NCBI GenBank assembly: GCA_947624685.1
Contig: CANQLJ010000008.1
Span: forward strand, 1-49,825
Source of the DNA: Candidatus Gastranaerophilales bacterium
Lineage (GTDB): Bacteria; Cyanobacteriota; Vampirovibrionia; Gastranaerophilales; Gastranaerophilaceae
Length of the DNA stretch: 49,825 nt
Direction of reading: 5' to 3'
Shown: positions 1 to 49,825 of the stretch, piece by piece
Layout: each line of letters begins with the position of its first letter
Position numbering within the stretch: position 1 is the first letter of the stretch
The notes under the pieces: generated by a model
What the model was told of the DNA's origin: nothing
Database searches by the model: none
The model's input: the letters and a program-made list of their open reading frames with translations, nothing else
Position numbers and translations under genes: made by a program

Positions 1-97
1 CTTGCTTGAAAATCACGACTAACGTCGGATTTTCTACGCAATCTGCGCATACTTCATCCCTAATGCTCGCTATTGCTCGCAAAGGGCTGAAGCAACC
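1..97. repeat. Dispersed repeat, left-edge fragment
   Basis: These 97 bases match 49403-49499 with only two differences (positions 15 and 80). No credible reading frame is present. The copy is cut by the window edge. The right edge ends in another part of the same element, so the contig was probably broken at copies of this repeat. Confidence 0.85.
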
Positions 98-102
98 TTT
101 GC

Positions 103-151
103 GGAAATCATCATTCGCCAAGCCAAGTCTGGCTAGGCTCATTTGATTTCC
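103..151. repeat. Imperfect palindrome next to the GH13 gene stop
   Basis: The arms GGAAATCA (103-110) and TGATTTCC (144-151) are perfectly complementary, and shorter internal complementarity (AGCCA / TGGCT) lies between them. It sits just beyond the stop codon of the minus-strand glycosidase gene and could act as its transcript end, but there is no clear U-tract. It may instead belong to the repeat at 1-97. Confidence 0.4.
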
Positions 152-156
152 GTTAT

Positions 157-2481
157 TTACACCATCTTGTACACTTTGAACTCTCCGGGGCGGAGTTCTT
201 TGAAAATTATTTCATTTTTAATCTCATTTTCAAGCAATTTTTCAACAAAAAGGCATTTGCCAAATTCGTCAAGCTCGAAATCGAAATAGGAGATTAATCT
301 TTTATCGGGCTTTAATTTGACGATATTATCCTTAATTACTTGTCCTCTAATATTTCTTTTTTCCAAATGCCCCTGTTCGTCTTGAATATCCTTGATTTCA
401 TTTGGCGAAAAGTAGTTTGCAACAACAAGATAGGTCGATTGAATATCTTTTTTCGTTCTGATTTTATCATCGGGGACTATTTCCCAACAAACAAAACCAT
501 TTGCACCTTGGGTATGTAAAACCGCCTTTCCTTGGTTAATTAGGGCATCATGCTGCGCGAAATAATTAATTGCGTGGAATTTTTCAAAGAAATCCCAATC
601 AAAATTTCTCACCATCGAAGTTTCTTTTGATATAACCCTTTCGATTCCGACTTTCGTGAAGCTTTCATCGCCATCCACAAACATCGAAGGTCTTTGGGCA
701 AATTTTCCCCCGGGAAGAAATTTCATCTTGAACCACTTAAATAATGCACCTTGGAACCCTAACTGTCCCGGGTATTGGTTGATTTCTCTAAATTCTCCGT
801 CTTGATTATTATATGTTTTTAAAATTGACAGAGGATTAATTTTTGCGTTTCTTTGGTTATAGGTTGATAATCTAAGATTATCGTTAATTATTTGCTCAGG
901 CGTCTTTGAGCCTTGAGAAACAATATCATCTCCCCAAAGAAGGTCAAATTTCATATCTTTATGATATTCCTTCAAATACCCGTCCCAAAGCATATATTCA
1001 GCCAATGTCGCAAAATAGGGAATCTTCTTTTTAAATGTTGAATTGACCTTAGCCAGAACCTTAGAAGGGATTCTGTAGCTAATCGGCTGGCCTTTTTTGT
1101 TTTGAGAAAATTCATCAACGATATGATCGATATGATCCACTCTAAAACCATCGAAATTATACTCTTTTTGCAAACTTTCAAGATAATCAACATAAAAATC
1201 GATAACTTCTTCATTATATTTATTTGTTTCAAAATGATAGAAGAAAAAAGGCGTTTGACAGTCTAAATTTGCAAATTGAGAAACATTTTCGCTTTTGTAA
1301 TTAAAGTGTTTAAATATCGGGAATTGTTTTCCTTTGCTCATTCTGTCAAAAACGGCAACCCCTGCCGAACACCATGCACCCCCGGGCATTGTCCAAAGAC
1401 CCTGTTTGATTAATTCTTTTGTAATTTCATCTTGAAAAGCAATGTCAAGTTCAGTTTTAGGGTGTTTTTTATTAACTTTATTTATTATCTCTTGAACTCT
1501 TTTTTGAAGCTCTTGCTGCTTTTGAGAGAAGCTCATTTTATATGAAATTAAAATTTTATATTCTTCAATTTCGTTTTCAATTTCATCCGCTATTTCTTGT
1601 TGGATTGTGTTATATTTTTTGTAATTTCCTTTAAGGTTTTCGATATAGAGCTTTTGCGTTTCTAAGACGTCATTATCTTCATATCTTCTTTTGTGGATTA
1701 TTGAAGCGCACATCGCGTTTAAATAGCCCGTGATACTTGTTATAAGTTCATTAACGTCAACCCATCTTGCCGCATAAGGATTTAATAAGATGACTTTGGA
1801 AAATCTTGCGCTTTGAGGCAAAATGTCATATATAACAGGGTGTCCCGCCAGTTGAGCAAGCTCGATAAAGAGTTTAACCTGATCTTCTTTATCAAGTCCT
1901 AAAAATTTTATTAAATTGTCGTCTTGAAGTTTGGATGAGACAAAACTGTCTTTTGGCAAATACGCGCAATCAAATTCCCTTGTTGTAAAAGGGATTAGAT
2001 ATAGAGTTGCGGGCATTATGTCAAATTTTTCGTTACCAATATCAAGCGTAATTAAACATTTCACCCAATCCAAAAAATGCCCCGCGCTATCAGATGCATT
2101 CCCGTCTCCAAGAGCACTTAGACAAAGAAGCTTTATGTTGTGGCCTTCTTTTTTAAACCAATTGGAATTTTTGATGTTTTTGCGGTATAAAGCGCTCGGG
2201 TTTTTAAAATTAATAAAATTATTATTAACGAAGGTTCGAGCGTATTTTAATTTTTCAATCAAACAAAAAATAGTCTCACCCGGGGTCAATTCCTGCAAAA
2301 CCTTATATTGAGGATAAGGCAGAAAACCATATTTTTCAATTGTTCCCGATAAATAATTTTTTCTTTCGTTATCTATATCGTCAACTCTATATATTTGAGC
2401 GATTTTTGCAATTATTATATCTAAATCTTTGGCGCAAAAGTTTGCGTGTTCATTATTTTTCTTGCTCAATAAATTTAACAT
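157..2481 (-). CDS. GH13 (alpha-amylase family) glycosidase-like protein
   Basis: A 774-residue cytoplasmic protein with no signal peptide. The GH13 barrel motifs are recognisable in order. Asp219 lies in region I (VIYDILPQSARF). Region II is GFRVDHIDH, with Asp449 as predicted nucleophile. Region III is LAEYM, with Glu495 as predicted acid/base. Region IV is AQHD, with His644 and Asp645. About 75 residues rich in Glu and Lys (around 270-345), probably coiled coil, are inserted between regions I and II. The expected role is hydrolysis or transfer of alpha-glucosidic bonds, for example in glycogen or maltodextrin use; the substrate cannot be read from the sequence. The ATG has a GAGG ribosome site about 8 bases upstream. 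The gene is monocistronic here. Confidence 0.8.
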   Translation of the reverse strand: MLNLLSKKNNEHANFCAKDLDIIIAKIAQIYRVDDIDNERKNYLSGTIEKYGFLPYPQYKVLQELTPGETIFCLIEKLKYARTFVNNNFINFKNPSALYRKNIKNSNWFKKEGHNIKLLCLSALGDGNASDSAGHFLDWVKCLITLDIGNEKFDIMPATLYLIPFTTREFDCAYLPKDSFVSSKLQDDNLIKFLGLDKEDQVKLFIELAQLAGHPVIYDILPQSARFSKVILLNPYAARWVDVNELITSITGYLNAMCASIIHKRRYEDNDVLETQKLYIENLKGNYKKYNTIQQEIADEIENEIEEYKILISYKMSFSQKQQELQKRVQEIINKVNKKHPKTELDIAFQDEITKELIKQGLWTMPGGAWCSAGVAVFDRMSKGKQFPIFKHFNYKSENVSQFANLDCQTPFFFYHFETNKYNEEVIDFYVDYLESLQKEYNFDGFRVDHIDHIVDEFSQNKKGQPISYRIPSKVLAKVNSTFKKKIPYFATLAEYMLWDGYLKEYHKDMKFDLLWGDDIVSQGSKTPEQIINDNLRLSTYNQRNAKINPLSILKTYNNQDGEFREINQYPGQLGFQGALFKWFKMKFLPGGKFAQRPSMFVDGDESFTKVGIERVISKETSMVRNFDWDFFEKFHAINYFAQHDALINQGKAVLHTQGANGFVCWEIVPDDKIRTKKDIQSTYLVVANYFSPNEIKDIQDEQGHLEKRNIRGQVIKDNIVKLKPDKRLISYFDFELDEFGKCLFVEKLLENEIKNEIIFKELRPGEFKVYKMV

Positions 2482-2617
2482 TAAAAATACCTCTATCCTT
2501 CTTAGATAATTCTATCAAAAAAATAATTTATTTTATAAATTGATACAATATTTTACACTTTTTTGCTTGCCCAAAATATCCTGCTTGATAAAAAAGAAAA
2601 AAGTTAAATTTTTGTGC

Positions 2618-2623
2618 TATAAT
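2618..2623 (+). promoter_or_regulatory. Extended -10 promoter element
   Basis: TATAAT preceded by TG one base upstream (TGCTATAAT), an extended -10 element, about 107 bases before the ATG at 2731. No well-placed -35 hexamer is seen, which fits an extended -10 promoter. Confidence 0.45.
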
Positions 2624-2730
2624 CGAAAAAAAGAATTGTAAAATTTTGTTAAAATACTAAAGTGAAAAATGTTTTTAAGCGCAAAAAATATCCTTGAGCG
2701 GTTTTATGATATTTGAAAGGTGGTTTAAAA

Positions 2731-3447
2731 ATGATACCTCAATTGAAATTTTCTAATAGTAATGTTAGTTTTAAAGCTTCAAATGATTCAATTTTATCAA
2801 GCATAAACGCCAATTTCATTAATTCGCAAATGCAAAAAAATACAAGCAATGTTTCTTCTGCCCCAAAAGCTTCTCAACAAGCTTATCAAACCCATGAGAC
2901 TTTTACATCACAAAATGTATCTCAACCAACAGCATCTCAACCGACGGCAGATGTGCAAAATGAACCAGAAATAAAAAATACTAAATCGTTTTTTCTAAAA
3001 GCCAAAAAAAGTGTCACAAATGTGATTAAAGGCGCTAATAACGTCACAAGTATTTCAAAAGGCGCAATCCAAGGAACCTTAGAAGGTGCGGTATTAGCTT
3101 CAATCATCGCAGTTGTTTCAAAAAATTACATTAAAGGCAACGGCAAAATCCTTGAAACCTTAAAAGCCTTTGGTGAAGATATTAAAACCATGTTTAAAGC
3201 AATTCCCGGAGCTATTAAAAAAGCTTATGTAAATTCGCCAAAAGACAATCTTTCAGATATATTTAAAAGCGCAAAAAGTGCTCCCAGGAAAATATATAAC
3301 GCAGCAAAAGCCCATAAAAAAATTGCCGCAGTTGCATCGGGCGTTATGGCTTTGATGATTGCATTTAGAACAATTCAAGGCAAAATGCACGCAAACAAAA
3401 GAAATGCCGAAATCGACCACAACACTAATCAAGGGCACGTTAAATAA
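2731..3447 (+). CDS. Lineage-type protein with N-terminal VSFKA motif and C-terminal membrane segments
   Basis: The ATG at 2731 is chosen because an AAAGGTGG ribosome site lies about 6 bases upstream; an in-frame TTG at 2713 has no such site. The 238-residue product starts with a low-complexity stretch and NVSFKAS (about residues 12-18). A Ser/Gln/Thr-rich region follows, then a Gly/Ala helix (GTLEGAVLASIIAVVS) and a second hydrophobic stretch near the C-terminus (AAVASGVMALMIAF). The basic C-terminal tail suggests membrane anchoring. I recognise no enzymatic domain. The N-terminal motif recurs in at least six other proteins of this window. Confidence 0.7.
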   Translation: MIPQLKFSNSNVSFKASNDSILSSINANFINSQMQKNTSNVSSAPKASQQAYQTHETFTSQNVSQPTASQPTADVQNEPEIKNTKSFFLKAKKSVTNVIKGANNVTSISKGAIQGTLEGAVLASIIAVVSKNYIKGNGKILETLKAFGEDIKTMFKAIPGAIKKAYVNSPKDNLSDIFKSAKSAPRKIYNAAKAHKKIAAVASGVMALMIAFRTIQGKMHANKRNAEIDHNTNQGHVK

Positions 3448-3543
3448 ATTTCTTTTTTGCATAACATAAACGAAAGCTTTCAGTTAATTATAATTGGAAG
3501 CTTTTAAAATTTTCATTTCATTTTAATTTTAAGAGAAAAAAAA

Positions 3544-3551
3544 GGGGGGGG
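3544..3551. repeat. G8/C8 homopolymer next to the XRE gene stop
   Basis: Read on the minus strand, C8 followed by T8 and CT begins one base after the TAG stop of the XRE gene. The same C8-T7-C arrangement follows the kinase-like gene at 22269. Confidence 0.6.
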
Positions 3552-3552
3552 A

Positions 3553-3765
3553 CTAAAACAATTTATTTTGGACAGGTTCAGACTCTAATAAATCTTCGAT
3601 TTTGCAATTTAATACATCACAAAGCTTGTCAAAATTAAGATAAGAAGGCTGTGTTCTTCCCTTTGCCCAAGAATATATCGTCGGCTGGGGCAGATTCATA
3701 ATCTGAGCCAATTTATAGAGGCTTATGCCTTTTTTGTTTGCAAATTCTTTGATTTTTATTTTCAT
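3553..3765 (-). CDS. Cro/C1-type (XRE) helix-turn-helix regulator
   Basis: A 70-residue protein that is almost entirely one HTH domain. LYKLAQIMNLPQPTIYSWAKG (about residues 16-36) gives the two DNA-contacting helices, and a DLL motif closes the fold near residue 58. Such minimal XRE proteins are dimeric DNA-binding regulators; the target is unknown. It stands alone, convergent with the lineage-type gene to its left and divergent from the secreted TPR gene to its right, which makes that gene a possible target. Confidence 0.8.
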   Translation of the reverse strand: MKIKIKEFANKKGISLYKLAQIMNLPQPTIYSWAKGRTQPSYLNFDKLCDVLNCKIEDLLESEPVQNKLF

Positions 3766-3951
3766 ATTGTTTTAATTATATATTATTTGGTCTATTTATT
3801 CCATATTAGGGCCAATTTTTTTCAATCGTTTAGATGAATTATGAAATTTTAATTAAAGTTTATAAGAAAAGTCGCGTTATAATAATTGACATATTGACAT
3901 ATTATCGTTGAGAAACAATAATAAAATTTATAAACAGAGGAATTATATATT

Positions 3952-4770
3952 ATGAAAAAACCAATTTCATTCTTAGCCGCAACGGTTGCTGTTATCACAA
4001 TTATGGCGTCAGTGGGCGTTTTTGCTTCGCAAAATACTTACAGCATCACCCCAAAAGCTCCAAAAGTAACGGCATCATTAAAACCGATTATAGCGAAATA
4101 CAGAGGACAAAACTACATCGGCGCAATGCAAGATTTAGAAGAACTTGTCAAAAAAGAAAAAAATAACACCTATGCAAAATATTATCTTGCCCTTTGCTAT
4201 ACAAGATTAGGCTACAGAGATGAAGCAAAAATTCTCTATCATGAAATTGTTCACAAAGACGACAATTTAGCTTTGGCGCACTATTCTCAAAGAGCGCTCG
4301 ATTGTCTTGATAACCCGGATGATGAGCTATGTAAACCAAAAGAAGACATAAGCTCGGCTCCCGAAGAAAGAACCCAATCGGATGACATAACGCTTTTCTT
4401 GCGCTCAGGACAACAAATTCACCCAAGCGCAATGGATAGAATCACAAGCGAAAGAATGAAAAGAAGAATTGAACAAGAAGAATACGAAAAACAACAACAA
4501 GAAATGCAAAATGGCACAGACACTCAATTCAAGTCAGATGCGAGCGATTTAATGCCGACAAATGAAGAAATAATTTCAGCTTTAAACACACTTTCAAAAA
4601 TCGGAATCAACCCATACAACAACAGCTTTAACCCTTTAGCTCAAGCAAACCAATATAATTTCTTGGGGCTGGCTCCAATGCTTAATCAAACTCAAAACAG
4701 CGAATTTTTGAAGATGTATTTGAATTCTCAATTAATGCAGCAAAATGATTTAAGTAACTTTGGAATATAA
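3952..4770 (+). CDS. Secreted TPR-containing protein
   Basis: A 272-residue protein with a Sec signal peptide: MKK, a hydrophobic core to about residue 22, and an Ala-x-Ala-like end at VGVFAS. Residues about 45-110 resemble a TPR pair (YAKYYLALCYTRLGYRDEA and a following helix), so it is probably a periplasmic protein-binding scaffold. The C-terminal half is Gln/Asn-rich with a charged helix near residues 165-185. AGAGG about 11 bases upstream supports the start. It lies 14 bases before fliW and is likely cotranscribed with fliW, csrA and the following TPR gene, suggesting a link to flagellum or surface assembly. No specific family is recognised. Confidence 0.7.
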   Translation: MKKPISFLAATVAVITIMASVGVFASQNTYSITPKAPKVTASLKPIIAKYRGQNYIGAMQDLEELVKKEKNNTYAKYYLALCYTRLGYRDEAKILYHEIVHKDDNLALAHYSQRALDCLDNPDDELCKPKEDISSAPEERTQSDDITLFLRSGQQIHPSAMDRITSERMKRRIEQEEYEKQQQEMQNGTDTQFKSDASDLMPTNEEIISALNTLSKIGINPYNNSFNPLAQANQYNFLGLAPMLNQTQNSEFLKMYLNSQLMQQNDLSNFGI

Positions 4771-4784
4771 TTTTTGGAATTGCC

Positions 4785-5270
4785 ATGACAGAAAACATCA
4801 CTACAGTAAAAATCAATACGACAAAATTTGGCGAAGTTGAAGTTGATAAAAATTCAATCTTTGATTTCGTCTGCCCTATTATCGGCTTTAACGACCTTAA
4901 ACAATACACAATCATTGACTATAAGCCCGATTCGCCATTCAAATGGCTTCAATCCATGGAAGATATGGATTTGGCTTTTCCTGTCACATTGTGCAGCTTT
5001 TTTGGAATTGATTATCAATTCGATATACCCGACGACGAAGCCCAAAAGCTCGGAATCGAAAGTGCGGACGATGTTTTTGTTTGTAATATCGCAAACATCC
5101 CTTCGTCAAATCCGCAAGGCGCAACAATCAATATGTTAGCGCCCGTTGTAATTAATATTGTAAATAAAAAAGCAATGCAGATAATACTTCGAAATTCAAA
5201 TTTTGAAGTCCGCCACAGATTATTCGAAAAAAAGGAAGATGATTCGACCGCCAAGGAAGCAGGTAAATAA
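4785..5270 (+). CDS. fliW: Flagellar assembly factor FliW
   Basis: The 161 residues match FliW throughout: a beta-rich start (FGEVEVDKNSIFDF), the GF motif (PIIGFNDLKQY), SPFKWLQSMEDMDLAF and a C-terminal PVVINIVNKKAMQII. In the known system, FliW binds CsrA until flagellin titrates FliW away; free CsrA then represses flagellin translation. The TAATG junction with csrA (one-base overlap) implies coupled translation and balanced amounts. The ribosome site is weak (TGGAAT), so translation may depend on the upstream TPR gene. This is indirect evidence for flagella; no structural flagellar gene is in the window. Confidence 0.93.
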   Translation: MTENITTVKINTTKFGEVEVDKNSIFDFVCPIIGFNDLKQYTIIDYKPDSPFKWLQSMEDMDLAFPVTLCSFFGIDYQFDIPDDEAQKLGIESADDVFVCNIANIPSSNPQGATINMLAPVVINIVNKKAMQIILRNSNFEVRHRLFEKKEDDSTAKEAGK

Positions 5271-5551
5271 TGCTTATACTTAGTCGCAAAGTGAATCAAA
5301 AACTCATCATTAACGATAACATCGAAATCGTGATTCTGGAAAGCTATAAAAACACGGTTAAAATCGGCGTGAATGCTCCAAATGACGTTCAAATCTACAG
5401 AGAAGAAATTTATAACGAAATCAAAAAATCTAATACACAAGCACACAACTTTGACATTGATTCGATTGATAATATTAAACCCAAGCAATCAGACAGCAGC
5501 GTTAAATTTGACCTAATTAAGAAAATCCAAAAAAATGACTTGCCAAATTAA
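5270..5551 (+). CDS. csrA: Carbon storage regulator CsrA (RsmA)
   Basis: The start is canonical CsrA: MLILSRKVNQKLIINDNIEI, then VKIGVNAPNDVQIYREEIY, giving the five-stranded dimer that binds GGA motifs in mRNA leaders. Basic and RNA-contact residues of the family (Arg6 region, and R-E-E-I-Y near residue 44) are present. At 93 residues it is longer than the usual 60-75; the extra C-terminal part is polar and ends DLIKKIQKNDLPN. It overlaps fliW by one base and the next TPR gene by 17 bases, so all are one translationally coupled operon. Confidence 0.95.
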   Translation: MLILSRKVNQKLIINDNIEIVILESYKNTVKIGVNAPNDVQIYREEIYNEIKKSNTQAHNFDIDSIDNIKPKQSDSSVKFDLIKKIQKNDLPN

Positions 5552-6149
5552 TGAGGCTAAAAATTATTTCTATCAAAAAGAATATAAAAAAGCCTTTAAG
5601 ATTTTCATTAAACTGAAAGATTATTACAGCGCGGGGCTTTGCTGCCTTTTGAGCAAAAAAAGAAAGTTTGCCAAAATCTGCTGGCAAAAAAATCATCTCA
5701 CTTCTCCCGCAAGCGAATGGGGATTGGGGGTTTTGGATATGATTGATTTAAAATATCCCAAAAAAATGCCTTCATTTTTTCAAACCCGCGCCCAGCTTGA
5801 AATATACCTTAATTTATTTATTGAAAATCATCTTATAGAATGGGCGCAAAACCTCATATCAAATGACGACATTTTATACCATTGCAACCCGGAAAGCTAT
5901 AAATTCATCGCCCGCGCGCTTTTTTCAAACGGGTATTTTGATTTAGCCATAAGCTATTGTAAAAAAACTCTGAGGCTCTATTATTGCGATCCCGAGGCGT
6001 TTTTGATTTTGTCGCAGTGTTATTATTTAAAAAATGACTTGATTGAAGCTTATGATGCGATTAAAAAAGTTTTAAACATGGTCTCAAACTATTTTCCCGC
6101 AATTGTTTTCAAAAATATCTTAGAAGAAGAAATGAAGAAAGAAAAATAG
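5535..6149 (+). CDS. TPR-like protein in the fliW-csrA operon
   Basis: A 204-residue protein without signal peptide that starts inside the 3' end of csrA (17-base overlap). Helical hairpins with TPR spacing are visible at residues about 2-35 (INEAKNYFYQKEYKKAFKIF) and 125-190 (YKFIARALFSNGYFDLAISY and FLILSQCYYLKNDLIEAYDA). The middle carries a KKRKFAKICW segment. It is likely a cytoplasmic scaffold acting with FliW/CsrA, an inference from gene position only. I do not recognise a named family. Confidence 0.72.
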   Translation: MTCQINEAKNYFYQKEYKKAFKIFIKLKDYYSAGLCCLLSKKRKFAKICWQKNHLTSPASEWGLGVLDMIDLKYPKKMPSFFQTRAQLEIYLNLFIENHLIEWAQNLISNDDILYHCNPESYKFIARALFSNGYFDLAISYCKKTLRLYYCDPEAFLILSQCYYLKNDLIEAYDAIKKVLNMVSNYFPAIVFKNILEEEMKKEK

Positions 6150-6161
6150 TTTTTTTAAAAT

Positions 6162-6208
6162 ATCAAAAAACGCGCTTTTGTTTTGCAATCTAAAAACGCG
6201 TTTTTGAT
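6162..6208. terminator. Bidirectional terminator between the csrA operon and pnp
   Basis: The arms ATCAAAAAACGCG (6162-6174) and CGCGTTTTTGAT (6197-6208) pair with one bulged A and have A- and T-rich flanks on both sides. It sits between two convergent genes. Confidence 0.75.
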
Positions 6209-6231
6209 AAGTTATAAATTTATATTTAAAA

Positions 6232-8373
6232 TCAGAATCCGGCTTTTGCCTTGTCTTCGTCGCTCACGCCTTTAATTGTGAGGTTGACTCTGCCTTTATC
6301 GTCGATTTTTTGGACTTTGACGATGACTTCTTGGCCGATAGTGAGGTGCGGTTCAATTGTGTCAATTCTTTCGTTACAGATTTGTGAAATATGAACCATA
6401 CCGTCTTTTCCGGGAGCTAATTCAACAAAAGCTCCGATTGGAATAATTCTTACAACCTTGCCGCGGCAAACCATGCCGACTTCCGCTTTAAATGTAAGGT
6501 CTTTTATCATTTTCTTAGCAAGTTCTGCGCCTTCTTTATCGTTTGATGTAATTGTAACTTTACCATCGTCTTGAATGTCGATTTCAGCGCCTGTAGCGTC
6601 AATTATTCCTCGAATTGTCTTTCCGCCCGGCCCGATTACCGTTCCAATATCTTCAACAGGTATTGTCATTGACATTAATCTTGGAGCATTCGGTGAAATA
6701 TCAGCTCGCGGTGCGGATATTACTTCTCTCATACAATTCATTATATGTAATCTGCCTTCTTTAGCTTGTGCTAAAGCGCGTCTTAGTGTCGGGTTTGAAA
6801 TACCCTTGATTTTCATATCCATTTGAAGGGCAGTTATACCTTCTTCATTACCCGTTACTTTAAAATCCATATCGCCCAAGAAATCTTCAATTCCTTGAAT
6901 ATCGGTTAGTACGATGTCGCCATCTTCTTCATGGATTAGACCCATAGCGACACCCCCTATCATACATTTAACGGGGACTCCGGCATCCATTAAGGCCATT
7001 GAACTTGCGCAAGTTGAACCCATAGAGGTTGATCCGTTGGATTCAAGTACGTCTGAAGTTACTCTAATTGTATAAGGAAAATCTTCATGTGAGGGTAATG
7101 CCGGAACATTAGCTCTTTCCGCTAAATTCCCGTGGCCCACTTCACGTCTGCCCGGCCCTCTTAGGGGTTTAACTTCGCCAACGGAGAACCCCGGGAAGAT
7201 GTATTTATGCATATAGTCTTTGTTTCGAATCGGGTCGACGCCATCTAATTCTTGCGCCATGCCGGGGCCGGCCAGAGTTGCAACAGAGAGGATTTGAGTT
7301 TGACCTCTTGTAAATACCGCGCTTCCGTGGACTCCCGGGAGTACGCCAACTTCGCACCAGATGGGGCGGACTTCTGTTGTTTTTCTGCCGTCGGCTCTAA
7401 CACCTTCGTTTTTAATCATTGCACGCATGATTTTCTTTTCGAGGTACTTAAATTCTTCCGCAACAAAATCAATTCCCGTTTCTTCAATCATCTTAGCTAT
7501 CGGATGTTCTTCTCCCAGTGCTTCAATTTTTTCTTTAACAACTTCTTTGATTTTATCTAATTTTTCACTTCTTTCATCTCTGTCTGTCGTGTGATAAGCG
7601 TCAACCACAGCATTATACGCCGTTTCTTTGATGATTGAAGCAAGTTCAGTTGTATCATAAGGATTTACAAATTCTTCTTTTTTAACACCGCATTCATTTG
7701 CAAAAGCAATTTGAGCATCGCATTGAGCTGCAATTTCTCTTTGCGCAAATTCAACAGCTGCCATAATATCGTCTTCCGTTACAAATTTACAGCCCGCTTC
7801 AACCATAATAACGGACTCTTTAGTACCCGCGATAACGATATTCATATCGGATTTTTCGTCTTGGGAGTGCGTCGGGTTAGCGATAAATTGACCGTCGATT
7901 CTTCCAACTCTAACAGCTCCGACAGGGCCTTCAAAAGGAGCGCCCGAGAGCATAAGAGCGGTTGAAGCACCTATGATTGATAAAATATCGGGTTGTTCTT
8001 CCTGGTCATAAGCGAACAATTGCGAAACGATTTGAACGTCGTTTCTGTATCCTTTAGGCCACAAGGGTCTTATGGGTCTATCTATTAATCTTGAAATTAA
8101 AATTGCTTTTTCCGATGCTTTGCCTTCGGTTCTTGTATAGCCGCCCGGGATTTTACCGATTGCAGACATTCTTTCTTCATAGTCAATTAACAGAGGGAAA
8201 AAGTCTATTCCCACTCTGGGCTCTTTTGAAACAGTTGCGTGCACAAAAAGCATTGTCCCGCCGCATTTAACAGTCACCGAAGCGGTCGCTTGCTTTGCAT
8301 ACTTTCCTGTTTCAACTTCCACGGTTTTCCCACCAACCGTCAAAACCATTTTTTTACTTTCAGGTTTGTTCAT
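6232..8373 (-). CDS. pnp: Polyribonucleotide nucleotidyltransferase (PNPase)
   Basis: A 713-residue phosphorolytic 3'-5' exoribonuclease of the RNA degradosome. Two RNase PH-like halves are visible. The first contains FFPLLIDYEERMSAIGKIPG; the second contains GRREVGHGNLAERA and SDVLESNGSTSMGSTCASSM. The helical linker separates them, followed by a KH domain (IGPGGK at residues 580-585) and a C-terminal S1 domain (about 632-703, GAFVELAPGKDGMVHIS). Length and domain order are normal for the family. It is transcribed away from the uracil-DNA glycosylase gene and appears monocistronic; rpsO, a frequent neighbour, is not next to it. Confidence 0.97.
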   Translation of the reverse strand: MNKPESKKMVLTVGGKTVEVETGKYAKQATASVTVKCGGTMLFVHATVSKEPRVGIDFFPLLIDYEERMSAIGKIPGGYTRTEGKASEKAILISRLIDRPIRPLWPKGYRNDVQIVSQLFAYDQEEQPDILSIIGASTALMLSGAPFEGPVGAVRVGRIDGQFIANPTHSQDEKSDMNIVIAGTKESVIMVEAGCKFVTEDDIMAAVEFAQREIAAQCDAQIAFANECGVKKEEFVNPYDTTELASIIKETAYNAVVDAYHTTDRDERSEKLDKIKEVVKEKIEALGEEHPIAKMIEETGIDFVAEEFKYLEKKIMRAMIKNEGVRADGRKTTEVRPIWCEVGVLPGVHGSAVFTRGQTQILSVATLAGPGMAQELDGVDPIRNKDYMHKYIFPGFSVGEVKPLRGPGRREVGHGNLAERANVPALPSHEDFPYTIRVTSDVLESNGSTSMGSTCASSMALMDAGVPVKCMIGGVAMGLIHEEDGDIVLTDIQGIEDFLGDMDFKVTGNEEGITALQMDMKIKGISNPTLRRALAQAKEGRLHIMNCMREVISAPRADISPNAPRLMSMTIPVEDIGTVIGPGGKTIRGIIDATGAEIDIQDDGKVTITSNDKEGAELAKKMIKDLTFKAEVGMVCRGKVVRIIPIGAFVELAPGKDGMVHISQICNERIDTIEPHLTIGQEVIVKVQKIDDKGRVNLTIKGVSDEDKAKAGF

Positions 8374-8480
8374 CTTTTTCTTCTTTCTTTTTTACGTCTT
8401 TTTTTACATAAAAATTCTATAATAAAATCGAAGCGGAATCAAACATTTATAAAGTTTTCTTTCAAAGATTAAAAGTGATA

Positions 8481-8508
8481 TTGACAACTTATCGTATTTT
8501 TTTATAAT
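8481..8508 (+). promoter_or_regulatory. Consensus sigma70 promoter giving a near-leaderless mRNA
   Basis: TTGACA (8481-8486), a 16-base spacer and TATAAT (8503-8508). The ATG of the next gene is at 8520, so the expected start site leaves a leader of only about 3-5 bases and no room for a Shine-Dalgarno sequence. Confidence 0.7.
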
Positions 8509-8519
8509 TCAGATATATT

Positions 8520-9095
8520 ATGTATGAAAATCTGGAATTAATTAAACAAAAATGCCTCAACTGCACAAAATGCAACCTTTGCAAGACCAGAACCAATGTC
8601 GTTTTTTCTTCGGGCATTGCAAATTCGAAATTGGTTTTAATTGGCGAAGCTCCGGGATACTGGGAAGATATTAAAGCAGAACCCTTCGTCGGGCGCGCGG
8701 GACAGCTTTTGGACAAGATTTTTGAATGTGTTGATTTTTCAAGAAAAAAAGATATTTATATCTGTAACACCATAAAATGCCGTCCGCCAAATAATCGCGA
8801 CCCGTTGGATGAGGAAAAAGAAGCTTGCAGGGAATTTTTAGACGCGCAACTGGAGATTTTAAAACCGAAAATAATTCTGATTTGCGGCAAAGTCGCGCTT
8901 AAGACCTTTTTGCCCAATGAAAAATCAATCACAAGAGTGAGAGGAAAGTGGTTTGACGGGCCATACAATTCTAAAATGATGCCTATTTTTCACCCTTCGT
9001 ATCTTTTGAGGAATGATTCAAGACAAAAAGGAAGCCCGAAATGGCTGATGTGGCAAGATATTAAGGAAGTTCGAAGGATGTATGATTCGCTTTAA
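8520..9095 (+). CDS. Family 4 uracil-DNA glycosylase (Fe-S)
   Basis: A 191-residue protein with the hallmarks of thermophile-type (family 4) UDG. A Cys cluster lies at residues 12, 15, 18 and 21. GEAPGYWED (42-50) is motif 1 and contacts the flipped uracil. Cys87 and Cys103 complete a 4Fe-4S site. HPSYLLR near the C-terminus is motif 2. It removes uracil from DNA at the start of base excision repair. No ribosome site precedes the ATG and the promoter lies immediately upstream, so a leaderless transcript is predicted. A bidirectional terminator follows. A second DNA glycosylase gene lies 1.4 kb downstream. Confidence 0.93.
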   Translation: MYENLELIKQKCLNCTKCNLCKTRTNVVFSSGIANSKLVLIGEAPGYWEDIKAEPFVGRAGQLLDKIFECVDFSRKKDIYICNTIKCRPPNNRDPLDEEKEACREFLDAQLEILKPKIILICGKVALKTFLPNEKSITRVRGKWFDGPYNSKMMPIFHPSYLLRNDSRQKGSPKWLMWQDIKEVRRMYDSL

Positions 9096-9114
9096 AAAGA
9101 ATTTTTACACCTTA

Positions 9115-9148
9115 AAAAGCGAGGTAAAAATTAAATAACCTCGCTTTT
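9115..9148. terminator. Bidirectional terminator
   Basis: An 11-bp perfect stem, AAAAGCGAGGT (9115-9125) and ACCTCGCTTTT (9138-9148), with a 12-base loop and A/T flanks, between the convergent UDG gene and the small-protein gene. Confidence 0.85.
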
Positions 9149-9165
9149 AAAAATTGAATTTCATC

Positions 9166-9327
9166 TTAAACCAAGCCCAATACCTTTTTATACCAACTGA
9201 AAGTTTCTAATTCTAATCCGTTAAATGTGGTTTTAAGACATTGTTTTTTTAAGTACGATGCAAATTCATCGTTAAACTTGGATTTGATTGAAGATTGGGT
9301 CTTTGTTTCTTGAGCGGAAATTGACAT
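9166..9327 (-). CDS. Conserved-looking 53-residue small protein
   Basis: The ATG at 9327 is chosen because a perfect AGGAGG ribosome site lies 7-8 bases upstream; the more upstream ATG at 9351 overlaps that region and lacks a site. The product (MSISAQETKTQSSIKSKFND...) is soluble and mostly helical, with one Cys and a Trp-containing C-terminus (ETFSWYKKVLGLV). It has its own near-consensus promoter and is closed by a strong terminator, so it is probably a real, well-expressed gene. Its function is unknown. Confidence 0.7.
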   Translation of the reverse strand: MSISAQETKTQSSIKSKFNDEFASYLKKQCLKTTFNGLELETFSWYKKVLGLV

Positions 9328-9375
9328 AACAAACCTCCTAGCGAAATACAACTAACAACATTGAACTTTGGCTCT

Positions 9376-9404
9376 ATTATACCATATAAAAAAATTAATG
9401 TAAG
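9376..9404 (-). promoter_or_regulatory. Promoter for the small-protein gene
   Basis: On the minus strand, CTTACA (9404-9399), a 17-base spacer and TATAAT (9381-9376). The predicted leader is about 40 bases and contains the AGGAGG site. Confidence 0.6.
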
Positions 9405-9509
9405 TATTTATATCAAAAAATAGCTCGAAAGCATTAGATATATGTTTTTTATGCATCTAAAGCCGTTGCCAATTGTAATGATATGTAAAGATTTTATTAT
9501 TTCATCCGA

Positions 9510-10388
9510 CTAATTCGCTTGGATTAAGTGAGCCATTTTTTCCAAATACACCCCGTATCCGTTTTGTTTGTATTTTTGAGACAGCTCAATTAATTGTTTC
9601 GGGGTGATATAACCCATCCTGCAAGCGACTTCTTCGATGGCCGCGATTTTCATGCCTGTATTTATTTCCATCGATTGGACAAAATTTGCCGCTTGCAAAA
9701 GGCTCTCAAACGTCCCCGTATCAAGCCAGGCAAAGCCGCGGCCAAGAATTTCAACATTCAAAGAATTGTTTTTAAGATAAATTTTGTTTAAATCCGTAAT
9801 CTCAAGTTCTCCGCGTGCTGAGGGTTTGAGGGATTTTGCATATTCAACAACATTTTTGTCATAGAAATATAATCCCGTTATTGCGTAATTTGATTTTGGA
9901 AATTTGGGTTTTTCTTCGATAGAGAGGACTTTTTGGTTTTTATCAAATTCCACAACACCGAATCTTTGAGGGTCATGGACTTGATAGCCAAAGACAGTCG
10001 CACCGGAAGTGCGTTTTGCGACTTCTTTAAGCATCGAAGAAAAGCCGAAGCCATGGAATATATTGTCGCCCAAGATTAACGCCACAGGCTCATTTTGGAT
10101 GAAATCCCGCGCAATTATGAAGCTTTCTGAGATTCCTCTAGGCACTTTTTGAATTTCATAAGAAAATTTAACCCCGATTTGGCTTCCGTCCCCTAAAGCT
10201 TTTTTAAAATTATCTATGTCATAAGGGCTTGTAATTATTAATATATCTCTGATTCCAGCCAACAGAAGTGTTGTAATCGGATAGTAAATCATCGGTTTAT
10301 CGTATATTGGAAGGAGAATCTTCGATATTGGAACAGACGCCGGATATAGCCTCGTTCCCGTCCCGGCTGCTAATATAATCCCTTTCAT
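9510..10388 (-). CDS. rmlA: Glucose-1-phosphate thymidylyltransferase RmlA
   Basis: Forms dTDP-glucose from glucose-1-phosphate and dTTP, the first step to dTDP-rhamnose and related surface sugars. The start at 10388 (MKGIILAAGTGTRLYP) follows a GGGAGGGATT ribosome site. The nucleotide-binding loop GTGTRL, LLPIYDKPMIYYP, LGDNIFHG, EKPKFPKSNYA and the late DTGTFESLL all fit the RmlA/RfbA family. The length of 292 residues is typical. rmlBCD are not adjacent, so the rest of the pathway must be elsewhere. Confidence 0.96.
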   Translation of the reverse strand: MKGIILAAGTGTRLYPASVPISKILLPIYDKPMIYYPITTLLLAGIRDILIITSPYDIDNFKKALGDGSQIGVKFSYEIQKVPRGISESFIIARDFIQNEPVALILGDNIFHGFGFSSMLKEVAKRTSGATVFGYQVHDPQRFGVVEFDKNQKVLSIEEKPKFPKSNYAITGLYFYDKNVVEYAKSLKPSARGELEITDLNKIYLKNNSLNVEILGRGFAWLDTGTFESLLQAANFVQSMEINTGMKIAAIEEVACRMGYITPKQLIELSQKYKQNGYGVYLEKMAHLIQAN

Positions 10389-10496
10389 AATCCCTCCCTT
10401 TTTTGTTCGTGTTAGTAACATTTTAGAATAATTCTTTTTATTTGTATAGGTAGGAAAAAATTTTGGTATTTTTTAAATTTATGTAATGATATATTT

Positions 10497-10997
10497 ATGG
10501 ATAACTGTAAAAGCTTCAAACCTTCAATAGATAATAATTCAAGCATTCTTATCTTAGGCTCGATGCCCGGAGTAAAATCGCTTGAGATGCAGCAATATTA
10601 CGCTCATCCAAAAAACAGATTCTGGAGAATTATGGGTATTATTTGCAATGTTTCAAATTTGCAAGAATTCGATTATGATTCAAAATTAATAGCCCTTCTT
10701 AAAAATAATATTGCACTTTGGGACACTCTTAAATCCTGTAATCGCCAAGGTAGTCTCGACTCAGATATTAAAAACGAAATACCTAACGATATTAAAGGTT
10801 TATTAAAAAAATATCCCGCTATTAAAACGATTTGTTTGAACGGAAATAAGTCCTATTGCGCTTTCAAAAAATATTTTCCCGATTTATTGCAAAAATATAA
10901 TTGCCTCAAAATGCCTTCCACCAGCCCCGCCAATGCAAGGTATAGTTTGGATGTGCTTATAAAAGAATGGGCTAAGATTTGTTCAAAATTTGTTTAA
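10497..10997 (+). CDS. Hypoxanthine-DNA glycosylase-like protein (UDG superfamily family 6)
   Basis: A 166-residue protein with the UDG-fold motif ILGSMPGVKSLEMQQYYAHP (residues about 19-38), then NRFWRIMG, and the late loop MPSTSPANARYS, a pattern I associate with deoxyinosine/hypoxanthine DNA glycosylases (HDG). It would excise deaminated adenine in base excision repair. No Shine-Dalgarno is visible; a TGTAATGA -10-like sequence lies just before the ATG, so the mRNA may be leaderless like the family-4 UDG gene upstream. Mismatch-specific (MUG-like) activity is an alternative. Confidence 0.85.
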   Translation: MDNCKSFKPSIDNNSSILILGSMPGVKSLEMQQYYAHPKNRFWRIMGIICNVSNLQEFDYDSKLIALLKNNIALWDTLKSCNRQGSLDSDIKNEIPNDIKGLLKKYPAIKTICLNGNKSYCAFKKYFPDLLQKYNCLKMPSTSPANARYSLDVLIKEWAKICSKFV

Positions 10998-11341
10998 AAT
11001 TGGGCTAAAATTAAAAAATTAGCGAACACAAAGGACGCAAAAAAGCCTTTAAGAAATATGTTTTTTGAAAACGGAATTTTTCCTAATCTTTTAAGGTGTC
11101 AAATTATAAAATGGATATATAATCCCTAAATCGGCTTTTTGTTGATAGAATAGGGTTTGGCTTATAGCGAAAAAACCCATAATTATTGTAGGTCATTTTT
11201 ATAGTTTTCATTAAAATCAACCCCAAATTTTGACCCCCGAAAAGCGAAAGTTTTGTAACATTTTGTAAAATATATTCAAATACTGGCAATAATATATAAA
11301 ATATATACTTTTAATATATAAGAAATATTTGAGGTAAAAGT
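10998..11341. other. Gene-free AT-rich stretch
   Basis: 344 bases with no convincing gene. The last part is very AT-rich and probably holds the promoter of the calpain-like gene, but I see no hexamer pair I would defend. No terminator with a clear U-tract is seen after the glycosylase gene. Confidence 0.5.
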
Positions 11342-12823
11342 ATGAACATTGGGCAAATTAACGTAGATTCTAACTATAACAACTCGCTTGCGGCGATTAT
11401 CAAAAACAACTATAACGTTGACTATGGCACGCAAGAATATGAAGAAATTAAAGACCTGATCCAACAAAACAACCCCGAAATCTATAATTCCGACAGAAAA
11501 ACCCTTAATGACAGCGGAAATATTGATGAAACGTTTTTATATGTCGGAGACACGGTTAATCTGCCTGAATTTGATGACATAAATAACCTGATAGATGAAA
11601 TTGAAAATGAAACAAATGAAGTTGAAGACTATGTTTTTGATGACGCCATTGAAGATACAATTGAAGATGCAATTAAAGATGTAGTGGAAGATGACGTTGT
11701 TGAAGACTCTGAAAATGCAGCTGATAGCGAAATTGAGGACGCAGTTGAAGATACTGTTGAAGATACTGTTGAAGATGCGACCGGCACCATTGAAGCTGAT
11801 AACACTATTGATAATGAAACAGAAACACAAAATGATACACCAAATAACGATACAATAAATGACACAAAGGAAAATCCGGACACCCAAAATGATGATTTAG
11901 GCTATGTTTTTGATGATATGACGGATATGAGCTCAACAAGCGCAACTTTCAGATTTGAAAATCAAACCCTAACTAAAGACAATACCGACGATAAAAAAGA
12001 TAATGAATTAACTACAGCTACCACAACATATGTTTTTGACGTTCCTTCAAACCAACAACCTTCCCAAGGAGAAGAAATTTTAAAAGACAACAACATCGCA
12101 ATTGATGGAAACATCGACTACACAAGACAATCTTTGGAAGGTAATTGCTGGCTTTTGAGCGGTTTAAATTCTCTTTCATATACCGAAGAAGGAAAAGATG
12201 CGATAAAAGATGCTATTTCAGTCAATGACGACGGTTCGGTCGATGTATATTTCAAAGGAATTGACAAAAGCTATAATGTAACTTTAGACGAATTGAAAAA
12301 AGACCACTTCTTCAGATGCGGAGATGATGACGTTTCGGCTATAAACATCGCAATGAGAAAATACAGACAAGACCTTGTTGATGGCGAACGCTTTGGCGAC
12401 AACTATTATCTCAATTATACGAGTGCCAACACTCAAAACGGGCTCTTAGTCGAAGGCGGCCACAGCCAAACAGTTTGGCAATTATTCGGTTTTGACAACT
12501 ATCAAGACTGTGTATATGGCGATTCGACTTATAGCGACTATGACAATTTATTTAATGAATATAAAAATGACCAAAATAATTCCGTGCTGACTTTCACAAT
12601 CCGCCAAAACGAATCGCTTAATCTGGCAGACAGCGGCGCTAAATTAGACATCTTATCTTCCCATGCTTATACGATAAAAGAAATTGAAAAAAATGATAAT
12701 CAAGAAAACATTGTCGTAATCGTAAATCCTTATAATTCAAAGATGGAATATAAAATTAAAGAAAGCGATTTTAAATCTCTTATGTCAAACGGCAAGATGG
12801 ACCTGACCTATTGCAAACTATAA
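11342..12823 (+). CDS. Calpain-like (C2) cysteine protease with acidic repeat linker
   Basis: A 493-residue protein. Residues 5-80 resemble a LysM-like unit ending in LYVGDTVNLPEF. Residues 90-190 are a highly acidic linker built on repeats such as VEDTVEDTVEDA. The C-terminal domain (about 255-493) carries the calpain triad in the correct order: Cys269 in LEGNCWLLSGLNSL, His441 in SSHAYTIKEI and Asn462 in VNPYNS. Calpains use GDCWLL, HAY and RNPW at these places. A thiol peptidase activity is inferred; calcium sites are not evident apart from acidic loops. No signal peptide is visible, so export would need another route. TTTGAGG 7 bases upstream supports the start. Confidence 0.8.
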   Translation: MNIGQINVDSNYNNSLAAIIKNNYNVDYGTQEYEEIKDLIQQNNPEIYNSDRKTLNDSGNIDETFLYVGDTVNLPEFDDINNLIDEIENETNEVEDYVFDDAIEDTIEDAIKDVVEDDVVEDSENAADSEIEDAVEDTVEDTVEDATGTIEADNTIDNETETQNDTPNNDTINDTKENPDTQNDDLGYVFDDMTDMSSTSATFRFENQTLTKDNTDDKKDNELTTATTTYVFDVPSNQQPSQGEEILKDNNIAIDGNIDYTRQSLEGNCWLLSGLNSLSYTEEGKDAIKDAISVNDDGSVDVYFKGIDKSYNVTLDELKKDHFFRCGDDDVSAINIAMRKYRQDLVDGERFGDNYYLNYTSANTQNGLLVEGGHSQTVWQLFGFDNYQDCVYGDSTYSDYDNLFNEYKNDQNNSVLTFTIRQNESLNLADSGAKLDILSSHAYTIKEIEKNDNQENIVVIVNPYNSKMEYKIKESDFKSLMSNGKMDLTYCKL

Positions 12824-12853
12824 GAGCATAAAAAACACTATATAAAAGCGCTT

Positions 12854-12881
12854 TTGGTTTTAGAAAAATTTTTGTTATAAT
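12854..12881 (+). promoter_or_regulatory. Promoter giving a leaderless mRNA for the LOG-family gene
   Basis: TTGGTT (12854-12859), a 16-base spacer and TATAAT (12876-12881). The ATG begins at 12888, at the expected transcription start itself. Confidence 0.65.
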
Positions 12882-12887
12882 TATATT

Positions 12888-13514
12888 ATGAACGAAAAAA
12901 TCAAAAGCATCTGCATTTTTGCAAGCGCATCAAATAATATCGATAAAAAATATTTTGAAATTGCATATAATCTTGGTTTTATGATTGCAAAAGAAGGCTA
13001 CGACATTATTTATGGCGCATCTAACCTCGGGCTTATGGGCCAAGTTGTCTCGGGCGCAAATAAATTCGGCACAAATATCACGGGCGTGATGCCTCAAAGG
13101 CTCTATGATTTCGGGATTGAAAAAGGAGCCTGCACAAATTTTATCATCACAAAAGAGATGAGACAAAGAAAAGCCAAGATGGACGAACTGTCTGATGGAA
13201 TTATTGCACTGCCCGGAGGGTTTGGGACATTAGAAGAACTGAGCGAAATGATTGTTCAAAAGCAGCTCGGCTATTGCAACAAGCCCATTGTAATATTAAA
13301 TTCTTATCAATATTATGATAATTTGATTAAATTTTTTGATGAAATGATAAAACAAAATTTCGCTCCAAAAAATTCAACAGAGATTTATCACATTTCAGAT
13401 ACAATTGAAGATGCCATAAAATACATCAACAACTATCGTTTTGATGATAAAAATTACATTAAAGAAAAATTAAAAAACGAAAATATCAACCTTTCGGCCA
13501 ATATAAAAAACTAA
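12888..13514 (+). CDS. LOG-family nucleotide 5'-monophosphate phosphoribohydrolase-like protein
   Basis: A 208-residue Rossmann-like protein. It has the LOG signature PGGFGTLEE (109-117), with the preceding Arg/Lys motif MRQRKAKMDELSDG and an early GASNLGLMGQV loop. LOG enzymes split cytokinin or purine nucleoside monophosphates into base and ribose-5-phosphate; in bacteria the physiological substrate is usually unsettled. Its -10 element lies directly before the ATG and no ribosome site is present, so a leaderless mRNA is likely. It precedes a small lineage-type gene by 41 bases. Confidence 0.9.
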   Translation: MNEKIKSICIFASASNNIDKKYFEIAYNLGFMIAKEGYDIIYGASNLGLMGQVVSGANKFGTNITGVMPQRLYDFGIEKGACTNFIITKEMRQRKAKMDELSDGIIALPGGFGTLEELSEMIVQKQLGYCNKPIVILNSYQYYDNLIKFFDEMIKQNFAPKNSTEIYHISDTIEDAIKYINNYRFDDKNYIKEKLKNENINLSANIKN

Positions 13515-13555
13515 AAACATGGTTCATACTATAAGTGTGTAAGGACTTAGGGTAA

Positions 13556-13894
13556 ATGCTGGATAAAATTCAAAATAATACATCAGATATTATCGAAAAA
13601 AGTCAGATAGATAGAATTAGTCAATATGGTGCAACAAATCCGTTTAAAGAAGCGACAAACGATTATTTCATCGATGAATCGCATATCTCTTTTGCTGCGA
13701 TGGATAAATATCAAAGAGAAATCGATATTAAAGAATTCAGCAAGATTCTTCTGGAAACGGACGAAAAAGAAGCAAATAATCTTGTCATAAACCAAGCTTT
13801 TGATGGGGATTATTCGATTGAAAACGATGATTTTCTTTTAGAGCTCATAAATAACGAAAATTTCTTAAATGACATTAATAAAGAAGATATTTAA
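13556..13894 (+). CDS. Small acidic hypothetical protein with HISFAA motif
   Basis: A 112-residue, strongly acidic, mostly helical protein with no signal peptide or membrane segment. The segment SHISFAAMDKY (about residues 42-52) resembles the [IV]SF-x-A motif found at the N-termini of several other proteins here, and ATNPF precedes it. It overlaps the next gene by 26 bases, so they are probably cotranscribed. The ribosome site (TTAGGG) is moderate. No family is recognised. Confidence 0.6.
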   Translation: MLDKIQNNTSDIIEKSQIDRISQYGATNPFKEATNDYFIDESHISFAAMDKYQREIDIKEFSKILLETDEKEANNLVINQAFDGDYSIENDDFLLELINNENFLNDINKEDI

Positions 13895-14342
13895 TAAGAT
13901 TAAAAAATTTTATCATCTGAAAATATTAAAAAAGCGCTATTATAGATTCGGCGAATGTAAAAAGTGCGGCTGCTGCTGCGAAAACATCTATATTCGCCAC
14001 GAAGGTAAAGTGATTAAAAGCGAAGAAGAATTTGAAAACATCAAAAAGAAAGATTCTTACAGCTTCTATCGTCATATAAAAGTTATTTCAAAGGACGATT
14101 TCGGGCTTGTTTTCAGCTGTAATAAATTTGATAAAGAAAAAAGACTCTGTCTTGAGCACAAAAATCGCCCCTCGATATGTCGAAATTACCCCAGCGAAGA
14201 AATTTTTTCCTTTGGCGCACAGCTGCAAGAGGGCTGCGGCTTTTGCTTTGAACCCATTGTGAGCTTCGAAGAAGTTTTTAAAAAAGTGGGTAGAAATAAA
14301 AAGAATATTTATAACGATTCGTCTAAAGTTGTCCGGAGTTGA
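13869..14342 (+). CDS. YkgJ-type cysteine-cluster (zinc/iron-chelating) protein
   Basis: A 157-residue protein. The N-terminal part is basic. Residues 30-37 hold the CxxCGCCC cluster (Cys30, 33, 35, 36, 37), followed by SCNKFD, RLCLEH and NRPSICRNYP, then GCGFCF. This order matches the YkgJ/CxxCxxCC family, thought to bind iron-sulfur or zinc; the biochemical role is not established. It overlaps the preceding small acidic gene, suggesting translational coupling. Confidence 0.85.
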   Translation: MTLIKKIFNKIKKFYHLKILKKRYYRFGECKKCGCCCENIYIRHEGKVIKSEEEFENIKKKDSYSFYRHIKVISKDDFGLVFSCNKFDKEKRLCLEHKNRPSICRNYPSEEIFSFGAQLQEGCGFCFEPIVSFEEVFKKVGRNKKNIYNDSSKVVRS

Positions 14343-14509
14343 TAGTAATTTACTATAGCAATAATCGCTGTTCAATCACAATTGGTGCGGTTTTTTGGCA
14401 TATTAGTTAGTCTAACTATTAACATTTGTAACTAAACATATAAACAAGGTTGCGTAACTTTATAATTGGTATATAATTAGAGTATAGTAAAAATAAAAAG
14501 GAGTAAAAA

Positions 14510-14899
14510 ATGTTTATTTCCCCCAAAGAGTATACAGAATCGCTTAAACAGGAAATAATTAAACGCGAACTCGAGCTCAAAGAACTAAAAGATACATATA
14601 AAAAGCTTGCAGGAAGCGAGTTTGAGCCGACAGGCGGTGACAGAATTACAAAAGCAAAAGTTGTAGCAAGCAACCTATCAACGATAGAAAAAATCTCACA
14701 AGCCCAAAAAGAGCGGCACAAAAAAAGACGATTAGAAAAGTTACCTCAGATAGTTGACTATATAAAAACCAATGGGCCATCAAGTTTAGCCGCAATTTCA
14801 AGGGACTTAAAAATGACAAACGGCGCTACAAAACGAATTTTAGAAGAAAACAAAGAGCTGTTCAAAAAAAATCCCAATAAACTTTGGAGCTTAAAATAA
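14510..14899 (+). CDS. Small protein with coiled coil and winged-helix domain
   Basis: A 129-residue protein. Residues 5-35 form a charged coiled coil (ESLKQEIIKRELELKELKD). Residues about 75-129 look like a winged helix: QIVDYIKTNGPSSLAAISRD, a recognition helix (NGATKRILEEN) and a short wing ending KLWSLK. It is likely a DNA-binding regulator. AAGGAG about 7 bases upstream supports the start, and TATAAT-like sequence lies around 14461-14475. It is not obviously in an operon. Confidence 0.72.
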   Translation: MFISPKEYTESLKQEIIKRELELKELKDTYKKLAGSEFEPTGGDRITKAKVVASNLSTIEKISQAQKERHKKRRLEKLPQIVDYIKTNGPSSLAAISRDLKMTNGATKRILEENKELFKKNPNKLWSLK

Positions 14900-14965
14900 G
14901 CTAATAAGCCGCAAATCGGCTATCAATAGGCCCCAATAAGCCACAAATGAGCCAAAATAAATTTT

Positions 14966-14989
14966 AATAAAAAAGCGGCTAAACCGCTT
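14966..14989 (-). terminator. Terminator of the candidate small RNA
   Basis: Minus-strand stem AAGCGG / CCGCTT (14989-14984 and 14978-14973) with a 5-base loop, directly followed by a U-rich run. Confidence 0.65.
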
Positions 14990-15087
14990 GTTGCACTTAG
15001 GCCCTCTCTCTTATTCCGGGCCGCTCGGAGACGTCCAAAACCTCCGGGTATTTAAACGCGAGGCTTCCACACCCTCGCTTTTTTTAT
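14967..15087 (-). ncRNA. Candidate structured small RNA with its own promoter and terminator
   Basis: A GC-rich block of about 120 bases in AT-rich surroundings. On the minus strand it has a promoter (15121-15094), then hairpins GCGAGG/CCTCGC, CGGAG/CTCCG (15046-15026) and GGCCC/GGGCC (15022-15000). It ends in a terminator stem AAGCGG/CCGCTT followed by TTTTATT. No credible reading frame is present. The plus strand also has a terminator-like end, so orientation is not certain. I do not recognise it as tmRNA, SRP RNA or 6S RNA. Confidence 0.5.
15058..15085 (+). terminator. Plus-strand intrinsic terminator-like hairpin
   Basis: GCGAGG (15058-15063) and CCTCGC (15073-15078) form a stem followed by T7. 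It may end transcripts from the winged-helix gene at 14510-14899; on the other strand it would be the first hairpin of the candidate small RNA. Confidence 0.55.
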
Positions 15088-15093
15088 AATTAT

Positions 15094-15121
15094 ATTATAG
15101 CATTTTATCGCGATTATTCAA
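15094..15121 (-). promoter_or_regulatory. Promoter for the candidate small RNA
   Basis: On the minus strand, TTGAAT (15121-15116), a 16-base spacer and TATAAT (15099-15094). The predicted start is near 15087. Confidence 0.55.
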
Positions 15122-15142
15122 TAGCTGTCTACTTATGGATAA

Positions 15143-16033
15143 GTTTACCTATATTATGCTTATGCTTCCTTTTTTATTTTTTTATTATCCGGGCTAAAAA
15201 ATTGTCAAAGTATAAGCGAAGCTCGGTTGGAATTTGCAAAAGCAAACACGGCAATTGATTACAATATGATTGCAAACGAAATGGGTTTTAGTGTTAAGCA
15301 GCAATTAACATTTTATGAGGGAAAAGTTAGCGAACCCGAATTAAATTACACCGCAAAATATGAACCGACGACGGGTGAAATTAAATATAATACACAAGCC
15401 CTCACCCCAAAAGGTAAAAAGATATTAAGCGGCCAAAAATTAACACCCGAAGCTATTTTAAGACATGAACTCGGGCATTACAGACAATTTTATGATTCCG
15501 CAAATTCCTTGGGAATTGACGCTCTTGAAAATACACTAGTCGAATACTATAAATCAGCATATGAAAAATATGGCGGATCGTTAGACCTAAGCACAAATTC
15601 TAAACCCAATCCTAATGTTTTAAATATTTTGGAACGAAAAGGTATTGATAAAGATATGGCCACAAATATGCTCTTTGGCGACAGAAGTTCTTTTAATAGG
15701 GATTTTTATCAAACCGCAATAGAATCAAACACAAGGCCTGTTATAGAATCTAACCACGCAAATGAATATTTAAGTGCACTTTTAGATAAAATAAACGGTT
15801 TAAGTGAAGAAGAAATGCGACAATTAGCCCAAAAACACACAATTCAACTGCCGTGCAAAAATATTTTACGCCCGATGATGCAAAATTATTTGAATTATTT
15901 GATTTAACTTCCAAAAAAAACGGTTCTTGGCGCAACATTAGGATGTACCAAAGGTGAAATAATCAATTCAATAATTGATGAATTGATGAATAAAGAAATT
16001 GAAAACGAAAGTGAAGATAAAATTGAAAATTAG
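15143..16033 (+). pseudogene. Frameshifted metallopeptidase-like gene (HELGH motif)
   Basis: The first frame reads to 15907 and contains ILRHELGHYRQFYD, an HExxH zinc-peptidase-type motif. It has no ATG or ribosome site, only a TTG at 15227, and the frame is open upstream to 15143. Near 15853 the sensible reading moves to another frame (VQKYFTPDDAKLFELFDLTS). At the A8 tract 15913-15920 it moves again (TVLGATLGCTKGEIINSIID), ending at TAG 16031-16033. So at least two frameshifts and probably a lost start are seen. The specific peptidase family is not recognised. Sequencing errors at the homopolymer are possible. Confidence 0.65.
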
Positions 16034-16908
16034 GGCCGTGCTTTTGTTCTTATTTTAACCTTCCAACTGATTTTTATGCCCGGAATTTTGAACATATATC
16101 TTAAAAACTCTCCCTTATAGGGATGATAGATTTTGTTGTCGGGCGATTTAAAGCATTTGTCGTTTTGATAATATTCTTTTAAATCGATTGTTTTTTCTTC
16201 AATTGTATTACATTTAAAGCCGCCGTTTACAAGCTCCGTCGGAGTAAAAATTTCGCAATTAAGCCATTTTGCGCTATTTGGGCTATTTACGTAATTTTTG
16301 AATTTTTTTGCATGGCAAATTCGCTTGTTATACAGATACGTTATTGCTTGGTTAGACAGTCGGCAGACGGGAAAGAAGCTTCCGTATAATTCAATTGAAT
16401 CATCATAAATCCAACCAATCTTTTTTGTCCAACACCAACTTGAATTTATCAATTCACCTCTAAAATGACAGACAAGCAGGTCGGTGGTTTTGTTTTTATA
16501 TTTTTCAAAAAACGTGCTGTACGATTCTCCGTTAAAGTAAACGTCATAGTCTAATTGCCAATAGTATTTATAGTTAGGGAAATATTGTTTAACGTAATAG
16601 AAACGATAGTCGCCATTGTACCACATGATTTTTTTAAAATTTTCATCCTCAAAAGATGAATAAAAGCAAGGCAGATTAAGCTTTTTGTGGATGTTTATGT
16701 CAAATAAAAAGCAGTTTACTTTAGTGTTATAAAATTCTTTTTGACAAATTGCAGAGTCGGATTCTATTTTTAATTCCGTATTATCTATGCACAATATAAC
16801 ATCATCGCCCGATTTTAAAAGTTTTTGATACTCGTTTATCACATTTTGGTTAATGATGTGTGTCGAGATGAATTTGAGGGTGTCAGAGGTTTTTTTAAAG
16901 GTATTCAT
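16030..16908 (-). CDS. Putative GT-A type glycosyltransferase
   Basis: A 292-residue soluble protein. YYWQLDYDVYFNG (Asp120 and Asp122) looks like the DxD motif that binds metal and nucleotide sugar in GT-A enzymes, preceded by a Rossmann-like half. Later Trp- and Cys-rich segments (SSWCWTKKIGWIYDD) and NGGFKCN fit a glycosyltransferase acceptor site. The C-terminus is basic. Donor and acceptor cannot be stated. It stands alone and converges on the pseudogene with a 4-base overlap. It is weakly recognisable and may belong to a family of uncharacterised glycan enzymes. Confidence 0.6.
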   Translation of the reverse strand: MNTFKKTSDTLKFISTHIINQNVINEYQKLLKSGDDVILCIDNTELKIESDSAICQKEFYNTKVNCFLFDINIHKKLNLPCFYSSFEDENFKKIMWYNGDYRFYYVKQYFPNYKYYWQLDYDVYFNGESYSTFFEKYKNKTTDLLVCHFRGELINSSWCWTKKIGWIYDDSIELYGSFFPVCRLSNQAITYLYNKRICHAKKFKNYVNSPNSAKWLNCEIFTPTELVNGGFKCNTIEEKTIDLKEYYQNDKCFKSPDNKIYHPYKGEFLRYMFKIPGIKISWKVKIRTKARP

Positions 16909-17065
16909 ATTAAATATCTTTACTATTTAAAACAGGAAATTATCTTATAAATTCTAATAATACGTCTTATTTTACAATGTTGTTTTGGTATTGTCAAATA
17001 TAGTCCAATTAAACATCATTCCAATGAAACAATGTAGCGCCTAAAATTAAATGAGGATTAAAAAT

Positions 17066-17383
17066 ATGGAAGACATAAAAGTTTTATTGGGCGAAAGAAT
17101 TCGGGAATTGAGAAAACTATTGAACATTTCCCAACAAGAATTGGCCGAAAAAATAAATATCGACCAAAGAAACCTTAGCAACATCGAATGCGGAATTTCC
17201 TTTCCGTCAAAAACCCTTATACAAATTTCAAAAGCGCTCAACGTAACGTTAATGGAGCTATTTGATTTTGAACACCATAAACTATCCCCAAAAGACATGA
17301 AAAAATTTATTATCGACTATCTTGAAAACATCTCTCAAGACAATTTAAAGATAGTCTATAGATTAATTAAATCAATGAAATAG
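17066..17383 (+). CDS. XRE-family helix-turn-helix regulator
   Basis: The ATG at 17066 has a TGAGGA site 8-9 bases upstream; the ATG at 17051 is part of that site. The 105-residue protein begins MEDIKVLLGERIRELRKLL, with an HTH of ISQQELAEKINIDQRNLSNI (about residues 24-43) and the XRE closing helix (LIQISKALNVTLMELFDF). The C-terminal 35 residues add a helical tail likely to mediate dimerisation. It lies 181 bases before the pentapeptide/HAD/kinase cluster in the same direction and could regulate it; that is inference. Confidence 0.85.
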   Translation: MEDIKVLLGERIRELRKLLNISQQELAEKINIDQRNLSNIECGISFPSKTLIQISKALNVTLMELFDFEHHKLSPKDMKKFIIDYLENISQDNLKIVYRLIKSMK

Positions 17384-17564
17384 CATATTTTTAAACATAA
17401 TTAAACTTTTTTTAAACCAAAAGGTTATTTTTTATTTTATGATTTGAATTTATATTTAAAGAAATGTAAATTTAAGTATAAAAAAGCTTTTCAAAGTTCA
17501 AAAAATAATATACTATAGAGCTGTTATTAGACATACATGTGTTGTTAGAATAAGGGGGTAAAAA

Positions 17565-18815
17565 TTGATTAGTCCTTTAGGTTTTAGCGTCGATAAAAAA
17601 ATTGGCGCAAATGTCGGTGTGCAAGGATTTGCTAAAGCAAAAAATCAATCGTTTTTAAAGACGAATGAAGCGATGCAATTTGAAAAACAAAACCCGATAA
17701 GTTATGCTAAAATTCCGCTCGGGTTGTATCAAATTTCTTTTATGGGTGAAGATTATCATGACATCAATTCAAAAAGGGAATGGATTGACTATGGAGCAAA
17801 TCTTTATTTAGGGCCGATAACAGATTATATAAGAGATAATGACCCCAGAAGCAGAGCGCGCGCAAAAGCGGTAAAATGCGATTTGAGCGGAAAAGATTTA
17901 AGTAATTATATATTTAAAAAAGGTGTTTTATATGATTCCGATTTATCAAACACAACTCTTGAAAACGCAACTTTTGAAGACTGTAATATGATAGCGGTTA
18001 ATTTAAAAGGCGCAAAAACAAGACGCACTGATTTTACTCACGCAAATTTATGCGATGCTGATTTTAGCGGTGCCCAATTGGGAAGAAGAACCGATATGAC
18101 AGGCGCGAACCTAATGGGAGCTAATTTAGAAGGTGTCGATTTAAGCTGTGTTTGTTTAAAAAATGCGCTCTATAACAAGATGACAAAATTACCCGACGAT
18201 ATTGATCCTGATGCCGAAGGCATGATTAAACTTGAAAGCCGCAGAGATTATAGCCTTCCTCCGGTATTTGAGCCAAGTTATAATGACGAACCAATAGATG
18301 AAAGTATATATGGGCAAGGATACTACCCGATAAGCCCGCCTTTAGAACCACCTAAAAAACCGGTTGATATTTATTCAGAAGTTCGAAAGCGGTTTGAACG
18401 TGCAAAAATAAGAAATTTCATTGTTTTTGACAGCAAATTTGATAACAATTCTTTTAAAAGAGCTGATTTAAAGAACCTGGATGCGCATAATTGCAGTTTT
18501 AAAAATGTAATATTAACAAGAGCCTATGTTAAAAATTTACAAGCCGTAAACTGTGATTTTTCGGGTGCTAAAATGAAACAAATTAATCTGGACAATGCAG
18601 AATTTCAAGATGTAGATATGTCAAATGCTGATTTAAGAGGAGCAATTTTTACATTCAAATCAGCAGAAAACTTAAAATTATATGGCACAATATACGATCA
18701 ATATACAGTATTTAACAGTGATTTTGATCCTAAAGATTATGGAATGACATATCGAGAATCTTCACCTGAAACATATGGATTACACACTTCTAAAGAAGGA
18801 GACTACGAATGGTAA
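17565..18815 (+). CDS. Pentapeptide-repeat protein (two blocks) with ISFMG motif
   Basis: The start is a TTG preceded by an AAGGGGG site 7 bases upstream; no ATG has comparable support. In the 416 residues, pentapeptide repeats of A(D/N)LXX type form two blocks, about 105-205 (CDLSGKDLSNY, ANLMGANLEGVDLS) and 286-363 (FKRADLKNLDAHNCSF, MSNADLRGAIF). They should fold as right-handed beta-helices. The 80-residue linker is Pro-rich. The N-terminal region carries YQISFMGED (57-63), the motif shared with neighbours. No signal peptide is visible. It is translationally coupled to the HAD gene (7-base overlap). Confidence 0.82.
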   Translation: MISPLGFSVDKKIGANVGVQGFAKAKNQSFLKTNEAMQFEKQNPISYAKIPLGLYQISFMGEDYHDINSKREWIDYGANLYLGPITDYIRDNDPRSRARAKAVKCDLSGKDLSNYIFKKGVLYDSDLSNTTLENATFEDCNMIAVNLKGAKTRRTDFTHANLCDADFSGAQLGRRTDMTGANLMGANLEGVDLSCVCLKNALYNKMTKLPDDIDPDAEGMIKLESRRDYSLPPVFEPSYNDEPIDESIYGQGYYPISPPLEPPKKPVDIYSEVRKRFERAKIRNFIVFDSKFDNNSFKRADLKNLDAHNCSFKNVILTRAYVKNLQAVNCDFSGAKMKQINLDNAEFQDVDMSNADLRGAIFTFKSAENLKLYGTIYDQYTVFNSDFDPKDYGMTYRESSPETYGLHTSKEGDYEW

Positions 18816-20329
18816 TAAAAGTTAATAGTTTTAATTTTAATCAAAAATTAAATCATCGAAATATCTCATTTGGCTCAGGCAAAGTTGATTTTTATACGGA
18901 CTTTGATAACACTTATAGTCCTATTTCTCAAGCTGCCTATAAAACAGTAAACTCAAATAACACTCCGGGGCTTGTTCAATATAGTAAAAATTTTAGAAAG
19001 TTTTTTGACAATACCCACAAAGGTTTAAAATTTCATGTCACGACAGGAAGAACCTTTGGTGAATATGAGGAAATGGCGCGATTGATTAAATCAAAAGGGT
19101 TTGAATTACCTTTGCCTGATACATTAATTGCAAAAAACGGAAGCGATGAATATATAAAAGTAGCCTCCGATAAAGACTTTTATGAAAAAGGGATATTTCC
19201 TTTCAGCTACAGTAAAACAAATCCCCAAAAAGAAGAGGAGATTAAAAAGCTCACAAATTGGGACGGGCCTAAAATAAAAGAAAAATTAAAAGAAATATTA
19301 AAAAAACACGATTTAAAAATCGTTGAAGCAGATTCCGAGCACGGTGTCGGCGATTACGGAGATAAGTCATTATTTTCAAGCGGAAAATTACCTGATGAAA
19401 GATCAAAATATTTCTTTGGCGATGAAAAACCGCAGTGGATTGCGGGTCTGAGAAATGACGGAAAATGTAAGATTTTTGTCACCTATCCTCCCGATATGGA
19501 AACAACGCCAGAAAGAAAAGAAATATTAGATTCAATTAACAAGGAATTTAATGATTATCTTGATGAAACAGGGGTTGAATACCATAGTTACAGCGCCAGA
19601 CATGCTAATGAATGTGCAAATAGGCCTTATTACATAACAGAACCTTTGATAGATAAAACCTTATCTGCCGGAAGCAAGGACAGAGATGCCGGATTGACAA
19701 AACTTTTTGACACAAAAGAAGCAATTAAAAAAGCGATAAAAAATAATGATTTGGTTATTGTTGCGGGAGACAGCTCAAATGACTTTGATATGTTAAATCC
19801 TCTTATGTATTTAGATGTTCCCGAATTAACAGATGAAGAAACTGCTGCGTTCGCTAAAAACCCGGGGTTTAAATTGAGAGATTTTTGGGATTCTAACAGA
19901 CATTATTCGGAAAGTGTTGTCAATAAGCTTGATTCAAATAATCCTTTACATAAAGATATTATAAAACAACTTAACGAGTTGCCGTTTGTGAGTATTGTGG
20001 TTGAAAATGAAGCAAAAGATTTTCCTCTTAAAGATTTAACCGATGCTTTTGGTACAAATAGTCCGTATCATAAAATTATCACGGTTAAACCGGGGCACCT
20101 TGAAGATGGCGTTAAACAAGCGATAAAATTATATGCCGAACAAAACCCTCAATACGCTGAAAAATTGAGCCCGGATCTTAAAAATGAAATTTATGGAACA
20201 ATAGAAAAAGGGGCGAAGACTGCAAAAGCAAATTTTAGCAAAGCGGGTATTGCTGCATTGGGTGTTGGGATAATATCCGCATTATTGCTGCTTTTGAGGC
20301 ATTTGAAACATAAAAAAAACCATAAATAA
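18809..20329 (+). CDS. HAD-superfamily phosphatase-like protein with C-terminal membrane anchor
   Basis: A 506-residue protein. After NISFGSG (18-24) come HAD motif I DFDNT (Asp31, Asp33), motif II VTTGR (77-81) and motif III AGDSSNDFDML (319-329), the pattern of Cof/sucrose-phosphatase-like HAD hydrolases with a cap between motifs II and III. A hydrophobic helix near the C-terminus (GIAALGVGIISALLLLLRHL) followed by a basic tail implies a tail anchor. The substrate is unknown; sugar phosphates are typical for this subclass. It starts inside the pentapeptide gene's end. Confidence 0.82.
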   Translation: MVIKVNSFNFNQKLNHRNISFGSGKVDFYTDFDNTYSPISQAAYKTVNSNNTPGLVQYSKNFRKFFDNTHKGLKFHVTTGRTFGEYEEMARLIKSKGFELPLPDTLIAKNGSDEYIKVASDKDFYEKGIFPFSYSKTNPQKEEEIKKLTNWDGPKIKEKLKEILKKHDLKIVEADSEHGVGDYGDKSLFSSGKLPDERSKYFFGDEKPQWIAGLRNDGKCKIFVTYPPDMETTPERKEILDSINKEFNDYLDETGVEYHSYSARHANECANRPYYITEPLIDKTLSAGSKDRDAGLTKLFDTKEAIKKAIKNNDLVIVAGDSSNDFDMLNPLMYLDVPELTDEETAAFAKNPGFKLRDFWDSNRHYSESVVNKLDSNNPLHKDIIKQLNELPFVSIVVENEAKDFPLKDLTDAFGTNSPYHKIITVKPGHLEDGVKQAIKLYAEQNPQYAEKLSPDLKNEIYGTIEKGAKTAKANFSKAGIAALGVGIISALLLLLRHLKHKKNHK

Positions 20330-20394
20330 CATTAAAAGTTAATAAAGTATAAAAATTAAATAAAAAATTAATTTATTTAAAAAAAGGGAAGAAA

Positions 20395-22257
20395 ATGAAA
20401 ATAACTTTGCCTTCATCGTTTGGCGTATATTCAAACATAAAAAGACAACAAAAAAATTATGCACCTAAAAAAACTGCCAACAAAAACATTCCCTTATCTT
20501 TTGAAGCGATTATATATAAAAAAATCAACCCAAAATACCTTTCGCAAAAAGATGAACTTGAAAAAGAGATTGATAAATTTAGCGCTTCGGGGAAAAATGT
20601 CAAATATCTTGGGGAGGGAGTGTTTTCTAAGGCTTATTCATTTGACAAAATGCCAAATATCGTAATAAAAGAAGCATTTGACCAAAATGAAACATTTGAA
20701 CAAGAACAGCAAAATTTAGAGATGATTCCCGACAGAATCCAAAACACCCAAAAATTTGTCGCAAGGGTGTATGACGATGAAGAAAAAAAGTATTACCTTT
20801 TGAGCACAAAAGTGGAAGGTGAAGCGGCAAATTTTGAAAAAAAGCCTTGGACGAATTCATATTTAAAAAATCTTTTTGATACGATGTTTGAAATGGATAA
20901 AGAAGGATTGTACCATGGCGATTTGAATAACGGCAATATGAAGCTGGATGATGGCACAGTTAATTTTCTTGATTTTCAATGGGCAAGCAAGGTCAACAAG
21001 GGCGAATTTTTTCTTGAAAACAAAGAAAGCATACTGCCGCCTTTTATAATAAACGAAAATTCCCAGATGTTTGAAATGGCGGAGCTGCCTTATTATATAA
21101 AGCAAATGGAAAAAACAGATGATGCAATTATGTTTTTGAGCAATTATTTAGCTTGTAAAGCAAACTATCACAAAAAAAGATATGACCTTATTGAACAAAT
21201 GTCAAAACAATATGATTATACGTATGAATCAGATACCGTAAATATGGCGAAGTCTTTTGAGAAAGCGCAAGCGGAAATTTTTGAAAGACGGCCCGATTTT
21301 GTTTTAAGAACGGAAGCCAAAAAAATTCGGTTTTTAAATTCATTTAGAGAAGCTTATAAGTCAATTGATGAAAATGTCCCCAATAAAAATATCCTAATTG
21401 CCGGATCGGCCTATCTTGTTACATTGAGCGCTATTCAAGATTTTAGGCAAGAAGTTGCGCGAAATAAAAAAATCTATGAAGATGAGCTTAAAGAGATTAA
21501 AAACAAAGAGAGCGGATTTTTTTATTCGCTTTTTGCAAGCAAAGAAAAGGTGGATTCTAATAAAAACAAAAAAGAAAAATTACAATTATACGTAGATTAT
21601 CTTGAAGGACAAGAAAAGTATGGTGATTTTTGGTTTGAAAAATTGGAAAGCTGGACAAAAGACGCATACGCTTTTCCTTTAAGGCATACGACAGGGCGCA
21701 TAAACTATTGGGAAAGCTTATATAGTTTTAATAATCCAAACGTCAACTTGAATGATTTTGGCCGAATCTCAAATATCTTGCTTAAATTTGGCGGCTATTA
21801 TATAACCCAATATTCAAGAAATTTTTCGGTTGATAGTGAAAAAAATACCCAAGAGATTAACGAAATTGACGGAATGATTAAAGATTTATCTCAAGCAATC
21901 AGCACCGGCCAATCGGTCTATAGCACAAAAAGCGAGTTAGATGAGCTTAAAGATATTCAAGAGAGAATACAAAGAAAAAATCACTTTGACTGGAATTTAG
22001 ATATTATTAATTTGGCGCTTTTGGGGATTTTGAGGGCTCGTCAATTGAGCGAATATCTTACATTAATATTACAAATTGATAAGCTCGAACCCGAAGAGCA
22101 GGAATATATCAAAAAAGCAAAAGTTTTGGCACAAGGAATTCAAGAAAAATATGAATCTATCTCAAATAGAATCTTTCAAACAGTCTATGACGACATTATA
22201 AGCTCATCTCCGCCCTCCACAACAATGTGCGGATATAAGGGCATGGAAAATTTTTAA
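20395..22257 (+). CDS. Protein-kinase-like (PKL fold) protein with LSFEA motif
   Basis: A 620-residue protein. NIPLSFEA (31-38) follows a basic N-terminus. Residues about 70-200 form a kinase-like core: GEGVFSKAY as Gly-rich loop (73-81), VIKEA with Lys92, YHGDLNNGN as catalytic loop (His174, Asp176, Asn181) and LDFQ (Asp193) in place of DFG. These are the residues of eukaryotic-like and aminoglycoside-phosphotransferase-like kinases. The remaining 400 residues are helical and charged with no recognised domain. AAGGGAAG precedes the ATG. Target unknown: it could phosphorylate protein or a small molecule. Confidence 0.78.
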   Translation: MKITLPSSFGVYSNIKRQQKNYAPKKTANKNIPLSFEAIIYKKINPKYLSQKDELEKEIDKFSASGKNVKYLGEGVFSKAYSFDKMPNIVIKEAFDQNETFEQEQQNLEMIPDRIQNTQKFVARVYDDEEKKYYLLSTKVEGEAANFEKKPWTNSYLKNLFDTMFEMDKEGLYHGDLNNGNMKLDDGTVNFLDFQWASKVNKGEFFLENKESILPPFIINENSQMFEMAELPYYIKQMEKTDDAIMFLSNYLACKANYHKKRYDLIEQMSKQYDYTYESDTVNMAKSFEKAQAEIFERRPDFVLRTEAKKIRFLNSFREAYKSIDENVPNKNILIAGSAYLVTLSAIQDFRQEVARNKKIYEDELKEIKNKESGFFYSLFASKEKVDSNKNKKEKLQLYVDYLEGQEKYGDFWFEKLESWTKDAYAFPLRHTTGRINYWESLYSFNNPNVNLNDFGRISNILLKFGGYYITQYSRNFSVDSEKNTQEINEIDGMIKDLSQAISTGQSVYSTKSELDELKDIQERIQRKNHFDWNLDIINLALLGILRARQLSEYLTLILQIDKLEPEEQEYIKKAKVLAQGIQEKYESISNRIFQTVYDDIISSSPPSTTMCGYKGMENF

Positions 22258-22268
22258 AAAGCAAAATT

Positions 22269-22276
22269 CCCCCCCC
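22269..22276 (+). repeat. C8 tract followed by T7 after the kinase-like gene
   Basis: C8-T7-C begins 11 bases after the stop codon, like the tract after the XRE gene near 3544, and lies just before the terminator stem at 22292. Confidence 0.6.
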
Positions 22277-22291
22277 TTTTTTTCTTTAAAA

Positions 22292-22318
22292 AACTTTTAA
22301 AATCGGTTTTTAAAAGTT
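22292..22318. terminator. Bidirectional terminator between kinase-like gene and kdsA
   Basis: An 11-bp stem AACTTTTAAAA (22292-22302) / TTTTAAAAGTT (22308-22318) with a 5-base loop. It is AU-rich, so moderate in strength. Confidence 0.6.
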
Positions 22319-22323
22319 ACAAT

Positions 22324-23139
22324 TTAGTTCACAAGTTTGAAAATTTTGTTACAAATATCAAATGTTTCTTCGCAATTTTCAACGGCGAGCATATTGTCCC
22401 CGTCGCAAAGAGCACATTTCGGATTCGGGTGAACCTCAAAAAATAACACCTTTGCCCCCATTGCAACGGCTGATTTAGCGAGCGACTTAACAAACCTTCT
22501 TTCGCCCGAGGATGAAGCGCCGTTTCCGCCCGGAATTTGAACGCTGTGGGTTGCATCAAAAACAACGGGTAAATCTAAATCTTCTTGGATGATTTGAATG
22601 CTTCTAAAATCAACTACAAGGTTATTATAGCCAAAACTTGCACCCCGCTCCGTAATCAATACCTTATCATTACCTGAATCAAGGACTTTTTGGGCAATTG
22701 ATTTCATTTGATAGGGTGATAAAAATTGTCCTTTTTTGATATTTATGATTTTATTTGTTTTAGCCGCTTCGACCAATAAATCCGTCTGTCTGCACAAAAA
22801 CGCGGGGATTTGGATAATATCGGCAACATTTGCTACAATGGGCGCTTGGGAGGGTTCGTGGATGTCCGTTACTATCGGGATATTGAGCTTATTTTTGACT
22901 TCTGCTAAAATTTCCAAGCCCTTTTTTAATCCCAAACCACGATAGGAATTTAATGATGAACGATTGGCTTTATCGAATGAGGTTTTAAAAATAAAATTAA
23001 TATCTAATTTTTTGCAGATTTCTTTGAGCCTTTGAGCTGTATTAAGGGTGATTTCTTCGCCTTCCATCGCGCAGGGGCCCGCTATTATTGTTAATTTATC
23101 TTTTGCAATTTCAAAATCGTTTAATTTAATCGTTTTCAT
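22324..23139 (-). CDS. kdsA: 3-deoxy-8-phosphooctulonate synthase KdsA
   Basis: Condenses arabinose-5-phosphate and phosphoenolpyruvate to KDO-8-phosphate, the committed step for the inner core of lipopolysaccharide. The family motifs are all present: IAGPCAMEG, FKTSFDKANRSS, the late VFDATHSVQIPGG, and FFEVHPNPKCALCDGDNML at the C-terminus. The length of 271 residues is normal. Its presence argues for a KDO-containing outer membrane. It is divergently oriented from recA. Confidence 0.97.
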   Translation of the reverse strand: MKTIKLNDFEIAKDKLTIIAGPCAMEGEEITLNTAQRLKEICKKLDINFIFKTSFDKANRSSLNSYRGLGLKKGLEILAEVKNKLNIPIVTDIHEPSQAPIVANVADIIQIPAFLCRQTDLLVEAAKTNKIINIKKGQFLSPYQMKSIAQKVLDSGNDKVLITERGASFGYNNLVVDFRSIQIIQEDLDLPVVFDATHSVQIPGGNGASSSGERRFVKSLAKSAVAMGAKVLFFEVHPNPKCALCDGDNMLAVENCEETFDICNKIFKLVN

Positions 23140-23230
23140 CTTGTTTCTCGTTTTCCTTTTGAGGCCTGTTTTTCATAATTCCCCGTTTACCTCTTTTTCA
23201 ATTATAAATATTTTATTCCAAAAAAGCAAA

Positions 23231-23260
23231 TTTGCCTAATTTTGTTGATTTAGTATATAA
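23231..23260 (+). promoter_or_regulatory. recA promoter
   Basis: TTGCCT (23231-23236), an 18-base spacer and TATAAT (23255-23260). I do not see a recognisable LexA/SOS box. Confidence 0.55.
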
Positions 23261-23296
23261 TAATAAAAAGACTAAATTTAGGGAGAAATTTTAAAA

Positions 23297-24376
23297 ATGT
23301 GTGCAAAAGAAGCGGTTGAAAGTGATGAAAAAGCTATATTAGAAGGCAAAAATAAAGCTTTAAAAATGGCTTTGGATAAAATTGAAAAAGACTTCGGAAA
23401 AGGTTCGATTATGCGCCTTGGAGATAAAGCAAGCGTCGATTGCGAATGCATCCCAACGGGAGCGCTGGCGCTTGATATTGCGCTAGGTATCGGAGGAGTC
23501 CCAAGAGGCAGAATAATTGAAATCTATGGCCCTGAAGCTTCGGGTAAAACAACATTAGCGCAGCATATCGTTGCAAATGCTCAAAAAAGAGGCGGAATTG
23601 CAGCCTATATTGACGCAGAACATGCGCTTGATCCTGAATATGCAAGAAATTTGGGCGTTGACATTGAACAATTGCTCATCTCGCAGCCCGATACAGGCGA
23701 ACAGGCTCTTGAAATCGCGGAAGAACTTGTACGCTCGGGCGCAATTGATATTGTTGTAATCGATTCGGTTGCGGCATTGGTTCCGAAAGCTGAAATTGAA
23801 AAGGCTATGGAAGACCAGCAAATGGGGCTTCAAGCAAGGCTTATGTCAAAGGGCTTAAGAAAACTCACCGCAGTTGTTGCAAAAACAAACACAACAGTAA
23901 TTTTCATCAACCAATTGAGACAAAAAATCGGAATAATGTTTGGAAACCCCGAAACCACAACGGGCGGACAGGCTTTGAAATATTATTCATCAGTCAGACT
24001 TGATATAAGAAGAATCGACAGCGTCAAAAACAAAGATAACGAAGATATAGGAAACAGAGTGCGCGTAAAAGTCGCTAAAAACAAAGTTGCTCCGCCATTT
24101 AAAGTTGCGGAATTTGATATAATCTACGGAAAAGGCATCTGCGCTTTGGGCAATATTATTGATGTTGCGGTTAATTTTGATATAATCAAAAAATCGGGCG
24201 CATGGTTTAGTTATAACGACGAAAAATTGGGTCAAGGAAGGGAAAAAGCAAAAGAATTCCTTGAACAAAACCCCGACATCTTAAAAGCTATTGAAACTCA
24301 AGTGAGAGAAAGAATTTCAAAGAAAAATCAACAAAATTCAAAAGAACAACAAGTTCAAGAAGCAGCTGCAAAATAA
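23297..24376 (+). CDS. recA: DNA recombinase RecA
   Basis: A 359-residue ATP-dependent strand-exchange protein for homologous recombination. It has the Walker A motif GPEASGKTT (78-86), the [11 protein letters not shown] region, [16 protein letters not shown], loop L2 region with [22 protein letters not shown], and the C-terminal domain, ending in a Gln/Ala-rich tail. AGGGAGAAA upstream supports the ATG. The 3' side carries an inverted repeat that may be its terminator but also overlaps the next ribosome site. Confidence 0.98.
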
Positions 24377-24404
24377 ATAGCTTTCTTGAATAAGACAAAT
24401 TATT

Positions 24405-24462
24405 AATCTCCTTTTTTATTTTTTGTGAAAAGATTATTTTGACAATTAATAAAAAGGAGATT
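24405..24462 (+). promoter_or_regulatory. Inverted repeat covering the ribosome site of the ferritin-like gene
   Basis: AATCTCCTTTTTTATT (24405-24420) pairs with AATAAAAAGGAGATT (24448-24462) with one bulged base and a 27-base loop. The right arm contains the AAAGGAG ribosome site for the ATG at 24466, and T-rich sequence follows it. It may serve as recA terminator, as a translation-blocking hairpin, or both. Confidence 0.55.
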
Positions 24463-24465
24463 TTT

Positions 24466-24765
24466 ATGTGCGAATTTTCAACCCCTTTTAACGGAAATAA
24501 GTGTGATAGAACCTTGTCTCATCAAGAACTTGTTAGGGCAATAAGATTTTCTATAGCATCCGAATTTGAAGCGATTCAATTTTATGAACAGCTTTTAGAC
24601 AGCATTGAAGATAAAAACGCTAAAAAACTGCTTGCTGAAATTGCGGGAGACGAAAAAGAGCATGTCGGAAACTTTTTGACGCTTTTAAAATTACTATCCC
24701 CCGAAGAAGAAAAGTTCTATAAAGAAGGTATAGAAGAAGCGCGCGAGATTATGGAGCTTGAATAG
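24466..24765 (+). CDS. Ferritin-like/rubrerythrin-family di-iron protein
   Basis: The ATG at 24466 follows AAAGGAG by 7 bases; the upstream TTG at 24439 has no support. The 99 residues form a two-helix ferritin-like half: Glu33 and Glu35 in the first helix (AIRFSIASEFEAIQFYEQL) and DEKEH (Glu63, His66) in the second. Such proteins usually dimerise to build the di-iron site and handle iron or peroxide in anaerobes. The short length resembles encapsulin-cargo ferritins, but I see no encapsulin gene here. Cys at positions 2 and 13 is unusual. Confidence 0.82.
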   Translation: MCEFSTPFNGNKCDRTLSHQELVRAIRFSIASEFEAIQFYEQLLDSIEDKNAKKLLAEIAGDEKEHVGNFLTLLKLLSPEEEKFYKEGIEEAREIMELE

Positions 24766-24828
24766 TATTTAAGCATCCTTTTGTTTGCCCACTAAACTAT
24801 AAGTTTATATTATAGGCTTTTATAGGCG

Positions 24829-26871
24829 CTAAACCTTGCTTTCGCAGCAGCCGCAATTTAATTCCATTTTTAAATCACCCACAAATATCTCGTCTTTTCC
24901 TAGAGCATTCGGGATGATTGAAAAAGTGTTTGAAATGCCGTCTTGTACGTCATTAAAAGGCAATTTGGCAACTGTCGCTAATGATGCTACAGCGCCATTG
25001 GTGTCTCTGCCGTGCATCGGGTTAGCGCCCGGTGCTAAGGGTACACCCAATTTTCTGCCGTCGGGGGTTGAACCTGTCTTTTTGCCGTAGACGACGTTTG
25101 ATGTGATTGTTAAAATCGACATAGTGGGAATTGAAGCGCGATAGGTGTGGTGTTTTCTTAAGATATTCATAAATTTTCTAACGACTTTGACCGCAATTTC
25201 ATCCACTCTATCGTCGTCATTGCCGTATTTGGGGTAATCGCCTTCAATATCATAGTCAATCACGATGCCGTTTTCATCTCTTATTGTTTTAACTTTTGCG
25301 TATTTTATGGCAGATAAAGAATCTGCAACAACGGAAAGCCCAGCAATCCCTGTTGCAAAATATCTTTTGACGTCTCTATCCAAAAGCGCCATTTGAGCTT
25401 TTTCGTAGCAATATTTATCATGCATATAATGAATGACGTTTAATGTATTAACGTATAAGCCTCCAAGCCACTCCATCATATCGAAAAACCTATCTAACAC
25501 TTCATCATATTCAAGATAGTCTGAAGTTACGGGGCGATACTTAGGGCCGACTTGGTTTTTCAATCTTTCATCCACTCCGCCGTTTATTGCATAAAGAAGG
25601 CACTTAGCAAGGTTTGCTCTGGCTCCAAAAAATTGCATTTCTTTTCCCACAACCATTGAAGATACACAGCATGCTATTGCGTAATCATCGCCGTGGATTG
25701 CTCTCATAAGGTCGTCGTTTTCATATTGGATAGATGAAGTTTTAATTGAAATATAAGCACAATATTTTTTGAAATTTTCAGGCAGATTCTTTGACCAAAG
25801 AACGGTCAAATTAGGCTCCGGCGAAGTACCGAGGTTTTCTAAGGTGTGAAGATAGCGGAAAGAATTTTTTGTGACAAGTGTTCTACCGTCCACCCCCATA
25901 CCTGCGATGGATTCAGTTACCCAAACGGGGTCACCCGAGAAAAGTGCATTATATTCAGGAGTTCTTGCGAATCGAACAAGTCTTAATTTCATAATAAAGT
26001 GATCAATTAATTCTTGCGCTTCGCTTTCGTTGATTATTCCATTTTTAAGGTCATTTTCAATATAAATATCAAGAAAAGTTGATGTGCGCCCGATACTCAT
26101 CGCGGCACCATTTTGTTCTTTTATTGCCGCAAGATAGCCGAAATAGAGCCACTGAATTGCTTCTTTAGCGGTTGTTGCGGGTTTTGATATATCGTAACCA
26201 TAGATATTTCCAAGCTCTTTCATCTCATTTAATGCTTGAATTTGAGAAGAAATTTCTTCTTTGAGCCTGATTTTATCTTCGCTCATTTCGCCGTCGATTG
26301 AATCAAATTGCTCCTGTTTATCTTCAATTAGTCTGTCTATCCCGTATAAAGCCACTCTTCTATAGTCACCTATGATTCTTCCTCTGCCATAAGCATCGGG
26401 AAGGCCCGTTATGATACCCGCGTGGCGAGCAGCTTTCATTTCGGGGGTGTAGGCGTCAAATACCCCTTGGTTGTGGGTTTTTCGATATTTTGTGAAGATT
26501 TCTTTTATATCACTATCTATTTCATAACCATAAGACTTTAGCGCCACTTGCGCCATTCTGATTCCGCCAAAAGGCTGCATTGAGCGCTTTAAGGGAGCGT
26601 CAGTCTGCAGACCGACGATTTTTTCAAGGTCTTTATTGATGTAGCCGGGGCCATGGGAAGTTATAGTGGACACGATTTTTGTATCCATGTCTAATACTCC
26701 GCCTTTTTCATGCTCTAACTTAAAAAGCTCTAAACACTTGTTCCATAAGCTTTTTGTCGATTCTGTCGCAGGTTTTAAGAAACTTTTATCCCCCAAATAA
26801 GGAGTGTAATTTTTTTGAATAAAATCGCGAACATTAATCTCTTGTTGCCATTTTCCGGCTTTAAAAGACAT
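24829..26871 (-). CDS. pflB: Pyruvate formate-lyase (formate C-acetyltransferase) lacking the glycyl-radical domain
   Basis: A 680-residue protein; start at 26871 ([11 protein letters not shown]) with GGGGGAAG just upstream. PFL splits pyruvate with CoA to acetyl-CoA and formate. [19 protein letters not shown] and the catalytic pair Cys401-Cys402 in IACCVSSM are intact, and the similarity runs to [17 protein letters not shown]. There the family normally continues for about 60-70 residues through RVSGYAV, which holds the radical glycine. Here the protein ends [18 protein letters not shown] and stops; no missing segment is found in any frame downstream. A separate glycyl-radical partner is required if it is active. 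pflA is not adjacent. Confidence 0.92.
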
Positions 26872-26944
26872 TTTTCTTCCCCCAATCTTAACCAAAATTT
26901 TTTATTTATTATATCACAAAATTAAATTTGATTTAAATAAAATT

Positions 26945-27136
26945 GAAGCTGCTTTTTTAAATAACATTAACAATGCCGATTTTAAAAAAGAATTGGATTA
27001 TCTGTTAAAAAACTACGCAGGCCGCCCGAGTTCCGTGTATTTTGCAAAAAATTTATCGAAAAAATAAAAAGCGCAGATTTATCTAAAAAGAGAAGATTTG
27101 AACCATCTTGGGGCGCATAAGATTAAAGAATTTTAA
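26945..27136 (+). pseudogene. trpB (tryptophan synthase beta) remnant
   Basis: One frame reads DFKKELDYLLKNYAGRPSSV, then YFAKNLSKK, a TAA stop at 27065-27067, then KAQIYLKREDLNHLGAHKIK and a final stop. This is the N-terminal part of TrpB up to the GAHK lysine that binds pyridoxal phosphate. The remaining roughly 300 residues are absent. It lies between pflB and the response regulator on the strand opposite to pflB, a decayed fragment with no start site. Confidence 0.85.
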
Positions 27137-27194
27137 AAAAATTTTAAAATTCTTTTAAAAAAGGCTGCCTAACAAAAAACTAATATAAGTTCTG

Positions 27195-27200
27195 TATAAT
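27195..27200 (+). promoter_or_regulatory. -10 element directly before the response regulator ATG
   Basis: TATAAT at 27195-27200; the ATG begins at 27207, where transcription should start. A -35 is not clear. A leaderless mRNA is predicted. Confidence 0.55.
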
Positions 27201-27206
27201 ATTTAA

Positions 27207-27908
27207 ATGGAAAATAATATCAAAGACGCTAAAATTTTAATAGTCGAAGATGAAGAACACATAAATCGCCTGATAGAGCTTGTTTTGTTTTCGGACGGGT
27301 TTTATAAAATTTCAAAAGCATATAACGGCCAAAGCGCTTATGAAATGATTAAAAAAGACAAGCCGGATTTGATTTTGCTTGATATTATGCTTCCTCAAAT
27401 TGACGGTTTTACGCTATGCAACAAAATTAAACATGACGATGAATTAAAGTCGGTTCAAATAATTATGTTGAGCGCAAAAAAGATGGAAGAGGATATTTTA
27501 AAAGGCTTTGAAAACGGCGCGGTTGATTATATCGAAAAACCGTTTAGCAACAAAATCCTTCTTGCAAGAATTAAAGCACACCTAAAAGACATAAGCCATT
27601 TAAGTCCCGTCAAAAAATACATAGGTATCACCTTAGATATTGATAAAAAAATCGCTCGTGTCGATGGGGAAGATATAAAACTTACCAATTTTGAATTTAA
27701 AATATTGGAATTATTTATGTCAAATATAGGCTATGTCTTTTCCCGCTCCAAATTATTGAACTATCTTCGCGGAAACGGCGGGTTTGATGTATCCGAGCGG
27801 GCGGTTGATGTCCAAATTGTCAATTTGAGAAAAAAACTCAAAAATTACGGTCAATATATTGAAACCGTCAGAGGCACAGGCTATAAACTTAAGGATTTAA
27901 CGAAATGA
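27207..27908 (+). CDS. OmpR/PhoB-family response regulator
   Basis: A 233-residue protein with an N-terminal receiver domain (acidic pair Glu14/Asp15, phospho-acceptor Asp59 in LILLDIM, conserved Lys111 in IEKPF). The C-terminal winged-helix DNA-binding domain spans about 138-230 (LTNFEFKILELF, VSERAVDVQIVNLRKKL, TVRGTGYKL). Its 3' end overlaps the sensor kinase gene by four bases (ATGA), so the two are cotranslated as one two-component system. Target genes are unknown. No ribosome site is present. Confidence 0.95.
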   Translation: MENNIKDAKILIVEDEEHINRLIELVLFSDGFYKISKAYNGQSAYEMIKKDKPDLILLDIMLPQIDGFTLCNKIKHDDELKSVQIIMLSAKKMEEDILKGFENGAVDYIEKPFSNKILLARIKAHLKDISHLSPVKKYIGITLDIDKKIARVDGEDIKLTNFEFKILELFMSNIGYVFSRSKLLNYLRGNGGFDVSERAVDVQIVNLRKKLKNYGQYIETVRGTGYKLKDLTK

Positions 27909-29290
27909 AAAAGCGCGACATATATTGGATTCAGTGGCTGTTTTTGTTTTTCGGTTCGATTGTCCTGTTTAGCTCGATATTTTTCTACAGCCTTGTACAG
28001 TTTAACAGCTCTTACATCGAAGAAGAAAAAGACGAATTATATATTTTTCAAAAACAAATACTTTGGGCAACAAGGCCGTATTTAAAAACAAACAATATCA
28101 CGGAATTACAAAAATACGGAAATGATTTTACAAAAGAGGACATAAAATTTCGTATATTTGATGAAAATGAAAATCTTTTGTTGACTTCAAACCCGCTTGA
28201 CAAAAGCAAAATGGCGCCCGACGACAGCAAAATTTTAAAAAAGAAAACGCGCTTTAACATCTATCGTCATTCCATTAAAGACAAAAAAATTATTTCCGTG
28301 GATGAATTTTTTATTGACGGAAAAAAATATTATATAGAGCTTACGTTATCTGAAGAAAAAGTTATTGAAAAAATTATCAAAGCCCAAAAAAACTTAATCT
28401 TTCTTCTTTCTCTGTATATGCTCTTTTTAATATGTGCAATAATTCAGCTTATATATCAAGTTCGAAGTTCTTTTAATAAGTTTGATGATAGTGTATTAAA
28501 AATTGCAAATGGCGAACTGGATACGATTATTGAAGTGCCGAAGCTAAAGATGCTTGAAGAATTGGCTTATTGCGTCAAAAAGATGACTCAGACATTAAAA
28601 AATCAGATTTTGCAATTGAAAATGCTTGAAGAATTTAAAAACGAATTTATCCAAAACGCTTCCCATGAGCTTAAAACCCCGATTACGGCAATTAATATGG
28701 CGTTAGAGCTGCTTGAAAATTCAAAAGACGAAAAACAAAACCAAGAATGCCTTAAAATAATACATTTTCAAGTGAGCACGATGAATAAACTCGTCGGAGA
28801 TTTGTTAAAACTCTCTGAAATTGATGCTCAAAAGACAAATGAAACAAATATATTTAAAATCTTTAATCTGAATTCTCTGATTAAAAAAATCCTGGATTCT
28901 TTTGAAAATTATTCAATAAAGTTGAATTTTTCAGGTGATGAAAATATTGATATTAGAGCTAACGAAGACCTTATTGCTTCAATGATTGAAAATTTGATAA
29001 TAAATGCAATTAAATATTCTTCATCCGACAAAATAGATTTAATATTGTCAAAAGAAGATAATTTTGCGCTTTTTCACGTTAAAGATTACGGAATAGGGAT
29101 TAAAAAGGAATATCAAGACAAAATATTTGAAAAATTTTATCGAATCGATAAAGCAAGAAGCAGAAACAAAGGCGGTTCGGGCCTTGGACTTGCAATTGTA
29201 AAAGACATAGTCGAACTTCACAAAGGCACAATCGAACTTATTAGCGATGAAAACAAAGGTGCTGATTTCATCATTAAATTGCCCCTTTAA
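27905..29290 (+). CDS. Membrane sensor histidine kinase
   Basis: A 461-residue partner of the preceding regulator. TM1 is at about 11-32 and TM2 at about 163-185, enclosing a roughly 130-residue extracytoplasmic sensor region. A HAMP-like linker follows, then HisKA with NASHELKTPI (phospho-acceptor His254) and a HATPase domain with N box (ENLIINAIKYSS), G1 (VKDYGIGI) and G2 (KGGSGLGLAIVKDI). The architecture resembles PhoR/ResE-type kinases. The signal cannot be inferred. Confidence 0.95.
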   Translation: MKKRDIYWIQWLFLFFGSIVLFSSIFFYSLVQFNSSYIEEEKDELYIFQKQILWATRPYLKTNNITELQKYGNDFTKEDIKFRIFDENENLLLTSNPLDKSKMAPDDSKILKKKTRFNIYRHSIKDKKIISVDEFFIDGKKYYIELTLSEEKVIEKIIKAQKNLIFLLSLYMLFLICAIIQLIYQVRSSFNKFDDSVLKIANGELDTIIEVPKLKMLEELAYCVKKMTQTLKNQILQLKMLEEFKNEFIQNASHELKTPITAINMALELLENSKDEKQNQECLKIIHFQVSTMNKLVGDLLKLSEIDAQKTNETNIFKIFNLNSLIKKILDSFENYSIKLNFSGDENIDIRANEDLIASMIENLIINAIKYSSSDKIDLILSKEDNFALFHVKDYGIGIKKEYQDKIFEKFYRIDKARSRNKGGSGLGLAIVKDIVELHKGTIELISDENKGADFIIKLPL

Positions 29291-29301
29291 ATAAAATAAG
29301 T

Positions 29302-30246
29302 TTATTTATCGTTAATTATTTCTTTAATTTGATATAAGGGGCGGTTTTTAACTTCGATTAAAATTTTTCCTAAATATTCTCCGATTATTCCTATTGACAT
29401 TATTGTTATTCCAAAGAAAAAGGCGATTGTGATAATAATTGATGTCCAGCCGGGTTGAGCGATGTGTTTAATGTAGCTATATAGCGCATATAATAATATT
29501 ATAAAACTAACGCCCGACATAATAACGCCCGTTAGAGTAATCAGCCTTAAAGGAAGTATCGAAAAGCTTGTGATAGCGCACCAAGCTAAAGAAAACAATT
29601 TAAAAACGGAATATTTTGTACTCCCCGCTACCCTTTCTTTTCTGCTATAGTAAACTTCGCTTGATGGGAGATTGATTTTTTGAACAATTCCTCTTAAAAA
29701 TATTGTTTTTTCTTTATATTCTTTTAATTTTTCAATTGCGCATTTACTCATCAATCTATATTCGCTATGATTTTTTCGAATTTTAATACCTATTAAATTC
29801 ATAAATTTATAAAACAGATTTGCGCTTGTTCTTTTAAAGAATGAATCGGTTTTTCTTTCTTTTCTGATTCCGTAAATTATTTCATAGCCGAGGTGATATT
29901 TTTCAACCATTTCTCTTATAGTTAAATAATCATCCTGTAAATCAGCGTCAATGGTCACTATCATATCCGCTTCAAGGTTGTTTAGCCCCGCTAAAATCGC
30001 ATTTTGCTGTCCGAAATTGCCTGCAAGGTTAATCAGCATTATTTTATCATTCTTTTGGCAATAGCTTTCAATAATATCTTTTGTTTTATCTTTGCTTCCG
30101 TCGTTCACAAAACAAATTTTGCTTGTTTTATCGACAAGATTATCCTTAATTAAACTATCCAAAAACGAATCAAGCTTTTGAATTGAATAATCTATAATTT
30201 CTTCTTCGTTATAACAGGGTACAAGAATAATTAGTTTGTTGTTCAT
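29302..30246 (-). CDS. GT2 polyprenyl-phosphate glycosyltransferase (ArnC/GtrB-like)
   Basis: A 314-residue membrane enzyme that loads a sugar onto undecaprenyl phosphate. The GT2 domain shows VPCYNEEE, FVNDGSKDKT and TIDADLQDD (Asp100, Asp102 metal site). Two C-terminal membrane helices (about 232-257 and 270-293) and the RKERVAGSTKYS loop are typical of ArnC/GtrB/DPM1 relatives. It follows the GT83 gene by three bases on the same strand, so the pair probably makes and then uses the lipid-linked sugar to modify lipid A or another envelope glycan. Confidence 0.92.
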   Translation of the reverse strand: MNNKLIILVPCYNEEEIIDYSIQKLDSFLDSLIKDNLVDKTSKICFVNDGSKDKTKDIIESYCQKNDKIMLINLAGNFGQQNAILAGLNNLEADMIVTIDADLQDDYLTIREMVEKYHLGYEIIYGIRKERKTDSFFKRTSANLFYKFMNLIGIKIRKNHSEYRLMSKCAIEKLKEYKEKTIFLRGIVQKINLPSSEVYYSRKERVAGSTKYSVFKLFSLAWCAITSFSILPLRLITLTGVIMSGVSFIILLYALYSYIKHIAQPGWTSIIITIAFFFGITIMSIGIIGEYLGKILIEVKNRPLYQIKEIINDK

Positions 30247-30249
30247 TTC

Positions 30250-31800
30250 CTATAATCCTTCGACAATGGAGTATTTAACTCCTTTTGCTTTTATTTTAAC
30301 GGGCAAATCTTTGATATTTTTATTTTTCACAATAAGAAAATTATTGCTTTTCTTTAATTCATTTTGAAGCCAATTAGTGTCATCATCTTTTTTAAATATG
30401 ATTTTAGATAATTTTGAATAATATAAAAGGCTGTATTTTGAACCCATTCTGTAAGTTGAAATTGTATAGTGTTTTTCTTTAGCAATTTTAGCAAATTTCA
30501 TTAAATCATTTTGCCCGAAAGTATAGTCTATTTTATATCCGATTGGTGTTATAAAACCGATTAAAACCGCCATAAATACGCTTTGAAAAACAAATGAATT
30601 GAATCTTTCGTTTTTGATAATACTTTTTATAAGATAATATGAAAAAATCAACAATAAAATTTGCATTATACAAGTGTTTCCAAGGTCGTCTCTTAAAAAA
30701 TACCCTGCAACAAAAGGAAAAATCACCGCTCCGAGTGCCAGAATCGAGCTAAACGTCAAAAGTACATATTTTATTGTTTTATCATCTTTTCTTATATAAT
30801 CAAACCAGATTTGAGCAATAATGACAGCAAAAAAAGGGTACATCGGAAGAATATAGGTAACTAATTTTGCTTTGCTTAAAGTAAAAAATAAAAATATCGT
30901 ACAAAGAGCGATGATATTTAAAATCAAAAATTTATCAAGTTTGATTTTTTTAACGCCCCAAAGCATAAATGTATGAGGAATTAGCCCCCAGATTAATGTT
31001 AAAATATAAAAATACCAAGGTTGATTTTTGTTTATTATAATAGAACCTAAAAACCTTAATATATGGTGCTTATAGATATATTCATCAAAAAACAAATCGG
31101 GATACATCTTAAACATTATAATGTGCCATGGAAGCGCTATTAAAAGAAAAATAGGTATTCCATATAAAAAAGATTTAAATGTTTCTTTGTATGTTTTAAA
31201 AACAATTGTTGAAATAATAATTACCCCCAAAGGCAGCGCAACACCGGGGATTCCTTTAGCTAAGACCGACAAACCCATAAAAATATAGGTTAAAATATAA
31301 AACCATTTTTTGTTTTTATCTTGAACAAAAAATGTATAAAAATAACATAAAATTGAGCTTGTACAAAAGCTCGTTAAGATGCTATCTAAAATTGCAATTT
31401 TTGTAATAAGAGCGTATTCAAGTGTTGTTAATAAAATTGCGCTAACAATAAATGCGAACTTAAATCCTTTTGCTTTTTTGGATAATTCAAATAATAACCC
31501 CAAAGGAATTAAAGATAATATTACAATGGGCAGTCTTGCGCTAAATTCATTGATACCGAATAATTTAAAACTTAAGCACTCTATCCAAAAAAATAAAGGC
31601 GGTTTTTCAAAAAAATATTCATTGTTTAAATACAATGTCATATAATCGTGCGATTTAAACATGCCGGATGCCATATCGACATATCTTGTTTCATCGACAT
31701 CTAAAAGAGGGTATGAACCCAAAAACAAGATATAAGTAAAAAGAAAAATCCCAATTAAAATAAAAATAAATTTGTTGTGTTTTTTAAAAATGCTGTACAT
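30250..31800 (-). CDS. ArnT-like GT83 (PMT-fold) membrane glycosyltransferase
   Basis: A 516-residue integral membrane protein with about 11-12 hydrophobic helices. The first periplasmic loop holds DVDETRYVDMA (34-44) with the catalytic-type Asp/Glu pair, then FFEKPPLFFW (63-72), both signatures of ArnT and related polyprenyl-phosphate sugar transferases. A small C-terminal soluble part follows. With the adjacent ArnC-like enzyme it likely transfers a sugar from undecaprenyl phosphate to an outer-membrane or protein acceptor. Aminoarabinose itself is not implied; the other arn genes are not here. Confidence 0.9.
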   Translation of the reverse strand: MYSIFKKHNKFIFILIGIFLFTYILFLGSYPLLDVDETRYVDMASGMFKSHDYMTLYLNNEYFFEKPPLFFWIECLSFKLFGINEFSARLPIVILSLIPLGLLFELSKKAKGFKFAFIVSAILLTTLEYALITKIAILDSILTSFCTSSILCYFYTFFVQDKNKKWFYILTYIFMGLSVLAKGIPGVALPLGVIIISTIVFKTYKETFKSFLYGIPIFLLIALPWHIIMFKMYPDLFFDEYIYKHHILRFLGSIIINKNQPWYFYILTLIWGLIPHTFMLWGVKKIKLDKFLILNIIALCTIFLFFTLSKAKLVTYILPMYPFFAVIIAQIWFDYIRKDDKTIKYVLLTFSSILALGAVIFPFVAGYFLRDDLGNTCIMQILLLIFSYYLIKSIIKNERFNSFVFQSVFMAVLIGFITPIGYKIDYTFGQNDLMKFAKIAKEKHYTISTYRMGSKYSLLYYSKLSKIIFKKDDDTNWLQNELKKSNNFLIVKNKNIKDLPVKIKAKGVKYSIVEGL

Positions 31801-31818
31801 AAGCTTTTTTTCGGCCTG

Positions 31819-31839
31819 TTATTATCTTTTTGATAATAA
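31819..31839 (-). promoter_or_regulatory. Perfect palindrome upstream of the GT83 gene
   Basis: TTATTATC (31819-31826), a 5-base T loop and GATAATAA (31832-31839). It lies 19-39 bases before the GT83 start and overlaps a GATAAT -10-like sequence on the minus strand. It could be an operator; it could also help to end transcription, although no U-run follows. Confidence 0.35.
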
Positions 31840-31907
31840 AATGCTAAAAAAATATTGTTAGAAATTTGTTAGTCTTTTTTATTTGGGGTTTGAGAAATTT
31901 AAAAAAG

Positions 31908-32975
31908 TTATTTTTCAACTCTCGCGTTAAACAAAAAATTATTCTCAATTTGTTTTATTTTTATATCGTTTAATTTGATGCAATCGTCGGGATTTTCAAA
32001 TGAAAATCCGTCTATGAAATTAATTCCGCCTCCAAAAATTTTATTTGAAATAAAAAGATTAATTTCATCAACTTGTTTTTCTTTGAACACAAGCGAATTA
32101 AACCCGCAGCCTGATTCAATCATAATTGAATAAATTTTCATTTCATATAATGTCTTAAAAAGATTACCTAAGCTGCCATCGAATTCGATTTTTTCGATAT
32201 AGCTCGGCAGATTTTTTATTTTTGAATTATTAATTAAAATCACCCTTTGCCCGTCGTCATTAAATACATTATAATCAAGCGGGATTTTATTATTCGGGTC
32301 AAAAATTATCCTTATGGGAGATTTTTTATTTTTAATTCTTACGTTCAATCTTGGGTTATCATTTAAAATTGTTCCCGATGCGCTCATTATGGCTTGATAA
32401 GAGCTTCTTAGGGTTTGATTATATAATCTTGATTTTTCGTTTGTTATCCACTTTGATTTTTTATTTTGAAGCGCAATTTTGCCATCTAATGTTATTGCGC
32501 TTTTAAGCATTATATAGGGCATTTTTTGGGTGATGTTTTTTATAAAAACTCTGTTTAATTTTTTTGCCTCATCTTCTAAGACACCTGTTATTACTTCAAT
32601 ACCGGCATCTTTTAGTTTTTTAATTCCTTGCCCTTGGACTTTTGGATTAGGATCAACAAGAGCCAAGACGACTTTTTTAAACCCTTTTTGAATGATTAAA
32701 TCGGCGCAGGGAGGAGTGTGGCCAAAATGTGAACAAGGTTCTAAATTAACTATTAATGTTTTATTTTTCGTATTTCCGTTTGCGCTATTAATCGCATTAA
32801 CTTCCGCGTGAGATGAACCATATTTTTTATGATAGCCCGTTGAAATTATTTCGTCTTTTTCTTCGTCATATATAATTGCGCCCACTAAAGGGTTAGGTAA
32901 GACATTTAAAGAGCCTTTTTGGGCAAGGGCAAAACATTTTTTCATCAATTTTTCATAGATTTTATAATTTTTCAT
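31908..32975 (-). CDS. ribD: Bifunctional riboflavin biosynthesis deaminase/reductase RibD
   Basis: A 355-residue enzyme for the second and third steps of riboflavin synthesis. The deaminase half holds HAEVNAI (His56, Glu58) and PCSHFGHTPPC (Cys81, Cys90), the zinc site. The reductase half starts near residue 155 (MLKSAITLDGKIALQ, SGTILNDNPRLNVR). The C-terminus is complete (IESGCGFNSLVF). It overlaps the CpaF-like gene by four bases, an odd operon partner; other rib genes are not in the window. Confidence 0.96.
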   Translation of the reverse strand: MKNYKIYEKLMKKCFALAQKGSLNVLPNPLVGAIIYDEEKDEIISTGYHKKYGSSHAEVNAINSANGNTKNKTLIVNLEPCSHFGHTPPCADLIIQKGFKKVVLALVDPNPKVQGQGIKKLKDAGIEVITGVLEDEAKKLNRVFIKNITQKMPYIMLKSAITLDGKIALQNKKSKWITNEKSRLYNQTLRSSYQAIMSASGTILNDNPRLNVRIKNKKSPIRIIFDPNNKIPLDYNVFNDDGQRVILINNSKIKNLPSYIEKIEFDGSLGNLFKTLYEMKIYSIMIESGCGFNSLVFKEKQVDEINLFISNKIFGGGINFIDGFSFENPDDCIKLNDIKIKQIENNFLFNARVEK

Positions 32976-34417
32976 AGATTTTCGTTATATAATATTTCCC
33001 CGGATTCATCTTGAATTTCGTTTTGGGGGTTGTCTTGGTCTTGAGCTTGGTCTTGGATTTGGTCTTGAGAATTATCTTGGGAGTTGTTTTGGGAGTTGGG
33101 ATTATCCTTGGTTTCTTGCGCTTTATTGGTGTTTTCAATTATTTTACTTTTGAGACTATTATCTTCTTTTTGATTTTGTAAATCTTTTTTGAATTTTTTT
33201 AATATTTCAATATTTGCGCTTCTTTTAGCCATCGTTTCTTGTTCAAGCTCACTTGAAGCGCTTTTATAATATGTGTGGCAGTAGTTTTTGTCAAAAATAT
33301 TTTCGTTAATGATTAATGAAGAATTTTTAATATCTTCATAGAATCTTGGGATGATGCCTGTTGATTTATGGACATTTGTGTAATCGTAATAGAATATTTC
33401 GTCGAAGGTTCTATCTTTTGAGGTCGGATTTATCTCGATTACGGATTCGATTTTTCTTTTTCCTAAGACATCTTTTTTGGTGTGGATTATTATATCAAAA
33501 GAATTTAGGATAATTGAAGTTGCCTGTTCAAAATCCAATTTATTATCCAATTTGAATAATATTTTAGCAAGATTTCCGACGGCGTTTTTGGGGTCTTTTG
33601 CGCTTGTCGTACAGATTAGTCCTCTAAAGCCGTTTTGGATTTTGTTTAAAACGTTATACAAAAGTTTTTCATCGTCACAATTCAGATAAACCTTATCAAT
33701 TGTGCTATAAAACACCATATTCAAAAGATTATCCAGGGTTTGTTTATTTTCGATTTTTGCAAGGTTATAATTTATGAAATTTTGTTTATCGATTCTGACT
33801 TCGTTTTCATTATCCAAAAACGCTGCTTTGAGGTTTGCGGGCGTTTTTTTGGCGATTGTTGATAACAGCGTTGTTTTAAGAGTGTTCCTATCGCCCGTGA
33901 TGAGGATATTTTTGTTTATTGCGCTTAAAGATTCCAAAAGCAGGGCGAGCTCTTTTGAAAATACAAGGTCTTGCTGCAAATTTTGGATATTTGCGTGTTT
34001 GTCGTTATAGACTTTTATATAAAGCGAGGGCACATTAGATAACGGTGCTATGGTGGATAGGATGTTTATGCCGGGTCTGTGGTTGAATTTTGCCTCATAT
34101 CCTTCGTTTTCAATATCTATGCCGTTATTTAGAGATAGTTTTTTAATTAAATTTTCAAGCTGAACATTGTCCCTATAAGTGCTTGTGCTTTTGTGGGTTT
34201 TGCCGTTTCTTTCGATATAGACGTTTCTTGCTCCGCTAATAAAGACGCTGTTTAAATCGTCATCAAAAAGAATTGTGTCAATAAAACCCAATGAATCGGA
34301 ATTATTTGCATCAGAACTTGTTGCATAGTATTGAACTTGTTGTGTTTGGCTTGTTTCCTGTTTAATTTTGCTGTTTGAAATTTTTTGTGTAGACTTAAAT
34401 CTATCCCTAAGCGACAA
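32972..34417 (-). CDS. CpaF/TadA-like ATPase with degenerate nucleotide site
   Basis: A 481-residue protein whose fold resembles the T2SS-E/CpaF secretion ATPases: an N-terminal domain, then a RecA-like core. The P-loop reads ILITGDRNTLKTTLL (172-186), with Leu180 where the family has Gly. The expected Walker B/Glu segment reads VYLNCDDEK, and the His box reads ICTTSAKD. It may therefore bind nucleotide poorly. The C-terminal 50 residues are Gln/Asp/Asn repeats. It directly follows the CpaE-like gene, as in tad pilus loci, but no pilin or secretin is here. Could be a regulator rather than a motor. Confidence 0.72.
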   Translation of the reverse strand: MSLRDRFKSTQKISNSKIKQETSQTQQVQYYATSSDANNSDSLGFIDTILFDDDLNSVFISGARNVYIERNGKTHKSTSTYRDNVQLENLIKKLSLNNGIDIENEGYEAKFNHRPGINILSTIAPLSNVPSLYIKVYNDKHANIQNLQQDLVFSKELALLLESLSAINKNILITGDRNTLKTTLLSTIAKKTPANLKAAFLDNENEVRIDKQNFINYNLAKIENKQTLDNLLNMVFYSTIDKVYLNCDDEKLLYNVLNKIQNGFRGLICTTSAKDPKNAVGNLAKILFKLDNKLDFEQATSIILNSFDIIIHTKKDVLGKRKIESVIEINPTSKDRTFDEIFYYDYTNVHKSTGIIPRFYEDIKNSSLIINENIFDKNYCHTYYKSASSELEQETMAKRSANIEILKKFKKDLQNQKEDNSLKSKIIENTNKAQETKDNPNSQNNSQDNSQDQIQDQAQDQDNPQNEIQDESGEILYNENL

Positions 34418-34419
34418 TT

Positions 34420-35556
34420 TTAATCCCCCATTCTTTTTAACAAAGCGTAAAATTCGTCATCGAAAATAATTTCATTTTTGTTTTTGTTTTGCAAACTTTC
34501 AAAGTCTATTTTTAAAATATCATCCGCAATTTTAGAAAATGCTTTAAAAATATTCGAGTTCGGGTTAATTTTGTATAACGGAATTTTTTGATTTATGGAA
34601 TCATCCAATACCAAAAAATTGTTTACAATGGTGTTAAAAACCCGTCTTTGGCCTATTTTATTTTCAAATTCTTCAATCTCGCCATAAGAATTGTTTGCGG
34701 TTCGATTTATAATTAACTTTATTTTATCATTATTATAGTTGATTTTGTCAAATATTTCATAACATTTTTGAACTACATCAACCGATTTTTGATTCAACAA
34801 AGCCAAAAGCAAAACTAAATCGCTGTTATATAAAATTTCAAGCGTCTTAGGCTCTGTTATATTCGAGCAATCCGTTATTATAAAATCAAAATAATTTTTT
34901 AAAATATTGATGATTTTTGTTTGCTTTTCTTTAATTTCGCTCAGGTTCAAAAAATACAGATTCAAGTCATTTTCAAGCTCATATTTAAGAAAATATTTTT
35001 CAATGTTTGTGTTGTTTAAATTATCAAAATCAATTTGAGTCGGTATATTCACCTCATCAAAAAGATATTTTTGAGTATCATTTTGTTTATTAAAATCTAT
35101 TATTAAAACTTTTTTAAGCGTTTTTCTTGAAATTTCAAAAGCTAAATTGAGCGCAAGCGTGGTTTTCCCTGTTGCTTTTTTTGGGGAGAAAATTGAAAAC
35201 ACTTTTGCTTTATTGCGTTTAAAGTTAAATTGTTCAATTGTGTTTTTCAAAATTTCAAAAATGACGGGTTTAATGATGATATTTTGAATTGAATTTAAGT
35301 TTGCGTTTTTATTTCCGTAAATATTATCCAAAAGTGCAATATAGTTGATATTAGGGTATTTTTCTTTTAGGGAAATATAAAAATCAAAGTTTTTTTTATC
35401 CAAATCAAAAATGATTAAATCAAATTCGCCATAATCTCTTTCTTTTTGAAATTCATCCAAAACAAGCGCCAAAGAGACATTTTCAATCATTTTTAACTGA
35501 TTTAAAATTAAAGATTTATATTCGGCGTTTTTTTCGATTAAAAGTGTTTTAATCAT
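34420..35556 (-). CDS. CpaE/TadZ-like MinD-family ATPase with receiver-like domain
   Basis: A 378-residue protein. Residues 1-115 look like a response-regulator fold (LLIEKNAEYKSLI, FDLIIFDLDKK). Residues about 120-345 are a ParA/MinD ATPase with deviant Walker A PKKATGKTTLALNLAF, VLIIDFNKQND (Walker A') and FIITDCSN. This arrangement matches CpaE/TadZ, which places type IVc (tad) pilus machinery at a cell pole. It overlaps cinA by four bases and precedes the CpaF-like gene by two, so they are one operon. Confidence 0.82.
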   Translation of the reverse strand: MIKTLLIEKNAEYKSLILNQLKMIENVSLALVLDEFQKERDYGEFDLIIFDLDKKNFDFYISLKEKYPNINYIALLDNIYGNKNANLNSIQNIIIKPVIFEILKNTIEQFNFKRNKAKVFSIFSPKKATGKTTLALNLAFEISRKTLKKVLIIDFNKQNDTQKYLFDEVNIPTQIDFDNLNNTNIEKYFLKYELENDLNLYFLNLSEIKEKQTKIINILKNYFDFIITDCSNITEPKTLEILYNSDLVLLLALLNQKSVDVVQKCYEIFDKINYNNDKIKLIINRTANNSYGEIEEFENKIGQRRVFNTIVNNFLVLDDSINQKIPLYKINPNSNIFKAFSKIADDILKIDFESLQNKNKNEIIFDDEFYALLKRMGD

Positions 35557-36089
35557 TTTTTTACATTTTCTTCTAAAAATATTAAAAATTCAAAAAGCGA
35601 ATGTTTAACAATGTCTTTTTTAATTTTGTGTCTGTCGTTTGTGTCAGCTTTTTTAGATATATATTTTATAACTTTTATTATATCTTTATTTTCATCATCA
35701 TAATTTTTATAGCCAAAACCTATATAAACAAGCCCGATGGGTTTTTCTTTTGAGCCTCCGGTTGGGCCTAAGATACCCGTTGTGGCAATTGAAACAGCAC
35801 CTTTTTTATTTCGCGCGCCATAATTTAATAACCCCAAAGCCATTTGATAGGCGACTTCTTGGCTCACTGCACCGAGAGTTTTTAGGGTTTCATCTTTGAC
35901 ATCCAGAAATTTCATTTTAGCGTCATTAGAATAGGTAACAAAATTTTGAAAAATAAAGTTACTTGCCCCGTCAATATCGGTTAAATATGAACTTATAAGT
36001 CCGCCCGTGCAGCTTTCGGCGCTTGAGAGCGAAAGAGAATTATTAATTAAAATGTCTTTTATTTGTTTTAGAAGTTCATATTTTTTCAT
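35553..36089 (-). CDS. pncC: CinA C-terminal-type nicotinamide-nucleotide amidase (PncC)
   Basis: A 178-residue single-domain protein that deamidates nicotinamide mononucleotide for NAD recycling. Motifs: SSAESCTGGLISSYLTDIDG, FVTYSNDAKMKFL, GAVSQEVAYQMALG and TTGILGPTGGSKEKPIGLVYIG, all typical of the CinA C-terminal domain. The N-terminal CinA half is absent, as in E. coli YgaD/PncC. A TATAAT lies 9 bases before the ATG (36104-36099), so this gene probably starts its own transcript with almost no leader. Confidence 0.93.
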   Translation of the reverse strand: MKKYELLKQIKDILINNSLSLSSAESCTGGLISSYLTDIDGASNFIFQNFVTYSNDAKMKFLDVKDETLKTLGAVSQEVAYQMALGLLNYGARNKKGAVSIATTGILGPTGGSKEKPIGLVYIGFGYKNYDDENKDIIKVIKYISKKADTNDRHKIKKDIVKHSLFEFLIFLEENVKK

Positions 36090-36120
36090 AAATTAATAAT
36101 TATAACCTCATAAAATAGTC

Positions 36121-36810
36121 TTATGAAGGGATGTTTAAGTTTGATAATAAGATTATATGGAATTGTTCGCCGTTTTTGATGACTATTTCATCGCCATGCC
36201 TGAATAAATCGGCAACGACGCTGTATAAACTTGAACCGACGCAAGCGAGGCTTCCTCCGATTGCGCTAACGGGCACAAAGACGATTTTTGCACCTTTAAA
36301 TAATCTGTCATCGGCGCTTTTTCCCCAATTAACCGTTCTTGGGACAATGGAGCCAGCTTTTTTAACATCGCGAGCAACGGCTTTAAAATAGTTTCCGTTT
36401 GTTGTTAAATACCCGTCCGGCTTTAAGATATAATTAAAATTGCTTGCGATACCCGAATTAATCGGCAATTGCGTTCCGTATTTAGTCACCAAATGATCTA
36501 ATGTAAGGTTAATTGACGCGGGGCGCGAGAGGGCGCTTGAGAATTTTACATCGCTTACAACCCCTCGAAATATTGTTTTTGAGGGCAAAACGAGCTTATT
36601 GTTTACATAAATATCATTCATTAAATAAGCTTGAAACATGTCCCCTTGGGCGATGTTTTTTGTTGTGACATCTTGTGCCATCGACAATTCAAGCTTTGTT
36701 CCGTAGGGAATTGTAATACCGTTCATATCGGCATAAAGCTGATGAGCACAAAAAGCCTTGTTAAAGCAAACTATCACCATCATAAACAAAAATATAAATA
36801 TTTTTTTCAT
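36121..36810 (-). CDS. Secreted hypothetical protein
   Basis: A 229-residue protein with a clear signal peptide (MKKIFIFLFMMVIVCFNKAFCA, cleavage near Ala22). The mature part starts HQLYADMNGITIPYGTKLEL and has beta-rich segments of the kind TKNIAQGDMFQAYLMNDIYVNN and LPSKTIFRGVVSDVKFS, which resemble envelope beta-sandwich proteins that bind ligands or stabilise pores. One hydrophobic stretch near residue 185 (GGSLACVGSSLYSVVADLF) could insert in the membrane. AAAGGATAG supports the start. It follows the YhaM-like gene by 14 bases. No named family is recognised. Confidence 0.7.
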   Translation of the reverse strand: MKKIFIFLFMMVIVCFNKAFCAHQLYADMNGITIPYGTKLELSMAQDVTTKNIAQGDMFQAYLMNDIYVNNKLVLPSKTIFRGVVSDVKFSSALSRPASINLTLDHLVTKYGTQLPINSGIASNFNYILKPDGYLTTNGNYFKAVARDVKKAGSIVPRTVNWGKSADDRLFKGAKIVFVPVSAIGGSLACVGSSLYSVVADLFRHGDEIVIKNGEQFHIILLSNLNIPS

Positions 36811-36824
36811 TTTTCTATCCTTTA

Positions 36825-37667
36825 TTATTTTTTAAGACAATCAACATCATTGACGCTTGTTGCGCCGAATTTTGCGCTCAAATCATCGATATGATGAATT
36901 ATATAGTAAAAAGGCTCCAAATCTTTTTCCCCAAGATCAATCATCGCGCCCCAATCGGCTCTGCCGTGGTGGGAAGCTATCATTTTTGCAATGTTTAAAA
37001 AGCCCGCTGCCATACACAGGCTATATCCGTATTGCGAGTGGCTGAGCCAATCTTTTCTGAATTGTTCGTTATATTCAATGACGCCCGATTCAACATTTAT
37101 GTCATATTCAAATATTTTTCCTATGTCATGTAAAACGCAAGCGGCAAAAACTTCTTGTTTATTGAGATATTTTTTTGTTTTACTTAAAACAACTTGCGCC
37201 ATCTCAAGACATTCAAAAGTATGCAAAACAAGTCCGCCGATGTAATTATGGTGCATTTGTTTTGCGGCGGGCGAAATTAGGAATCTTTCTTTATTTTCAT
37301 TTAAGACATTAAGTAAAAAGTCTTTTAATTTTTCGTCACTAAAACTTTTTATAACATCGATAATCTTATTGAAATAATCAAGTCTCGTTTCTTCATCGAG
37401 CCCGAGGCTTGCCTGGTTGATGACTTCAAAATTACTTATGAGGCAATTATTATATTTTTCGCTATACGTTGCACTTGTGATTTTGATTATGTTTCCGACT
37501 CTTGTTGAAATTTCTTTAATTCGATTCAAGGTTTCTTCCCAAAGGATGCAGTTTAATGTTGCCGAGTTATCGAGGTTCTTAAGCTGCATTTTGCCCATCT
37601 TTGAGCCGGCTTTAGTGTCACCGATTGCAAATGACATAATTTCATATTGTGCGTTCAAATCTAACAT
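36825..37667 (-). CDS. YhaM-like 3'-5' exoribonuclease (OB + HD domain)
   Basis: A 280-residue protein. Residues 1-95 form an OB-fold (MGKMQLKNLDNSATLNCILW). Residues about 130-280 form an HD hydrolase with HHNYIGGLVLHTFECLE, CVLHDIGKIFEY, IASHHGRADWG and IIHHIDDLSAKFG, the metal ligands of the YhaM/CBF1 family. It trims single-stranded RNA or DNA 3' ends. TTGCGC-N17-TAGAAT on the minus strand (37702-37674) ends six bases before the ATG, so a leaderless mRNA is predicted. It is the first gene of a minus-strand run. Confidence 0.9.
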   Translation of the reverse strand: MLDLNAQYEIMSFAIGDTKAGSKMGKMQLKNLDNSATLNCILWEETLNRIKEISTRVGNIIKITSATYSEKYNNCLISNFEVINQASLGLDEETRLDYFNKIIDVIKSFSDEKLKDFLLNVLNENKERFLISPAAKQMHHNYIGGLVLHTFECLEMAQVVLSKTKKYLNKQEVFAACVLHDIGKIFEYDINVESGVIEYNEQFRKDWLSHSQYGYSLCMAAGFLNIAKMIASHHGRADWGAMIDLGEKDLEPFYYIIHHIDDLSAKFGATSVNDVDCLKK

Positions 37668-37673
37668 AATTAA

Positions 37674-37702
37674 ATTCTACTACGAAGATGAATTTAGCGC
37701 AA
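37674..37702 (-). promoter_or_regulatory. Promoter giving a leaderless mRNA for the YhaM-like gene
   Basis: On the minus strand, TTGCGC (37702-37697), a 17-base spacer and TAGAAT (37679-37674). The ATG begins at 37667, the expected start of transcription. Confidence 0.5.
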
Positions 37703-37757
37703 TTTTAATTTGTATTATATAATAGTTTCATAGTTTTAAATATATGTTTAAAAAGAT

Positions 37758-38669
37758 ATGAAAGAAAATTTAACCGACAAACTCGCTTCAAAACACCTTG
37801 GCAAAAAGAGTTTGGGAAGCGAAAAATATGACAAAACCCTCCTTGTCAAAATTCCAAGGAGCGAAAACCGTGCGCAATATAATATCGACGAAAACAATTT
37901 GCCTTTCTTGGGTTATGACATCTGGCATGGCTATGAATTTTCGACACTAAATCAAAATAATATCCCCATCAACAGGATAATAAAAATAAAATATAGCGCG
38001 AAAAGCAAATATATCGTTGAATCAAAGTCATTAAAATTATATCTCAATTCTTTTAATATGGATAATTTCGGGTTAGGTTTTGATGAATGTCAAAAAATTT
38101 GCCTCGATAAAATAAAAAAAGACCTCTCTTTTTTATTGGAAACAGACGTTGAAGTCAATTTTTTTGATGATTATAAAAAGAAAAGAAACATTTTAAAAGA
38201 CTATAAAAACGTCTTTGAATCGGTTGATGAAAAAGAATTGAAAGTTGAAGATTTTAAGGAAAACCCATCTCTTCTTGAAGTTAAAGAAAATAAAACAAAA
38301 AAATCCCATAAGTTTTGGTTTCCTTCCCTTCGCTCAAATTGCAGAGTGACGCACCAGTGCGACTTTGGAGATTTTTTTCTTTACTATAAATCCAAAAAAA
38401 CTATTTTAATTTCTTCTTTAATTAAATACCTCTGTTCATTCAGAAAAGAATACCATTTCCACGAAGAATGCGTCGAGATGATTTATAAAAGGCTCTATGA
38501 TGTTTTGGATATTTCATCTAATGATGGTGAATTAATGACAATGGCGCTATATACAAGACGGGGAGGAATAGACATTAACCCCGTTCGCTACAGCAAAAAT
38601 TGCGATATAAAAGATTGTGTTGAAATTTTGGATATAAAAAAATTCACAAAAGCAAAAAATAAACAATAA
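37758..38669 (+). CDS. queF: NADPH-dependent 7-cyano-7-deazaguanine reductase QueF (bimodular type)
   Basis: Reduces preQ0 to preQ1 for queuosine in tRNA. This is the long YqfO-independent, E. coli-like form of two T-fold modules in one chain (303 residues). The catalytic cysteine is Cys195 in RSNCRVTHQCDFGD. CSFRKEYHFHEECVE (226-240) and YTRRGGIDINPVR (265-277) complete the substrate and NADPH site. A TATAAT is at 37718-37723; the leader of about 28 bases has no obvious ribosome site. Substitution of His/Cys in the THQCDFGD loop is mild. Other que genes are not here. Confidence 0.94.
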   Translation: MKENLTDKLASKHLGKKSLGSEKYDKTLLVKIPRSENRAQYNIDENNLPFLGYDIWHGYEFSTLNQNNIPINRIIKIKYSAKSKYIVESKSLKLYLNSFNMDNFGLGFDECQKICLDKIKKDLSFLLETDVEVNFFDDYKKKRNILKDYKNVFESVDEKELKVEDFKENPSLLEVKENKTKKSHKFWFPSLRSNCRVTHQCDFGDFFLYYKSKKTILISSLIKYLCSFRKEYHFHEECVEMIYKRLYDVLDISSNDGELMTMALYTRRGGIDINPVRYSKNCDIKDCVEILDIKKFTKAKNKQ

Positions 38670-38746
38670 GATTTTTAAATGCTCAAAAATAGCAAAAAGT
38701 TTTTTTCAGAAGTTTTAAAATGATATAGATATTTAAGGAGAGAAAA

Positions 38747-39700
38747 ATGCGCATTAATGCGATAAAGGGTTACAATTTTAATTATTATAACAATAATATT
38801 CATATAAATAATTCTAAGCCGATTAAAAATAATACTTTAAGGTATGATACCGTTTCGTTTCAAAAAAGCAGAAATGATTCTAAAAATTCTTTTCAAAATT
38901 CATTTGGCATTGAAGCCCAAAAAGGCAAATTAATCGGCGAAAATATGCTCAATAACACAAACGGATATGATTTGGATTTAGATTATTTTGAAAGACTTCT
39001 AAACGGCAACTGCGACAGTGAAATAACATTTGTGAACCAACAATCCGCCTATAAAAATAATCTCTATTTCCCGGGCAAGGCAATTTCCGCTTTAGATACA
39101 GAATCGGATGAAAATTTAAAACCCAAAAAAGCCAATATCTATGTTTGTGATGATGATTTTTATTCCATAACCAAAAAAGAACATATTTTAATTTCCGACC
39201 TTGTCTATGATTATGTTACTCTTTTACAGAAAGAAAACGACAGTGACTTTCACGGATTAAAAAACTATGTTCAAATAAACGGCCAAAACCCTGATATAAA
39301 AACAATCAAAGTAATTTCACAAAGCGCCGATAAGATAATTGATGAAACAATGAAAACGACATTTAACTATCTTTATAAATCCTTTGACGAAGAACAAAAA
39401 GCCAAAAACGACGCCTTAGAAGATAAATTTAACCCTAAAAAATATGCAAAAATCTCTCATCTTAAAAATAACATCAAAGAATTATCAAAATTCCTCTCAA
39501 TTACAGGCATGGCAGATAAACAAGACGCTAAAAACATGTTGACTCTTTGGCTTAAAAAAGAAATGCAAAACCAAATCCAAGCATACGAAGCTTCTGTTTT
39601 GATGTTGGATAAAGATAGCAAAAATGATTATGAAATTGAATATAAAGCGGATAGGATAATTCTAAAAGAGCTTTTAAGCGAATTCTATAGTTTTATATAA
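38747..39700 (+). CDS. Lineage-type hypothetical protein with VSFQK motif
   Basis: A 317-residue protein with an Asn/Tyr-rich N-terminus (YNFNYYNNNIHINN) and DTVSFQKS (about residues 34-41), the motif shared with other proteins here. The rest is helical and charged with no membrane segment or recognised domain; the middle contains IYVCDDDFYSITKKEHILIS and the C-terminus YKADRIILKELLSEFYSFI. An AAGGAG site 7 bases upstream supports the ATG. It stands alone between queF and an acyltransferase gene on the other strand. Confidence 0.68.
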   Translation: MRINAIKGYNFNYYNNNIHINNSKPIKNNTLRYDTVSFQKSRNDSKNSFQNSFGIEAQKGKLIGENMLNNTNGYDLDLDYFERLLNGNCDSEITFVNQQSAYKNNLYFPGKAISALDTESDENLKPKKANIYVCDDDFYSITKKEHILISDLVYDYVTLLQKENDSDFHGLKNYVQINGQNPDIKTIKVISQSADKIIDETMKTTFNYLYKSFDEEQKAKNDALEDKFNPKKYAKISHLKNNIKELSKFLSITGMADKQDAKNMLTLWLKKEMQNQIQAYEASVLMLDKDSKNDYEIEYKADRIILKELLSEFYSFI

Positions 39701-39731
39701 AAATAAATCATAATTTAAGGCTATGAGCGAA

Positions 39732-40379
39732 TTATTGCCAGTACACACCTTTTTTTGTGATTTTTGCCGGAATACCCGCTATCAGGCAATTTTGCTCATC
39801 GAATTTTTTATTTACAAAAGCTCTTGCCCCAATTATACAGCCGTTTGGGATATATGAACCTTTGTTTATCTGAACATCTTGCGCAATCCAAACATCGTCC
39901 GCGATAAAAATATCCTTTTCTTTATTGATTAATTCATTTGTTTTGATGTCATAAACATTATGAAAATCGGTTGTGATTATTTGAGTTTTGGGCCCAACTT
40001 TGCAATTGCTGCCAATAATCACTTTTTTATTTTCTCCGATGCAAGTTATGACGCAATCGCCGTTTATGAAATTATTTTTGCCGATTGAAACCTCTCTGTT
40101 ATTTTGTTTTCGATACATACAGATCTGAAGCCCGCGAATGCTTGATGATGTGCTTTTGATTATGGCTTTATTGTTGTTGCCGCTTATGAAAATATAAGAA
40201 TTTTTTATTTTTGATAAATCTTCGATATAGATTTTATTGTTTGAACCTATGATTGAAATTGATATATTGCCTTTTATTTTATACAGCGAATCGCAGTCGA
40301 TTTTTTTATTATCGATATAAATTTCATTATCATCCCCAAGCGCAAATTCGCGTCTTGATGATTTAAATTTAAAAAACAA
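39732..40379 (-). CDS. Left-handed beta-helix (hexapeptide) acyltransferase
   Basis: A 215-residue soluble protein of hexapeptide repeats, with turns such as IIGSNNKIYIED, VSIGKNNFINGDCVIT and VIIGSNCKVGPKT. ITTDFHNVYD (with the catalytic-type His) and DVWIAQDVQINKGSYIPNGCIIGARAFVN close the helix, typical of WbbJ/CysE-like sugar O-acetyltransferases. Probably acetylates a surface-glycan sugar using acetyl-CoA. No ribosome site is obvious. Confidence 0.87.
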   Translation of the reverse strand: MFFKFKSSRREFALGDDNEIYIDNKKIDCDSLYKIKGNISISIIGSNNKIYIEDLSKIKNSYIFISGNNNKAIIKSTSSSIRGLQICMYRKQNNREVSIGKNNFINGDCVITCIGENKKVIIGSNCKVGPKTQIITTDFHNVYDIKTNELINKEKDIFIADDVWIAQDVQINKGSYIPNGCIIGARAFVNKKFDEQNCLIAGIPAKITKKGVYWQ

Positions 40380-40774
40380 CAGCTTAAGTTCTTTTATATA
40401 TTTAACAGGATGCCCGGTAGAATTTAAAGTTAAGTAATGCGATATTAAAAAAAGGATAATTTTTTATATAACATTTACCCCCTCGCTCAAGCGTTTCGAG
40501 CGTTTCAGATTTCTCGGGTGATTCTGCTTTCCTTACCCCCCCCCCTCTTAACAGAGAACAGAGAGAAAATTGCCAAAATGGCCGTGAAAAGGGCAAGCTA
40601 TTATATTTTTTATTATCGTCAATTTGTTTTAATGGTGCCATAGGCCTAATTATAGGTTATTTTAAGCCCAAAGTCAAATTTAAGCAAATTAAAAAAATTC
40701 ATTGTAAATTTTTTATAAAAAACAAAATAAAAAAACTATAAATATTAAAATAAAACTAAAAAAGGAGTTTTAAA
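40380..40774. other. Gene-free stretch with C10 homopolymer
   Basis: 395 bases without a credible gene; a 79-codon minus-strand frame is low-complexity and unsupported. It holds a C10 run at 40536-40545 and a short CGCTC/GAGCG inverted repeat near 40483-40503. The last 90 bases are very AT-rich and include the AAGGAG site of the carbonic anhydrase gene. Confidence 0.55.
40536..40545 (+). repeat. C10 homopolymer
   Basis: Ten C in a row followed by TCTT, in an AT-rich genome. It is the third such tract in the window (others at 3544 and 22269), but here no gene end is next to it. Confidence 0.7.
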
Positions 40775-41398
40775 ATGAACAATATTCCTTCAACATCAAT
40801 AGAAATTTTAAAAAGACTATTAAGAGGAAATAAACAATTTATTCAAGGAAAATATGAAGCAAAAAATATCACAATTGAAACCTTAAAAGAACTATCCGAC
40901 CACCAAAACCCCCATGCCTGCGTGTTATCATGCAGTGATTCGAGAGTCGTTCCGGAATTAATCTTTGAAGCGGGGATTGGAGAGCTTTTTGTCGTAAGGG
41001 TAGCGGGGATTACATTAGGGTTAAATGTCATTGAAAGCATAGAATACGCTATTAAAAAGCTCCATACGCCCTTGCTTTTGCTTTTGGGCCATGACAATTG
41101 CGGCGTTATGGAATATGCTCAAAAAACATATCCCGATATAAAAGAAGATTTTAAAGCGATATTAAGCTCCGTTTATCCCGTGATTGAAAACGATAAAACG
41201 GCATTAAATGATGAAAATAAGCTTGCAAAATTGCACACTCTTTGGGTTGAAAAATATATTTTAAATCATTCAAGAATAATTAAAAATGCGGTTTTAAATA
41301 ATGAATTATATATCGCAAAATGCCACCTTTGCCACAATAGCGGGGAAGTGAGCCTGTTGGATGATAATTTGGAAAAAATTAAATTGGAAGATATTTAA
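40775..41398 (+). CDS. Beta-class carbonic anhydrase
   Basis: A 207-residue zinc enzyme that interconverts CO2 and bicarbonate. Zinc ligands and the catalytic dyad are in place: CSDSR (Cys53, Asp55, Arg57), then His106 and Cys109 in LGHDNCGVM. EAGIGELFVVRVAG is the family's dimer strand. It supplies bicarbonate for carboxylations or buffers pH in a fermenter. AAGGAG precedes the ATG. Two inverted repeats follow the stop. Confidence 0.96.
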   Translation: MNNIPSTSIEILKRLLRGNKQFIQGKYEAKNITIETLKELSDHQNPHACVLSCSDSRVVPELIFEAGIGELFVVRVAGITLGLNVIESIEYAIKKLHTPLLLLLGHDNCGVMEYAQKTYPDIKEDFKAILSSVYPVIENDKTALNDENKLAKLHTLWVEKYILNHSRIIKNAVLNNELYIAKCHLCHNSGEVSLLDDNLEKIKLEDI

Positions 41399-41403
41399 TT
41401 TTC

Positions 41404-41445
41404 TTTTGCGCGCAAAAAACGCAAAATGCACAAAAGCGCGCAAAA
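41404..41445 (+). terminator. First inverted repeat after the carbonic anhydrase gene
   Basis: A 10-bp stem TTTTGCGCGC (41404-41413) / GCGCGCAAAA (41436-41445). It has no T-run on the plus side, so it may shield the 3' end rather than terminate. Confidence 0.45.
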
Positions 41446-41460
41446 AACCCATACACACTA

Positions 41461-41505
41461 AAAAATTCCAAAGAGAATTGAAACAAGCGTCTCTTTGGAA
41501 TTTTT
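41461..41505. terminator. Strong bidirectional terminator
   Basis: A perfect 15-bp stem AAAAATTCCAAAGAG (41461-41475) / CTCTTTGGAATTTTT (41491-41505) with a 15-base loop and A/T tails on both sides, between convergent genes. Confidence 0.88.
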
Positions 41506-41524
41506 AGGATAAATGTATTTTACT

Positions 41525-41887
41525 CTATGAACTGAAAGACATCAAAGCTTTTACGGAGCGAGCCGTGTCTTGAACTTCTTTTTCAGAGTGCATATTAATT
41601 GTGTCGTCAAGAATTTTTATTGCTTCTTGTTTATCTTTTAGTGCGAGAAGTTCGTTAATTGCGCACATTGCAACGCGGGCAGACAAATCGTTTATGCCTT
41701 TTCCTTTGTTTACAATCATCAATTCCAATGCTTCGTGGGTATTTTTTCGAATTAATGCTTTGCTTGTCAATTCACGAATTTCATCAATCGGGCAATTTGT
41801 GCCTAATTCGTTTAAAACTTTGATTGACTCGTCGTCTTTGTGTTTTCCTAAGGCTTCAATGATGTTTTTAACTTTTCTACTGTTCAT
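41525..41887 (-). CDS. Small HEAT-like repeat protein
   Basis: A 120-residue all-helical protein with paired helices of HEAT type: VKNIIEALGKHKDDESIKVL, EIRELTSKALIRKNTHEALE, SARVAMCAINELLALKDKQE and a final pair. Such proteins bind other proteins; no catalytic residues are seen. It starts inside the 3' end of the preceding gene (11-base overlap), so the two are translationally coupled, and an AAGGAG-like site lies in that gene's end. It is closed by the strong terminator at 41461. Confidence 0.75.
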   Translation of the reverse strand: MNSRKVKNIIEALGKHKDDESIKVLNELGTNCPIDEIRELTSKALIRKNTHEALELMIVNKGKGINDLSARVAMCAINELLALKDKQEAIKILDDTINMHSEKEVQDTARSVKALMSFSS

Positions 41888-42359
41888 TACTAACTCCTTG
41901 TAATTCGTTTGCTAACATTGTCCTTAATTCACTCACAGGTTGTTTTTGCAATCTTGAAACATTATATTTGAATACATCAAGTTCAACTTTTGTGTTGCCC
42001 AATTCTTTGAGTTTGTTACCAAAAGCAATTGCATTATCTTTGATTTTGTTACCGAAAGCAATTACGTTTGTTTTAAACGATGAAAATTTGTTTAATGTCC
42101 CAACCCAAGCAGCGGATAACAATTTGCCGGAGTTTTGTAATCTTTCTTTTAAAGATGGAGACATTGTTTTTTCTGAATTGTTTTGAGTTTTTTCAAAAAC
42201 ATCCATTTGAATAACGGTGCCTTTGAAAGTAATTCCAAACGGATTTGTTTGAACTGCCGCATCATTTTGCGTTTGCGCTTTTTCATTTTTGTTTGCTCTC
42301 ATCGCTTTAAATTTGTTAAAAGCTTCGATGCTTGAGCGTAAGGGGGAAATCTTTTGCAT
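41877..42359 (-). CDS. Lineage-type protein with ITFKG motif
   Basis: A 160-residue protein. NPFGITFKGTVIQ (about residues 40-52) follows a Gln/Asn/Ala-rich N-terminus and carries the shared [IV][ST]F-x-[AG] motif. The middle contains a repeat of IAFGNKIKDN and IAFGNKLKEL with amphipathic helices, and the C-terminus is helical (YNVSRLQKQPVSELRTML). No signal peptide or known domain. AAAGG lies upstream of the ATG. Cotranscribed with the HEAT-like gene, which may be its partner. Confidence 0.7.
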   Translation of the reverse strand: MQKISPLRSSIEAFNKFKAMRANKNEKAQTQNDAAVQTNPFGITFKGTVIQMDVFEKTQNNSEKTMSPSLKERLQNSGKLLSAAWVGTLNKFSSFKTNVIAFGNKIKDNAIAFGNKLKELGNTKVELDVFKYNVSRLQKQPVSELRTMLANELQGVSNEQ

Positions 42360-42470
42360 TTTTTTGCCTTTCTATTCCAATCTTTTCTGATTTTTTAATA
42401 ATACGTTTATCCTAAATAGAAAGTATCATATTACCCCTTCTAAAAAATCAATCTTTTGAAGGAATTTATT

Positions 42471-42980
42471 TTAAAATTTTATAATTCCGATTAAAATTAT
42501 GTTATTAGAGCAATATTCTATTATATAGCTGTTATCTTCACCGTTTTTATAGATATTTGCTTCTTTATATTCAATGTCATCAGGGTTTTCGCCCTTCATA
42601 TATTTTCTATATTGTCTTTCTTGTTCGATTTTATAGCGCCAAGCGCTCATTTTTTTGATTTTTTCTTGCTTGGGATTGTTTGTTTCCAATACCTCCATTT
42701 TGACAACGGGGATTTTTGCTTTCAATTTATCTCCCTGATACAAAAGCAAAAAATCCATATATTCATCTGCCATAACCCCATAAAACCCATGAGCAAGTCC
42801 CCGACCGGTTTTTGGGTCGATTATGTCGTCTTTGAGAGTTAATATCGCATAGTTTTTTTTAACGAAAGAATATTTATCAATGTTTTTGTTTTCGTCTCTT
42901 TCGCCGCTCGGGTAGATTTCATTGGGCGTGAAGCGGTCTTTTAAATATTCATAGGCGATTAAATTATTATCTATAATCAT
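42471..42980 (-). CDS. Hypothetical protein
   Basis: A 169-residue soluble protein. The N-terminal half is beta-rich (NYAILTLKDDIIDPKTGRGL, HGFYGVMADEYMDFLLLYQG, KAKIPVVKMEVLE), followed by a long basic/acidic helix (KIKKMSAWRYKIEQERQYRK) and a final hydrophobic strand (NNIILIGIIKF). I do not recognise a family. It stands alone, transcribed away from yebC, with no clear ribosome site; a TATAATT-like sequence (plus-strand AATATAATTTTAA) overlaps the start. Confidence 0.62.
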   Translation of the reverse strand: MIIDNNLIAYEYLKDRFTPNEIYPSGERDENKNIDKYSFVKKNYAILTLKDDIIDPKTGRGLAHGFYGVMADEYMDFLLLYQGDKLKAKIPVVKMEVLETNNPKQEKIKKMSAWRYKIEQERQYRKYMKGENPDDIEYKEANIYKNGEDNSYIIEYCSNNIILIGIIKF

Positions 42981-43137
42981 AATATAATTTTAATTTTTTT
43001 TGGCCCTTTTGCAATACTAAATTTTTAAATTCGGGGCAACTTCTCTTTATTGATTTCTTTGTTGATGATTATTTTTTTCCATGGTTTAATGATGTAAAAG
43101 AATATAATATAAAATTAATATAAAAGGGAAATTTTTT

Positions 43138-43932
43138 ATGTCAGGACATTCTAAATGGGCAAATATTAAACACAAAAAAGCAAAAGCGGATGCTGTTCGA
43201 GGGGTCAGCTTTGCGAAATTTTCAAGAGAAATTATAATCGCAGCTAAAATCGGCGGGCCTGACATAAACGGAAATTTCCGCCTCAGAACCGCTGTTGAAA
43301 AAGCAAAAGCGGGAGGATTGCCCAACGACACAATTAAGCGCGCAATAGATAAAGGCGCAGGCAATGCCCAAGGTGAAAACTTTGAAGAAATAACCTATGA
43401 AGGTTATGGCGCAGGCGGAGTTGCCGTGTTTATCGAGGCGGCAACGGATAACAGAAACAGAACCGCGGGCGACATTCGAAGCTATTTTACAAAATTCGGC
43501 GGAAATTTGGGTGAAACCGGTTGCGTCGGCTGGATTTTTGAACCCTATGGAATTATTACAATCGACAAACCCCAAGAAGTCTCCAAGCGCTCTAAGGAAG
43601 AAATTAAGACATTTGATTTTGATAAACTCTTTGAAGACGCTATGGAATTTGATGTAATGGATGTTTTTGAAGATGAGGAAGAAGATAGCTATAAAATCAA
43701 AACTTCAACTTCGAATTTAGAAAGTGTCACAAAAGGTCTTGAATCTTTGGGCTATACCATAAAAAGCGCCCAAGCAACAAGGATTCCATCCAATTCTTGT
43801 GAAATAACGGACGCTAACATTGCAAAAAAAGTCGTATTGTTGCTTGAAAAGCTCGATGAACATGACGATGTTCAAAATGTATATTCAAATTTTGAAACAA
43901 GCGACGAAATTATGACATCGCTTGATGTTTAG
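43138..43932 (+). CDS. yebC: YebC/PmpR (TACO1) family protein
   Basis: A 264-residue protein with the invariant start MSGHSKWANIKHKKAKADA, then FSREIIIAAKIGGPD, GGLPNDTIKRAIDKG and YEGYGAGGVAVFIEAATDNRNR. The family was first described as transcription regulators and includes factors that help ribosomes at proline stretches. An acidic segment near residue 178 (FEDEEEDSY) is typical. AAAGGGA supports the start. The following permease gene begins 23 bases later and is probably cotranscribed. Confidence 0.96.
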   Translation: MSGHSKWANIKHKKAKADAVRGVSFAKFSREIIIAAKIGGPDINGNFRLRTAVEKAKAGGLPNDTIKRAIDKGAGNAQGENFEEITYEGYGAGGVAVFIEAATDNRNRTAGDIRSYFTKFGGNLGETGCVGWIFEPYGIITIDKPQEVSKRSKEEIKTFDFDKLFEDAMEFDVMDVFEDEEEDSYKIKTSTSNLESVTKGLESLGYTIKSAQATRIPSNSCEITDANIAKKVVLLLEKLDEHDDVQNVYSNFETSDEIMTSLDV

Positions 43933-43955
43933 TTCAAAATTCAAAGGAATGACAG

Positions 43956-44948
43956 ATGGAATTAACGCTGAGCAATATTTTTATGATAACAGGGTTTTTG
44001 TTGTCCCTGTACGCTTGCGTTTCAAATGATGTCATCCAAACACTGGGAACATTTTTATCCACAACAAAACATCGTCCCGTTTGGCAAGTTTGGCTTTATG
44101 TAAGCACAATTCTTGTAATAACATTTGTTTTGGGCTGGCTAATAAATGACGGCGATATGGCTTTTGGATTGTTAGACAGAATCCCGCACCCCGATAAATT
44201 CTACTGGTGGCATATTTTGCCTCCCGTGATATTAATATATCTAACCAAAAAGGGCATCCCCGTTGCAACATCGTTTTTAATCATAAGCATATTTTCATCT
44301 AACACAATAATCGGGATGATGATTGCAAAATCCTTTATGGGCTATGTTTGCGCTCTTATTGTTTCTTTGATTTTATATTTTTTCATCGCCAGAAGGGTCG
44401 AAAAAATATTTTTATATATGAAAAATAAACCTATTGCGGTTCCTTGGATTATTGCAAAATGGATTTCAACGGCGATTCTATGGAGCGCATGGCTTCTTCA
44501 GGACGGGTCAAAGATTTTTGTGTTTTTACCTCGAAAATTAAGCTTTTTGCAAATGGTTTTAAGTCTAATAGCGTTTTTGATTTTGCTTTTTGTAATTTGC
44601 TATAAAAGAGGGGGCGAAATTCAAAATATAATCAAGCTCAAAACCAATACGCAGGATGTCCGTTCAGCTACCATTATTGATATTGTCTATGCGGGGATTT
44701 TAATTTATTTTTTGAATTTAAATAATATCCCGATGTCAACAACATGGGTCTTTTTAGGTGTTTTAGCGGGAAGAGAGATAGCTCTTTATAACCGTTTGAG
44801 ATTCATCACCGAAAAGAAAGTATATAAACACGTCATAAAAGACATTACAAAAGCAATAATCGGGCTTGTTGTATCTATTGTCGTTGTATTTTTAATCAAC
44901 AATCACCAAAAAATTATCGACATTTTAACGGGATACGTTAGCTTATAG
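43956..44948 (+). CDS. PiT-like (phosphate permease-related) membrane protein
   Basis: A 330-residue protein with about 9-10 membrane helices. SNDVIQTLGTFL (about residues 24-35) resembles the GANDVANAFGT motif, and IPVATSFLIISIFSS and IPMSTTWVFLGVLAG resemble the two PVSTTH-type repeats of PiT/SLC20 phosphate transporters, giving an inverted two-repeat layout. The key His is not kept, so the substrate may differ. AAAGGAATG lies before the ATG. The 3' end overlaps the convergent GlcF-like gene by 11 bases. Confidence 0.65.
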   Translation: MELTLSNIFMITGFLLSLYACVSNDVIQTLGTFLSTTKHRPVWQVWLYVSTILVITFVLGWLINDGDMAFGLLDRIPHPDKFYWWHILPPVILIYLTKKGIPVATSFLIISIFSSNTIIGMMIAKSFMGYVCALIVSLILYFFIARRVEKIFLYMKNKPIAVPWIIAKWISTAILWSAWLLQDGSKIFVFLPRKLSFLQMVLSLIAFLILLFVICYKRGGEIQNIIKLKTNTQDVRSATIIDIVYAGILIYFLNLNNIPMSTTWVFLGVLAGREIALYNRLRFITEKKVYKHVIKDITKAIIGLVVSIVVVFLINNHQKIIDILTGYVSL

Positions 44949-46023
44949 TTTCTTTCTCGATAAAATCTCTTAAATCGAGAGTTTTTTTAAAATTAAATGA
45001 GAGTAATTGAAAAAGTCTGATTCCAAAAACGCACGAAGGACAGATTGTCAAAATCAAATCAGCATTTGTTTTTTTAATGTCTTTTGCTTTTTTAAAAGCG
45101 ATTCCGGAAGAAATAACGGGATGAAATAAAAAATAACTCCCCCCGAACCCGCAGCATTTATCGGCATTTTCAAGCTTTTTATAGTTAATTCCTTCGATAT
45201 TTTTTATAAAATTTTCGATTTTTTCAAAATCATTTTTATTCAGGTGGCAGGGCTTATGGAAAGTTATTGTGCGATTAAAATATTTTGAATTTTTCTTTAA
45301 TTTTAATTTTTTATCTTTTAAAATTTCATCAAACAGCACAAGTTTCTTTTTATCATCTTCATTTAATGTTTCATACTGAGATACGGTATTTTTACAGGTT
45401 GCACAATCAAAAACGACAAGATTAGCTTCTTTGATTAATTTTGTGTTTTTTTCTTTTGCTTTTTCATAGTTTTTAATATCCCCTCCGGTCAGATAGGGAA
45501 GCGCACAGCAGGAAAAATCGGGGTTATATAAAATTTTATCCAAAAAAGTTTTTTTATGCTGAGCCTTTGAAACGCATCCTTTAAAATAATAAATATTCGA
45601 TTTTAAAGGGCCTTCGGAAGAGTTTTCGGAAGGTTTTTTTAAATTTTTAAAGAAATTTAGAAAATATAGTATTTTGATGGGCAATAATTTTAAGATTAAA
45701 AGTAATCTTTGGCTGAATTTTGAAGGGGAAAAATTTGCGTTTTTATAAGCGAAAATTAAAGATGTATTTATCTTTGAGGGGCAGTTTGAAGCGCATTTTG
45801 AACAGTTGAGGCAGATTTTAAGGTCACCTTTGAGCTCTTTTTCGCTTAAGAATTTTTTTTCATAGCCTAAAAGCTTCAGTATCAGCCCGCGGGATGTATT
45901 ATTTTCGTCTTTTATAATATCATATATCGGGCAATTTGATATACAAAGACCGCATCGGGTGCATTTTTCAAGGTCTTTTTTAATATTTTCGTTTATGTTG
46001 TCGTTTTTATTTTTGTTTGGCAT
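44938..46023 (-). CDS. GlcF-like 4Fe-4S protein with CCG domains
   Basis: The start is taken at 46023 (MPNKNKNDN); any longer frame runs through the opposite gene. The 361 residues hold two ferredoxin clusters, CTRCGLCISNCP (Cys21, 24, 27, 31) and CLNCSKCASNCP (Cys71, 74, 77, 81). Two CCG-type segments follow (YFKGCVSKAQ...SCCALPYLTGG and FHKPCHL...CCGFGGSY) that may bind further clusters, as in GlcF, LldE and HdrB. It should pass electrons from a flavin dehydrogenase, but no GlcD-like subunit is here. The zinc dehydrogenase genes are divergent, 28 bases away, and may share its promoter region. Confidence 0.85.
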   Translation of the reverse strand: MPNKNKNDNINENIKKDLEKCTRCGLCISNCPIYDIIKDENNTSRGLILKLLGYEKKFLSEKELKGDLKICLNCSKCASNCPSKINTSLIFAYKNANFSPSKFSQRLLLILKLLPIKILYFLNFFKNLKKPSENSSEGPLKSNIYYFKGCVSKAQHKKTFLDKILYNPDFSCCALPYLTGGDIKNYEKAKEKNTKLIKEANLVVFDCATCKNTVSQYETLNEDDKKKLVLFDEILKDKKLKLKKNSKYFNRTITFHKPCHLNKNDFEKIENFIKNIEGINYKKLENADKCCGFGGSYFLFHPVISSGIAFKKAKDIKKTNADLILTICPSCVFGIRLFQLLSFNFKKTLDLRDFIEKETIS

Positions 46024-46036
46024 AGTTATTTTATAG

Positions 46037-46042
46037 TATAAT
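46037..46042 (+). promoter_or_regulatory. -10 element of the zinc-dehydrogenase operon
   Basis: TATAAT at 46037-46042, nine bases before the ATG at 46052. The leader would be only a few bases, although AAAGGA lies in the gap. Confidence 0.45.
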
Positions 46043-46051
46043 TTAAAGGAT

Positions 46052-47047
46052 ATGAAAAGTGCAAAATTAAAAAATAAAAAAATTGAAATTGTTGATGTTC
46101 CAAAACCGACTTTGAAAGATTTTGGCGCAATTATAAAAGTTATAGGATGCGGTTTGTGCGGTTCGGATCTTGTCAAAATCAAGCATTCCACTCCCCAAAA
46201 TGAGGATAAAATTGTCTTAGGACATGAGGTGGTAGGAATAATTGATGAAATTAAATCAAGCGAAAATAAATTTAAAAAAGGCGATGTTGTGGCGCTGTCG
46301 CACCATTACCCCTGTATGGATAAGAAAAATTGCCAATATTGCAATAACGGCTCATATTCGATGTGTCCGACGTTTAAAAAATCAAATATTTATCCTAACG
46401 GCTTTAGCGAATATATTTTTGTTAATCAAAATCATCTTAAATATAATATTTATAAGATGAATAAGGATTTATCTTATGACCAAATGGCTTTTTTAGAGCC
46501 GTTATCCTGTTGTGTTCGAGCTATCAGACGTGCGGGATTTAGTTATGAAGATAAAAATAATTCAACGCACAATTCCCTTGTAATCGGTTTGGGTTCAATC
46601 GGGCTTTTGATGTTGAAGGGTTTAAAAGCTTTTAATGTCAACGCTTTTGGCTTTGATATATCTTCCAAAAGGATGCAAAATGCGCTCATACACGGCTTTT
46701 GTTTTGATGAAGAAAAAAAATATGACGTTGTATTTTTAACCGCAGGAAATTCCAAAGCTATTGATACAGCACTGAATTATGTCATTGACGGAGGTAAAAT
46801 CATTGTCTTTTCAAGCGTTGAAAATGATTTTGCGGGATTTAAAAATAATGAAATTTATTATAGGGAATTATCCGTTATATCAAGCTATTCTCCCGCAATA
46901 GCCGATTTAGAGCTCAGTGCAAAACTTTTGAATGAAAAAATTGTTGATGTTAAAAACATCTCAACTCATTACACACTTGACAATTTATCGCAAGCGGTTA
47001 ATGATAGTTTTAATAATGACGTTTTTAAGGCGTATATAGAAATATGA
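46052..47047 (+). CDS. Zinc-dependent MDR alcohol/polyol dehydrogenase 1
   Basis: A 331-residue medium-chain dehydrogenase. Catalytic zinc site: Cys36 in GLCGSD, His58-Glu59 in LGHEV. Structural zinc: Cys88, 94, 97 and 105, with spacing slightly wider than usual between the first two. The Rossmann nucleotide motif is VIGLGSIGLL (about 172-181). It oxidises a sugar alcohol or amino alcohol with NAD(P); the GatD, sorbitol and threonine dehydrogenase group is closest. It overlaps dehydrogenase 2 by four bases (ATGA), so both are made together. Confidence 0.87.
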   Translation: MKSAKLKNKKIEIVDVPKPTLKDFGAIIKVIGCGLCGSDLVKIKHSTPQNEDKIVLGHEVVGIIDEIKSSENKFKKGDVVALSHHYPCMDKKNCQYCNNGSYSMCPTFKKSNIYPNGFSEYIFVNQNHLKYNIYKMNKDLSYDQMAFLEPLSCCVRAIRRAGFSYEDKNNSTHNSLVIGLGSIGLLMLKGLKAFNVNAFGFDISSKRMQNALIHGFCFDEEKKYDVVFLTAGNSKAIDTALNYVIDGGKIIVFSSVENDFAGFKNNEIYYRELSVISSYSPAIADLELSAKLLNEKIVDVKNISTHYTLDNLSQAVNDSFNNDVFKAYIEI

Positions 47048-48081
47048 AAATGAAGGCAGTGCGCTATTATGCGCCAAATGATATAAGATATGAAGATACA
47101 AAAATCCCAGCACTAAACGAAGGGGAGATTTTGGTCAAAGTCGAAGCGGCGCTCACTTGCGGAACTGACGTCAAAACATTTAAAAGAGGGCATCCCGTTT
47201 TGATTAAATCCGTTCCTTCGGGCTTTGGGCACGAATTTTCGGGAGTTGTCGCTAAGATTGACGAAAATGTCAAAGATTTTAAAATCGGCGACAGGGTTGT
47301 CTGCGCCAATTCTGCTCCTTGCGGACAATGTTTTTATTGCAAACGGGGAGAATATGAATTGTGCGAAAATCTCGACCTTTTAAACGGGGCTTATGCGCAA
47401 TATATCGCCATTCCAAGAAGAATTGTAGAAAAAAATACTCTTATTGTTCCAAATAGCGTGCCTTTTTCGCATGCCGCTTTTTGTGAACCTTTGGCAAATG
47501 TTATCCACGGGTTATCAAAAACACCCATAAAACCGACGGATGTTGTTGGGGTAATGGGCTTAGGACCTATCGGGCTTATGTTTATAAGGCTTGTTAAATT
47601 AAAAGGCGCAAAAGTAATCGCCATGGGGCGAAATCCCTTGAAATTGAAGCTTGCGCAGGAATTTGGCAAGGCAGATGTTGTAATTGATATTAATAAATAT
47701 GATGACCCCGCTCAAATTGTTTTAAACCACACAAATGAAGGCAGGGGGCTTGATGTGGCGATTGAGTGCGTGGGTTTGCCTTCGATGTGGGAAAAAATGT
47801 TCGGACTTGTTCGAAAGGGCGGATATGTACATTTCTTTGGAGGATGTGCATCGGGGACATCGGTTAATATTGATACTTGCCGCCTGCATTATGACGAAGT
47901 TAAGATTATAAGCTCTTTTCATCATACACCAAAATATTTTAGAGAGGCACTGGATTTGATTTCAAGCGGAAAAATTGACGTCGAAAAGTTAATTACAAAG
48001 CGCATGGATATGAAATACGCTAAAAAAGCAATCGAGGAGCATTCGGAAGGCAAAGTGATTAAAATTTTGCTTGAAAATTAA
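47044..48081 (+). CDS. Zinc-dependent MDR alcohol/polyol dehydrogenase 2
   Basis: A 345-residue medium-chain dehydrogenase with canonical sites: catalytic Cys39 in TCGTD, His63-Glu64 in GHEFSG, structural zinc Cys93, 96, 99 and 107, and VGVMGLGPIGLMFIRL for the nucleotide. The loops HFFGGCASGT and ISSFHHTPKYFREAL are typical of this group. Two different MDR enzymes in one operon suggest two steps of one sugar or polyol conversion, or a hetero-oligomer. The substrate is not readable. Confidence 0.92.
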   Translation: MKMKAVRYYAPNDIRYEDTKIPALNEGEILVKVEAALTCGTDVKTFKRGHPVLIKSVPSGFGHEFSGVVAKIDENVKDFKIGDRVVCANSAPCGQCFYCKRGEYELCENLDLLNGAYAQYIAIPRRIVEKNTLIVPNSVPFSHAAFCEPLANVIHGLSKTPIKPTDVVGVMGLGPIGLMFIRLVKLKGAKVIAMGRNPLKLKLAQEFGKADVVIDINKYDDPAQIVLNHTNEGRGLDVAIECVGLPSMWEKMFGLVRKGGYVHFFGGCASGTSVNIDTCRLHYDEVKIISSFHHTPKYFREALDLISSGKIDVEKLITKRMDMKYAKKAIEEHSEGKVIKILLEN

Positions 48082-48084
48082 AAC

Positions 48085-48112
48085 TTGACTATGGCTTTTG
48101 ATTTGGTATGAT
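48085..48112 (+). promoter_or_regulatory. Promoter upstream of the tRNA-Phe repeat array
   Basis: TTGACT (48085-48090), a 16-base spacer and TATGAT (48107-48112), four bases after the dehydrogenase stop. It is the best promoter before the tRNA, so the array and the tRNA would be transcribed together. Confidence 0.6.
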
Positions 48113-48184
48113 GAAGTGGTCAAGCTTTGGACAGTTGGGCGTTGCGACGACTTGTTTGAAGCGACAATTGGACATTAATATCAT

Positions 48185-48586
48185 GCCGCGTTAGCTCCCC
48201 CAGTGGAGCCGATAGGCGAAACGGATAAAGAAACGTAGAGCTTGCTCTACCAACTGAATCCAATAACAATTGAATAAGAATAATTTTGCCGCGTTAGCCT
48301 AGGTGAGTGAAGCAGAGCCGCTAGAAAATATTTCACCAACTGAGCTAACAAAGCAAATGAAAATTGAATAGTTATGTTGAATGCCGCGTTAGCTCCCCAG
48401 TGGAGCCGATAGGCGAAACGGATAAAGAAACGTAGAGCTTGCTCTACCAACTGAATCCAATAACAATTGAATAAAATAATTAATGCCGCGTTAGCTCCCA
48501 AGTGGAGCCGATAGGCGGAACGGACAAAGAAACGTAGAGCTTGCTCTACCAACTGAATCCGATGAAAATTGAATAAAATAATTAAT
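48185..48586 (+). repeat. Tandem array of four tRNA-Phe-derived units of about 102 bp
   Basis: Units begin at 48185, 48288, 48383 and 48485 and run into the real tRNA at 48587 (steps 103, 95, 102, 102). Each starts with GCCGCGTTAGC, the tRNA 5' end. Units 1, 3 and 4 then hold a hairpin GCTCC/GGAGC and a roughly 40-base spacer. They continue with GTAGAGCTTGCTCTACCAAC, whose second half is the tRNA D-arm in reverse orientation. Unit 2 is divergent, with GTTAGC/GCTAAC and GGTGA/TCACC arms. None can fold as a complete tRNA. Confidence 0.88.
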
Positions 48587-48659
48587 GCCGCGTTAGCTCA
48601 GTTGGTAGAGCAAGGGACTGAAAATCCCTGTGTCCTTGGTTCGATTCCGAGACGCGGCA
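48587..48659 (+). tRNA. tRNA-Phe (anticodon GAA)
   Basis: 73 bases with a full cloverleaf: acceptor GCCGCGT/ACGCGGC, D-arm GCTC...GAGC, anticodon stem AGGGA/TCCCT with loop CTGAAAA (anticodon GAA), T-arm CTTGG-TTCGATT-CCGAG, and discriminator A. The CCA is not encoded. It is preceded by four partial copies of its own 5' part, and its 3' end recurs at 48951. Confidence 0.97.
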
Positions 48660-49040
48660 AATTTTTTTATATTCATGTGAAATTGGTAGCGAAGTCCGCA
48701 TCTCGGAACGAGGTCAAGCCTCGTCCTCAATATTTCATTTTGCTCCTGTGGGTATCTCGTTAAAACTCGCTTCGCTCACGCTGTCGCTCGTTTAACTCGA
48801 TTATCCTACGTACCCCAAGGGCATTTGTATTTTCTAATATTCGAGCTAAAGCTCTCATATTGAAAATACTGGCATCGCCTATCAATAGCTCCGGCTCGTC
48901 CTTTACCAGGACTCGCCTGGGATCCCTGGCTTGCGCATTTTCGGCAGAGTGAGACGCGGCAAATTTTTATATTCATGTAAAATTGGTTGCAAAGTCTGCG
49001 TCTCGCAACGAAATCAAGCCTCGTCCTCTTATGTTTTATT
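48649..49040. repeat. Direct repeat of the tRNA-Phe 3' end
   Basis: From GAGACGCGGCAAATTTTT (48649) about 80 bases, through ATATTCATGT and CAAGCCTCGTCCTC to 48728, are repeated at 48951-49028. The copies differ at several sites and are 302 bases apart. The second copy joins only the last bases of the tRNA, without the rest of the gene. Confidence 0.85.
48827..48869. repeat. 43-base imperfect palindrome
   Basis: Nested arms GTATTTTC/GAAAATAC, AATAT/ATATT and GAGCT/AGCTC with a 2-base centre. It lies inside the 302-base segment between the two copies of the tRNA 3' end. No reading frame. Confidence 0.65.
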
Positions 49041-49109
49041 CTTGCATTGGTCAGACCCTGAAATAAATTCAGGGTGACAATACTCGGGAATGTAAGCCAC
49101 AATACCTCG

Positions 49110-49499
49110 TCATTGCGGGCTTGACCCGCAATCTCTAAAGTATGTAATCTTTTCTCTTTAATTTGTTCACTTTTCTTTTCAAAAAGCTAAAAATATTTTT
49201 TAGCAAATTGCTTTTGCAATTTGCCCGCTTTCTTTTCTTTGTTCAATTGCCCATCAAAGAAAAGAAAGCGGGCTCGCACCATGTGGGTTGCTAGGACGTG
49301 CACTAAATTCAAGCAGCGCCTCTCGGGGAACTCGCGCACGGTACGGATTACGCCCTGTCCGCCAAAGCTCTCGCTTTGCCGTCACGGGCTTCACACAGCT
49401 GGCTTGCTTGAAAATCTCGACTAACGTCGGATTTTCTACGCAATCTGCGCATACTTCATCCCTAATGCTCGCTATTGCTCACAAAGGGCTGAAGCAACC
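49110..49499. repeat. Dispersed modular repeat element, complete copy
   Basis: About 390 bases with: hairpin ATTGCGGG/CCCGCAAT (49112-49132), stem CAAATTGC/GCAATTTG (49204-49223), and a perfect 19-bp stem starting GCCCGCTTTC (49223-49241 / 49255-49273). A body ends in the part also found at 1-97. No credible protein is encoded. It looks like a non-autonomous dispersed repeat. Confidence 0.8.
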
Positions 49500-49629
49500 A
49501 ATGCCGCTCGACTTCGCTTGGCAAGAGCGCACAAGCGCTCTAGGCCTCGCTCGTCTCGGGTGCGCTCAGACAACCCTCTCGGGATGATGTTTCATTAAGT
49601 GCACATGGAAAAGTCCTATACGCCGTTCC

Positions 49630-49825
49630 GTCATTGCGGGCTTGACCCGCAATCTCTAAAGTATGTAATCCTCACATTTAGGGATGTTCACTTTTCTTTC
49701 TTTAAAAAAACCAAAAATGTTTTTTAAAAATTGATTTCATCAATTTGCCCGCTTTCTTTTCTTTGTTCAATCGCCCATCAAAGAAAAGAAAGCGGGCAGA
49801 AAGAAAAGAAAGAGGGCTCGCACCA
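49630..49825. repeat. Dispersed repeat element, copy cut by the window end
   Basis: The same modules in order: ATTGCGGG hairpin (49633-49653), stem AAATTGAT/ATCAATTT (49728-49746) and the 19-bp stem (49747-49765 / 49779-49797). It ends at CTCGCACCA, where the complete copy continues into its body. Between the copies (49500-49629) lies a short hairpin AGAGCG/CGCTCT and no gene. Confidence 0.8.

What the first reader, a model, noticed from the sequence alone, without database searches (positions are those of the whole stretch)
48085..48659. tRNA-Phe gene preceded by four tandem units built from its own 5' end and an inverted D-arm
Steps of 103, 95, 102 and 102 bases lead into the intact tRNA. 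Each unit has the tRNA 5' end on the plus strand, and three have the D-arm in reverse, so each unit is like two tRNA heads facing each other across a folded spacer. The only good promoter lies before the array, so the units should be cotranscribed with the tRNA. The best analogy known to me is the rtT repeats of the E. coli tyrT operon, but those derive from the tRNA 3' end. The units might be decoys for RNase P or aminoacylation, processing signals, small RNAs, or traces of repeated replication slippage.
Basis: partly seen in the sequence, partly recalled or inferred. Interest (0 to 1): 0.75.

Follow-up and report, generated by a model that had tools for sequence, protein, structure and literature searches.

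The report
Hairpin repeats duplicating tRNA gene ends
In a little-known order of gut-associated bacteria, many tRNA genes are flanked by short hairpin repeats built from copies of the tRNA's own nearest end plus a mirror-image copy, and this tRNA-Phe gene with four such units is one clear example; they look more like scars of DNA copying than like working decoys.

Summary
The array is real: heads at 48184, 48287, 48382 and 48484 lead, in steps of 103, 95, 102 and 102, to tRNA-Phe at 48586. All four units, not three, carry an inverted D-arm (15-17 nt exact).

It is not peculiar to tRNA-Phe. In seven genomes of Candidatus Gastranaerophilales, 43 of 181 tRNA genes have partial copies of themselves: 5' ends upstream in 26, 3' ends downstream in 25, wrong polarity in 3. 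A sister family gave 0 upstream head copies in 49 tRNAs. At tRNA-Phe, 17 of 21 same-genus relatives have one or two units. Orthologous empty and filled sites exist.

Best explanation: replication template switching at tRNA ends makes a fold-back plus a re-duplicated end, leaving the tRNA intact. Tandem duplication amplifies it, and a dispersed palindrome (ACTCTGCCGA...GAGAGG) and other cores spread among tRNA loci. A decoy or protective role is poorly supported: mirror units lie behind terminators, covariation is negligible, and natural leaders are predicted to disturb tRNA folding. RNA data could overturn this. SbcD loss and Y1 or reverse-transcriptase mobilisation are not supported. No precedent was found in the searched library; E. 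coli rtT is the nearest recalled relative.

The parts
48085..48112 (+). sigma-70-like promoter TTGACT-16-TATGAT with TG before the -10, upstream of the whole array
   Evidence: consensus match only; the same promoter precedes the first unit in same-genus relatives
48184..48286 (+). unit 1 (type A): tRNA head 48184-48197, core, GTAGAGC fold-back, inverted D-arm 48241-48257, leader copy
48287..48381 (+). unit 2 (type B): tRNA head 48287-48298, core, inverted D-arm 48335-48349, leader copy
48382..48483 (+). unit 3 (type A): tRNA head 48382-48395, inverted D-arm 48438-48454
48484..48585 (+). unit 4 (type A): tRNA head 48484-48497, inverted D-arm 48540-48556
48586..48660 (+). intact tRNA-Phe(gaa), no encoded CCA
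48698..48707 (-). inverted copy of the tRNA 3' end (GCATCTCGGA), start of the 3'-side unit
   Evidence: same arrangement in relatives
48941..48950 (-). end of the dispersed hairpin core C1 (ACTCTGCCGA on the minus strand)
48951..48962 (+). second copy of the tRNA 3' end (GAGACGCGGCAA), followed by a copy of the trailer
   Evidence: (families D2, D5)
48998..49007 (-). second inverted copy of the tRNA 3' end (GCGTCTCGCA)

Best explanation
The units are duplication scars of tRNA gene ends, not parts of a tRNA-Phe-specific device. While DNA is copied into a tRNA gene end, synthesis switches strand, copies the end back in inverted orientation, and returns to the flank, so that leader plus head (or tail plus trailer) is copied again. 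The result is [end +][core][end -][flank][intact tRNA]; only products that leave one intact tRNA survive, hence head copies upstream and tail copies downstream. Slippage or unequal crossing-over then makes tandem arrays. Hairpin cores, notably a 40-46-bp palindrome with constant ends (ACTCTGCCGA...GAGAGG), sit in the turn and are shared between different tRNA loci, so they move or are exchanged between loci. Shown here: duplicated ends, inverted arms, polarity, shared cores, empty and filled orthologous sites, variable duplication length, tandem expansion. Inferred: the strand-switch mechanism, how cores move, and the lack of a host function.
For: Own-head copies upstream of 26 and own-tail copies downstream of 25 of 181 tRNAs in 7 genomes; wrong polarity 3; p = 3e-12 for polarity. 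tRNA-swap control near zero. Units pair own head with own inverted D-arm at Phe, Arg, Lys, Leu, Pro; fold-back loops of only 2-4 nt at several. The 3' units mirror this with own inverted T-arm and own tail, behind terminators, with the terminator duplicated too. Duplicated leader+head varies by eye from about 23 to 47 bp at tRNA-Phe and includes a promoter at G028 tRNA-Ile: not a fixed transposase stagger. Orthologous sites behind one promoter are empty in two species, type B in one, type A in another. Core C1: 11 variants with constant ends and compensated stems; 10 of 11 hairpin-bearing copies in the genome lie within 700 nt of a tRNA. Template switching is documented to create hairpins and to keep their stems paired (PMC8794818) and to occur at quasipalindromes in E. 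coli (PMC7202029).
Against: Sequence-specific cores shared between tRNA loci and across genera cannot come from local template switching alone, so some transfer between loci is needed and its agent is unknown. Units persist at tRNA-Phe in 17 of 21 same-genus relatives, and a type-B-like core occurs in another family (G039), longer than neutral scars might be expected to last. No experiment or population data were available.
Confidence: 0.5

Rival explanations
1. A selfish, non-autonomous mobile hairpin (MITE- or REP-like) inserts specifically into tRNA gene ends and restores the gene by duplicating the end, like tRNA-targeting integrative elements but only about 60-70 bp long.
For: C1 has constant ends with different tRNA-derived flanks and is almost confined to tRNA neighbourhoods; cores are shared among different tRNAs within a genome.
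Against: No associated enzyme found: Y1/RAYT absent from G000, G008, G010 and G039; reverse transcriptase absent from G028, G039, G001 and G004, which have arrays. Duplication length is variable; inverted target arms are not a normal transposition product. No match in viral contigs.
Confidence: 0.22
2. A cis-acting RNA leader: the anti-D-arm next to the tRNA can pair with the tRNA D-arm (toehold CCAACTGA) and so regulates maturation or folding; local hairpins hold it in check.
For: 15-17 nt antisense to the tRNA 5' half within 110 nt upstream in several unit-bearing genes; natural leaders lower the predicted native fold (0.29 against 0.52 shuffled; 24 of 26 genes), not so for genes without units (0.57 against 0.58; p = 2e-7). 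The unit is retained in most of the genus.
Against: Empty orthologous sites. In G001 the tRNA has AGCTGG while both units keep the complement of AGTTGG, so complementarity was not maintained. Covariation in 1 of 16 and 0 of 8 pairs. 3' units behind terminators need another reason. Equilibrium folding ignores co-transcriptional folding.
Confidence: 0.15
3. Beneficial decoys or protection: the heads act as decoys for RNase P, synthetases or nucleases, or the inverted arms lock the decoy heads so that the tRNA folds.
For: Probable co-transcription; heads are paired in the predicted unit folds.
Against: The array lowers, not raises, predicted native tRNA pairing: 0.735 alone, 0.157 with array, 0.59 with shuffled array. 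Units lack the T-arm and acceptor 3' strand that RNase P and synthetases generally need (general knowledge).
Confidence: 0.05
4. att-site remnants left by repeated integration and excision of phages or islands at tRNA genes.
For: Partial tRNA copies are usually att sites (PMC9897764).
Against: Units of about 84-103 bp with inverted arms; 5' and 3' ends both affected; many different tRNAs in one genome; no match in viral contigs to the fold-back or the 3' junction.
Confidence: 0.05

Closest known systems
rtT repeats of the E. coli tyrT operon (from memory)
   Same: tandem repeats next to a tRNA gene that begin with a copy of one tRNA end; probably co-transcribed
   Different: rtT copies the 3' end only, in one operon, with longer units and no inverted tRNA arm; here both ends of many tRNAs, with fold-back hairpins and shared cores
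tRNA gene fragments from integrative elements (att sites; PMC9897764)
   Same: partial duplication of a tRNA gene leaving one intact copy
   Different: no integrated element, about 60-70 bp of inserted DNA, inverted copies, tandem arrays
Quasipalindrome template-switch mutations (PMC7202029, PMC8794818)
   Same: reverse-complement copies at stem-forming DNA; compensatory stem changes without selection on RNA
   Different: usually small local edits; here whole tRNA ends with flanks are re-duplicated and amplified, with dispersed cores in the turn
REP/RAYT, MITEs and Rickettsia palindromic elements (from memory)
   Same: short dispersed palindromes with variable stems
   Different: confined to tRNA ends; flanking arms match the local tRNA; no Y1 transposase in array-rich genomes G000, G010 and G039

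Membership tests
rtT-like tRNA-end repeats | tandem repeat beginning with a copy of the adjacent tRNA's end | tested here: met
rtT-like tRNA-end repeats | copy taken from the tRNA 3' end, downstream | tested here: inconclusive
   the array in question uses the 5' end upstream; one 3'-end copy also exists at 48951-48962
rtT-like tRNA-end repeats | repeat RNA or small peptide product | not testable with these tools
   unit spacing in relatives (101, 90, 93, 84-87) is not held to a multiple of 3, which argues against coding
att remnants of tRNA-targeting integrative elements | an integrated element or att core outside the array | tested here: not met
   no viral-contig match; no element between the copies
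REP/RAYT elements | Y1 transposase (PF01797) in the genome | tested here: not met
   absent in G000 and most array-bearing genomes
Retroelement (SINE-like) insertion | reverse transcriptase present in array-bearing genomes | tested here: not met
   RVT_1 present in G000 but absent in G028, G039, G001 and G004, which have arrays
Structured RNA family | helices supported by covariation or an Rfam match | tested here: not met
   Rfam matches only the tRNA above threshold; covariation in 1 of 16 and 0 of 8 pairs; C1 inner stems do vary in compensated fashion
Template-switch (quasipalindrome) product | reverse-complement copy of adjacent sequence with re-duplication of the flank | tested here: met
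Template-switch (quasipalindrome) product | switch-point microhomology and occurrence as a de novo mutation | not testable with these tools
   only one species-level genome per taxon; old events

The most novel reading that the evidence does not exclude
A new kind of minimal mobile DNA that lives only at tRNA gene ends: a 40-70-bp hairpin that enters the D-arm or T-arm, duplicates the tRNA end to keep its host alive, acquires locally matching inverted arms, and multiplies in tandem, moved by an unidentified host or phage enzyme.
Probability: 0.25. Interest if true: 0.8.

Novelty: new variant of a known kind. Interest (0 to 1): 0.6.

Why it matters
Partial tRNA copies are normally read as phage or island integration scars. 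Here a whole bacterial order shows a different route, symmetric at both tRNA ends, that yields hairpins, tandem arrays and one tRNA pseudogene fragment next to essential genes. It offers many natural replicates for studying how replication errors or tiny palindromic elements remodel tRNA loci, gives a case where compensated stems need not mean RNA function, and probably breaks metagenome assemblies at tRNA genes.

Tried and rejected
Loss of the palindrome nuclease SbcCD: SbcD is present in G000 and most of the genus, including array-rich genomes; SbcC was not tested. RAYT/Y1 mobilisation: absent from most array-bearing genomes. Reverse-transcriptase mobilisation: no association. Known RNA family: Rfam shows only tRNA; sub-threshold microRNA hits are chance hits on palindromes. 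Phage carriage: no match for the type A fold-back or the 3' Phe junction in viral contigs. 'Safety lock' idea (inverted arms shield the tRNA from decoy heads): in silico the inverted arms are what disturbs the tRNA. A coding array, suggested by the 101-aa minus-strand ORF at 48247-48552: spacing in relatives is not a multiple of 3. Literature searches found no description; the library is open-access only. In one search the cloverleaf probabilities were wrong (misaligned structure string) and were redone.

Full report
OBSERVATION. The array is present as described. The tRNA-Phe 5' end recurs at 48184, 48287, 48382 and 48484 before the intact gene at 48586-48660, giving steps of 103, 95, 102 and 102. 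Every unit, not three of four, has an inverted D-arm: 17 nt in units 1, 3 and 4, 15 nt in unit 2. Units 1, 3 and 4 (type A) share a core; unit 2 (type B) has another. The best promoter-like site lies at 48085-48112, directly behind the upstream gene.

WHERE IT COMES FROM. The window is one contig of a 2.0-Mb, 92-contig genome. An exact scan of 84,980 GTDB genomes for the type A fold-back GTAGAGC-N(0-8)-GCTCTACCAACTGA found 9 places. Six are named Candidatus Gastranaerophilales; the other three are two unnamed bacteria with the same architecture (one of them at a tRNA with a GGGCGTTTAGCTC head, matching tRNA-Val) and one archaeal record that lacks it. The viral collection had none.

IT IS GENERAL. 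For 181 tRNAs from seven genomes of the order I looked for exact matches of at least 11 nt between each tRNA and its own 600-nt flanks. Head copies lie upstream of 26 and downstream of 2; tail copies lie downstream of 25 and upstream of 1. In all, 43 tRNAs have at least one correctly polar copy. Replacing each tRNA by another of the same genome almost abolishes the signal. Array-rich genomes: G000 10 of 35, G010 9 of 30, G028 12 of 22, G039 5 of 12; G045 1 of 28 and G033 2 of 27, the latter in clusters of similar tRNAs. In 49 tRNAs of a different family of the same class there were no upstream head copies, and the tail hits fell in clustered tRNAs. G039 tRNA-Phe has five upstream and three downstream copies; G039 tRNA-Arg(tct) has four upstream. 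Contig ends often fall inside arrays, so counts are minimal.

ANATOMY. A 5' unit reads: own leader, own head (about 11-26 nt), core, own D-arm inverted (or the next stem folded back with a 2-4-nt loop), spacer. It is then followed by leader and intact tRNA. A 3' unit is the mirror: tail, trailer, own T-arm inverted, core, tail, trailer. In G039 tRNA-Lys and tRNA-Phe and G028 tRNA-Leu the 3' units lie behind intrinsic terminators, and the terminator is duplicated as well. Cores are shared between different tRNA loci. C1 has constant ends and 11 variants of its inner stem; of 13 exact ACTCTGCCGA sites in G000, 11 carry the hairpin, and 10 of these lie within 700 nt of a tRNA (my reading of the coordinates). 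Type A core elements occur at tRNA-Phe and at G028 tRNA-Thr; another core is shared by G039 tRNA-Lys and tRNA-Arg.

EMPTY AND FILLED SITES. Seventeen of 21 same-genus relatives whose tRNA-Phe locus was recovered have one or two units; four do not (counted by eye). Among species with the same promoter before tRNA-Phe, G008 and G021 are empty, G016 has one type B unit and G019 one type A unit; G018 has two type A units. The filled sites differ from the empty ones by roughly 64-70 nt of new sequence plus a duplication of leader and head whose length I read as 23 to 47 bp in different species. G028 tRNA-Ile units even duplicate their promoter and contain tRNA positions 1-26, C1, then positions 31-41. 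Variable length argues against a fixed-stagger transposase.

RNA-LEVEL TESTS. Single units fold more stably than shuffles (z -1.2 to -3.5), as inverted repeats must. RNAalifold finds negligible covariation for type A (1 of 16 pairs) and type B (0 of 8). Rfam knows only the tRNA. Predicted native pairing of tRNA-Phe falls from 0.735 alone to 0.157 with the array; a shuffled array gives 0.59. Over 177 tRNAs, the natural 110-nt leader of unit-bearing genes lowers predicted native pairing (0.29 against 0.52 shuffled; 24 of 26), whereas genes without units show no such effect (0.57 against 0.58; Mann-Whitney p = 2e-7). The cause at tRNA-Phe is the inverted D-arm, which can pair with the tRNA D-arm. 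These are equilibrium predictions; co-transcriptional folding may differ. In G001 the tRNA D-loop changed (AGCTGG) but both units keep the old complement, which argues against strict selection for pairing.

AGENTS TESTED. SbcD is present, so loss of that palindrome nuclease is not the cause. Y1 transposases and reverse transcriptases do not track the arrays.

MECHANISM. The pattern - enter the tRNA end, turn, come back inverted, restart in the flank - is what replication template switching produces. That process is documented to create hairpins and preserve their pairing (PMC8794818) and to act at quasipalindromes in E. coli (PMC7202029). tRNA genes are dense in short inverted repeats, and only products that leave an intact gene survive, which explains the polarity. 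Tandem expansion follows from the direct repeats. What this does not explain is the sharing of sequence-specific cores between loci; some movement or ectopic exchange must be added, and a tiny tRNA-confined mobile palindrome remains a serious rival. A cis-antisense regulatory role cannot be excluded without RNA data.

VERDICT. The decoy and processing readings are not supported; the slippage reading is the closest. The general phenomenon was not found in the open-access library searched and is more interesting than the single array.

Noticed in passing
G000:C49 (L045), upstream of tRNA-Arg(tct): A truncated 42-nt pseudo-tRNA (TGCGTCCGTAGCTCAGCTGGATAGAGCATCTGCCTTCTAAGC) lies between a unit and the intact gene; it equals the functional tRNA-Arg allele of G010 (L126), not G000's own, suggesting allele replacement at this locus.
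   Followed up: partly
48235-48250, 48432-48447, 48534-48549: On the minus strand each type A unit forms a terminator-like hairpin (GTAGAGCAAGCTCTAC followed by GTTTCTTT); it might stop antisense transcription toward the promoter.
   Followed up: no
49111-49825: Large palindromic intergenic repeats (CATTGCGGGCTTGACCCGCAATCTC... twice; AAAGAAAAGAAAGCGGGC inverted repeats twice): nested palindromes appear common in this genome.
   Followed up: no
48587-48670: tRNA-Phe encodes no CCA and runs directly into AATTTTTTT; many tRNAs of this genus do the same, while several relatives encode CCA and have a separate terminator.
   Followed up: no
ends of contigs C24, C38, C45, C51, C62 of G000 and of several relatives: Assembly contigs often break at a tRNA gene, so array sizes and numbers are probably underestimated.
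   Followed up: no
leaders of many tRNAs, e.g. 48563-48575: An AT-rich motif like TGAAAATTGAATA sits shortly before the tRNA start at many different tRNAs with units, and at some without; its role is unknown.
   Followed up: partly
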